This document shows, in pieces, positions 1-39,145 of a stretch of DNA of 39,145 bases. The stretch covers positions 1 through 39,145 of the IMG/VR virus record IMGVR_UViG_3300020061_000013; one strand, 5' to 3'. Each line of letters starts with the position of its first letter. The first letter of the stretch is position 1. The notes below the pieces were generated by a model. It made no database searches, was not told where the DNA came from, and worked only from the letters and a program-made list of their open reading frames with translations. Source of the DNA: a virus. The position numbers and the translations under genes are program-made.

Positions 1-97
1 CAGACGGTGCACCAGGGTCACATCGGCCCGACCTGCCGGGAAAAACGCTGAGAAGGGCACCACGACCCAACGGCTGAAAAACCCTTCGGTGGTATCT
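1..97. repeat. Inverted repeat copy, partner of 37454-37550
   Basis: These 97 bases are an exact reverse complement of 37454-37550. The match ends at base 98 (g here, where the partner would need c at 37453 but has a). It cannot be followed further left because the window begins here. Both copies code for the same stretch of the primase-helicase. In the terminal-repeat model this is the inner edge of the second, collapsed copy of a terminal inverted repeat of about 1.64 kb. Confidence 0.97.
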
Positions 98-1959
98 GCG
101 GTCCGAGGCAGTGCATTGAACGCTGCCACCATGAGCGCACGGCACCTAAACGTGAACGGGTCCTTGTGCTTGTGTTGGGCCATCATGTAATCACCTCCCG
201 TTAGCTGCTTGAATTGCTCAGTACTTTTGAATATGCGTGGATCAACGTCACCAACCAGGTTAGCAAGCTTTCCATATAGCTGAGCGCTTGAGAACTGGGA
301 AGAGTCAAGAGCTTGTGGCGTAACTGCTGATATGTTGGCATGACCCACCAGCATTCGAGCCAAACGAATAAACGTACCTTTACCGTTACGTCCAGAACCA
401 TATAACAGTATTGCCTTATGCAACGGATTATCATTGAACAGCATGTACCCCAAAATCTCATAAGCAAGCTCGATAGCATCGGAGGGAAAGACTTCTGAGA
501 AGAACTGATCGATATCAGGACATTCTGCATCTTCATTCCATTCGATAGGAATGCGAGTAGTACTCACTACCAAGGGATTGTGCGGTATCAGCTCTCCTGT
601 TTGCCAGTCGAGGAGTCCATTAGGGAGATTAAGGAACTGAGTATCTTGTCGATCATCGATAATGAAAGGTTCTCTGTGCTCCACAACTTTCCGAACATTT
701 TCAGCGTGGCTCGGCCGCCACCGTTGGCGTAAAAGAGATTCAGTTCGACGGTAGATCTCGGATTCTCCGTCTGGAACCCAGAGCCCATCGGTGTGACGGT
801 AGATTTGCTTCCCGGGGCCGACTGCAAGCTTTCCAGTAAGTTCGACAGCTCCGCGTAATGATCTAGATTTAAGACCATGAGTAGGGTCAAAGAATCGTTG
901 TGGGTCTTTCCCACGTTCTGCCTCCTCAACAATGCACGGGTCACCTTGCCGCACTCGTTCTACCGCAGTTTTCTCAATAGCCCCAACACACGCGCGAGAC
1001 CATTCTTGCTCAGCAGCTCCGACGTCACGTCTGCCGGTTTCTTCTGCCTGCAAGAGAAATGTACGCTTGAGACGTCGGAGAGCAACATAACCTCCTGAAT
1101 GACCAACACTGATCTCTGCGAGAATGGCCCACACTCCATTGACCATTGCGTCATGCATACCCCCTGCCTCAGCATGTCGTCGGATATCTTTCGTATGTCT
1201 GATAAGGACTCTACGTATTTCCGGACAGGCTTCACCTTTACCATGCTCCTCTATCCACAGTCGAGTGTCCACTTTGGCCCGGTCGCGACGCTCGAAACCG
1301 TTGCCATTGGCCAGAGTCAGCCAACGATCAGCCAGATCACCAAACTCATCAGGGCTAGGGAAGTAGCCAGTACTAGCCCGCAAAGTATTATCCCGCAAAT
1401 TCGCCCAACGATACTGACCGCCATCCGGGTGGATTGATGGGGGTAATACCATATACCGATAATGTCGGTGGATAAGGTCAATTCCAGCTCCTAACTTTCC
1501 AGGCCACGACATACCGGCAGGAGTCATGTACCAAAGGTGGTAGCGATCGGGATCTCCACGGAAGCTCATCCAGGTTGGCGGCAATGGGCCTAGCTGTTCC
1601 TCCATTTCTAGTAGCGTTTCCCGCGCCGCTGCGCCATCCACGTCAATGACCACAACGCCATCGGGCACAATGCACCCAATGTTCTTATGTCGGGTATCTA
1701 GCCTATCTCGACCTTCATACTCCCCTCGTAGCCAAGCTTCTAATCTGTCCTCTGTGTACTCAACGTCGTTAGGCACACCCTTGGGTGGCGGGTACTTCTT
1801 ACCCTCGGGTAGCGGTATTGGTAGATAGCCAGCCTCGTAATAGTCCTTGGCTGCCGTGTGGAAAGGGGACCACCCCAACGAAAGTCGGTTTGGCCCAGCG
1901 GCAACGGACGTGCTACGGTTGGCAGTGCGGACGACTTCGGTCGGACGTGAGGTCACCAT
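1..1959 (-). CDS. Primase-polymerase / SF3 helicase, C-terminus cut by window edge
   Basis: Open frame of 653 codons from ATG at 1959, behind a GAGGAGAGGAA ribosome site, to the window edge. The N-terminal half is a primase-polymerase of the archaeo-eukaryotic type: VVVIDVDG with Asp106/Asp108, His141 in DRYHLWYM, and GIDL near residue 160. The C-terminal half is a D5/P4-type superfamily 3 helicase with Walker A GSGRNGKGT at residues 521-529. It should prime and unwind DNA at the phage replication fork. The frame continues exactly into the plus strand at 37551 (next residues TSQAN) and would end at 37922, giving about 776 aa, a normal size for the family. It is preceded by a 14-bp-stem hairpin at 1981-2041. 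The identity is secure; the join to 37551 is inferred from the inverted repeat. Confidence 0.93.
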   Translation of the reverse strand, partial: MVTSRPTEVVRTANRSTSVAAGPNRLSLGWSPFHTAAKDYYEAGYLPIPLPEGKKYPPPKGVPNDVEYTEDRLEAWLRGEYEGRDRLDTRHKNIGCIVPDGVVVIDVDGAAARETLLEMEEQLGPLPPTWMSFRGDPDRYHLWYMTPAGMSWPGKLGAGIDLIHRHYRYMVLPPSIHPDGGQYRWANLRDNTLRASTGYFPSPDEFGDLADRWLTLANGNGFERRDRAKVDTRLWIEEHGKGEACPEIRRVLIRHTKDIRRHAEAGGMHDAMVNGVWAILAEISVGHSGGYVALRRLKRTFLLQAEETGRRDVGAAEQEWSRACVGAIEKTAVERVRQGDPCIVEEAERGKDPQRFFDPTHGLKSRSLRGAVELTGKLAVGPGKQIYRHTDGLWVPDGESEIYRRTESLLRQRWRPSHAENVRKVVEHREPFIIDDRQDTQFLNLPNGLLDWQTGELIPHNPLVVSTTRIPIEWNEDAECPDIDQFFSEVFPSDAIELAYEILGYMLFNDNPLHKAILLYGSGRNGKGTFIRLARMLVGHANISAVTPQALDSSQFSSAQLYGKLANLVGDVDPRIFKSTEQFKQLTGGDYMMAQHKHKDPFTFRCRALMVAAFNALPRTADTTEGFFSRWVVVPFSAFFPAGRADVTLVHRL

Positions 1960-1980
1960 TTCCTCTCCTCTCTGCAAAAC

Positions 1981-2041
1981 GAGAATGCCTCGGAATAGCG
2001 CGCGACACCGCCCGTAGGACGCGTAGCTCCGAGGCATTCTC
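1981..2041 (-). terminator. Hairpin with perfect 14-bp arms before the primase gene
   Basis: Arms 1981-1994 and 2028-2041 pair perfectly (GGAGAATGCCTCGGA-type stem) around a GC-rich 33-base loop. On the minus strand the stem is followed by GTTTTGC. It sits in the gap between the stop at 2060 and the primase start at 1959, so it could be a terminator or attenuator in the primase leader. The short T run makes intrinsic termination plausible, not certain. Confidence 0.65.
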
Positions 2042-2052
2042 CATTATGGACT

Positions 2053-2064
2053 GTCCACATTAGA
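2053..2064 (-). promoter_or_regulatory. Operator-like motif copy
   Basis: GTCCACATTAGA is a 10/12 match to the reverse complement of the TCCTAWGTGGAC motif repeated in 38176-38938. It overlaps the stop of the gene ending at 2060, between that gene and the primase leader hairpin. The role as a repressor site is an inference. Confidence 0.3.
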
Positions 2065-2353
2065 GCACATAGAACTTCCGCAATACTTCTGAGACCTTTG
2101 ACGGGAATTCACACAGGGCTGTTAGGGCATATAACGTTTCTAATTTGATGCTACCCATTTGTACATCCCAACGTGCAGCGAATACCTTCTGGCGTGCATC
2201 CTCGGGTAATGCTTCTATTGCTGCCCCACCTAATTCGCCGTGGCAATTGGCACATCGCACAGTGACGGTATCCGTCATGTATGCATAAGCGGCATAGTCC
2301 AGCGTGACAGGAGCCTGGCAGCAGCCGGACACGATGAATTGACTAGTACTCAC
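2060..2353 (-). CDS. Small Cys-rich phage protein
   Basis: 97 aa, starting at GTG 2353, whose GTGA overlaps the stop of the preceding gene (translational coupling). A CC pair near residue 11 and a CANCHG pair near residue 34 form a likely zinc site. The C-terminal half is helical and contains no recognised catalytic motif. It is the last gene before the primase hairpin. Function unknown; conserved small zinc proteins like this are common in phages of Actinobacteria. Confidence 0.75.
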   Translation of the reverse strand: MSTSQFIVSGCCQAPVTLDYAAYAYMTDTVTVRCANCHGELGGAAIEALPEDARQKVFAARWDVQMGSIKLETLYALTALCEFPSKVSEVLRKFYVL

Positions 2354-2520
2354 GATCGCTCATCATGCCACCACATTTCTTGCGCGGTTAAATTGATGTC
2401 GTCATCCTCAAATGGAATTGGCCAGCGGGCCGCCATACTGCTGACATCTGGTAGGTCCTCTTGCTCGCGTATTTCAAACATTGGTCCACGAAAAATTCTG
2501 GCATCGGACTGATCACCCAT
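2350..2520 (-). CDS. Hypothetical small protein
   Basis: 56 aa from ATG 2520, chosen because AGGAG lies directly upstream (TCCTAGGAGATTTG). A longer frame to 2562 has no ribosome site. The protein is acidic, with a central FEDDD segment and a C-terminal EMWWHDE. It overlaps the next gene by GTGA. No family is recognised. Confidence 0.7.
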   Translation of the reverse strand: MGDQSDARIFRGPMFEIREQEDLPDVSSMAARWPIPFEDDDINLTAQEMWWHDERS

Positions 2521-2545
2521 CAAATCTCCTAGGAAAGAGGAAAGC

Positions 2546-2570
2546 CCCGGTCCGAGGGACACAGACCGGG
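2546..2570 (-). terminator. Intrinsic terminator
   Basis: CCCGGTC (2546-2552) pairs with GACCGGG (2564-2570). On the minus strand the stem is followed by GCTTTCCTCTTTCC, a T-rich tail. It lies just after the gene ending at 2599 and before the AGGAG of the next gene, so it may separate two transcription units. Confidence 0.7.
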
Positions 2571-2598
2571 ACTCTCCATATGTAATGTGCTCTTGCGG

Positions 2599-2901
2599 TT
2601 ACTCAGCCGCCACAACTTCCGCCGGGCCGGTGAGTCGAACGGCAACCTCAGTAGTGCCGAGAGGCGCGTACACCGTGCCGACACACCCGGTTTCGTTGCC
2701 GTCTGTGTCGTACTTGAGATCGAATTTCGCGAACCTCTTGGTTTCCTCGGCGTGGGGCACAGTAAAGCTCACTCGTACCTGCTTGTCTTCTGCCGGAGCT
2801 GCTGCCTTGGGGGCTGTAGTCTTCGGTGCCGCCGTAGCGGCTGGCTTCGCAGTTCGTGCCCGGGGGCGGGTAGTGGTCGCCTTAGCCGCAGTCTCAGCCA
2901 T
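2599..2901 (-). CDS. Ala/Pro/Thr-rich tail plus small beta domain, hypothetical
   Basis: 100 aa; ATG 2901 follows GAGGAGAGAACA. Residues 1-38 are a low-complexity Ala/Thr/Pro/Lys segment, disordered and basic. Residues 40-100 look like a compact beta domain (QVRVSFTV, GCVGTVYAP). The layout resembles small nucleic-acid-binding or scaffold-like accessory proteins, but no function can be assigned. A terminator follows at 2546-2570. Confidence 0.75.
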   Translation of the reverse strand: MAETAAKATTTRPRARTAKPAATAAPKTTAPKAAAPAEDKQVRVSFTVPHAEETKRFAKFDLKYDTDGNETGCVGTVYAPLGTTEVAVRLTGPAEVVAAE

Positions 2902-2976
2902 TGTTCTCTCCTCCTAGGTGGGGCTCACAGTGAGCCGCTCAGTGCCACAGTCACCAGAAGCTAATTTGCTGTCAAG

Positions 2977-3213
2977 TCACGATTTGGTAACGTTGTGTTT
3001 GCCCTGGTCAGACGGCCCTGACTCGATTAAATCAATTTCCGCATTGATCGCGTCCATAGCTGCACGGAGTAATCGATTAGCTCTTTCGCAGTCAGTAGGA
3101 CCGCCACGCAGGTAGCCATTTACTTGAACCTTAATGACACCGTTGTAATCCCAATCTAATTCATAACCAACAATATGCGGGTGATTCATTAAACTGGATG
3201 CAGCAAATCGCAT
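2977..3213 (-). CDS. Hypothetical protein
   Basis: 78 aa; ATG 3213 lies behind GAAAGGAAG and overlaps the end of the resolvase gene by 25 bases, so the two are probably co-translated. It has an N-terminal beta part (GYELDWDYNGVIKVQVNG) followed by a helix of about 30 residues. No recognised motif. Confidence 0.75.
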   Translation of the reverse strand: MRFAASSLMNHPHIVGYELDWDYNGVIKVQVNGYLRGGPTDCERANRLLRAAMDAINAEIDLIESGPSDQGKHNVTKS

Positions 3214-3812
3214 GGCTTCCTTTCATAACACGCGCAGTCCCAATGATCGTTTAGTGCGTCACGACGGCTGAGCTTCCATGGGTGTTTAGCTGATTCTTGT
3301 TTAAGCCGTCGCAAATACACGATGGCATGCTGCATAGCTGCGAATGCGTCCTTGCCTTTACCCGATGTGGACCAACTACCTTCAAACCCAAATTTCCTCA
3401 GACGAACAGGCGTGACGCTTGTGCGCATTTGCCGGGCTTGTAATTGGAACTTGATACCACGCCGCCAGCACTCCCACTCAGCTACTGCATTGATGCGCAC
3501 TGGACTCAATAGGTTCTTACCTCCAATCAACTGTGTTAGTTCGAAATCTTCAGCTAACATTGTCGCTCGACTGAATGGGGCTGCCGATTGCATTCTGTAG
3601 ATGAGAGCGGCGGTGCTTTCCAGTTGCTTCCGCTCATCGCCTGAGAATTCACCACACTCCCACGACTTGATATACCGTAAGACTTTGTTTTCAGGCCGAG
3701 TGAAAGCGTGAATGTCCACAATGAAGTAGGTCCAGCCGATGGTGCCGCCGGGGTCCAATGTGGACAAATGAAACTCGTTTGAGTTGGGTAGATCCGAGAA
3801 TGCGGGTTTCAT
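3189..3812 (-). CDS. RuvC-like Holliday junction resolvase
   Basis: 207 aa with an RNase H-like fold. LDPGGTIGW near residue 19 carries the first catalytic Asp. An acidic residue follows in LAEDFEL near residue 86. The C-terminal DAFAAMQHAIVYLRRL near residue 155 supplies the last Asp in the usual helix. Length and order fit phage RuvC-like nucleases that trim junctions and branched DNA before packaging. A C-terminal CACYERKPC cluster is additional. The start overlaps the preceding stop by four bases. Confidence 0.82.
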   Translation of the reverse strand: MKPAFSDLPNSNEFHLSTLDPGGTIGWTYFIVDIHAFTRPENKVLRYIKSWECGEFSGDERKQLESTAALIYRMQSAAPFSRATMLAEDFELTQLIGGKNLLSPVRINAVAEWECWRRGIKFQLQARQMRTSVTPVRLRKFGFEGSWSTSGKGKDAFAAMQHAIVYLRRLKQESAKHPWKLSRRDALNDHWDCACYERKPCDLLHPV

Positions 3813-3982
3813 CGGAGCTGACTGTCTATATCGGACAGTAGGTCTTGCAGCTCAGGCGGTAACCCTGGCATGTATGATGCTATGTACATCCGTAACTTGT
3901 CCACTTTGGGTGTGTCCACTCTGACCACTAGTGTCGTTTGTGGAGTGTCACCTTTGAAGCTGTTCGTTCTTGTGAAGGGCAT
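3809..3982 (-). CDS. Hypothetical small protein
   Basis: 57 aa from ATG 3982, preceded by GAGGAGAACAT; a longer frame to 4021 lacks this signal. The C-terminus (PPELQDLLSDIDSQLR) is a predicted amphipathic helix. The start lies inside the end of the neighbouring gene (stop at 3948), and the stop overlaps the resolvase start. Unknown function. Confidence 0.65.
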   Translation of the reverse strand: MPFTRTNSFKGDTPQTTLVVRVDTPKVDKLRMYIASYMPGLPPELQDLLSDIDSQLR

Positions 3983-4130
3983 ATGTTCTCCTCGCGAATG
4001 TGGACTCTCCCATGTGGACAACGATGTAGCGGATTGCAGGGTCTATCAATGGTTCTATGTTGACACGATCCCCGGTCCTAAATGGACGTCCACAACAGAC
4101 ACACGTGGTTTGCCTATCTGCCAGTGACAT
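3948..4130 (-). CDS. Small zinc-ribbon protein
   Basis: 60 aa from ATG 4130. A CVCCGRPF knuckle near residue 10 and His residues at the C-terminus suggest a zinc-binding domain. It overlaps the upstream gene (stop at 4114) by 17 bases, which favours coupled translation. Function unknown. Confidence 0.7.
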   Translation of the reverse strand: MSLADRQTTCVCCGRPFRTGDRVNIEPLIDPAIRYIVVHMGESTFARRTYALHKNEQLQR

Positions 4131-4311
4131 CACCCTGGTCAGTCGGAGAGGCTTGGTCCTTTCGCTCTTGCAGATCAAAGTCAGGGATGGTGATCGTGTC
4201 CTTTAGTTCTTGCACAATAGCTAGAAGGTACTCGGCTCCATCATCGTCCACATAGAACTGGAGAGCACGACCGTATTGATCAACAGCATCGTCGTTTAAT
4301 TCAATCTTCAT
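4114..4311 (-). CDS. Hypothetical acidic protein
   Basis: 65 aa; ATG 4311 is chosen because AAGGTG sits about 8 bases upstream, although GTG 4317 is also in frame. Residues 1-50 read as a mixed alpha/beta domain with DDDGAEY, and the tail is disordered. No known family. Confidence 0.7.
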   Translation of the reverse strand: MKIELNDDAVDQYGRALQFYVDDDGAEYLLAIVQELKDTITIPDFDLQERKDQASPTDQGDVTGR

Positions 4312-4320
4312 TGTCACACC

Positions 4321-4530
4321 TTAGAAATCGTGAGTACACATAGGACAGATATGGATTCTTGACGCAGGCAAGACCTCATGTAGCCGATTGGGCATTATCC
4401 CCTGACGGATGTTGAGGTCAGCTATTTCTAAAGCCTCAGCAGTTACAAAGCAATGCCAACATTCAGTGCAGATCTTGTAATACTTGTCTGGGATGGGTTC
4501 CTCACCGTGAATTGCACATTCATCTTTCAT
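4321..4530 (-). CDS. Small zinc-finger protein
   Basis: 69 aa; ATG 4530 behind AAAAGGTG. It contains CAIHGE at the N-terminus, CTECWHC near residue 21 and CPMCTHDF at the C-terminus, so it may bind one or two zinc ions. It sits directly downstream of the polymerase palm gene and ends 10 bases before the next start. Function unknown. Confidence 0.75.
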   Translation of the reverse strand: MKDECAIHGEEPIPDKYYKICTECWHCFVTAEALEIADLNIRQGIMPNRLHEVLPASRIHICPMCTHDF

Positions 4531-4536
4531 ATCACA

Positions 4537-5385
4537 TCACACCTTTTGCAAATAACCGTGGCCCCACGACCTACCGTAAACTTTACCGCTTGCTGTGATA
4601 GGCACTCCCATAAATTCGGTGGTCATGACCTCCGCATATCGGTCAGCTAGATATTGCGCTTTCTTTTTGGGGCCCTGCCCTAATGCCTCATCGTGAATAA
4701 CCAACAGGACTGTAGGCCACAACTCCGGGTCTTTCCGAAGATCCAACAAACCGCGTTTCATAATGTCGGCCGCGCTCGATTGCACCTTGTAATTCACCAC
4801 TGTGTAAGGCTTCTCGGCATCTACGATCAGTCGCCTACCAAATGGTGTGGTGGCATAGCCTATCTTTCTGTAGCACAGTCGTTTGATCTCTAGCTGTACA
4901 GCCTTGCGCGCTGCTTTACCCTCCTGCGTGTCGTTTCGGAAAGCGAACATACGTTGCAGGAGAATTTTGTAGATCTTGTATTCTTCTGAGGACAGTGCGC
5001 TTCTCAGAATAGCCTCTTGCTCACGTCGGGCGAACGAAGTCAGAGCTGGGAACGACTGCTTGTAATCGGCGACTAGCTTGACCGCTTCCGCATATGGAAT
5101 GCCGTACCGCTCCGTCATGGTGCCGGCCGACCCGCCAAATGCGAATGTGAAGTTGATATTTTTGGAGCTAGTGTATTGGTCTGGTGAGTAGTCCTCTCCG
5201 AACAGTCGAGTAGCTGCGAGCTTGTGTAGGCTCTCCCCCCGCTTGGCTGCGTCGATCATTGATTGCTCGCCGGCCAAACCAGCAATCACCCGTAGCTCAA
5301 TCTGATCGTAGTCGGCCGTGAAGATCGACATGCCAGGGTCGGCGATAAAGCAACGGCGAACAGTGGCTGGACCTAGGAGCTTCAC
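4537..5385 (-). CDS. Family A DNA polymerase, separate palm/fingers subunit
   Basis: 282 aa from GTG 5385. It carries the polymerase active site only: motif A TADYDQIEL (Asp25), motif B SKNINF (Lys75, Phe79) and motif C VIHDEAL (His231-Asp232). The position matching E. coli Arg754 in the O helix reads Tyr71, and the Tyr766 position reads Phe83. Exonuclease and thumb are missing here and are encoded by the gene at 5873-7063. The break falls in the loop between the LQQLP motif and VRRCF, which normally are a few residues apart. The two products presumably reassemble into one polymerase. Confidence 0.9.
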   Translation of the reverse strand: MKLLGPATVRRCFIADPGMSIFTADYDQIELRVIAGLAGEQSMIDAAKRGESLHKLAATRLFGEDYSPDQYTSSKNINFTFAFGGSAGTMTERYGIPYAEAVKLVADYKQSFPALTSFARREQEAILRSALSSEEYKIYKILLQRMFAFRNDTQEGKAARKAVQLEIKRLCYRKIGYATTPFGRRLIVDAEKPYTVVNYKVQSSAADIMKRGLLDLRKDPELWPTVLLVIHDEALGQGPKKKAQYLADRYAEVMTTEFMGVPITASGKVYGRSWGHGYLQKV

Positions 5386-5404
5386 AGCTTAGTCACCCTT
5401 GACC

Positions 5405-5521
5405 CTAACCCTGCTTTGACCACAAGCAGAACACCCACCGTCCGATTTGGACGTACCATCCTTCGGGACAATGACCTATCGCAGCGGCACCAAAACCTTT
5501 CATTGTGCGGTAGCAGTTCAT
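5405..5521 (-). CDS. Tiny ORF between the two polymerase genes
   Basis: 38 aa; ATG 5521 overlaps the preceding stop as TGATG. It contains Cys3, HCPEGW near residue 17 and a hydrophobic WVFCLW end. The coupling supports expression, but it has no recognised family. With the neighbouring 119-aa ORF it fills the interval that splits the polymerase. Confidence 0.45.
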   Translation of the reverse strand: MNCYRTMKGFGAAAIGHCPEGWYVQIGRWVFCLWSKQG

Positions 5522-5880
5522 CAGTCGTCTTCCACATAACGGGGGAACCCGAGAAATCCAGCTTCCTTTTTTAACCCTGCCTCGTTCAACATGCGATCTT
5601 TAACCGTGTTCAAACGTAGACCGATCACTTGCTGCTTTAGGTGACTAATGTCTTGCTTCATAAGCTCGGCAGTCCAAGATTCATTCATCTCGGCGATTAA
5701 TTCATCCTTGGTCATCTCACGAATGAGTTTGTATTTCAACAGGTCATCGAAATCGTTACCGCTGTCGGTCATTTGAGGAGCACAACCTTCCCTTACTTCG
5801 TGCCGAATACCATAACCTAGTCTGTTAGGGCACCGGTTTTTAGAAGTGCACCAACCACGCCAATTACCGCTGTCAGTCAT
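5521..5880 (-). CDS. Hypothetical protein inside the polymerase split
   Basis: 119 aa from ATG 5880, which overlaps the end of the polymerase N-terminal gene (stop at 5873). The first 36 residues hold WRGWC, CPN and GC, a likely zinc-binding stretch. MTDSGN occurs at residue 1 and again at residue 37, so a second start at 5772 is possible and the gene may be a fusion of two small proteins. The rest is helical (TKDELIAEMNESW). No homing-endonuclease motif is visible. Confidence 0.65.
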   Translation of the reverse strand: MTDSGNWRGWCTSKNRCPNRLGYGIRHEVREGCAPQMTDSGNDFDDLLKYKLIREMTKDELIAEMNESWTAELMKQDISHLKQQVIGLRLNTVKDRMLNEAGLKKEAGFLGFPRYVEDD

Positions 5881-7063
5881 CAATGTCTCCCTGGTGGTCC
5901 TTAGTCGGTAGCTGCTGCAATGCTGGACCCGAGACACTCATCCGAGTTGTTCGAGCCTTGAGCGAATTGATGGAAGGGTGTACGCGGTCGTTCTCGTCTC
6001 GTTCCGCCAGGCAGTGCTCTGTGTAGGTCTCTCGCCGCTTTTCAAGCTGCTTGGCACCCAGCACCACTCGAATAAAACTGCGCACGCCCTCGTTCGTCTT
6101 GGGGTGCTTAGCCAGTTTGCGCAGTAGCTCAGCATCTGTTTTGTATTTACCATTCTCCGTTTTAATCCGGAGAGTGGCACCTAGCGTTATGAGCGCGGCA
6201 GCTATCTGGTCCCCGCTTTGAATATTCTCGCAACCATACTCCAGAGCAACCGCCCGTAGTTCTTTTGCTTTCTTCTCATAGGCATGATCCAATCGTTCGG
6301 TATAGTCTACGTCTAGTAGCAATGCACGGCGTTGTAACTCATCACATGCCCGAGCTACTTCCTTGTCGAAATGGTACAGCTCATAGTACTCACGCACGGC
6401 CGGTTGCATCTTGCGCCACAGTCGGTAAGTCAGCAATGGGTCGGCCGCCGCGTAGGCCACCATGGCGGGATGGTCCCAACTGATCAGCGCCCATCCTTCC
6501 GAGAGCTTGGCCTTTCGTACTTTAGGTAAGCCCTTACGTGGGCCCGATTTAAATACTTCACCCGGTATGGGAATAGTAATCGTCTTAAATGCTTCCTTGC
6601 GCGCCGCATCCCACTTACCCGCGTTCCTGTCCACATAGGTCTTAGCCAACTCCTCCAGCTTGTGCCCGGTGCCACCTTCGTCGCGACCACGACTGTCCAC
6701 ATGGTGCGCCGGAATGTAGGTCTCTCCTGCCATCACCACACCCGTGTCGTAGCCTAAATAGCAGTCTATCGACCGTATGTCATGCGATCCATTGTGGCCA
6801 ATAAGCTTGGTAGGCTGCTTAATAGCCCATGATATGAAAGTGCGCCATCTCGCGGGGACAACGTAACTGTCACAGTCGTTACCCCATTGAACGGTTCGTA
6901 GTTTCCACCCGATTCGATAGGAATTAATTCCGGTAGATTCGGTGTCAAGGGCCAGACTTCCACTGTCGCGGATGAAATCTCGTACTTCTCGCAAGTCCTC
7001 TTTGGACTGAACCCCATGGAATCTAACCTCCTCACCGCACAGGGTGTCACGAATTCGGATCAT
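5873..7063 (-). CDS. Family A DNA polymerase, separate exonuclease/thumb subunit
   Basis: 396 aa. The 3'-5' exonuclease domain has its motifs intact: Exo I LALDTES (Asp40, Glu42), Exo II GHNGSHD (Asp95), Exo III YAAAD (Tyr204, Asp208). Residues after about 230 form the thumb and the start of the polymerase domain up to RMSVSGPALQQLP. The protein then ends in KDHQGDIDD, just before motif A would be expected. The palm and fingers are encoded separately at 4537-5385. It overlaps the glycosylase gene upstream by 17 bases. Proofreading should be active; polymerisation needs the partner. Confidence 0.9.
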   Translation of the reverse strand: MIRIRDTLCGEEVRFHGVQSKEDLREVRDFIRDSGSLALDTESTGINSYRIGWKLRTVQWGNDCDSYVVPARWRTFISWAIKQPTKLIGHNGSHDIRSIDCYLGYDTGVVMAGETYIPAHHVDSRGRDEGGTGHKLEELAKTYVDRNAGKWDAARKEAFKTITIPIPGEVFKSGPRKGLPKVRKAKLSEGWALISWDHPAMVAYAAADPLLTYRLWRKMQPAVREYYELYHFDKEVARACDELQRRALLLDVDYTERLDHAYEKKAKELRAVALEYGCENIQSGDQIAAALITLGATLRIKTENGKYKTDAELLRKLAKHPKTNEGVRSFIRVVLGAKQLEKRRETYTEHCLAERDENDRVHPSINSLKARTTRMSVSGPALQQLPTKDHQGDIDD

Positions 7064-7760
7064 GTCTGATCACATCATCTGGAATTATGCCAGGCTCTAG
7101 CGATGTACGTTTGAGGCCAAGCCGTTTAGCGGATAGATGTAGCTCATCAATCAGCGCGTGGTATGGGTCCGAAAGCCATTCACCGAATACATCCCACTGT
7201 TCTTCAATCTGTGGAATCGCACTTTTATTGCGCAGGCCAAACGACGGATGGATCATGGGCCAGATAGCCAGGCGTCGCCCTTCCTGGCTCGTCTTGAATA
7301 TCGGAGTGCCAGCCATCTTCAAGATAGACAGCTTTCGCCCCATAATCGCGCCTAACGCCACACCGCCCACGGGCACTATGATACGCGGCCTACCCACCGC
7401 CACCCACTCAGCGCGCAAACCAGAGCGTGCCACGGTGATCTCCTGAGGCAGTGGAGTGCGGTTGCGCGGCGGTCTGAAATGCACAACGTTGGTCAGCCAA
7501 CAATTAGGCTTACCGAAGTGCGGAGTCAACCCAGTGAACAACCCGACTCCTGCCATAAGGTCCCGAAGCACGCGACCAGCCGCGCCTACGAACGGTCGCT
7601 TATAGATCTCCTCCTGAGCGCCAGGAGCCTCACCCACAATCATCACCTGTGGGTTGTCGCCCTCTCCTGGCACATAGACCTCAGACAGGTTTGGGAAAAT
7701 GGCGCGCCATCCATGATTCCAATCGGATAGCTCATCGAGCATTTCATGATCAACTGCCAT
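7047..7760 (-). CDS. Uracil-DNA glycosylase, family 4-like
   Basis: 237 aa from ATG 7760, inside the end of the preceding gene; a frame open to 7925 has no ribosome site. Motif 1 is VGEAPGAQEE and motif 2 is IHPSFGLRN, as in family 4/5 glycosylases that remove uracil from DNA. The N-terminal cysteine ligands of the iron-sulfur cluster found in family 4 enzymes are absent; only one Cys (PNCWLTN) remains. The phage enzyme is therefore probably cluster-free. It sits directly before the polymerase exonuclease gene. Confidence 0.85.
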   Translation of the reverse strand: MAVDHEMLDELSDWNHGWRAIFPNLSEVYVPGEGDNPQVMIVGEAPGAQEEIYKRPFVGAAGRVLRDLMAGVGLFTGLTPHFGKPNCWLTNVVHFRPPRNRTPLPQEITVARSGLRAEWVAVGRPRIIVPVGGVALGAIMGRKLSILKMAGTPIFKTSQEGRRLAIWPMIHPSFGLRNKSAIPQIEEQWDVFGEWLSDPYHALIDELHLSAKRLGLKRTSLEPGIIPDDVIRHDPNS

Positions 7761-8142
7761 TTGGGAACACCCATTCAAAGAAACCCAGGATGAACCCTTC
7801 CTTTGTGTGCACCGGGCATTGGTCATGTAAAGTGCCTCGCCGCATGCGCCGCTTGGGCGGGTCAACCCACCCGGCACAATCGCACATCTGGTGGTCCTGT
7901 TTAGTGCAATAAGGATCAAAACCACTCATATGCACCAGGTTCGGGTGGTGGCATTCTGCACAGTTCTCGGTGTCTAACTCGACATCTTCCGGGTGGATGA
8001 TCCACTCGCATTTGCACCATTCGTTGGTGCGCTCCGTTTCCATCTTTGCTACATATTCCTCCACTAGCCCTAGCATTTGATCCTTAGCCATATGGAACAC
8101 GCCATCCACTAAGCCATTCTTGAACAAAGGATTAGCAACCAT
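7750..8142 (-). CDS. Cys/His-rich zinc protein
   Basis: 130 aa; ATG 8142 behind GAGGCGAGGAAA. Residues 1-40 are helical. From residue 43 there are many putative ligands: CKCEW, CAECHH, CTKQDHQMCDC and CPVH, enough for two or three zinc sites. Downstream it overlaps the uracil glycosylase start. Likely a nucleic-acid or protein-binding zinc protein of unknown role. Confidence 0.75.
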   Translation of the reverse strand: MVANPLFKNGLVDGVFHMAKDQMLGLVEEYVAKMETERTNEWCKCEWIIHPEDVELDTENCAECHHPNLVHMSGFDPYCTKQDHQMCDCAGWVDPPKRRMRRGTLHDQCPVHTKEGFILGFFEWVFPNGS

Positions 8143-8155
8143 TTTCCTCGCCTCT

Positions 8156-8401
8156 CTAGCGATTTAATTTCCGGCAACTATCGCAAGTGCACGCGGTAGT
8201 GTCTCCTGTATGGACGTGATGCAGAGTCCATTTACCGCAATGTAGGCAAGCGTGGACCATGATATAGGGCATGTTGGCAAATGCATGGGGTTGCATTTCT
8301 CCACATTGCGGACTGCAAAAATCGGACGCTCCGGTTATCCAATTCTCACAACCCTCCCTATAACAATGCTCCGCAATTCCTTGCATGTCTTCAATTGTCA
8401 T
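8156..8401 (-). CDS. Double zinc-ribbon small protein
   Basis: 81 aa; ATG 8401 overlaps the stop of the LysM-NlpC/P60 gene, behind AAAGAGGG. Cys pairs: CYREGC, CSPQC, CLHC and CTCDSC with interspersed His. It is one of about ten tiny Cys-rich proteins in this phage. Unknown function. Confidence 0.75.
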   Translation of the reverse strand: MTIEDMQGIAEHCYREGCENWITGASDFCSPQCGEMQPHAFANMPYIMVHACLHCGKWTLHHVHTGDTTACTCDSCRKLNR

Positions 8402-9225
8402 AACACCCTCTTTGCTCCTAGATAGTCACCGCCACCGCCAGCCGGTGCGGCCGCTGCCCGTACCACGTCGCCCGCTTGTGGGGCGTGAATCAATTGACCG
8501 CCACCGATGTAGAGAGCCACGTGATGAATCGAACTAGCGCTAGACCCGTAGAAAAGTAAATCACCCGGTGCCCACTGTCCATATGCGACGGAGCTACCCA
8601 CGGTGTACTGAGCGCGAGAGGTTCGTGGGAGCGTCACACCAGCCTGGCGGAACGCTGCGACCATCAAACCTGAGCAATCCCAACTGTTAGGGCCGTTACC
8701 TGCCCACACGTAAGGATCACCTAATTGGGCCTTAGCAAAGCTAATTACGATTCCAGCAGCGCTACTAACTGAATTGATTGGAGCCGCGTTGGCGGTTATT
8801 GCTGGCTGAGTTAATGGGGGTGCTATACATGTGCCGGTGCCGGGTTTGTGGATGATTTGACCGATAGAAATTCGATTCGGATTGCTGATACCGCTGCACC
8901 GGGCAAGCTCAGAAAAATTTGATTTTAATGCTGGTGCAATTGCTGACAAGGTGTCGCCAGATTTAATTACATATTTATTGACTGTCCACACGGGACCGAT
9001 AGGCGGAGGAGGCACTGCGGTGAACGTCTGGACGGGTGCCACGGGCTTGATAGGCTTAGGCTGACGGTACAGTCCAAACGGTACCGGCACCGTCTGATTA
9101 TGTCGAGGTTCATCGGCCGTTTCGGGCCCCGCACTAACCGAATGTGTAGCTTCAACAATAGGCGCTACCGTTAGCATTAATGCAATGACCAGCACGGCAA
9201 CAATAGAAATGCGACGGGATAGCAT
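8398..9225 (-). CDS. Secreted LysM + NlpC/P60 peptidoglycan hydrolase
   Basis: 275 aa; ATG 9225 behind GAAAGGTAG. Residues 1-26 form a signal peptide (basic start, then a VAVLVIALMLTV-type core). A Pro-rich linker follows, then a LysM repeat near residues 85-130 (YVIKSGDTLSAIA, NRISIGQIIH), which binds glycan. The NlpC/P60 endopeptidase domain covers about 155-275: catalytic Cys in WDCSGL, His in IHHVALYIGG, third residue in LIHAP. It would cut stem peptides outside the membrane. Its place among replication genes, far from the lysis cassette at 20.5-21.6 kb, is unusual. It may help early host wall remodelling or be a second lysin exported by Sec. Confidence 0.88.
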   Translation of the reverse strand: MLSRRISIVAVLVIALMLTVAPIVEATHSVSAGPETADEPRHNQTVPVPFGLYRQPKPIKPVAPVQTFTAVPPPPIGPVWTVNKYVIKSGDTLSAIAPALKSNFSELARCSGISNPNRISIGQIIHKPGTGTCIAPPLTQPAITANAAPINSVSSAAGIVISFAKAQLGDPYVWAGNGPNSWDCSGLMVAAFRQAGVTLPRTSRAQYTVGSSVAYGQWAPGDLLFYGSSASSIHHVALYIGGGQLIHAPQAGDVVRAAAAPAGGGGDYLGAKRVL

Positions 9226-9299
9226 GACTACCTTTCTATTTATTTGGTTGTGCGTTTAGCGTATGCGCACCCCACGGGATAGTTAGTAGCTAGTAGCTG

Positions 9300-9527
9300 C
9301 TAATCGTCATCAGCTACTTCCTTACTTGGCACACCCTGAATGTCTAACGCGGGGTTGTCAGCGATTACCGGCACAATACTCAGTAGCCGTTTGTCGCCAA
9401 CCTTCTGCACAAACACTGTCGGGATTCCGTCTACCGGAATGTCAATTGTCACACGCTGAGTTAGGTCGTCAGCAATGCCCTGTTTGATCAGCTCATCAAT
9501 GAGCTTCCGCCCGTAGATGGGTGTCAT
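9300..9527 (-). CDS. Hypothetical protein
   Basis: 75 aa from ATG 9527, which overlaps the upstream stop as TGATG; a longer frame to 9551 is not favoured. Sequence MTPIYGRKLIDELIKQG then a beta segment (RVTIDIPVDGIPTVF) and an acidic end. No recognised family. Confidence 0.7.
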   Translation of the reverse strand: MTPIYGRKLIDELIKQGIADDLTQRVTIDIPVDGIPTVFVQKVGDKRLLSIVPVIADNPALDIQGVPSKEVADDD

Positions 9528-9733
9528 CAGACGCGCTCCGGCCAGTGCCACTCGCCGTTCTCAGTGCCTTGCTCCATACCGGTATCGGACCAAGCGTGAA
9601 CCATTGGTGGGTGAATCTCTAGAGTCACCGATCCGCCAAAAACTGCGGTAATTATCGCCGCGATGCACCGGTTGCTCTCTTTGTAGTGCACCATGCGGCC
9701 AACACTCGGAGTGGGTAACATTTCCTCAGCCAT
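9527..9733 (-). CDS. Conserved hypothetical phage protein
   Basis: 68 aa; ATG 9733 behind GATGAGGA. It has the pattern GRMVHYKES ... CIAAIITAVFG ... GEWHWPE, a small beta protein seen repeatedly in phages of Actinobacteria. No biochemical role is known to me. Confidence 0.78.
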   Translation of the reverse strand: MAEEMLPTPSVGRMVHYKESNRCIAAIITAVFGGSVTLEIHPPMVHAWSDTGMEQGTENGEWHWPERV

Positions 9734-9735
9734 GG

Positions 9736-10257
9736 TTAATCCTCATCGTAGTAGTCGTCATCATCTACGGTGTCGTCTAACTCGTCTTCCAACAGGGGCC
9801 CCATGTAGCCGATTTCCTTACGGCTAGCCCCATTTTGGTCGGCACCATCTTTCAGTTCAGCGGCAATGAATTCCTCACCGGTGTTGCGCCACTTACCGAT
9901 TTTCTTGATATTGCCTTCCTCATCAGTGATAGTGCGGTCGGTAAACTCCTGACCACTAACACCAATGGCATCCAAGAATGGTACGTACCGGAATGCGGTT
10001 TTATCCGAGACCGGCAGGAACACCATAATGAAATAACCATCGTACTGGTCTTCATCGCGCTCCTCACGAGGAGCCAACACAAGCCCAATACGAAGCTGTG
10101 GCAGCTTGTCCTTTGTGGCACTAATGAACTTAAGCACCTTGATATTCCACTCGTACACCGCATTCGATGGGATCGGTCCGTCGTACGGCTTGTACTGACT
10201 GTCTCTGTCAAACTCGTCTACGTCTGCTGAGCTAACGCCCCAATTGGCCTTAGGCAT
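9736..10257 (-). CDS. Probable single-stranded DNA-binding / recombination accessory protein
   Basis: 173 aa; ATG 10257 behind GAGGAGATGG. A beta-rich core (residues 30-120: VYEWNIKVLKFI, LRIGLVL, GYFIMVFLPV) is followed by a very acidic C-terminus (DDTVDDDDYYDED), the arrangement of phage ssDNA-binding proteins. It is adjacent to the Sak4-like ATPase, whose family usually sits next to such a protein. Assignment rests on shape and context. Confidence 0.6.
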   Translation of the reverse strand: MPKANWGVSSADVDEFDRDSQYKPYDGPIPSNAVYEWNIKVLKFISATKDKLPQLRIGLVLAPREERDEDQYDGYFIMVFLPVSDKTAFRYVPFLDAIGVSGQEFTDRTITDEEGNIKKIGKWRNTGEEFIAAELKDGADQNGASRKEIGYMGPLLEDELDDTVDDDDYYDED

Positions 10258-10272
10258 TTCGTACCATCTCCT

Positions 10273-11124
10273 CTACGCAATTTTTTCTAAAATCTTCGGG
10301 ATGGTTGGCGCATTCATATACGGTCCAAGTGCATCAAATTTATCTCCGCAAATGTACCGCACTTCCTCAGCCCGTTTAGATTGACGTTCGGGCTCTGGAC
10401 TATCGAAATATAAACGGCGAACAGTCTTCCTCTCGCCATCTCGATTAATTTTGCGCCGTTCCATGTAACCGGTTATGTCCATTAACCCGGAGATAGCATT
10501 TGCAGTTTCGGTCACCTTGCCTTGCACTCCGGGAAAAACTAACAGCTCACCATTCTCGGTTAAGTCGGTTCGATAAGAGTGAGCCGTGATTAGCAGATTG
10601 ACCGGCATATCCACTAGCTGAGGTATCCAAGCCTTAAGGAAGTTCTGAGTGTTGAAGTAGTCCGGCCGGTCCGGAAGGTTTCGATGCTGCCTCTTCTCCG
10701 GATTGATGTCAAATGCCTCGGCGGCATAACCTAACCGGAACCTATCTTGCATTGTTGTTAGCCCATCTAGGACTACCCAATCGAGCAGCTCGTAACGCAG
10801 CTTCCCTCTGACTTTTGTGCTAGGCGATTTAAGCCAGTCAACGGCAGCAAGGGCGGTTGCGGTGTCTGGTATTCGCCTAGCCATGCCTCGCGCACCAGCC
10901 CGGGCAGCGGATTTATATCCGGGCTCTCCGACAAGCCAAAAAGTCCTACCGGGACAAGTGCCAGCCACTCGGGTTTTTCCAACGTTGGAGTCGCCGTGGA
11001 TGAGGATATTAGTGGATTCACTACCGGATTCGAGTCGCTCCATTTCTCGTTCAAAATCGGAAAGGGTAACCTCTGATCGCTCTGTCCGCACACGGGCTGA
11101 CCGCTTTCCGGCTGTCGTGGTCAT
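10273..11124 (-). CDS. Sak4/RecA-like single-strand annealing ATPase
   Basis: 283 aa; ATG 11124 overlaps the upstream stop. Walker A is HGDSNVGKT near residue 43, Walker B is DWVVLDGL near residue 120, and a sensor segment NLLITAH lies near residue 182. This is the RecA-core layout of the phage Sak4 (AAA_24) group, which promotes annealing and recombination. Neighbours, a putative ssDNA-binding protein and a Cas4-like nuclease, complete a recombination module. Confidence 0.82.
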   Translation of the reverse strand: MTTTAGKRSARVRTERSEVTLSDFEREMERLESGSESTNILIHGDSNVGKTRVAGTCPGRTFWLVGEPGYKSAARAGARGMARRIPDTATALAAVDWLKSPSTKVRGKLRYELLDWVVLDGLTTMQDRFRLGYAAEAFDINPEKRQHRNLPDRPDYFNTQNFLKAWIPQLVDMPVNLLITAHSYRTDLTENGELLVFPGVQGKVTETANAISGLMDITGYMERRKINRDGERKTVRRLYFDSPEPERQSKRAEEVRYICGDKFDALGPYMNAPTIPKILEKIA

Positions 11125-11429
11125 TTAAATCGGCGCATCTGTCGGCGCATGGCCCTGTTGTACGCGGGGCCAGGCAACGGCATTTCCATCCTGACAGCTC
11201 GCATCGGCCTGGGCGCGTACTGTCGGACCATGCCGTAGGGAGTCAGTCGCTTCGGGATGGCGTGGTGCTCCGTCACCGAACGCGGCGCATGCCTAAACGC
11301 CTCGGGGGTTACCTCTTCAGCTCGCGCGAACCGCATGGTGTGGGACTCATAAACAGCAAGAAATCGTTTGGTGCGGAAATCAATACCAATGATCGTCCCA
11401 GGTTCAGGATTCATTCCATTTAATCTCAC
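11121..11429 (-). CDS. Hypothetical basic protein
   Basis: 102 aa from GTG 11429, coupled to the previous stop; ATG 11414 is an alternative. The C-terminal third is strongly basic and Met-rich (RAMRRQMRRFK). No recognised motif. It lies within the recombination gene cluster. Confidence 0.68.
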   Translation of the reverse strand: MRLNGMNPEPGTIIGIDFRTKRFLAVYESHTMRFARAEEVTPEAFRHAPRSVTEHHAIPKRLTPYGMVRQYAPRPMRAVRMEMPLPGPAYNRAMRRQMRRFK

Positions 11430-11791
11430 GTCTCATGCACCCAATCGACATTCTCATCGGTAATTTTGTTGACACGTTCCTCATTCCACAAGGCAATAAA
11501 ATTGGTCTTGGCCTCTTCCTCAGAGCTCCCAGTGGTTTGGTACACCCGGTCAGCAATGGCGGTAGCAGACCAATGATCTAAGTTATCGCGTAAGGTGGCA
11601 CTCACGTGAATGGGCCCAAAGAAACGGCAGTCTTCTGCGGTGATAGTTTTGTACGGGTAAGTGGTGTTATAGATGTCTACAAAGGAATCCTTCACAATGT
11701 CCTTAGTGGATCCAGTAACGCCGAATTGCTGTTGTGGCCATTCAGTGGCAACCCAGTCGAAATCGCGCATATAGCAAAGTACATTGATCAC
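11426..11791 (-). CDS. Hypothetical protein
   Basis: 121 aa. GTG 11791 is chosen because AGGAAG precedes it and its GTGA overlaps the upstream stop. Mixed alpha/beta sequence with Trp-rich parts (FDWVATEWPQQQFG). No recognised family. Confidence 0.7.
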   Translation of the reverse strand: MINVLCYMRDFDWVATEWPQQQFGVTGSTKDIVKDSFVDIYNTTYPYKTITAEDCRFFGPIHVSATLRDNLDHWSATAIADRVYQTTGSSEEEAKTNFIALWNEERVNKITDENVDWVHET

Positions 11792-11994
11792 TTGGCTTCC
11801 TCCCACTTGACTTCAAACCAAGCATTGTTGGCGTAACTGGCCAATACCATTTCGTAGTGTTCGTTCACCTGGCTAATAACCAACACCCCGTCAGTTGCGT
11901 GAATCCACCGGGTAGCGGTCGGGTACTCGTCAGGCTTCTCACTCTCGGAGATCGCGAAAAGGCGTTCTTTGTAAACCTTGATAACCTTGCTCAT
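11788..11994 (-). CDS. Hypothetical protein
   Basis: 68 aa; ATG 11994 overlaps the stop of the Cas4-like gene (ATATGA). Beta-rich small protein with no motif I recognise. It is part of a tightly overlapping run from 13001 down to 10273. Confidence 0.7.
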   Translation of the reverse strand: MSKVIKVYKERLFAISESEKPDEYPTATRWIHATDGVLVISQVNEHYEMVLASYANNAWFEVKWEEAK

Positions 11995-13001
11995 ATGATT
12001 TCAAACCCCATTCTTTCCTCGGTTGTTTCCTCTTCGTAGATGTACGGGTTTCGTCGCGTGTACATCAGCCGCTCCATGTCCCGAATATCCGAGCCTTCCT
12101 CTTCTGCCACGCACATCGTGAAGAATTGGCAGAATCGCTCACACGACTTGTGCGGGGTTTTCTGTAAATGTTTGGGGCTCAATTCCTTGTGACGGAGTGC
12201 TAAAGTTTTTACGGAAATATCTTGGGTCTCATTGTGCAGACGGATGAGGGTTCGCTGCCTGGCTTTGTTGGTCATGGTGATGGGTTTTCTTACAAAATAT
12301 GGTGGTGGCTGCGACTTAGAAACCGCGCCATCTTTATTCAGATATTTTCCCTCCGCATTCTGTGGTCGCTGATCAGTCAATGCTTTTCGTAAAAAGTTGT
12401 ACATGATTCCGCGGAACTGCTGATCGTGTTTGATCAATCCTAATTTCCGTAAAACCAACTCAGCCATTGCACCGTACGGGCGTGCCTGATCATCGATCAC
12501 TAAATGTCCTGTTTGGATTGACTTAGCTGTCTTGTGTTCCATCAACCAGACGTGCCCGAAACTATCCATATAAACCAGGTCGGGTTTGAGCTTGTGCACC
12601 ACCCCATCTTTGAATGTGAATTCCAGCGGGATTTCCGCCTGCAAGACGTGCACGCCGTCGTCGGTGCCGTAGTGCTGCTCATAGGCTTCCGCCATGAGCT
12701 CGCCAAGCGCGTGCAGCTCTTCTGCCTTCTCTACGATGTAGTCAGGGGCTCCTGCGTTCTGGGCCTCCACAATGGCAGCTAGGGCCGCTCTTCTGAAGTG
12801 CTCGTTAAGTGAGCCGTTGCGCTTTTGCCCGGGGGCGTACCAAGCAGCAAGGGCAACGTGCATCCACGCGCCCAGATCTAACGCTCCGAATGTTTTAGCT
12901 TTAGGCACCAGCCCACGACGCCATGCCCAATACCATTTCTTCTGGCAGCGTTTGTAATCCATCCGTTCACCGGAGCGGACTACCGGTAGATTAACTGGCA
13001 A
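11991..13001 (-). CDS. PD-(D/E)XK nuclease, Cas4/RecB-like, Fe-S type
   Basis: 336 aa starting at TTG 13001 behind AGGAGAGGAAA. N-terminal RCQKKWYW and LDLGAWMH match the Cas4/RecB nuclease start, with a first Cys and an active-site His. KPDLVY and EHKTAK (about residues 138-156) are the PD-(D/E)XK catalytic pair. C-terminal CERFCQFFTMC supplies three further cysteines for an iron-sulfur cluster. Phages use these exonucleases in recombination with ssDNA-binding and annealing proteins, which are encoded next to it. A terminator lies just before the gene at 13031-13068. Confidence 0.87.
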   Translation of the reverse strand: MPVNLPVVRSGERMDYKRCQKKWYWAWRRGLVPKAKTFGALDLGAWMHVALAAWYAPGQKRNGSLNEHFRRAALAAIVEAQNAGAPDYIVEKAEELHALGELMAEAYEQHYGTDDGVHVLQAEIPLEFTFKDGVVHKLKPDLVYMDSFGHVWLMEHKTAKSIQTGHLVIDDQARPYGAMAELVLRKLGLIKHDQQFRGIMYNFLRKALTDQRPQNAEGKYLNKDGAVSKSQPPPYFVRKPITMTNKARQRTLIRLHNETQDISVKTLALRHKELSPKHLQKTPHKSCERFCQFFTMCVAEEEGSDIRDMERLMYTRRNPYIYEEETTEERMGFEII

Positions 13002-13030
13002 TTTCCTCTCCTATGCTAAGCCCCGAAAAA

Positions 13031-13068
13031 GCAGGCATTCCCCCATATCTGGGTAAGGGAATGCCTGC
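13031..13068 (-). terminator. Strong intrinsic terminator
   Basis: GCAGGCATTCCC (13031-13042) pairs perfectly with GGGAATGCCTGC (13057-13068). On the minus strand the stem is followed directly by TTTTT, and outer CCCC/GGGG can also pair. It closes the transcription unit ending with the acidic protein at 13178, ahead of the recombination cluster. Confidence 0.88.
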
Positions 13069-13177
13069 CTTAAGGGGAAAGGCTTTTGTTTGCTCCAACT
13101 CGCCGGGGGAGGAGCTAATTGTAGCCTTCCAAATTACCGGATAGTGTCCGACCTAACACATCCGATATCAATGTGGC

Positions 13178-13861
13178 TTAGAAAAGGAATTCGTCGTCGT
13201 CGGCAGGAGCAGCCGTCTTAGCCTTGCGTGCGGGGGCAGCCTTAGCCCTGGTACGGGTGGCCGTACGAGTGGAGCCACGCGAAGTAGTATTTGCCGCAGA
13301 CTTTGCAGGGGTACGACGCTTGGTAGGGGGAGGGGTAACCTCTTCCTCCTCCTCGAAATCGTCATCATCCTCTTCGTCGTCGGCGTCATCCTCTTCGGTG
13401 TCGTCCTCGACTTCCTCGAAATCGTCTTCGTCGTCGTCGGCGTCGGCGTCATCCTCCTCGATTTCCTCATCCTCGAAATCGTCTTCCACCGGAGCTGACT
13501 TAGGCTTGCGTGCCGGCTTCTCAGCGGCTGGCTTGGGGCCCCGCTTGGCCTCTCCGGACTCCTCGCGCCATGCGGCAAGGAAGTCGGATTCCATGAATGC
13601 CGGTCGGGCCGCAGTGGCAATGGAAACCGCCCGGAGGAGAACACGCATCACGGAGTCACCGGTCTCGCGGGGGTCGTAACCAACCTCCGTCAGAATCCAC
13701 TTGGCAAATGCCTTGTGGTACCCGGTTGCCTCTTTGGTCGCATACTCAGTGACGTCGCGGACTGACTTTGCCGCCGGGGCCTTGCGCGCTGTGGAGCCAG
13801 CCGGGCGACCACGCTTTGCCGGGGCTGACTTTGCCGCTGACCTAACTCGCCTTACAACCAT
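13178..13861 (-). CDS. Basic-acidic-basic nucleoid-like protein with acidic tip
   Basis: 227 aa from ATG 13861, with AGGATAGGA upstream. Residues 1-35 are Arg/Lys/Ala-rich with GRPAGS (AT-hook-like). A helical domain covers about 35-115. Then come a Lys/Pro linker, a very acidic block of more than 40 Asp/Glu residues, and a basic Thr/Arg/Ala segment. It ends DDDEFLF, resembling the acidic protein-docking tail of single-strand binding proteins. Probably a DNA-binding or chaperone-like protein. It has its own promoter and adjacent operator-like site upstream and a strong terminator downstream, so it is expressed as a single-gene unit. Confidence 0.72.
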   Translation of the reverse strand: MVVRRVRSAAKSAPAKRGRPAGSTARKAPAAKSVRDVTEYATKEATGYHKAFAKWILTEVGYDPRETGDSVMRVLLRAVSIATAARPAFMESDFLAAWREESGEAKRGPKPAAEKPARKPKSAPVEDDFEDEEIEEDDADADDDEDDFEEVEDDTEEDDADDEEDDDDFEEEEEVTPPPTKRRTPAKSAANTTSRGSTRTATRTRAKAAPARKAKTAAPADDDEFLF

Positions 13862-13872
13862 TACATTTCCTA

Positions 13873-13884
13873 TCCTCTGTGGAC
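13873..13884 (-). promoter_or_regulatory. Operator-like motif near promoter
   Basis: TCCTCTGTGGAC on the plus strand is an 11/12 match to the motif repeated in the terminal region. It lies about 30 bases downstream of the -10 element at 13913-13918 and just before the ribosome site of the 227-aa gene, a suitable position for a repressor or stop-operator site. Confidence 0.5.
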
Positions 13885-13912
13885 AAAAACCCATTTCTGG
13901 GCCGAAACACGA

Positions 13913-13941
13913 ACCGTAGTCCGCCGGTGAATTGGTGTCAA
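13913..13941 (-). promoter_or_regulatory. Sigma-70-type promoter
   Basis: Minus-strand -35 TTGACA at 13941-13936, 17-base spacer, -10 TACGGT at 13918-13913. This fits the actinobacterial TTGACA-N17-TAnnnT pattern. It lies in the gap between the helicase gene (ends 13957) and the gene starting at 13861. Confidence 0.65.
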
Positions 13942-13956
13942 GAACTGATCTTGGCC

Positions 13957-15936
13957 CTAGCTAAGGTGACTGAGATCCATCACCTGCCGTAAATACTCAA
14001 CACCGCGCCGACCATCTAATAACCTATGGGTGTCCCTATCCGCATCCTGGTTAACTAGCGCCGTTCCTACGTCTACTGTCTCAAGTGAACGAAGGTAGTA
14101 GTACATACATTGTCTCGGGTTGCTCACCCGGTGAATTCTATCCTCTGCCTGCTTTTGCTGATCAGGAATGCGCGTTTCACTAATGAAGATCATTCGATCA
14201 GCAGAGTCAATAGTGATGGCGGTACCGCCTGCTTTGACATTTAGCATCATAATGTGCGCGCCACCGGGGGCGTTGAATGTGTCAATAATTTTTCGTCTTT
14301 TATCTGACGGTGTCTTACCAGAAATTCCTGTGACTAGTGGCGCACCTTTTTTCACTTTAAAATGCTTGTGAATCCCATGGGCCATCATGCGCAAAATCCC
14401 AGTATAAAAACTAACAATTACCACCTTGTCAACCGGTGTCTTCGGGTAACCCCATTCTTCTAAAGATTCGATGATCCAATCGAACTTGTTAGATGGCAAT
14501 TCCGGCGTGTAAAACGGTCGTGGCTCGCGGTGTTCTTTCCCGCATGATGGGTGCGGTTCATAATACTGTTCACATTTAACGCGAGCCATGCGGGTTTCGA
14601 TATTGCCGTAGGCGCACGCCAATTGCTTAAGGCGAGTCAACTCTGACAATCCTGTGACAGCTTCTAGGCGGCCTGAATCCAGCTCGGCAACGCTGATCTC
14701 TTCCATCTGTTTGTACGCAGTATGCTGCTTACCGTCCATAGGTAGCCAGATTCCAACAGGGCTACCCGGGTCGGTTGGCATCAATGGACTGCCCACATAT
14801 ATTTTTTCAGGCAGGTCTGGTGCCACTTCCCGCTTAGTGCGTCGAATGGCCACGGCGGAAAGCGAATCCCACAACATCTTCTCTCTGTCCTTACGAAACT
14901 CCCCAATTTGAAATCCTGTGTAGCCGCCTTTCGACCAATACAATTCAGCCCAACGATGGAAAGCTGAGTTAGTCACCGGATCTAACCAATTGAGCGTGCC
15001 CCATAGCTGGTGCGGCTTGCTGTCGAAAGGCGTTCCGCTCATGGCAATTTTGATGCCGTCGCCGCGCACCTTGAGCATATCGAGCCCCCGCCTACGTTGA
15101 GTGGGGGTGCCCGTCCGCCTAATCAGACTTTCGTGCGACTCGTCAACCACGATGGCACCCCAATCGATATCGAATAGCTTGGGGTAGCTTGGGTTGATAA
15201 TCTTTTTAGTTAATCTTGATTTAATATGCCCACACTTTAATTGACGCTGTTGCTTAGCCCCTTCCTCAGTCCGCCTACCGCACTCATGGCATTCCAACCA
15301 GGTCTGAACCAGCACCACTTCTGGATGCACGATCAGCCAGGTGAATTCGTTGTATCTCGTGAGCCGAATGCGGTGCTCGCGCTGGTACCTCAGCTCAGGC
15401 AGTGTGATGGCCCTGTGCTCCGTTGGGAGCCACCGAAGGATCTCGCGACGCCACACGGTGTCGGCCGCAGTCTTGGGTGCCACAATCAAATATGGCCCCG
15501 GTATCTGGGCTTCCAAAATCCCGCCCATGGCAATAAGCGTCTTACCCAGTCCGGGATCATCCGCCACCAGCGTGGCGTGGTTGTCCGCAATAAAACGTGC
15601 GCCCACGCGTTGGTACTTGCGAGCGTTCATTGCCTTGTAAAGCTTGGGTGCAACCTGCGGTAGCACTTCAAGTTTGGCGTCTGAAGCTGCTGCCAGTTCC
15701 GACATGTACCGCCGGCTGTCCCGCACTCCTATGGCCCAACGACGTAATTCATTACCCACAGCAAGGCGACTGCCAAACTTCATTTTGAGGAGCTTGCAGC
15801 TCTCAAGGCTCAACGGGACAGTCCAGTAGCCTGCCACGGTCTCATACGCACCGGGAATGGTGGTTTTGAGGCCAGGCAGCGGTTCGCTGGACCTGATTTC
15901 AATGCGCCTACCTTTTTTATCAATATTGACAGCCAT
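13957..15936 (-). CDS. SNF2/DEAD-family superfamily 2 helicase
   Basis: 659 aa; ATG 15936. N-terminal residues 1-90 precede the helicase core. Motif I is VADDPGLGKT near residue 126, motif Ia APKTAADT, motif II DESH near residue 268, motif III SGTPFD near 297. The C-terminal RecA-like lobe has VVIVSFY, LNVKAGGTAITI and motif VI AEDRIHRVSN. A CxxC...CxH insert (CHECGRR, CGHIKS) near residue 215 may bind zinc. Phages of this type carry such SNF2 helicases for replication or recombination. The most likely action is translocation on double-stranded DNA. Confidence 0.88.
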   Translation of the reverse strand: MAVNIDKKGRRIEIRSSEPLPGLKTTIPGAYETVAGYWTVPLSLESCKLLKMKFGSRLAVGNELRRWAIGVRDSRRYMSELAAASDAKLEVLPQVAPKLYKAMNARKYQRVGARFIADNHATLVADDPGLGKTLIAMGGILEAQIPGPYLIVAPKTAADTVWRREILRWLPTEHRAITLPELRYQREHRIRLTRYNEFTWLIVHPEVVLVQTWLECHECGRRTEEGAKQQRQLKCGHIKSRLTKKIINPSYPKLFDIDWGAIVVDESHESLIRRTGTPTQRRRGLDMLKVRGDGIKIAMSGTPFDSKPHQLWGTLNWLDPVTNSAFHRWAELYWSKGGYTGFQIGEFRKDREKMLWDSLSAVAIRRTKREVAPDLPEKIYVGSPLMPTDPGSPVGIWLPMDGKQHTAYKQMEEISVAELDSGRLEAVTGLSELTRLKQLACAYGNIETRMARVKCEQYYEPHPSCGKEHREPRPFYTPELPSNKFDWIIESLEEWGYPKTPVDKVVIVSFYTGILRMMAHGIHKHFKVKKGAPLVTGISGKTPSDKRRKIIDTFNAPGGAHIMMLNVKAGGTAITIDSADRMIFISETRIPDQQKQAEDRIHRVSNPRQCMYYYLRSLETVDVGTALVNQDADRDTHRLLDGRRGVEYLRQVMDLSHLS

Positions 15937-16049
15937 TTAGCCCCACCTGTCGACAATGGCCAACACCAAAAAGCAGCCAATTAAAAAAGCGATTACAGTG
16001 ACGGCAGACAACAGTGCTATAAATCCAAACAGCCTTAGTGCTCTCATTC
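15937..16049 (-). pseudogene. Frameshifted small membrane protein
   Basis: A good start (ATG 16049 behind GAGGAAAAGGA) opens only ten codons, MRALRLFGFI, before TAG. In another frame the next codons read ALLSAVTVIAF then LIGCFLVLAIV and end in TAA, which overlaps the helicase ATG as TAAATG. Deleting the two bases AT in the TATATA run would give one 36-aa single-pass membrane protein. So this is either a broken gene, a sequencing error or a site of slippage. Confidence 0.5.
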
Positions 16050-16073
16050 CTTTTCCTCTCCAAATGCCATTAG

Positions 16074-16112
16074 CCCCGTAGCGTCACCGGAGTTAACCAG
16101 TGCACTACGGGG
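16074..16112 (-). terminator. Hairpin, possible terminator
   Basis: CCCCGTAG (16074-16081) pairs with CTACGGGG (16105-16112). It lies in the gap downstream of the 37-aa membrane peptide gene. There is no clear T run on the minus strand, so termination is uncertain. Confidence 0.5.
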
Positions 16113-16124
16113 TTGTAATGGTAT

Positions 16125-16238
16125 TCAGATATTCAATCCGAAGTTGATCCAGACGGGTAAAGCAGAGGCGACGGTAATGCAGGCCCACCGAAAGATGGCC
16201 TCCATAAGGTAAGTTTTAAGCTCTCGCCGGCTCATCAT
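16125..16238 (-). CDS. Tiny membrane protein
   Basis: 37 aa; ATG 16238 overlaps the upstream stop as TAATG. Residues 1-8 are basic, and residues 14-36 (FRWACITVASALPVW) form one membrane segment. Too short for family assignment. Possibly a lysis or membrane regulator, but this is a guess. Confidence 0.5.
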   Translation of the reverse strand: MMSRRELKTYLMEAIFRWACITVASALPVWINFGLNI

Positions 16239-16459
16239 TAATCCACCCTGACAATGCAATTGTCCCAGTCAAGATCCTTGATGTGTTCCTCTCCATACAT
16301 ATCCCGTACCAGCCTTTGCGCGAATTCCAAACTGGATTCATTCCAGGGGTGCTCGAATTCGAAAGATGCAGTCTCGCCATCTGCCTCAATTACGTGCCCA
16401 CAACATCCTGTTTCACACCCGTATGTATCGTGAAATACAACGATGCGCATCTGGCTCAT
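16238..16459 (-). CDS. Conserved hypothetical small protein
   Basis: 73 aa; ATG 16459 overlaps the upstream stop (TGATG). MRIVVFHDTYGCETGCCGHVIE is a Cys/His-rich start typical of a small family in phages of Actinobacteria. The rest is acidic alpha/beta. Function unknown. Confidence 0.75.
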   Translation of the reverse strand: MSQMRIVVFHDTYGCETGCCGHVIEADGETASFEFEHPWNESSLEFAQRLVRDMYGEEHIKDLDWDNCIVRVD

Positions 16460-16668
16460 CACAAATCCAGGAATTGCAGGCGGTAGGCTCTGCGACGCTC
16501 CGGCAGGGTGTTGGCGTCCCTGTTCGCGGCTTCCACCCGGCGGACTGTTCGGGCCCTGCGTGCCACTCCGCGATTCTGACGAAGCCTGATCCCGGTACGT
16601 GGGTCAGTCAGCGGCCCCTGCGAAATGATCTCTTCGCGCATTGCCTCATGAATTCGACTTAATTGCAT
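16459..16668 (-). CDS. Hypothetical basic protein
   Basis: 69 aa; ATG 16668 behind TTGGAGATAG. Arg-rich, helical (ARRARTVRRVEAANRD). Its start overlaps the end of the previous gene. No recognised domain. Confidence 0.68.
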   Translation of the reverse strand: MQLSRIHEAMREEIISQGPLTDPRTGIRLRQNRGVARRARTVRRVEAANRDANTLPERRRAYRLQFLDL

Positions 16669-16853
16669 GGCGCTATCTCCAATTCATCCGGGTAATACGC
16701 ATAGGGCGATTCGTTGGGCCCCATACCGGGGAACATCACCTCAACAATCCCCGATGGATAAACGGCCACCACTTCCCCGATACTTCCCCCGAACAGAATC
16801 CTGCCAGCGTCGATTATCTTGACGTTGGTGCCAACAGGTGGAGTCACATCCAT
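16659..16853 (-). CDS. Hypothetical small beta-barrel-like protein
   Basis: 64 aa; ATG 16853 soon after the preceding stop. Sequence pattern GTNVKIIDAG ... GSIGEVVAVYPSGIVEV is like a small SH3/KOW-type barrel. Function unknown. Confidence 0.65.
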   Translation of the reverse strand: MDVTPPVGTNVKIIDAGRILFGGSIGEVVAVYPSGIVEVMFPGMGPNESPYAYYPDELEIAPCN

Positions 16854-16859
16854 CGTTGA

Positions 16860-17678
16860 TCATCCCACTTTCAATAGAGCGTCTACATGGAACGAGCGGA
16901 AACCACCGCCGCTGATGTCCACAAAGGTCACCATCCGAGCGGACTCATTGCCGCCAGTGAAGTTGTGCTGAATGTTGACCTTTTCCTTTGACACGATGGC
17001 TTTCTCATTGTTCCTGCCGAGACGATTCCACCATGTCACCGGTTGGCCCGATATGGCCATGACAAGTTCGGCATCCGACATCTGGTCCGGATCAAAAGTG
17101 AGCCGACTTTTGGGGGCACCATTCCCCACTGCTGTTTTTTCGGAGTCCCACAGGGAATAAACCTGTGCCTGGATCTTGCCGTTCACCCACCGGAAAAACA
17201 GGCTTTCCGTGCCGCGAGTCGCGGTGACCTCCGCCCAAGCGGCGTCCTCCTCCTCCCCATCTCCAAGCGGCTCGAAACCGGCACGCCCCGTGAGCATCCA
17301 ACCAAGGGGCTCTAACATCTCCCTGGTTTGCCCGGCAAATTGAATTGACGGGTTGTGCCGAACCACAACAGGAGCACCGCGTGTGGCGTAGCGGCAACCC
17401 TCAATACCCTTCTCGTGTGGCTCACCGCCCTGGTCATCACACTTGCACCACTTTGAGGTACGAAGCGCAGACCCCTCACGCGGGAGTGTGCTCTGCCGAC
17501 GAACCTTTTTGCCGTCCGCCACCATGGCCTTGCTCATGATCTGGGCGGTGTCGACAGGTTTCTTACCGGCACGCGTGCATGGGTGTTCTGTGGCGCATCT
17601 GACGGGGGGTCGGCCCCGTTTCGCCACGACCTTGAATGTGCCGCCATGATCGCGACACTGTAGCGTTTTCATTGGCAT
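16860..17678 (-). CDS. Hypothetical protein with zinc-ribbon-like N-terminus
   Basis: 272 aa; ATG 17678. N-terminus MPMKTLQCRDHGGTF then AKRGRPPVRC and HPC gives a Cys/His set with an AT-hook-like GRP core. A second CKC...C group lies near residue 77. The C-terminal two thirds contain alpha/beta sequence with no motif I recognise. It may bind DNA. It follows a D-arm-less tRNA-like element. Confidence 0.72.
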   Translation of the reverse strand: MPMKTLQCRDHGGTFKVVAKRGRPPVRCATEHPCTRAGKKPVDTAQIMSKAMVADGKKVRRQSTLPREGSALRTSKWCKCDDQGGEPHEKGIEGCRYATRGAPVVVRHNPSIQFAGQTREMLEPLGWMLTGRAGFEPLGDGEEEDAAWAEVTATRGTESLFFRWVNGKIQAQVYSLWDSEKTAVGNGAPKSRLTFDPDQMSDAELVMAISGQPVTWWNRLGRNNEKAIVSKEKVNIQHNFTGGNESARMVTFVDISGGGFRSFHVDALLKVG

Positions 17679-17708
17679 TTGATGAATCCTCTCTGCTAAC
17701 TAAATAGC

Positions 17709-17778
17709 GTGAAGGGGAATGGAATCGAACCATTCTGCTCCATCTTCCGCATGGAGCATTCACCAGAACCCCTCTCAC
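17709..17778 (-). tRNA. tRNA-like structure lacking a D arm
   Basis: On the minus strand, GTGAGAGGG pairs with CCCTTCAC (one bulged G). A perfect T arm follows the tRNA rule (GAATGG, loop TTCGATT, CCATTC). The anticodon-like arm has 8 bp (TGCTCCAT/ATGGAGCA) with loop GCGGAAG, which lacks the universal U33. The D arm is replaced by about ten unpaired bases. It is probably a degenerate tRNA or a tRNA mimic rather than a decoding tRNA. Confidence 0.4.
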
Positions 17779-17800
17779 CCGGATTGCTCCGGGCTTCTAA

Positions 17801-17911
17801 CTACTTCTTCTTCCGGCGAGTGTCCGGGCCTGGCCATGAGCACGACCCGCAACGGCCATGCTGAGAAGCGCTAATGGTGGCCTCGCAGCGGGGGCATGTC
17901 GTGATGGGCAT
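17801..17911 (-). CDS. Tiny zinc-ribbon protein
   Basis: 36 aa; ATG 17911 overlaps the upstream stop as TGATG. CPRC (residue 6) and CGSC (residue 22) form a four-Cys zinc ribbon, followed by a basic RRKKK end. Likely nucleic-acid binding; function unknown. Confidence 0.68.
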   Translation of the reverse strand: MPITTCPRCEATISASQHGRCGSCSWPGPDTRRKKK

Positions 17912-18081
17912 CAGCGCTGTGGGAGGGCGTCACCGGTCTCGGCAACCACCATCTCCGCGAGCTCGCGCTTCTCGTCCACCGACATTGCCTTGAGCTCCGC
18001 GAGCCAATTCTTGCTCGGCCGCTTGCCATCGCCCACGTTGAAAAAGTTCGTGAGCGCCTTGATAACGGTCGTGGCAGCCAT
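17911..18081 (-). CDS. Conserved small helical phage protein
   Basis: 56 aa; ATG 18081 behind GAGGAGTAAACA. Sequence TNFFNVGDGKRPSKNWLAELKAMSVDEKRELAEMV matches, by memory, a small family widespread in phages of Actinobacteria. Function unknown. An operator-like TCCTCTGTAGAC lies just upstream at 18089-18100. It is translationally coupled to the zinc ribbon downstream. Confidence 0.75.
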   Translation of the reverse strand: MAATTVIKALTNFFNVGDGKRPSKNWLAELKAMSVDEKRELAEMVVAETGDALPQR

Positions 18082-18187
18082 TGTTTACTCCTCTGTAGAC
18101 GGATCGGATTCTGAGGAATCCACAGGAGGCACAGTCCAGTCCCGACTATGCCCCCGAGTACTGCTCAGAAACTGGGTTCAGCGGTGC

Positions 18188-18358
18188 TCACTTGCTCACT
18201 CCACAAGTGTTGCAGCCCTTTTTCTTGCCGTTGCCCTTGCATTCCGAGCAAGGACCCTGGCCAGAATGCTCTACCCGGTCCACTTGCTTAACTGAATTCC
18301 GGCGCTGCAATGCCTCCTGTTGTTCACGGAGGTACTTCTCACTCTCGGTTTCAGCCAC
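18188..18358 (-). CDS. Small zinc-finger protein, DnaJ-like knuckles
   Basis: 56 aa from GTG 18358. The N-terminal helix (SEKYLREQQEALQRR) is followed by CSECKGNGKKKGCNTCG, two CxxC knuckles of the DnaJ central-domain type. No J domain is present. It starts just after the gene ending at 18361. The start codon has no strong ribosome site, so the exact start is less sure. Confidence 0.62.
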   Translation of the reverse strand: MAETESEKYLREQQEALQRRNSVKQVDRVEHSGQGPCSECKGNGKKKGCNTCGVSK

Positions 18359-18360
18359 TA

Positions 18361-18792
18361 TCAGATCAAACCTTTCTGGTACAAGTGAAGTGCATTCCAG
18401 CTGAGGCCATGCGTTTCGTACAGCTCCCAGAACAAGATGGCCAATTCAACTTGACGAAAGCACCAAATTCTCTCTCGCGACTTCTCATAAGCAGAATGTG
18501 AGATAAGAGCGTCAAAAGACGCCGAACACTCATCCCTTAGCCGGTCTGTTTCAGTGTCTGCGGCGTGCTCTATAGCGTAAGCTGTGCGGACCCAATGGTG
18601 CCCCTCGGCGACGACATGGGGGAGGAATGCCGCAGAAAACCACCACCAATCAACATCCTGGGAAAACTTGAGTGCATTGTCCCGAGTCAGCTCGACTGAG
18701 TGGCTATGCACCGCAGAAAAAAATTCCTCATCTAGCCAGCAGGCACCCAGACGACTAATCAAGTCATAGGTGATCTTGATTGGCTCAGTCAT
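18361..18792 (-). CDS. Hypothetical protein
   Basis: 143 aa; ATG 18792 behind GAGGAGAGGGA. Helical protein rich in Trp and His (DWWWFSAAFLPHVVAEGHHW). No known domain recognised. It lies between two tRNA-type elements. Confidence 0.72.
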   Translation of the reverse strand: MTEPIKITYDLISRLGACWLDEEFFSAVHSHSVELTRDNALKFSQDVDWWWFSAAFLPHVVAEGHHWVRTAYAIEHAADTETDRLRDECSASFDALISHSAYEKSRERIWCFRQVELAILFWELYETHGLSWNALHLYQKGLI

Positions 18793-18823
18793 TCCCTCTC
18801 CTCTACTCTCCTAATGATCTAGC

Positions 18824-18947
18824 GTGGAGTATGTAGGAATCGGACCTACAGAAACAATTGAGACCGTTTCAGCGCATTGTATTAGCTTCCGGGCTGGTGA
18901 GATATTACGTCGTTAGGTGCCTAGGTCACCCACGTTGCTCACTCCAC
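18824..18947 (-). ncRNA. Long tRNA-like element with intact T arm
   Basis: GTGGAGTG at the 5' side pairs with TACTCCAC at the 3' side (8 bp including one G-U), next to a perfect T arm (GTAGG, loop TCCGATT, CCTAC). About 124 bases separate the ends, about 40-50 more than a normal tRNA. Inside are an ACAAT/ATTGT stem and a GGTG/CACC hairpin, but no standard anticodon arm. It could be a tRNA carrying an insertion, a degenerate tRNA, or a structured RNA. Confidence 0.35.
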
Positions 18948-19080
18948 ACTCACCCGCTAATTAGTGGGCAAAGAAACAGGGTCTCGCAATTGAATTCGTA
19001 CCAACTACCCCTAGCGAAATTGTGGTTTCCAGTTATTCAGCTGTCCGGCCGGTCCAGCTTTAACTGTCCAAAGTCGCTAG

Positions 19081-19153
19081 TGCCCTTACCGGGATTCGAA
19101 CCCGGACTAAGCGCATTTTAAGTGCGCTGCCTCTGCCGTTGGGCTATAAGGGC
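19081..19153 (-). tRNA. tRNA-Leu(UAA) with short variable loop
   Basis: A 73-base cloverleaf: acceptor GCCCTTA/TAAGGGC with discriminator A, D arm GCC/GGC, anticodon stem GCGCA/TGCGC with loop CTTAAAA (anticodon UAA), and T arm CCGGG TTCGAAT CCCGG. UUA codons are used in phage genes, for example in the primase. The variable loop is only five bases, whereas bacterial tRNA-Leu normally has a long variable arm. CCA is not encoded. Confidence 0.92.
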
Positions 19154-19156
19154 GGA

Positions 19157-19174
19157 GCACCTCCCCGAAGGTGC
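19157..19174 (-). terminator. Short hairpin between gene and tRNA
   Basis: GCACCT (19157-19162) pairs with AGGTGC (19169-19174). On the minus strand the loop contains TTCG. It lies between the Lys/Ala-rich gene and the tRNA 5' end. On the plus strand it is followed by CTTTTA. It may help processing or termination. Confidence 0.4.
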
Positions 19175-19181
19175 CTTTTAG

Positions 19182-19613
19182 CTACATGCCGCTTAAGTCA
19201 TCTCGAACCATGAAGGCCCCACACGTGCAGTACGTGTAGAGGTAATGGCCCCGCTCGACTTGCTTGCCGGCATCGTTGTGAATGTGTCGGCCGGTACGTT
19301 TGGTCTGAGCGGCTTCCGCGAGCTGACGCTTGGCCGCTTGTTCGATCGCACGACCCTTTTTCTTGTCGGCCGCTGCTTGCTTGGCAGCGTCTTTCTTGGC
19401 CTGCTGCTTGCTTGCTGCGACCTGTTGACCAATTGCTTTCTTGGCCTTGGCCGCCGCTTCCTGGTCCTGTTTCTTGGCTGCTCGTTTGCTTTCCTCAGCC
19501 TGCTTGGCAGCTTCCTTCTTCTGCCTGACGGCTTGCTCAGCAGCGGCTTTCTTAGCCGCTCTCTTGGCAGCTTCTGCGGCTTCCCGGGCTGCTTTCTTCG
19601 GGTCGGTTGCCAT
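19182..19613 (-). CDS. Lys/Ala-rich coiled protein with C-terminal Cys pair
   Basis: 143 aa; ATG 19613 behind GAGGAGG. Residues 1-105 are almost wholly Ala, Lys, Gln and Glu in AAKKAA-type repeats, like histone H1 or TolA stalks, and would form a long helix or bind DNA. The C-terminal 35 residues hold His-rich TGRHIHNDAG and YCTCGAF, a possible zinc site. It is coupled to the upstream membrane protein gene. Function unknown; a DNA-condensing role is possible. Confidence 0.72.
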   Translation of the reverse strand: MATDPKKAAREAAEAAKRAAKKAAAEQAVRQKKEAAKQAEESKRAAKKQDQEAAAKAKKAIGQQVAASKQQAKKDAAKQAAADKKKGRAIEQAAKRQLAEAAQTKRTGRHIHNDAGKQVERGHYLYTYCTCGAFMVRDDLSGM

Positions 19614-19819
19614 TAGGCGGAGACCTCCTCATCAAACATGTCGAGCATCTGGTCAGCAACCATGCGTTGCAACGGAAGTCCTGAGACTTCAATGCGGGCC
19701 CACCACTGGACGTCCGCGTTGCGTTTGATCCACAACAGGTTGTCGGTGACCTCGCGGGTGATAGCCGTGATAGGCCACGCGAGGCTGATCATCACAATCA
19801 GCAGGAGAATGTATTCCAC
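19613..19819 (-). CDS. Small membrane protein
   Basis: 68 aa from GTG 19819, with GAGAGGAAAA upstream. One N-terminal membrane segment (EYILLLIVMISLAWPI) and a soluble amphipathic remainder. It precedes and overlaps the Lys/Ala-rich gene. Function unknown. Confidence 0.68.
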   Translation of the reverse strand: MEYILLLIVMISLAWPITAITREVTDNLLWIKRNADVQWWARIEVSGLPLQRMVADQMLDMFDEEVSA

Positions 19820-19893
19820 TAGTTTTCCTCTCGTTCTCTAGCTCCTCAATTGGAGACACGGATATTTCAGCCTGCCTTGTCAGTGGTCAGTCT

Positions 19894-20073
19894 CTACATA
19901 CTTCCGTTGATCAGTGCAGCGTTCAAGTGATCCCGCTGGATCTCAGCCGATTTGTATTCGTCGTGGGTGCCAACCACCGTGTAGTCAGTGCTCCTGTAGT
20001 TCGAGTACTTGAACCAGTCCTCTTCGTCCACTACGTGAAACTTGTTGAAGCGGTAAAGAATTATGTATGCCAT
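19894..20073 (-). CDS. Hypothetical small protein
   Basis: 59 aa from ATG 20073, preceded by CAGGGAGTACAAAC; an in-frame extension to 20181 lacks a ribosome site. Sequence AYIILYRFNKFHVVDEEDWFKYS then a helical end. No family recognised. Confidence 0.68.
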   Translation of the reverse strand: MAYIILYRFNKFHVVDEEDWFKYSNYRSTDYTVVGTHDEYKSAEIQRDHLNAALINGSM

Positions 20074-20522
20074 GTTTGTACTCCCTGTACATGTACAAGG
20101 CAGACTCAAAAATCCGTGTCTCCTCTTTGAAAATCTAGAGGAGAATTCATAACCCCATGACGGGCTGCTGTGTAATTCCATCGCGATGGTTGGGTCACTT
20201 CTGGATTTCGACTCTCTGCCCCAAGGGGTCCGTCTAGATCCGCGTGTCCTGCGATGTGCTCCGGGATCGGACCGGAGAAGCGAACAAACGTGAGCCTACC
20301 CAATAAATCCATTTATTCGTGCCAGTTTTGGTCACGGTCGTGTAACGATCGCCAGGTCGTCAGGCTGGCCAACGCCACGGCGGGAAGCCATTAAAGGCCC
20401 CTAGACGCCACGGAGAGCGCCTAAATGCATTCCCCGGTACATCCACCCTAGGGAAGTCATTTTAGGCGCTCTCCGTGGATTCGTGCTGGTCAGGCTAGGT
20501 GTAGTTGATCTTGAAATCCAGC
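20074..20522. other. Non-coding gap with long hairpin
   Basis: I see no convincing gene. A 68-codon minus frame (20106-20312) has no ribosome site and odd composition. The stretch holds the 18-bp inverted repeat at 20408-20478 and separates the lysis genes from the accessory region, so it is probably regulatory. Confidence 0.6.
20408..20478 (-). terminator. Perfect 18-bp inverted repeat after the lysis cassette
   Basis: Arms 20408-20425 and 20461-20478 are exact complements (CCACGGAGAGCGCCTAAA type), with a 35-base spacer. It lies 45 bases past the holin stop on the minus strand, where a late-operon terminator is expected. There is no T tract after the stem, so it may instead be a protein-binding site or an RNA processing signal. 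Confidence 0.6.
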
Positions 20523-20732
20523 CTAACTAGCCTTTGGCTCATTGGTCGCGAGCCAGACAGCTCGAATGGTTCCAACGCATGCGAGCACGGCCGTGGTGAT
20601 CACTCCTACCTCTCCAATGTCGATACCGTTACTCTCGGTAGCGATTGAGACGGTTGCCCACATGGTCGCAAGCGCCGTAATGGTTGAACCAATTCCGGCA
20701 ACAATGGCCTTGGTTGGCTTCGTGTCAGTCAT
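20523..20732 (-). CDS. Putative holin
   Basis: 69 aa; ATG 20732 behind AGAGGAGTAGG. Two membrane segments are visible (AIVAGIGSTITALATMWATV and GVITTAVLACVGTIRAVWLA) with a charged C-terminus (TNEPKAS). Size, topology and position immediately after the endolysin gene fit small class II-type phage holins that release the lysin through the membrane. Confidence 0.75.
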   Translation of the reverse strand: MTDTKPTKAIVAGIGSTITALATMWATVSIATESNGIDIGEVGVITTAVLACVGTIRAVWLATNEPKAS

Positions 20733-20748
20733 TTACCTACTCCTCTGT

Positions 20749-21561
20749 TTATGCAGAACCTTCTACCTTGGCAATAGCGTCAAAAGACGCCTGCGTAACC
20801 ATGACCACGGGACCGAACGCCTCGATCAGCGCCGGACCGATGGGGCCTGGCACGTAGCAACGAAGTGCCGCCGTGGGCTCGCCCTCCTGCGTCTTGAGTG
20901 TTGGGTCCAGCTTTACCGCATAGGTGGCGGTGTTCTGGTCACCTCGCATAAGTCGGACATTTGATGCGTTTGCCACTTCATTCACCTCTCCAAATGCCAA
21001 TACCAAAGCCAACGGAATGATTTCTGTCTTCAATTGAGTGATCCGCCTGTCACCAGGGCATGCTTTCCCAAATGACTTTGACCACTGCTCGCCACCCGGC
21101 TCACGACCGCCGTACGCATAACCGGCGGAAGCGAAGTTCCCGTCAATGCCCTGTCGGTGGTAGGCGATCCCGGAAGATCCATCCTTGCTGTCTGGACATT
21201 CGACAAGGGGAATGGCGTGAGTCTTCCAACCCCACACAATACATTCAGCAATTGAATTGATTTGCAGGATTGTGAATCCGGGAACTGCATGGCCGTCATT
21301 GTGATCCCACACAGGGAAATTAGGGCCGGTGTCCTCGCATTCAATTGCGATCACATCGTCGTTCCCGTAGTAATTCGCTTCACTACGAAATCGAGTGTCG
21401 CGTGACTGTCCTTTGTGGCCATCACCTCGAATGGACAAGTGCGCGGCATGTGCGGGGTACCGCCCGGCAATTGTGTGGATACAGATTTTATTCAAGCTTG
21501 ATTCAGTCATTGGGACTGAGCCATGCTCTCCTAGCCATTCCGCGTCGGGCATTCTTGCCAT
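20749..21561 (-). CDS. Endolysin, N-acetylmuramoyl-L-alanine amidase-like
   Basis: 270 aa; ATG 21561 behind GAGAGGAGGAAAG. The N-terminal half resembles the amidase_2/PGRP fold: ICIHTIAG supplies the first zinc His, ANYYGNDDVIAIECEDTG the central strand and Glu, and GIAYHRQGIDG the next His. The C-terminal part (about 190-270) has no recognised motif and may bind the cell wall. It should cut the sugar-peptide bond at lysis. It lies next to the holin, in tail-then-lysis order. Confidence 0.8.
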   Translation of the reverse strand: MARMPDAEWLGEHGSVPMTESSLNKICIHTIAGRYPAHAAHLSIRGDGHKGQSRDTRFRSEANYYGNDDVIAIECEDTGPNFPVWDHNDGHAVPGFTILQINSIAECIVWGWKTHAIPLVECPDSKDGSSGIAYHRQGIDGNFASAGYAYGGREPGGEQWSKSFGKACPGDRRITQLKTEIIPLALVLAFGEVNEVANASNVRLMRGDQNTATYAVKLDPTLKTQEGEPTAALRCYVPGPIGPALIEAFGPVVMVTQASFDAIAKVEGSA

Positions 21562-21630
21562 CGATCTTTCCTCCTCTCCATTTAGGACTGATCAAATGTC
21601 GATAAAACGCTGACAGCATACCATCCCCGA

Positions 21631-22098
21631 TTATGCTGGAATTGCTAGCACACTGATCTTCCTAGAAGTGAAGGTGCCCGTGGTCGCCCCGAGTACCCGG
21701 TGTCGCAGGACCACATTGTAGGCAGATCCCGGTGTGAGTCCTGTGTGAACATGATGTGCACTGGCAGCCTCATCAGCCGTGCCAAAATGCTGAATGACGC
21801 GATCGTCGGAAGTCGCAAGTATCTCAGCTCCTGCATCAACAGTTAATCCAGTGCCTATTCTGAATGATACTAACGAGACATTTGTAGTGCTATTTCGTAA
21901 CTTGCTATAGAACAACACACACACGATGCCCGATGTTGGGGCTACAAAACCCTTACCGCAGGTGGTGCCGGCGGTGAGCGCGGTGACGTAGGACGTTGAT
22001 GTGGTGGTGCCGGCGGTGAGTTGGGTGTCCTCGGCCAAGACACCTAATGCATTGTTAAGTAACGAGGCAGTTAAATGCTGCCCAGCGGCAAAGGACAT
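21631..22098 (-). CDS. Minor tail / fibre-like protein
   Basis: 155 aa; ATG 22098 behind TAGGAGGCAGTT. N-terminal FAAGQHLTASLLNNAL is the short attachment motif common at the start of actinophage tail-tip proteins. The rest is Thr/Ser/Gly-rich beta sequence. It follows the large minor tail gene and precedes the lysis genes. Likely a tip or fibre protein. Confidence 0.72.
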   Translation of the reverse strand: MSFAAGQHLTASLLNNALGVLAEDTQLTAGTTTSTSYVTALTAGTTCGKGFVAPTSGIVCVLFYSKLRNSTTNVSLVSFRIGTGLTVDAGAEILATSDDRVIQHFGTADEAASAHHVHTGLTPGSAYNVVLRHRVLGATTGTFTSRKISVLAIPA

Positions 22099-22107
22099 AA
22101 CTGCCTC

Positions 22108-25100
22108 CTAAAGCGGTAGGTAATAGGGGTTGGCGAGAGTCACTGGTGCGCCCAAACTATGAGTTTTGACAACACCATTGACCGAACGAGTCACGGTCAT
22201 GGTTTGCGGGTTTGTAGCCCCCACATTGTCGGTGAGCGTCATACGTTCGCCACCGATCATGATGTCCACCGGGAATTCAGTGGGATGCAACGCGGTGGTG
22301 ATCCACAGGGTGCCGTCCGAGGACGTGACAGACACTCCGGTCTCCGTGGTGGTCAGGTCCTCGTTCAACGTCGTCGTGCTGCTGTCCAGACGGACGTCAG
22401 GGTCGTCAAGCACCGCTACCTGGTATGGCGACGCCGGTTCGCCATTAATCTCCAAGGTAGGCACATACGGGTGCAGTATCCAGGTATAGCCCCGCACTAA
22501 TAGATCAACAGGTTGGTAGATGCCTCGGGCTTCCAAATTAGAAATGGTGAACCGGTTACCAACTCCAGTTGAAAATAGTTCCTCTAATGTGATTTCACTG
22601 TCTATTGGACTCAATTTGACAGAAGAATAGCGCACCTCATCCACGGTCCCTAAATGCAAACGCCATTCAGCTAGCCCCACCAGATCACTGTCAAGCCGTG
22701 CATTGACCTCGGGGGCGTCTGTGTAGCGGCCCACACCGCCATCCTCTGGTTTCTGCACTGACAGACGTCCAGTTTCCAAGGTGGTGTGGTACGAGCCGCC
22801 ACCAATACGTTTCATCGTGATGTCATTGCGCGTGTCTTTGTCATCGTCTGACGGCACTAACTCAGACAGAACACCGCCAGTTAGATAGTCAACAGCCATG
22901 AACGGGTCCTGGTTGTACAACGAACTACGAGCACGGTACTCGAACGAATAGGCTCCTCGCGATTCATAAAACCTACCCATATCCACGTCGGCTGCCTCTT
23001 CTAGATTAGACAACAGTGTGGCACGCTGCTGCACTCCCAATGTGTTAGCTGCCACGGGACCTTGGCAATAAACCAATGGCACGCCTTCCTCATATGTCAA
23101 TCGGGCAAACCGACGTGGAATATTCTCACTGATTCGCGCATTCGGGTAGTCCATTAGTTCAAAGTAAACCTGAGCCGCTGGCACCACCGAAATGTGGCCA
23201 ACACCGACATCCACATACCCGCCACCAGGGTTGATCGTATGGCGGTATATCTTTCCTAATCTGGTCACCCCTGTGGCGGTAGCAACCGCAGGACCCGAAA
23301 TAATTGCGGTGCCGTCAGATGCGAACCGTGTAGTTGTTAATGTATAAGTCACAGTAGTCGGCGCAGTCTGCTGCAATGTCAATGTGACCATACTTGGGTT
23401 GCCACGCATGCCTAAATCATAACCAACGTCAAACAGCATGCCAGTGCCATTGGTGTCAAAGGCTCTAATATTTATGGCACCAGCACCGCCCACACTGTAT
23501 ACCAATGCCCAAATTTCAGCAGAACCAGTGCAGTAGAACTGCACAATAGCTTGGCCAGTGGCAGCCTCATCCACGGCCGGAAAATGAGCTAAAAAATGGT
23601 ACGTGAAAGCGGTATTAGTGTCGTCGTAATCTGGAATAGTGCCTTCTAGCTGAGCATTGTTCAACTTCAAAATGGGAGTGCTGCCCGTGAAGCTGTCCTT
23701 TGAAGCAAATTCAGGAGTAGCTATGCTGTATTCCATCGGGCTACCATTGCGCAATCCTGATGAAACATTTGTGGCGTTTTTTTCATCCTCACAGGGCCAG
23801 TAAGCCACGGGATCATCTCCGGCGTCAGCAAGCTTTAAAGCAGCAAGGCTGTCGCCTATCACAATCGGAACCAAAGCATCAGGGGTGAAATCAATGTTGG
23901 TAAAGCCAAATGCGGAGGTTTTGGCTACTATTGTGAATAACTGATCTTCTTTATGCTGCTGCACTAAAGTGCTTCGTGCACCGTCAAGTAATCTACAGAA
24001 ACCACCTAGCGGTACATCCAATGCATCAGCGTCTGTCGCGACCAGCGTATTGACGTCACCCGTCGCAGCGACAGACAGCGCTGCGCCTTCACGCAGCCAC
24101 CTTTGGCGAGAGCCCCAAAATCGGCGCATAGTTGACTTAAGAGGCTCACTACCTTGTTCTGTCCTTTGTGTGATCCCGCTTGCAGTGATTTCCACATAGG
24201 GTGCGGCATGTGTGAGGTCTGCGACTTTGGGAACATATTCACTGATCTCACCAACAAATGGTCGCGCCTCAACAGTCATGTTGCCATAAGCCACAGCAAC
24301 CGGTTTAGCGTTAGTGTTGCCAGCAGCCAAAATTGTGGACACACCCATGAGCCCGTAGCGCACCGTCGCCCGTGTGCACACGTTCTGCCAGTCGGCCGGT
24401 TCAGGGTCACCGGTAGCCCAAACCTTTGTGCGCACCACTTGACCCTCGATCATGGCGGCAATTTCAAAAGCCTGATCTAAAGCTGATAGAAGTAGGTTTG
24501 GAACGGTCACAGTCCCTAATAGAACACGACTAACTCCGGCGATGACTTCCAATACCTGAACTTGAATTGTCTCAGTGGTAGTGAATATAAATTGTGCTGC
24601 AATGTAATTGTTGGCGTCCACATAGCGGAATTCAGCTTGAGAAATAATAGCCCCGCCGGTCACATTGACCACAGGAATGCCTACGGTGTACCGCAAACAA
24701 GCATCCATATAAGACTTACCCGCTACGGAAGTTCTGCGATAAGCGCTGGCTACCGGCACAGAGTGAGTGTTCACCGTGCCCGCGCGGGTCCAGTCAGTAG
24801 GAGAAATCACACCTCCCGAGCCCGTCTGGTTGCTCCACACAGTGCCCCAACCGTCTGTGTCGGTTTGGGCGACGTTGTCCACCATGAGCGGCACACGTAC
24901 CCGCACAGGGGTGTTCTTTCCAATAACCCCAAAGTATTGACCTACAGGATTACGCGGGTCGTAATCACCACTGGGATTGTTAGCATAAAACGAACACTTT
25001 CCTGGCGACACCTTGCTTGCCTCGTTTTTAGTGCCACTTGAGATCTTGATAGGTGGCTGCTGTCTCACATCTAAAGTGATGTCCTGCCAGTCGCCGTTGA

Positions 25101-25137
25101 GATAAAGGTCAACACGTGGATCGATGAAAGAAGTCAT
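22108..25137 (-). CDS. Large minor tail protein with lectin-like insert
   Basis: 1009 aa; ATG 25137 overlaps the tape-measure stop (TGATG). It begins with a distal-tail-like beta part (DPRVDLYLNGDWQDI). A middle section near residues 420-670 (AYWPCEDE, then many Thr-rich strands) looks like a LamG/concanavalin-type fold, which could bind wall sugars. The C-terminal part contains RGYTWILHPY and GERMTLTDN. It combines what are two or three genes in many siphoviruses (distal tail, tail-tip, receptor binding). Position directly after the tape measure supports this. Confidence 0.78.
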   Translation of the reverse strand: MTSFIDPRVDLYLNGDWQDITLDVRQQPPIKISSGTKNEASKVSPGKCSFYANNPSGDYDPRNPVGQYFGVIGKNTPVRVRVPLMVDNVAQTDTDGWGTVWSNQTGSGGVISPTDWTRAGTVNTHSVPVASAYRRTSVAGKSYMDACLRYTVGIPVVNVTGGAIISQAEFRYVDANNYIAAQFIFTTTETIQVQVLEVIAGVSRVLLGTVTVPNLLLSALDQAFEIAAMIEGQVVRTKVWATGDPEPADWQNVCTRATVRYGLMGVSTILAAGNTNAKPVAVAYGNMTVEARPFVGEISEYVPKVADLTHAAPYVEITASGITQRTEQGSEPLKSTMRRFWGSRQRWLREGAALSVAATGDVNTLVATDADALDVPLGGFCRLLDGARSTLVQQHKEDQLFTIVAKTSAFGFTNIDFTPDALVPIVIGDSLAALKLADAGDDPVAYWPCEDEKNATNVSSGLRNGSPMEYSIATPEFASKDSFTGSTPILKLNNAQLEGTIPDYDDTNTAFTYHFLAHFPAVDEAATGQAIVQFYCTGSAEIWALVYSVGGAGAINIRAFDTNGTGMLFDVGYDLGMRGNPSMVTLTLQQTAPTTVTYTLTTTRFASDGTAIISGPAVATATGVTRLGKIYRHTINPGGGYVDVGVGHISVVPAAQVYFELMDYPNARISENIPRRFARLTYEEGVPLVYCQGPVAANTLGVQQRATLLSNLEEAADVDMGRFYESRGAYSFEYRARSSLYNQDPFMAVDYLTGGVLSELVPSDDDKDTRNDITMKRIGGGSYHTTLETGRLSVQKPEDGGVGRYTDAPEVNARLDSDLVGLAEWRLHLGTVDEVRYSSVKLSPIDSEITLEELFSTGVGNRFTISNLEARGIYQPVDLLVRGYTWILHPYVPTLEINGEPASPYQVAVLDDPDVRLDSSTTTLNEDLTTTETGVSVTSSDGTLWITTALHPTEFPVDIMIGGERMTLTDNVGATNPQTMTVTRSVNGVVKTHSLGAPVTLANPYYLPL

Positions 25138-26606
25138 CACGCATTCACCCCCGGAATGATAATGTCCCTATCGCGAATAGCCTTCATAAACATCGTGGCG
25201 AACATTGAATTCAGATCACCAGCAAAGGTGATTGGACCACCGCCACCGCCTTGGCCTTTCATGCTTACCCGCTCCCCTGCCATGGCGGTAATGATCTGCT
25301 CAGTGCCAACCATGCCCCCAACCATGCCGCCAGTGTGGTGCTTTTTGGGGCCTACGCCCCGACCGCCTTTCTGCATGCCGAATGAGCCACCAGAGTTAAT
25401 ACCTAATAGTTTCTTAGACCACTCGATAGCATCTGCAATCCAATTGATCAGACCTGCGACTCTGTCGATTATCCAACCAATAGTGTCCCCAATACCGCCA
25501 AAGACAGCACCGAAGATGCGACCGATAGTTTTGATCGCGTCCAAGATCCCGGTCCTTTGTAGCAAAGCAATGAAACCATTCCATAGCTTAGTGATCCAAC
25601 CGACCACCCAACTAATGGAATCTTGAATGGCTTTCCATGCTCCAATAAAGAAGTCGCGGAAGCCGGCACTCTTTTCCCAAAGAATGATGAAGGCGGCAAC
25701 CAATCCCGCAACCAGCCCTATAAGCAGCACTATCGGGTTTGCCGCCATGGCAGCGTTGACTAGCCAGATAGCAGCAGCAACAGCGGCAAATGCAATAACA
25801 ATAGTTTGGTGTTCATCTGCCCAAGCAAGGAACTTACTCAGCTCACCTAAAACGGCCATGAGAATAGGCATCATTTCGGTGCCTAACTTCTCTTGGAAGT
25901 TACCCCACTGAACAGCCATCTTGTCAGCACCGGTCGCCGTGGCTTCCGCCGTGCCGCCAACTTGTTTCTCAACCTCTTCTAGCAACATACGCTGGGCACC
26001 CAGCAGATCGCCAGTGGTGACCATGTCCGTAATTTGCTTCTTCTGAGCTTCGGAGAATGTGACCCCCGCCTTGCCCAGGGCTGTCATGCCCTTGATTGGA
26101 TCGTTGAGAGCCTTACCGAGCATCTTAGCTCCGGCGTCAGCAGGACCGAAACCCTTCGCTGCGAGGTCTTGTGCGGCCCACACTGCCCGATCAAAGACAT
26201 TGTTCATTGCGCCAACCTCATTCTTGACATTACCGAATGTCAAAAGCAAGTTGGCAGACGACTGAATTAGCTCATCATCAACACCGATCTTGTTTGAAAT
26301 AGATTCAGAGAGAGCCCCGATAGCGTCCGCGGAGGTCCAAGCGGCGGCACCCATTGTCTTGATACCCTGAGCAGTTGACGCAGCTACTTGCTGACCTTCC
26401 TTGGCTTCAGAGAACATATTGTGCAGCAACGCACCAATACCGGCGGCCGCGATTACTCCGGCTGCGCCTTTGAACGAATCCCCCATACCCCTAGTGGTTT
26501 TCTTCGTTTTATCATCCACATCGTTGAGAGAGTTTTTGACCTTGTTATTTTCGCTAATTAATCGGTCGCCATCTCCCACGTATTCAAGGGTGACTCTATT
26601 TGCCAT
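25137..26606 (-). CDS. Tape measure protein
   Basis: 489 aa; ATG 26606 behind GGAGGTTG. N-terminal helical domain (LISENNKVKNSLNDVDDK), a long Ala/Gly-rich helical region, and a central hydrophobic block (VIAFAAVAAAIWLV, PIVLLIGLVAGLVAAFI) that could insert in the host membrane. The C-terminus is Gly-rich. It is short for the family. At about 1.5 angstrom per residue the tail would be near 70 nm, an estimate only. Gene order chaperones, tail-assembly protein, tape measure, tip is typical. Confidence 0.85.
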   Translation of the reverse strand: MANRVTLEYVGDGDRLISENNKVKNSLNDVDDKTKKTTRGMGDSFKGAAGVIAAAGIGALLHNMFSEAKEGQQVAASTAQGIKTMGAAAWTSADAIGALSESISNKIGVDDELIQSSANLLLTFGNVKNEVGAMNNVFDRAVWAAQDLAAKGFGPADAGAKMLGKALNDPIKGMTALGKAGVTFSEAQKKQITDMVTTGDLLGAQRMLLEEVEKQVGGTAEATATGADKMAVQWGNFQEKLGTEMMPILMAVLGELSKFLAWADEHQTIVIAFAAVAAAIWLVNAAMAANPIVLLIGLVAGLVAAFIILWEKSAGFRDFFIGAWKAIQDSISWVVGWITKLWNGFIALLQRTGILDAIKTIGRIFGAVFGGIGDTIGWIIDRVAGLINWIADAIEWSKKLLGINSGGSFGMQKGGRGVGPKKHHTGGMVGGMVGTEQIITAMAGERVSMKGQGGGGGPITFAGDLNSMFATMFMKAIRDRDIIIPGVNA

Positions 26607-27010
26607 TATTCAACCTCCAATCCAGCGGCGGACACAACATCGTCCAGCTCCTCAGTCATAATTTCCACAATGCCCATAACCGCCTTCTCCGAAGCGGGAA
26701 ACAGGTACCGCCCTTCTGGAACACTCTCGCGGACTATATGTCCTGCTAAGCCTCCAAACTCAAGCCAGCCATAGTAATCAATTCCGTCGCCACCTTCAGC
26801 TACTGCTGTCGTCGCTAGGGCAATCACTTTTAAAGATTCAGAGGCCCGCCCGGTCAACACTGGAACCTCCGGGCGGGCCTCCTCGACTGTCAATTCTGCG
26901 GCTGCTTTAGTGGATTTGCCGGCCAAGGTGGATGTGACCTGGTCGGAAACTTGTTCAATTTTAGCCACAAACTTGTCCATACCGTGGATAACAATTCCAA
27001 TATCAGCCAT
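26606..27010 (-). CDS. HK97 gp10-like tail/neck protein
   Basis: 134 aa; ATG 27010 behind AAAGGCAGGA. Contains PVLTGRASESLKV and YYGWLEFGG, typical of the HK97 gp10-like family that sits at the head-tail interface or tail completion step. Here it lies between the chaperone genes and the tape measure, an atypical place, so its exact role is open. Confidence 0.65.
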   Translation of the reverse strand: MADIGIVIHGMDKFVAKIEQVSDQVTSTLAGKSTKAAAELTVEEARPEVPVLTGRASESLKVIALATTAVAEGGDGIDYYGWLEFGGLAGHIVRESVPEGRYLFPASEKAVMGIVEIMTEELDDVVSAAGLEVE

Positions 27011-27192
27011 TATATTCCTGCCTTTTGCTTAGCTAGCTCTTGCTCCTGAGCTCTCCGTCCCCAATAGACGCTCCAATAAAGGTATTCCTTATTGGTCATC
27101 AACTTGCGCATCTCGCCGACTGTCTTATGCAGCTTGGCTGCTAGAGAGAATTCGAATTCAAGATCATTGTCGCTACTCTCGAAAGTCGGCAT
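27010..27192 (-). CDS. Tail assembly chaperone, second frame (gpT-like)
   Basis: 60 aa if begun at ATG 27192. It overlaps the end of the first chaperone ORF by 20 bases in the +1 frame. Contents: LAAKLHKTVGEMRKLMTNKEYLYWSVYW, a usual C-terminal chaperone segment. No ribosome site precedes ATG 27192. The frame is closed upstream by TGA near 27213, so a ribosomal shift could only happen within about 40 bases. TTT-CGA in DFRE is a candidate +1 slip site. Confidence 0.72.
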   Translation of the reverse strand: MPTFESSDNDLEFEFSLAAKLHKTVGEMRKLMTNKEYLYWSVYWGRRAQEQELAKQKAGI

Positions 27193-27550
27193 AGGCGTCG
27201 TTTGTTGACTGCCTCACCTCTTTCTCATTCGCCCCTACTCCAGACAGCCGCATAATGGTTTTGGTGATCCGTTGGAATTCACCCACAGCGGCCGCCTTCG
27301 CATATTCTTTGACTTCGTTGATGTCTAACGGTGGATCAACCAGTCCATAATGGACAGCCATAAGCTCCGCATCGCGGGACGCTGTAGCCGTGCGCTTTTC
27401 ATCGCTGTTGCTGCCCCTAGAAGAGTAGGCATTAACCTGATGTAGCTCATCGCGAGTCAAAGCTCGCACTCGCACAGACCCTTTGCCGTCTAACTCCACA
27501 TCCTCTTCGGGAACAACCGACTTGAAAAGTGTGTCCTTATCAATAGCCAT
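27173..27550 (-). CDS. Tail assembly chaperone (gpG-like)
   Basis: 125 aa; ATG 27550. Acidic and helical: VRVRALTRDELHQVNA near the start, then LMAVHYGLVDPPLDINEVKEYAKAA. This is the tail-assembly chaperone that coats the tape measure during assembly. It lies between tail tube and tape measure genes as expected. The leader is an unusual purine run (GAGAGAGAAAGAGAGAGAGAGAAAGAA), which probably acts as the ribosome site. Confidence 0.78.
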   Translation of the reverse strand: MAIDKDTLFKSVVPEEDVELDGKGSVRVRALTRDELHQVNAYSSRGSNSDEKRTATASRDAELMAVHYGLVDPPLDINEVKEYAKAAAVGEFQRITKTIMRLSGVGANEKEVRQSTNDAYADFRE

Positions 27551-27596
27551 TTCTTTCTCTCTCTCTCTTTCTCTCTCTACCCGCCACTACTTACGG

Positions 27597-28004
27597 TTAC
27601 GGCTGATCGGTCTCAGTTAATGCACCAGTCATTTGCAACTCTGCCGTCCAGGTGGCATTGTCACCAACCGGGGATGACTCATTGAATGTCTTAATGAATA
27701 CACTCACCGACGTCTGAGCTTTTCCAGAACCAGTCCCTTCTAGCCGATAAATAAATGGAACAGCCGTCGCTGCTGCCTTTAGAGGCTTGAGCACATCGCG
27801 GGGGTTGTTGACTCCATCGTTTTGAATACCGCCGATGGTGAACGTGCCATCGCCAATACCCGCTTGGTAGGAGTCACGAGTTGAGCCGTAGCATGTGGTC
27901 TTGTGCAAGGCGGTCTCGTCCGCCATTGTGCAACTGTTTGTGTATTGTGAGATATCAATCGCATTGATGATAGTGACCGTGTCTTTACCATGCCTAGATG
28001 CCAT
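27597..28004 (-). CDS. Major tail protein
   Basis: 135 aa; ATG 28004 behind AAGGGGTAGAGCA. Beta-rich: VTIINAIDISQYTNSC, then TFTIGGIQND, PFIYRLEGTG, SVSVFIKTFNESS, WTAELQMTGAL. This is the fold of siphovirus tail tube proteins, which stack into the tail. It precedes the chaperone pair, the standard order. Confidence 0.78.
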   Translation of the reverse strand: MASRHGKDTVTIINAIDISQYTNSCTMADETALHKTTCYGSTRDSYQAGIGDGTFTIGGIQNDGVNNPRDVLKPLKAAATAVPFIYRLEGTGSGKAQTSVSVFIKTFNESSPVGDNATWTAELQMTGALTETDQP

Positions 28005-28015
28005 TGCTCTACCCC

Positions 28016-28525
28016 TTATGCGCTAGCGCCGATAATAACGATGTCATACACGACTGCTGTGCCAGCGCCGCTGTTAGCGATTTTGAGGAGGTCTGTGGCC
28101 CCGGCAGCACAAACATAACCCGTGGCGTCTGCGGCACCAGCAGCCATGCAAAAGAATGCACCAGGGCGTAACGTGACGGTTCCCGTGGTGCCTAGGAGTG
28201 CAGCCCATTGAGTGCCTGCTGCTGCGCCGACAATCACATTGTTTGTATTCCCAGCAGCGGCCGAAATGAGTAAGAGCTTGATACGAGCTGGGCTGAATGT
28301 TCCGCCTAGCTGATCGACCAAAGTACCAACCAGGTCAAGATCTTCCGACGATGAAAGCGCGACCGACCGGGTGTCCGAGAACATCCGATCCGCCTGGCCC
28401 ACAGCAAAACCCGAAGTCAACTGCACACGCTTCGGGTAATCTAGTGGAGCGCTAGGCGTCACGAGATCCGCCGTGCCTGTCAGCGAAGCAACTAATCGTA
28501 ATGAAAGGTCCGTAGTGAGTGCCAT
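28016..28525 (-). CDS. Virion-associated beta protein, unknown
   Basis: 169 aa; ATG 28525 behind GAGAGGG. Ala/Gly/Thr-rich beta sequence (LGTTGTVTLRPGAFF, VVYDIVIIGASA). Ends 12 bases before the major tail protein. Likely a structural tail or fibre-base protein, but not a family I can name. Confidence 0.55.
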   Translation of the reverse strand: MALTTDLSLRLVASLTGTADLVTPSAPLDYPKRVQLTSGFAVGQADRMFSDTRSVALSSSEDLDLVGTLVDQLGGTFSPARIKLLLISAAAGNTNNVIVGAAAGTQWAALLGTTGTVTLRPGAFFCMAAGAADATGYVCAAGATDLLKIANSGAGTAVVYDIVIIGASA

Positions 28526-28527
28526 GT

Positions 28528-28929
28528 CTAACCCTCTCCAATCACAGCAACTGTGAATGCGATGCCCAGGTATTTAATTGAGTTGTATGTGTAGAATCTA
28601 AATGCTCCATTTTGGACAGTGACTGAGCTGCAAGCATTATAGTTACCGCGTTCTAAAACTTCCTTAATGCTCTTGGGCCCTTTGCCGTCCGCATAGGGAG
28701 TGATCATGTCTCGCCGTTTTCGGTCGCTGGTCGCAGCGACTAAAACAATTACCATCAAAGTCAGACTGTCGGTGCCTCGTTCATAAGCACGTTGATAATT
28801 CAATAAAGTCGGTAAGCTAACAATCGCAGCGGGAACCTGGATCTCATCTGCGTCGTAGCCTTTGACTCTAAGCCCTTCTATGGTGTCCAGCGTGTCCGCA
28901 ATTTCATCCATCACAGCACCCAGGATCAT
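28528..28929 (-). CDS. Tail terminator-like protein
   Basis: 133 aa; ATG 28929 overlaps the upstream stop as ATGA. N-terminal helix (MILGAVMDEIADTLDTIEGL), then beta strands and a central hydrophobic strand LTLMVIVLVAAT. Position between connector and tail tube and size fit a tail-completion/terminator protein. Confidence 0.62.
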   Translation of the reverse strand: MILGAVMDEIADTLDTIEGLRVKGYDADEIQVPAAIVSLPTLLNYQRAYERGTDSLTLMVIVLVAATSDRKRRDMITPYADGKGPKSIKEVLERGNYNACSSVTVQNGAFRFYTYNSIKYLGIAFTVAVIGEG

Positions 28930-29579
28930 GGTGTCCACCCGAGTTTAATTAGGTCATTGGTGGCTAGCATTTCCAAGATGTCGGGATCAACCGCTTTGTG
29001 TGTCGGTACCTCGGAATTGTTTTGCTGAGCACCAGCTACACCAAACGGCGCGGTCCGACGTTTGTTATATCTATGTGCCTGTAAATAGGTGGCCCGAACA
29101 ACCACGTCTGGGAATGCCGACCACCCCCACCGACACGTCACCTTTGCGGAATCGGGCCACACGTACGGTTGAACTGTTGAGCTGGTTTTGATTGAAAGTT
29201 GTGTGTAGGGGCGTCCTCGTTCGAGTGCGTCCTTAGGCCGTGGCACGTAGTCAGTGATCGTAGAGCTATACATATCTTGATTGCTCGTGTCTAGCGTGAT
29301 TGTAAGACCCACGGTCGTCATGAAGTCGTCAACCTCAATGATCCAGCGCACTTGCTCTGTGTCCCACCTAGGCGTGTAAAACCGTGCTTCTGGTGCGACC
29401 ACCTGCCCAAATTGTCTGCGTGCTCCTAGACCATTCAAGCGACTACTGCAACACCGATCAATTGCTCGGGATGCCGCCGCGATGTCCAAAGCTATAGCCA
29501 CATCATCCGAAGCGTCTGACGCTTCAATATTGACATAGCTCTTGAAAGCCTCAACTGTGATGTAGTTCGGTTCCCACAC
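28926..29579 (-). CDS. Head-tail connector (adaptor)
   Basis: 217 aa from GTG 29579 behind GAGGAGGAAA. N-terminal ITVEAFKSYVNI with a helical segment DVAIALDIAAASRAIDRCC resembles gp6/gp15-type adaptors that bind the portal. The middle is beta-rich. The C-terminal part carries a helix with LQAHRYNKRRTAP. Order portal-capsid-adaptor-terminator-tube is consistent. Confidence 0.72.
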   Translation of the reverse strand: MWEPNYITVEAFKSYVNIEASDASDDVAIALDIAAASRAIDRCCSSRLNGLGARRQFGQVVAPEARFYTPRWDTEQVRWIIEVDDFMTTVGLTITLDTSNQDMYSSTITDYVPRPKDALERGRPYTQLSIKTSSTVQPYVWPDSAKVTCRWGWSAFPDVVVRATYLQAHRYNKRRTAPFGVAGAQQNNSEVPTHKAVDPDILEMLATNDLIKLGWTP

Positions 29580-29591
29580 TTTTCCTCCTCT

Positions 29592-29858
29592 CTATCCACA
29601 GTGGAAATCGCTGCGAAGATTATCGATCGAATTAGCTACTCGCCGGCCAAGCTCCGTAGTCGGTGGCGCACTGGAATAAGTGTTGTCCAATGTAGACAAC
29701 AGCTCACACCACTTTGTGTCGCTTTCCTGGTTGACACTGTTGGCGTACCAAAGAGAGATGACCACCACCGCTAATGTTGAAATGTAAGAGACCAATATCA
29801 TGTAAACAAATCTGCGTGGAATCGATGCCGATGACGATGACTTCGGTTGCGTGCTCAT
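29592..29858 (-). CDS. Single-pass membrane protein
   Basis: 88 aa; ATG 29858. One membrane segment (FVYMILVSYISTLAVVVISLWYA), then an external-type domain WCELLSTLDNTY ... LRSDFHCG with two Cys that could form a disulfide. It follows another small membrane protein. The pair could act in lysis or membrane sensing, but they lie within the head-tail genes. Confidence 0.65.
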   Translation of the reverse strand: MSTQPKSSSSASIPRRFVYMILVSYISTLAVVVISLWYANSVNQESDTKWCELLSTLDNTYSSAPPTTELGRRVANSIDNLRSDFHCG

Positions 29859-29868
29859 CAATGCCCCA

Positions 29869-30120
29869 TTAATTTCCAGATGAGTTGCCAGATTCCAACT
29901 CCGGTAGCTGAGAGGGACGCGGCGGCAATGGTGATACGATAGCTGCTCCGCGTAAGAGCGCTATCAAGTTGGTAAGACCAGGGACTCCGGTCATTGCTGT
30001 GAAGATAGTTAGCAGGATGAAATTTACGTCGCCGGTAACTTGCTGATAACCGATTCCCGCGAGTCCGAATGTGAATAGAATTAGATCTCGTGCTATCGCT
30101 ATTTTTCTTTCCGTTGGCAT
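29869..30120 (-). CDS. Small membrane protein, two segments
   Basis: 83 aa from ATG 30120 (MPTERKIA), preferred over an upstream ATG at 30171 because the extension overlaps the hairpin region. Two hydrophobic segments: ILFTFGLAGIGYQ and FILLTIFTAMTGVPGLTNLIALL, then a Pro-rich tail. Holin-like in size and layout, but unproven. Confidence 0.6.
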   Translation of the reverse strand: MPTERKIAIARDLILFTFGLAGIGYQQVTGDVNFILLTIFTAMTGVPGLTNLIALLRGAAIVSPLPPRPSQLPELESGNSSGN

Positions 30121-30160
30121 GTTCACGCACTGGGCTACCAATCTTTGGATAAGGAAATAC

Positions 30161-30198
30161 GGGAGGAGCAAGGTACATAGAATATAAGTGCTCCTCCC
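30161..30198 (-). terminator. Hairpin within the late region
   Basis: GGGAGGAGCA (30161-30170) pairs exactly with TGCTCCTCCC (30189-30198). On the minus strand it is followed by GTATTTCC. It separates the head genes from the two membrane genes and could lower expression of the downstream genes. Confidence 0.62.
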
Positions 30199-30221
30199 GT
30201 GAATTCCACTCAGCTACCTAG

Positions 30222-30407
30222 CTACCTAATGGCACTAATGCCATCATCGGGCCACTGCCAACCATCGAACGGGCAACGCAATCCCCCATCACGGGTAGGC
30301 TGCAATGGCTCTCCGTCGTTAGGGCAGGCTCTGGGAGGCTGCGACTCAAGGGTACGTTTTACCGTTGCACGCTCGATTAGCGTACCCAAGAGCGCATACC
30401 AACTCAT
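30222..30407 (-). CDS. Small zinc-ribbon-like protein
   Basis: 61 aa; ATG 30407. ACPNDGEPLQ and RCPFDGWQW are two CPxDG repeats that may share a metal ion. The N-terminus is a short helix. Such a protein commonly sits after the capsid genes in phages of Actinobacteria. Function unknown. Confidence 0.68.
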   Translation of the reverse strand: MSWYALLGTLIERATVKRTLESQPPRACPNDGEPLQPTRDGGLRCPFDGWQWPDDGISAIR

Positions 30408-30417
30408 TCACTTACCC

Positions 30418-30939
30418 TTACAGGTTAGGTTGCGCCAGAAGATCTGGCCGGCGCATAACCTTGAGACCCGACATCACGTAAAACACACCACCGAGGATTG
30501 TGCCACCGACCCCCGGGTCCGCAATCGACACACTCAGCCACTGGAAACCATCCGAGAGGGAATCAGCTTCTACCTCGAATAGCACAAGCGCTTGATTAGC
30601 CGCTGGGATAATAGCGTTGGTCAAAGACAACGTAGCTGATGCGGCCTGCGTACCTTCTACCCAAGCCTCATTGCCCACAAGCGCAGCGGCGGTAGACTTG
30701 TAATAATAATCAGTGATCTTTGCCAGCGCTTGTGAAACGCCGCCAGTAGCTAGCGTGTGCTCGTTTAGCTGGATAGCTACAGTGTCCGTGCCAGCAGATG
30801 CGGCATTCTTAGAAAATACAACCCCCAATGTCTGGTAATTACGCATGTGAACCCGCTTACCGGTATTAGCACCGGCGGCAAGGTCTGCGACTGGATTGAT
30901 CCCAGTCGTGAAATCAAAAACATTTCCGAGACCACGCAT
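30418..30939 (-). CDS. Decoration / head fibre-like protein
   Basis: 173 aa; ATG 30939 behind AAAGGAACAG. Beta-rich, with short turns (KRVHMRNYQTLGVVFSK, TDTVAIQLNEHTL). It follows the capsid and SAP-domain proteins. It is likely a virion surface protein, judged by place and composition only. Confidence 0.55.
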   Translation of the reverse strand: MRGLGNVFDFTTGINPVADLAAGANTGKRVHMRNYQTLGVVFSKNAASAGTDTVAIQLNEHTLATGGVSQALAKITDYYYKSTAAALVGNEAWVEGTQAASATLSLTNAIIPAANQALVLFEVEADSLSDGFQWLSVSIADPGVGGTILGGVFYVMSGLKVMRRPDLLAQPNL

Positions 30940-30955
30940 GTCTGTTCCTTTCTAG

Positions 30956-31384
30956 TTAAACGAGCAACGCGCGTGCGTCGTCATCCTCTTGCAGCCTCGT
31001 AACGAGATCAGCTTTCTTGCCGCCAGTGGCAAGATTACGAGCGGCCAACTCAGCCCTAAGCTGTTCATTGTCCAGCTCCTCGTAATTCAACTCCTCTGTA
31101 GACTCACCATCGTCCTCTGTGGACTCGTCATCGTCTACATCGGAATCATCTGCATAATCAGGAACATCCAACGTGAGAATTTCTTGACCAGTCATCACAT
31201 CGTCTAATGCGTCTTGCGCATCCTCACGCGACTTGAAACCGGTTTGCAAACTCACAAGTGGGCTAGGGCTACTGACTTGACCCACTTGCACACGGAAGTC
31301 ATTACCGCGCTTGGATTCTTTAACCTCCAGTACAGTACCCGTGACCATATTGTAGTAACCGTTATCTGATGTCTTAAGCCACAT
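30956..31384 (-). CDS. SAP-domain protein, paralogue of its neighbour
   Basis: 142 aa from ATG 31384 (MWLKTSDNGYY). The N-terminal 60 residues resemble the 67-aa protein encoded immediately upstream (shared MW.K start, central beta part, A..AL..LM/VM end). Then an acidic linker (DDDESTEDDGEST) and a C-terminal SAP domain (YEELDNEQLRAELAARNL, GGKKADLVTRLQ), a DNA-binding helix-extended-helix. Position after the capsid suggests a head protein that contacts packaged DNA. Confidence 0.75.
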   Translation of the reverse strand: MWLKTSDNGYYNMVTGTVLEVKESKRGNDFRVQVGQVSSPSPLVSLQTGFKSREDAQDALDDVMTGQEILTLDVPDYADDSDVDDDESTEDDGESTEELNYEELDNEQLRAELAARNLATGGKKADLVTRLQEDDDARALLV

Positions 31385-31385
31385 T

Positions 31386-31589
31386 TTAGATGCTCCCTTC
31401 AATCGTCACAAAACCAAGGGATGACATCAGTAAACCTAATGCCTCCTCAGCGGCCTGCTGTGTGTCAAAACGTGCCACCTGATCAGAGCCTGCCATGATG
31501 TCATAAAACGTGGAGTTGTGCGCCACATATAGTTGCGTCGCATTATCAAACTTACGATAACGCTCATCTGCAAATGATTTGTACCACAT
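31386..31589 (-). CDS. Small head-region protein, paralogue of SAP protein N-terminus
   Basis: 67 aa from ATG 31589, four bases after the capsid stop. MWYKSFADERYRKFD ... FDTQQAAEEALGLLM. A longer frame reaching back to 31838 lies inside the capsid gene and is discarded. It ends one base before the next start. Probably the product of tandem duplication with the N-terminal domain of the following gene. Confidence 0.68.
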   Translation of the reverse strand: MWYKSFADERYRKFDNATQLYVAHNSTFYDIMAGSDQVARFDTQQAAEEALGLLMSSLGFVTIEGSI

Positions 31590-31593
31590 GTAA

Positions 31594-32952
31594 TTAATCA
31601 GCCAATCCAACAAATGGCGAGAGAGTGTCTCCATTGTTCTGCGGAGTGATGGGAGCTTGGAGCCACGGCCGACCGTCAAGGCGCTCAATAACGCGGAACG
31701 CGGTGACGTCCTGGTTAAATCGGAAGTCCTCAGACTGACGAGCCGACATAGCCTGCCGGTCACCAATGAGGTAGAAACCGAAGTCAACAAAGTTGATGTC
31801 ACCAGGAGTGCCGAGTGTCTTGGCCTTCTCGGAAACAATCAACGGCCTACCCAGCATCGTCATAGGCGGGTTGTCTGCTCCACTTGGGAAGTTCCCGCCA
31901 CCAATCCACACAGCAGCATTGCCGGACCCCACGGTCATCGTGAGGAGCTGAGGAAGCACGTTCGGAGAAACAATCCACACTGCGCGGTCAAGCGACTGAG
32001 GAAGCATCCTGGCGTACATAGCCACGATGTCAGCCCACACCACAGTGTCGCCAGTACCAACACGATCCGGGAACACTGTAGCGCTAGCATTCAGGAAGCC
32101 GAGAGGCTCACCAACGCCACCACCAATGAAGAAAGCAATGTCCTCGAACCATGCAAGCGCCTCGGGGAAGATCTCCCCGATAAATGCCTCCATGCTGGGC
32201 TGAGCATCCCGGATCAATTCATTCGGGACCTCAGTGTAGAGAACAAGCTTGTTCGCCTTGAGCTCGATCCGACCGAATCGGGGCTTGGACTCAGTAAGGG
32301 TCGCGCCTTCCTCAGTCCAGTAACCGACAACACCACCGTACACACTGGACACATTCGACGTCGCGTCCACAGTGGGGAACGGAACTGTGAGTGAGTCCAT
32401 CGGAATGACCCTGGCGCGGCTACGAACAACAGCCTTCTCAAGCGACACACGGAGCAGCTCAGCCCGGAGAACCTCCGGAATCAGGAACCCTCCGTCAGAA
32501 GGCTTAATGCTCGACATTGCATTCTTAAGCGTGCCCAGCTTGTTAGCCAGAGCATCATCCTTGAATGCGTGATCCGAGATGGAATGCAGGTATTCAGCCG
32601 CCGTGTTGAACAGGCTGTCGTGCTCGGCACCAATAGCTTTCTTGTTATAGAGCGTGTTCGGTGCAATCCGACCACGGGCATTCGGAGAGTCGAGATTCAA
32701 ACGACGCGAAGCGTTCGACAGTTCCCCGTCAGAGCCCACAAGGTTCCGAAGCAAATCAATGTTGAACTTCTCCGCTTGCTCCGCTACCTGGGCAAGAACA
32801 TCCGGATCGCTCTTGAGCCTTGCGCTGACAGAGTTGTTGAGAAACTCTGCCATCTTGTCCGGATCCTTAGCCAGCTTGTTCATCACGGTCTTATCCGAGA
32901 GCATCTCTTTCAAATCTTCCCCACTAGTGGGAATGACAAGAGTGTCAGCCAT
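31594..32952 (-). CDS. Major capsid protein, HK97 fold
   Basis: 452 aa from ATG 32952, chosen because GGGAGGTAA is nine bases upstream; GTG 32958 is too close. Residues 1-110 are a helical scaffold-like delta domain (DLKEMLSDKTVMNKLAKDPDKM) that the protease would remove. The core has SDGGFLIPEVLRAELL, LTVPFPTVDATSNV, ELKANKLVLYTEVPNEL, FIGGGVGEPLGFLN and VSPNVLPQLLTMT, the HK97-type order. It directly follows the protease gene. Confidence 0.9.
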   Translation of the reverse strand: MADTLVIPTSGEDLKEMLSDKTVMNKLAKDPDKMAEFLNNSVSARLKSDPDVLAQVAEQAEKFNIDLLRNLVGSDGELSNASRRLNLDSPNARGRIAPNTLYNKKAIGAEHDSLFNTAAEYLHSISDHAFKDDALANKLGTLKNAMSSIKPSDGGFLIPEVLRAELLRVSLEKAVVRSRARVIPMDSLTVPFPTVDATSNVSSVYGGVVGYWTEEGATLTESKPRFGRIELKANKLVLYTEVPNELIRDAQPSMEAFIGEIFPEALAWFEDIAFFIGGGVGEPLGFLNASATVFPDRVGTGDTVVWADIVAMYARMLPQSLDRAVWIVSPNVLPQLLTMTVGSGNAAVWIGGGNFPSGADNPPMTMLGRPLIVSEKAKTLGTPGDINFVDFGFYLIGDRQAMSARQSEDFRFNQDVTAFRVIERLDGRPWLQAPITPQNNGDTLSPFVGLAD

Positions 32953-32954
32953 GG

Positions 32955-33875
32955 TCACTTACCTCCCAAGAAATTGGCAAATACAGCAGTCAGTTTATCC
33001 ATGTCCACTGTGGAATTATGCGGCGGAGCGGGTGCCTTCTTACGCCCCGCATGCTTGAAACCTCTGGCGGCAATGGAATGTTTACGCCCCATGAGATCCT
33101 CTACAGGCTTCTCTTCCTCTGGGTCCTCTGTGGACTCGTCATCATCATCGCCATCTTCCTCCGGAGCGGGCTCCTCTTCCTCCTCGGGATCTTCCTCCGG
33201 GTTTGGGTCTGCATTCTTGGTTCGGGTGTAGACCTCATCCGCTAAACCAAGCTCTACTGCCTCTTCTGAGAACATCCAAGTCTCAGCAAGCATGAGACCC
33301 CGAAGGTCCGCAGGATCGCCGCCTGAGCGTTCGGCATAGATGGACGCGATGTTGTCCGACTGCCTGTCCAAGAAATCAGCAAATGCCCGTAGCTCAGCAG
33401 CATTCCCTAATTCAATTCCAGACGCATCGTGAATCATCATCTGTGCGCCGACCATCATCGTGATTTTATCGCCGGCCATAGCAATCACACTCGCGGCACT
33501 GGCCGCCAGTGCATCAACGAACACATTGATGGTCGCCGAATGCGTGACTAACGCGTTGTAAATTGCGATAGCCTCAAATACGGCACCACCCGGTGAGTTG
33601 ATTCGCACATTAATCGTGCTAGCGCTGATATCATTTAGCTGAGTGATCATGCCCTCGGCCGAAATACCGCCACCAAAGAATTCTGTCATCCACTGCGGCA
33701 TGATCTCGTCATAAATATAGATGTCCGCAGTATCACCGTCAGCCGAATTACTAATCCTGAACCAATCCAACTTAGCGTTGGCCAGTTGAGTTGCTAGTTC
33801 CGGGTTCTTGGCCTTGACCTTGTTTGCAATGCGTCGCTGCTGCTGTTGCAAAGCTTGGAACTGCCCATGTTTCAT
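32955..33875 (-). CDS. ClpP-like prohead protease
   Basis: 306 aa; ATG 33875 overlaps the portal stop as TAATG, behind GGAGGGGAAAG. ClpP/S14 fold: RINSPGGAVFEAIAIYNAL, catalytic Ser126 in AASAASV, His149 in MMIHDASG. The acidic C-terminus (about residues 230-265: EEDPEEEEEP) and basic tail look like a scaffold arm. It processes the capsid during maturation. Order portal-protease-capsid is standard. Confidence 0.9.
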   Translation of the reverse strand: MKHGQFQALQQQQRRIANKVKAKNPELATQLANAKLDWFRISNSADGDTADIYIYDEIMPQWMTEFFGGGISAEGMITQLNDISASTINVRINSPGGAVFEAIAIYNALVTHSATINVFVDALAASAASVIAMAGDKITMMVGAQMMIHDASGIELGNAAELRAFADFLDRQSDNIASIYAERSGGDPADLRGLMLAETWMFSEEAVELGLADEVYTRTKNADPNPEEDPEEEEEPAPEEDGDDDDESTEDPEEEKPVEDLMGRKHSIAARGFKHAGRKKAPAPPHNSTVDMDKLTAVFANFLGGK

Positions 33876-35164
33876 TAGCTTTCCCCTCCTCCCACTTTCT
33901 CATTTTCTGTGTCTAATTCCTTATTAACCGAGCCTGCTACTGGGATGCCCACATAGCGCATCTGTGGAAGGCCCATTACGTCCGCCACGTCGTCAGGGTG
34001 GTACCCGCTCAAGATTAGATTGCGGGCACTGGACGTCTGACTGTTGCGCGCTCTGTCCGCTGCCTCATGGTTGATGGGTGTCGGGTCGTCGTGATCTAAT
34101 TCGAGTGCTTTACCATTCGCAAACTGTGGGAGGAGGTACGCATTAGCTGCATCCTTCCAACGGGACAGTCGCGGGATCGTGTGGTTCTCCGCCAGGATCT
34201 CTTTACCTGCATCTGAGTTGGCCCGGTTGACATCGTCTACCGTACCGAGCATGGGCTTAGGGAATGCGAATGCTTCACGAATCAATTCACGTGGCAAGTT
34301 CCTCAGCTCAACGAATTGCATATCCGTCATGCTGAATTTGGTATCTTGCCACTCCGCATTCTCCAGTACAGCTACACGGTGTGCATTAGCTACGCCCCGG
34401 TGCTGTGCGTTCCACCGTTTGTTGAACACTTCCCATTCAGGATCCGTCATTCGGTAATTGACTTTAATAACCCCGCCGGGTTGAGCGCCATTGATAAAGA
34501 AGTTACGATTCCATTCGGCGCTGTACTTAGCCGCGTCAATGTCATGTAGCAGCGTCTGAACTGGCCCCATGCCACGATACGGATCACCCGGGTTTGGGTA
34601 CTTAATGTGAATGACCTGGTCTAGCGACAGCGGCACCTCTTCCCCGTACGGTCCAATGTAGACGTAACCAATGAGGAATTTCTCAGGGTGCTTGACCGGC
34701 CGAATTCTGTCAGGACGAACTGGCCACATTTCAATGATTGTGTTACCGATCTTATAAAGCACGATAACGGTTTCACCCACAAGATCGAGATGCTGCTGGC
34801 AGCACTCCCGAAAAAACCGACCGGTATAGAAGTAATTCGGCCTGTCCCACACCGTCATAAATCCGTGGTTCAAAACCTCGGTGCGCTTTTTCTTATCACG
34901 CACTGACGTCTTGCGGTACAAATGCCACTCAGTTGATGCGAACGCATTCGCTAGCTGCGTGACAATGGCAAACAGCGTGCCGACAGAGCCAAAAGCTTCA
35001 TAAGCTTTGTCGCCAATAGGGAGCGAACCGTCTTTCTGCGAGAAAATCCCACCACTAGACACAACATCCCCGAGCGGAATCATTCCCTGATTTTGGGGTT
35101 GTGACGGGCTAGCTAGACGTGTGTTGCTCACCGTCCTTAGTGCTTTACTAATCAAGTCTTCCAT
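33875..35164 (-). CDS. Portal protein
   Basis: 429 aa; ATG 35164. HK97-type portal: FGSVGTLFAIVTQLANAFASTEWHLYRK, WDRPNYFYTGRFFRECCQQHLDL, VIHIKYPNP, then the clip/stem parts (AEWNRNFFINGAQPGGVI, DVNRANSDAGKEILAENH). It forms the dodecamer at the packaging vertex with the large terminase. It ends with a Gly-rich acidic tail overlapping the protease start. Confidence 0.92.
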   Translation of the reverse strand: MEDLISKALRTVSNTRLASPSQPQNQGMIPLGDVVSSGGIFSQKDGSLPIGDKAYEAFGSVGTLFAIVTQLANAFASTEWHLYRKTSVRDKKKRTEVLNHGFMTVWDRPNYFYTGRFFRECCQQHLDLVGETVIVLYKIGNTIIEMWPVRPDRIRPVKHPEKFLIGYVYIGPYGEEVPLSLDQVIHIKYPNPGDPYRGMGPVQTLLHDIDAAKYSAEWNRNFFINGAQPGGVIKVNYRMTDPEWEVFNKRWNAQHRGVANAHRVAVLENAEWQDTKFSMTDMQFVELRNLPRELIREAFAFPKPMLGTVDDVNRANSDAGKEILAENHTIPRLSRWKDAANAYLLPQFANGKALELDHDDPTPINHEAADRARNSQTSSARNLILSGYHPDDVADVMGLPQMRYVGIPVAGSVNKELDTENEKVGGGES

Positions 35165-35170
35165 TAGGAC

Positions 35171-35476
35171 TTACCGCCTATTCGCCATCAATGGGTCCAC
35201 CGTCGCTTTGGGACTGTCTGCGGTTTGAGTCGAGAGCCACGACAAAACGAAGAATGAGAGCCCGGCAACGATCAATCCAGCCGTCATACTGACGGTAAAC
35301 CCTGCAAATGTCAAACAGCCGAATCCCGCGAGATGCGCTATTAGCCTAATAGTAGTTAGTACCCATGTATGTGCACGAGTGGCTACATTAGACTTAGCTT
35401 CCTTACGCTTAGTGATAGCCTTACCTAACTTAAATACCAAGAATTGGCTAATGCTTGGATTGTCTAAAGTGGTCAC
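35171..35476 (-). CDS. Small membrane protein between terminase and portal
   Basis: 101 aa; ATG 35476. Basic N-terminal third, then two membrane segments (TIRLIAHLAGFGCLTFAGFTV and MTAGLIVAGLSFFVLSWL). Unusual among head genes. Function unknown; a superinfection or membrane role is possible. Confidence 0.65.
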   Translation of the reverse strand: MTTLDNPSISQFLVFKLGKAITKRKEAKSNVATRAHTWVLTTIRLIAHLAGFGCLTFAGFTVSMTAGLIVAGLSFFVLSWLSTQTADSPKATVDPLMANRR

Positions 35477-35513
35477 GGTCAGTCAGCTCCTCTGTGGTTC
35501 TGCGGTTCTGTGG

Positions 35514-36950
35514 CTACATAGCGATTTCGGTATATCGAGCATTCCCTCTGAGGTCGTGGTAAGCCGTATCATAGCGGTCGGTGTCCATACCGTGGTCATC
35601 CCGCTTCACTGGCTCATCCTGAACACGCCCGTCTTTGGACACCTTCCACACGTACGCGGGATATTCGTCCGCAGTGCACGTAGGCAGCAACTTGTCTACT
35701 AAGGACTGATCACGCTCTACTAAGGAATCACGCATAAGGAAAAACTTATCTTCCTTGATTCTTTGCTTATGTGCGTTGATTCCTTCGTAAACATTCTTGA
35801 TAGCTGGTTGAGTACCCAACCCCGTCTCATGCTCGAACGTCCGTCGCCCCTCGGCATCGTGATCACAAATGATGGCAGTCGGTAGCGGCTCTATCCACTT
35901 GCGACTAGTGTTGGTGCGATGCACTTTGTTGATGTGATCGTACCATTCCCGAGTTGTCTCGGGCGCGACAATGTCCATAATGGTCTTGGCATGCTCAGCC
36001 ACTGTCCTTTGTGTATGGTAGATCTCACGATACATGTAAATAGTTTCTGTCTCGGGATCTTGGGCATAGCACTTCAGTACAAATGGGTTTGTGAACCCAA
36101 AGTCAATACACCAATACCTAGGCCAGTCTTGCGGGAACGGGAGTTTATTGTCATCGTCGTCATATTCCCAGTCGAGAATGTGGTGGTATGCGTCGAATTC
36201 CTCATAGACAACTCCATCGGCACTAACCCACAACCCTAGTCGCAGGCGCTTGTGCCGCACCCCTGTGAGCTTATCTAGAATCCCGGTGATGTACTTGTCG
36301 CCTTGCTCAGTGAGTGTGCCGTCCTCATTGAACAGTCGCGGGTTGTCCTCGTGTCTTGATTCAATTAAACGTGTGGTGCCGTCATTGGCCCTTAGCTTAA
36401 GCCAGTGTTTATCGCCCGCTGGGTTGCAGTCCATCAACAACTGCTGAAATGAAATACGCCAGTTCCTAAGGCGGGTTTTGATCAGTTCAAGGTCATCTAA
36501 CGTGATCTCGGTAGCTTCCTGAACATACACAATGTCGTAGTCGGAAGACATAATGCGTGTTGGTTTGTCCAGACCACCAATGGTCACAGTGGAACCGTTC
36601 TTAAATCGATACTGTGGTGCTTCCTCTTGTGACCCTCCATAGTAGACAACCGTGCCCGTCTCTAATGCTTCCTTGATTACGTGGTTTCGCCACGTGACCA
36701 GGGCAGTGGACCCTAAGCTAGAGAGCGTCTTACGGCAGAAGAGTGCTCGCACGTTGGGTGTGGCCAGGCATACCGCGAATATCTTTTCTAGGCAGGCTCG
36801 TGACTTCCCCGTGCCCGCCGGGCCCGAGACCAGCACTTCTGGCTCTCTGGCTTCAAAGATCTTCTTACAACCACCACGGGGTTTGTATTCGTGAACCCGC
36901 TTAGTGCCCGTGGCCTTTCGCTTATTCTTTAATGAATTAACCATGATCAT
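35514..36950 (-). CDS. Terminase large subunit
   Basis: 478 aa; ATG 36950 (36944 also possible) with TAAGTAAGG upstream. Walker A is SGPAGTGKS near residue 42, Walker B YDIVYVQEAT near residue 140. The C-terminal RNase H-like nuclease has CIDFGFTNP (first Asp), IICDHDAEGRR (second) and DDHGMDTDRYD (third). It packages DNA with ATP and cuts the genome. It is adjacent to the small subunit gene. The length is within the usual range. Confidence 0.92.
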   Translation of the reverse strand: MIMVNSLKNKRKATGTKRVHEYKPRGGCKKIFEAREPEVLVSGPAGTGKSRACLEKIFAVCLATPNVRALFCRKTLSSLGSTALVTWRNHVIKEALETGTVVYYGGSQEEAPQYRFKNGSTVTIGGLDKPTRIMSSDYDIVYVQEATEITLDDLELIKTRLRNWRISFQQLLMDCNPAGDKHWLKLRANDGTTRLIESRHEDNPRLFNEDGTLTEQGDKYITGILDKLTGVRHKRLRLGLWVSADGVVYEEFDAYHHILDWEYDDDDNKLPFPQDWPRYWCIDFGFTNPFVLKCYAQDPETETIYMYREIYHTQRTVAEHAKTIMDIVAPETTREWYDHINKVHRTNTSRKWIEPLPTAIICDHDAEGRRTFEHETGLGTQPAIKNVYEGINAHKQRIKEDKFFLMRDSLVERDQSLVDKLLPTCTADEYPAYVWKVSKDGRVQDEPVKRDDHGMDTDRYDTAYHDLRGNARYTEIAM

Positions 36951-36952
36951 CC

Positions 36953-37402
36953 TTACTTAAGATCACCGATGTCTACTCCCTGCATGTCTACACTAAGAGA
37001 GTCAATGCCGCTCTCACCCGATCCTCTGTGGAGCAACTGACCTAACTCATTAGCTGCGGCTACCATATAGAAGCGTAGTTCTCTTAGGACAGTGGCGTCT
37101 GTGGTGCCGTCCTTGGCAGCCTCATATAGCTTATCTGCCACGACTTGGTAGCGACTAAGCCTCTCTACCTTCTTACCTATCCAAAGGTCGCTCAGTTGGC
37201 TTGGGGTAACAGCATTGGTATCTTCCTCACTAGCCTTGGCCTCCTCTCTTACTCTCACTAGTAATGCTTTGTTCTCTTCTACAAAGGACTGTAGCTCTGG
37301 GATAGTGAGGCCGTACCACCCGGCGAGTTGCTTAGTGGTGCCTTCCCTAGTAGCTATCGCATTGATAAGCAATTGCTCGTCCGCTGGTGTGAGGTCATCC
37401 AT
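36953..37402 (-). CDS. Terminase small subunit (probable)
   Basis: 149 aa from ATG 37402. A longer frame reaching GTG 37462 would run into the inverted repeat and is not favoured. N-terminal helix-turn-helix-like part (MDDLTPADEQLLINAIATREGTTKQLAGWYGLTIPEL), then helices. Position before the large terminase supports the call. The gene begins only 51 bases from the repeat junction at 37454. Confidence 0.72.
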   Translation of the reverse strand: MDDLTPADEQLLINAIATREGTTKQLAGWYGLTIPELQSFVEENKALLVRVREEAKASEEDTNAVTPSQLSDLWIGKKVERLSRYQVVADKLYEAAKDGTTDATVLRELRFYMVAAANELGQLLHRGSGESGIDSLSVDMQGVDIGDLK

Positions 37403-37453
37403 AAACGGAAGAGCATAGCACCCCCATTCCTTATTGGATTGAAACCACGTCAA

Positions 37454-37922
37454 AGATACCACCGAAGGGTTTTTCAGCCGTTGGGTCGTGGTGCCCTTCT
37501 CAGCGTTTTTCCCGGCAGGTCGGGCCGATGTGACCCTGGTGCACCGTCTGACGTCTCAGGCGAATTTACAGGGCCTGTTGCGAGGTGCTGTGGGTGGGCT
37601 GCAACAGGTCATGCGTCGCGGGGCCTTCACACTCCCGCCATCTGTCGCCAACGCAACGCACAGGTTCAAGATGGAAGCCGACCCTATCCGGGGGTTCATA
37701 GAGGAAAGGCTAGAGAGCGTTAGCAGCAACGCTGCTTTCATACCACGCGCTGATGTCTATAACGCATACACGACGTGGGCCGTGCTCAAAGGCTTCCACC
37801 AGATGAGCGCTCAACGCTTCTATGAATCATTCGTCGCGGCCGCAGTGGACGCGGTGCGTTACCCGATAGTCGAGACTAAGCGGACGGGTGTGCGGGGGTT
37901 CGCAGGGATTGTATTGATCTAA
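37454..37922 (+). pseudogene. C-terminal part of primase-helicase gene (this copy lacks its start)
   Basis: Open from 37455 in the primase frame to TAA 37922. The first 32 codons duplicate the last codons of the minus-strand gene, and 123 new codons follow (TSQANLQGLL..., PIRGFIEERL, FIPRADVYNAYTTWA, FYESFVAAAVDAVRYP). That is the usual C-terminal domain of D5/P4-type primases. In the collapsed-repeat model it completes the gene at one end and is a dead fragment at the other end. GTG 37488 has no ribosome site. Confidence 0.85.
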
Positions 37923-37948
37923 GGAATTTGTCGTAAGAATTTTATTGG

Positions 37949-38003
37949 AAAAAGTGCGGCTGACTTCTGTGTGATTCACATGGAATTCGGCCGTACTTTT
38001 TTT
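37949..38003 (+). terminator. Intrinsic terminator after primase gene
   Basis: AAAAAGTGCGGC pairs with GCCGTACTTTTT (one G-U), ending in TTTTTTT on the plus strand. It lies 27 bases after the primase stop. A smaller internal pair (TGTGTGATTCACA) sits in the loop. Confidence 0.8.
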
Positions 38004-38175
38004 GTGCAAAAATTGTGTGTGATTCATTAGAAACTTTTTGCGAAAAATTATCACGAGAAATTCTGTGTGAATCTGCAGGAACTTTATTGAGGAAATTATT
38101 TGGAAAAGTTTGTGCGTATTCATGTGAAATATAATCGATAAATTTATTCTAATAAATATGTTGTGAAATACACTG

Positions 38176-38187
38176 TCCTATGTGGAG
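38176..38187 (+). promoter_or_regulatory. Operator-like repeat 1
   Basis: TCCTATGTGGAG, 11/12 to the TCCTAWGTGGAC consensus. It lies beside the large imperfect palindrome. Confidence 0.5.
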
Positions 38188-38188
38188 G

Positions 38189-38296
38189 GCAGGGCAGGGT
38201 TGGGGCCGATAGGGCAGGCGTTCTATATTGCATTATCGCTGGTCAAAGATAGAGCAATAGCGAATGCTTGCCCTTTCAGCCCCAAGCCTGCCCTGC
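38189..38296. repeat. Imperfect 108-bp palindrome
   Basis: The two 54-base arms match at 42 of 54 positions, with the outer 18 bases (GCAGGGCAGGGTTGGGGC vs GCAGGGCAGGCTTGGGGC) differing once and mismatches growing toward the centre. It includes several GGGCAGG words. It could be an origin, a telomere remnant or a protein-binding structure. It is too long and too interrupted for a simple terminator. Confidence 0.75.
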
Positions 38297-38363
38297 AAAT
38301 TCATTGATTGACCCATTGTGTATTTAAAAAGAATCTATTGTGTAATTGTAATTGGAATTAGAA

Positions 38364-38375
38364 TCCTAAGTAGAC
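38364..38375 (+). promoter_or_regulatory. Operator-like repeat 2, overlaps -35
   Basis: TCCTAAGTAGAC, 11/12 to the consensus. It covers the -35 box of the promoter at 38371-38398, a place where a bound protein would block polymerase. Confidence 0.55.
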
Positions 38376-38398
38376 AGTCCTTAATGTATTGTTATAAT
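38371..38398 (+). promoter_or_regulatory. Sigma-70-type promoter
   Basis: -35 TAGACA (38371-38376), 16-base spacer, -10 TATAAT (38393-38398). Reads toward the zinc-ribbon gene at 38600. It is overlapped by an operator-like repeat. Confidence 0.65.
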
Positions 38399-38415
38399 CG
38401 ATTTGCATTAGCAAA

Positions 38416-38427
38416 TCCTATGTGTAC
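38416..38427 (+). promoter_or_regulatory. Operator-like repeat 3
   Basis: TCCTATGTGTAC, 11/12 to the consensus, 18 bases after the -10 box at 38393-38398. Confidence 0.5.
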
Positions 38428-38560
38428 ATTAAAAAGAATACATTAAATAATGGAAAAGAATATAAAAAAGAATTCGAAATGAAATCAAAAATAAATAAAG
38501 TCCAAAAAGATTTTGGCTCGTTTTCGCACTCGGGAACAGACTTAGACTATTAAACCATCT

Positions 38561-38572
38561 GTCCACTTAGGA
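38561..38572 (-). promoter_or_regulatory. Operator-like repeat 4
   Basis: GTCCACTTAGGA, an exact reverse-complement match to TCCTAAGTGGAC. It lies just upstream of a TATGAT word and the start of the zinc-ribbon gene at 38600. Confidence 0.55.
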
Positions 38573-38599
38573 CTCCAGCCCATATGATAGGATCTCTCC

Positions 38600-38773
38600 A
38601 TGACACATCGCATAGGCAAGGTACCAACGGGACATTGTCCCGACTGTCAAAGAACTATTCACCTGCGTAAAAACGGTCTCATCGGCTCACACAGACGCCT
38701 ATACCCCAACGGCTACACCCGAGGGAACCACTGCACAGGTATTGGCAAGCCTCCCACCCCCGGGAATCAATAA
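38600..38773 (+). CDS. Small zinc-ribbon protein near the genome end
   Basis: 57 aa; ATG 38600 preceded by GATAGGATC. CPDC at residue 13, HLRKNGLIGSHRR in the middle and NHCTGIGKPPTPG at the end follow a pattern (CxxC, basic helix, H, C-x-G-x-G-x-P) that I recall from many short proteins of phages of Actinobacteria. Probably nucleic-acid binding. It lies on the plus strand and would be co-directional with all other genes once the inverted repeat is resolved. Confidence 0.78.
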   Translation: MTHRIGKVPTGHCPDCQRTIHLRKNGLIGSHRRLYPNGYTRGNHCTGIGKPPTPGNQ

Positions 38774-38891
38774 GTAATCGATTACCCGGCTTCCCACCCC
38801 CCGGATTAATCCGAGTCCTCAAAGGACACTGACCCGACACCCATACCCGGTAGGGGTATCCGCCTCCTGGTCTAGACCAATTTAATAGACT

Positions 38892-38903
38892 GTCCACAAA
38901 GGA
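38892..38903 (-). promoter_or_regulatory. Operator-like repeat 5
   Basis: GTCCACAAAGGA, reverse complement TCCTTTGTGGAC, 11/12 to the consensus. It lies 24 bases before repeat 6, in the opposite orientation. Confidence 0.5.
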
Positions 38904-38926
38904 CCAACCGCCTTCACGAATTAGAA

Positions 38927-38938
38927 TCCTATGTGGAC
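38927..38938 (+). promoter_or_regulatory. Operator-like repeat 6
   Basis: TCCTATGTGGAC, exact consensus. It lies about 110 bases before the terminal palindrome. Confidence 0.55.
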
Positions 38939-39047
38939 ACCCACGAATTAATGCATTAAAAAGAATGCTAAAACAAATCAATTAAAAACAATACAAAATA
39001 ACAACAAAAGAATAACAAATCAATTAAAAAGAATAGGAAACCGCCCG

Positions 39048-39145
39048 AAAAATCAATAAAAAGCGCGAAATACAAAATACACGCTGACTATAGACTAGTC
39101 TATAGTCAGCGTGTATTTTGTATTTCGCGCTTTTTATTGATTTTT
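39048..39145. repeat. Perfect 98-bp terminal palindrome (candidate hairpin telomere)
   Basis: Bases 39048-39096 are the exact reverse complement of 39097-39145; the centre reads GACT|AGTC with no spacer. The window ends where the palindrome ends, so it may continue. Reading through a covalently closed hairpin end, or through a head-to-head junction of two identical ends, would give this. A fold-back assembly error would too. Confidence 0.95.

Follow-up and report, generated by a model that had tools for sequence, protein, structure and literature searches.

To our knowledge and according to our literature searches, the genomes of tailed phages end in cos sites, by pac or headful packaging, in direct repeats or in a Mu-like manner, or are protein-capped in the relatives of phi29, and hairpins are known in tailed phages only from the intracellular plasmid form of the N15-type phages. 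Poxviruses such as vaccinia and fowlpox carry inverted terminal repeats (ITRs) with hairpin ends, the loops of which are imperfectly paired, and encode a D5-type primase–helicase, a RuvC-fold resolvase, and a uracil-DNA glycosylase (UDG). The rudiviruses SIRV1 and SIRV2 have linear genomes with hairpin ends and kilobase-scale ITRs, which are about 1.6 kb long in SIRV2. Resolution of rudivirus concatemers by a Holliday-junction resolvase has been proposed, and SIRV2 Hjr converted concatemer junctions in vitro into nicked, ligatable hairpins, a scheme put forward for rudiviruses and poxviruses (PMC3157427). The tailed phages N15, PY54, phiKO2, and vB_YenS_P840 have hairpin-ended linear DNA in the cell; in this type, TelN processes telRL, a palindrome at an internal site, and it is the plasmid prophage that has the hairpins (PMC10612081). 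Long terminal inverted repeats with covalently closed hairpins were also found in the linear chromosome of 'Candidatus Phytoplasma mali' (PMC2459194), and the Streptomyces phage Dagobah has direct terminal repeats of 1,187 bp (PMC7650747).

We analyzed the whole 39,145-nt stretch of the IMG/VR virus record IMGVR_UViG_3300020061_000013, referred to as the window. PHROG matches to major head protein, head protease, portal, terminase, and tape measure place it in the Caudoviricetes with an HK97-type head. The closest cultured terminase relatives were Dagobah (45.6% identity) and the Thermobifida phage P1312 (54%), and the nearest cultured relatives of the phage infect Actinomycetota. Among those examined, Dagobah was the nearest one with known ends. 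Its terminal repeats lie beside the terminase as in the window but are direct, not inverted, which implies a switch of end type within a related packaging machinery; the record of P1312, unlike the window, is circular. With rudiviruses, the window shares a linear genome with kilobase-scale ITRs and, as we infer, hairpin ends, but rudiviruses are archaeal, non-tailed, and devoid of an HK97-type head or terminase, and SIRV2 Hjr is of the archaeal Hjc/Hje type, a nuclease family other than RuvC. With poxviruses, it shares ITRs, a D5-type primase–helicase, a RuvC fold, and a UDG, whereas these viruses are eukaryotic and do not package by a phage terminase. Common ancestry of the poxvirus ends and those of the window is not implied. 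The phytoplasma replicon differs in being a cellular chromosome with very large repeats and not a phage.

The initial annotation had claimed a perfect, spacer-free 98-bp palindrome at the end of the window, and this was confirmed, with two 49-nt arms and the turn at 39096/39097 (Table 1). As the second-longest perfect palindrome anywhere in the window has only 14 bp, a chance origin is excluded. A larger structure had been overlooked, however, namely a 1,643-bp ITR that carries the palindrome at its tip. The other long inverted repeat of the window is exact over 97 nt and ends exactly there (positions 1-97 versus 37454-37550).

Table 1. Features of the window that relate to genome ends, replication, and packaging.
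Feature	Position	Strand	Remark
Perfect palindrome, ITR tip read through the turn	39048..39145		length = k+1 of the assembly
Fold-back read-out past the turn, no added unique sequence	39097..39145		reverse complement of 39048-39096
ITR, right copy; left copy collapsed into it except for the innermost 97 nt	37454..39096	+	1,643 bp
Innermost 97 nt (=k) of the left ITR copy	1..97	-	exact reverse complement of 37454-37550
PrimPol/D5 primase-helicase, aa 1-679; runs on through the left ITR copy to 802 aa	1..2037	-	
Primase 3' part located in the ITR; inverted and truncated next to the terminase on the right, gene completed on the left	37455..37922	+	
RuvC-fold nuclease, candidate telomere/junction resolvase	3189..3812	-	
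PolA-type DNA polymerase, N-terminal half (3'-5' exonuclease)	5873..7063	-	
PolA-type DNA polymerase, C-terminal half	4537..5385	-	
Terminase large subunit (TerL)	35514..36950	-	
Putative terminase small subunit adjoining the ITR	36953..37462	-	position only, no family match
Conserved structured stem-loop of the ITR	38190..38300	+	covariation, covariance model

Together, the two lengths are the mark of assembly at k=97, in which neighboring unitigs share overlaps of length k and a path that meets its own reverse complement ends in a palindromic (k+1)-mer. We ran a toy assembly with k=97 on random sequence, using hairpin-ended and open-ended ITR molecules. The hairpin-ended molecule yielded a unique unitig with an ITR overlap of 97 nt at either end, and an ITR unitig that exceeded the ITR by 49 nt (1,692 nt) and had a 98-bp terminal palindrome, whereas the open-ended molecule gave no palindrome. 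The window matches this ITR unitig, as positions 37454-39145 comprise 1,692 nt, that is, 1,643+49, and 37,550+1,692-97 equals 39,145, the length of the window. As the same contig has the 97-nt inverted overlap and the toy assembly produced both numbers, the 98-bp length is the floor set by the assembly (k+1) and biologically uninformative; it is the position of the palindrome that is informative.

When the left end (minus strand) was joined through the overlap to position 37551, the primase ORF continued in frame to the stop at 37922 and was intact with 802 aa, showing that 37454-39096 is present at both ends in inverted orientation. The window is thus almost certainly the collapsed assembly of a linear genome with identical ITRs, the size of which would be 40,642 bp (about 40.6 kb), composed of the unique part 98-37453 (37,356 bp) and two ITRs of 1,643 bp. 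The repeats are identical and inverted, as in the scheme of poxviruses and rudiviruses, and not in direct orientation. That both lengths equal assembler constants could be taken to mean that a chimeric join and a chance palindrome had simulated the structure and that there is no ITR at all. However, the restored primase frame and the recurrence of the ITR in many independent assemblies, in one contig completely at both ends, refute this for the ITR, and we regard such a pure artefact as hardly credible. An invertible segment was also considered and rejected, as its tip would join unique flanks and not its own reverse complement, and as one relative (G005) has the repeat at both ends.

Relatives, which came from other soil datasets, were collected from IMG/VR with terminase and primase queries, which resulted in a clade of several dozen contigs with a terminase identity of at least 60%. 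A perfect ITR of 1,121 bp is present at the two contig ends of G005 (3300019884_000003, 41,130 bp), and G030 (3300049586_000042, 40,542 bp) likewise begins and ends with an inverted repeat, in this case of 127 bp. The primase segment from DTTEGFF onward was found on 19 terminase-side contig ends, as an inverted 3' fragment, and on 8 primase-side ends. Most of these contigs break about one usual k past the DTTEGFF codon, with overhangs, counted from one base before the boundary codon, of 77, 97, 99, 103, 123, 127, and 141 nt and a few at 120-124 nt. In dataset 3300025164, the primase-side and terminase-side contigs have exactly 99 nt in common, and a contig from another dataset (L003, 3300020060), which belongs to the species of the window by an exact match of 9,236 nt, breaks off 77 nt beyond the boundary. 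Between viruses, the coding part of the ITR shows about 20-32% divergence at the DNA level, yet the two copies in G005 are identical over 1,121 nt, which indicates that the copies are homogenized within a genome. A scan of a genome collection gave only terminase relatives of 33-54% identity, and no host or prophage was therefore found there.

In about 20 contigs, the inner ITR boundary (37454 in the window) coincides with the same primase codon, the Asp of DTTEGFF; the terminase-side flanks vary between most of the viruses, and the boundary codon is constant. We dropped the idea of a fixed enzymatic site, as the boundary of a more distant relative is shifted inward by 222 nt, and for the same reason the boundary is probably inherited rather than enzymatically fixed. 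As a separate observation, a subclade (L021, L065, L066, and L107, including 3300032144_000031 and 3300046719_000006) has a terminase-side end without the primase fragment and shows no inverted end overlap, and its contigs on the primase side extend 386-389 nt beyond the usual boundary codon before they stop. This subclade possibly has a different end arrangement.

A second turn-back was found in a related virus from another dataset. The contig of this virus, L019 (3300027927_000012), terminates in a perfect palindrome of 54 bp, which occupies the homologous tip of the ITR and, like the palindrome of the window, lies about 2 kb upstream of TerL. As a base rate, we inspected 121 ends of related IMG/VR contigs, among which that of L019 is the only one with a terminal palindrome of at least 12 bp (0 of the 120 others). 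Perfect turn-backs at the ITR tip are thus present in two viruses. They represent only two of the about seven contigs that reach deep into the ITR, and the remainder simply stop. An alignment of six ITRs, made to find a motif common to the tips, matched the primase part and the stem-loop but not the tips, and no motif shared by the two known tips was recognized. An exact search of viral contigs with the 30-nt tip of the window matched no other contig.

These tips could in principle be products of library preparation, generated by self-primed fill-in or template switching at the tip of an ITR genome with open or protein-capped ends. This would suit the five deep contigs that stop without a palindrome, and the AT-rich tip of L019 could self-prime. 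However, an overhang suited to self-priming is not obvious at the tip of the window, the turn at the ITR tip occurs in two independent datasets and at no other contig end, and an assembler should not keep a rare artefact as its path; we consider a library origin improbable. As for protein caps, phi29-like, PRD1-like, and other protein-primed viruses do have linear genomes with ITRs, as does the phage of the window, but fold-back tips are not expected in them, and the window has a PolA-type polymerase together with a PrimPol primase. The families found did not include a protein-primed polymerase of family B, and a terminal protein could be encoded by one of the short ORFs without assigned family.

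The presence of a hairpin telomere, which the initial annotation had suggested, is the most economical reading of a read-through tip, an ITR, and a second ITR-tip palindrome in a related virus, and from the sequence data, we consider hairpin-type ends quite probable. The proposed likeness to N15, PY54, and phiKO2 was not supported, although the sequence is consistent with hairpin-ended linear DNA in the cell. Instead of lying in an internal telRL palindrome next to telN, the turn is located at the tip of the 1,643-bp ITR, which contains a copy of the 3' end of the primase gene and adjoins the terminase genes. As had been noted already, no protelomerase-like tyrosine recombinase is detectable: neither the protelomerase profile PF16684 (ResT/TelK catalytic domain) nor the tyrosine recombinase/phage-integrase profile PF00589 matched anything in the window or in six relatives. 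The N15-type phages differ from the window in their protelomerase TelN, the short telRL, and the absence of a long ITR; they have cohesive virion ends and a temperate linear plasmid prophage. A telomere phage of this type, with protelomerase-made hairpins in the plasmid prophage and cos ends in the virion, would agree with a palindrome in a tailed phage, as N15 prophages are known hairpin replicons (PMC10612081), but it is contradicted by the gene content and by the position of the long ITR, and is extremely unlikely.

The guess that a telomere-forming enzyme would have to be new, small, or host-encoded still stands, and there is now a concrete phage-encoded candidate. Six relatives contain the replication end, and the RuvC-like ORF was kept in all of them, with the invariant acidic residues D20, E88, D155, and D192. 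The best Foldseek matches of its AlphaFold model (mean pLDDT 70) were RuvC structures with a probability of 1.0, and the fowlpox resolvase 6p7b was matched at a lower rank. Homologues in Gordonia phages are annotated as RuvC-like resolvase. As the Pfam RuvC model did not match the ORF, the assignment is based on the motif, the fold, and the annotated phage homologues. Similar RuvC-like proteins are present in ordinary actinophages, and the gene is therefore no marker of hairpin ends. We only tentatively propose that the predicted RuvC-like protein acts as a resolvase.

The phage further encodes a UDG, a SNF2-type helicase, a Sak4-like annealing protein, and an exonuclease; the product of 7047-7925 (-), a uracil-DNA glycosylase superfamily protein, is conserved in the clade. 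The gene of the PolA-type polymerase (4537-7063, -) consists of two ORFs, with the break between the LQQLP region and motif A. The halves are about 0.5 kb apart, and the same split occurs in five relatives with gaps of 0.5-1.2 kb. No Rfam intron matched the gap, and the split may reflect an intron, an intein, or a split protein.

We favor, with moderate confidence, a linear tailed-phage genome with identical ITRs, the tips of which turn back and are most likely covalently closed hairpins, in a cycle like that of poxviruses and rudiviruses. The gene set and the anatomy fit such an ITR, hairpin, and resolvase scheme better than the N15 scheme; covalent closure, the concatemer route, the role of the resolvase, and packaging are steps that we infer. 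In this cycle, a replisome of PrimPol/D5 primase–helicase and PolA-type polymerase would copy round the hairpins, which would generate concatemers in head-to-head and tail-to-tail arrangement, with perfect ITR/ITR' palindromes at the junctions. Such palindromic junctions could extrude as four-way junctions, which the RuvC-like nuclease of the phage would nick symmetrically, and a ligase would seal the nicked hairpins to give monomers with hairpin ends. The terminase, encoded beside one ITR, would package the units, and recombination or copying between the ends would keep both ITRs identical. Points against this explanation are the majority of deep-ITR contigs without a fold-back tip, the direct repeats of Dagobah, and two long relatives (G019 and 3300046719_000006) in which there was no inverted overlap between the contig ends.

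Alternatively, an ITR genome could form head-to-head concatemers only, the junctions of which would be cut by terminase or another nuclease to leave open virion ends, either blunt or staggered. Head-to-head concatemer junctions would give the same reads as covalently closed ends, and the short-read graph would be the same. TerL has retained its invariant acidic residues throughout the clade, as would equally be expected with ordinary end cutting, and a Dagobah-type terminase yields defined ends in a relative. However, the head-to-head joining itself requires a hairpin, fold-back, or end-fusion intermediate, and perfect multi-kilobase palindromes are unstable in bacteria. We consider this alternative unlikely.

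In the open-access literature searched, we found no description of a tailed phage with ITRs plus hairpins. It is conceivable, although we put this forward with reservation, that a tailed-phage lineage recurring in soil has virion genomes with kilobase-long ITRs and with hairpin telomeres made by a RuvC-type resolvase on concatemer junctions, without protelomerase, and possibly with a terminase that packages DNA without a free end. If true, phages with long ITRs and tips that fold back would represent a further end type among tailed phages. How a terminase deals with hairpin-ended or palindromic DNA would then become a question, and the hairpin/ITR mechanism, which has been studied in poxviruses and rudiviruses, would become accessible in bacterial systems. 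The combination of an inverted overlap of length k and a terminal palindrome of k+1 could serve as a practical signature for hairpin-ended genomes in short-read assemblies.

The ITR also contains an imperfect stem-loop of about 110 nt, in which two-sided compensating changes were found at 12 of 34 pairs in five viruses. Beyond the training set, its covariance model matched in the terminal regions of four further contigs (L109, L026, L011, and L068), and weakly in that of L016, but not in the more distant terminase relatives searched, including Dagobah and P1312, and the stem-loop had no Rfam match at the gathering threshold. Possible roles are those of a replication origin, a packaging signal, or a transcription terminator. 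Pfam gave nothing at the curated cut-off for ten small ORFs without assigned function, and Rfam matched only a tRNA in the whole window. A tRNA-Leu (UAA) gene is located at 19080-19153 (-), and 8398-9225 (-) codes for a LysM-like and NlpC/P60-like protein with a signal-like N-terminus, which is probably an endolysin or cell-wall hydrolase.
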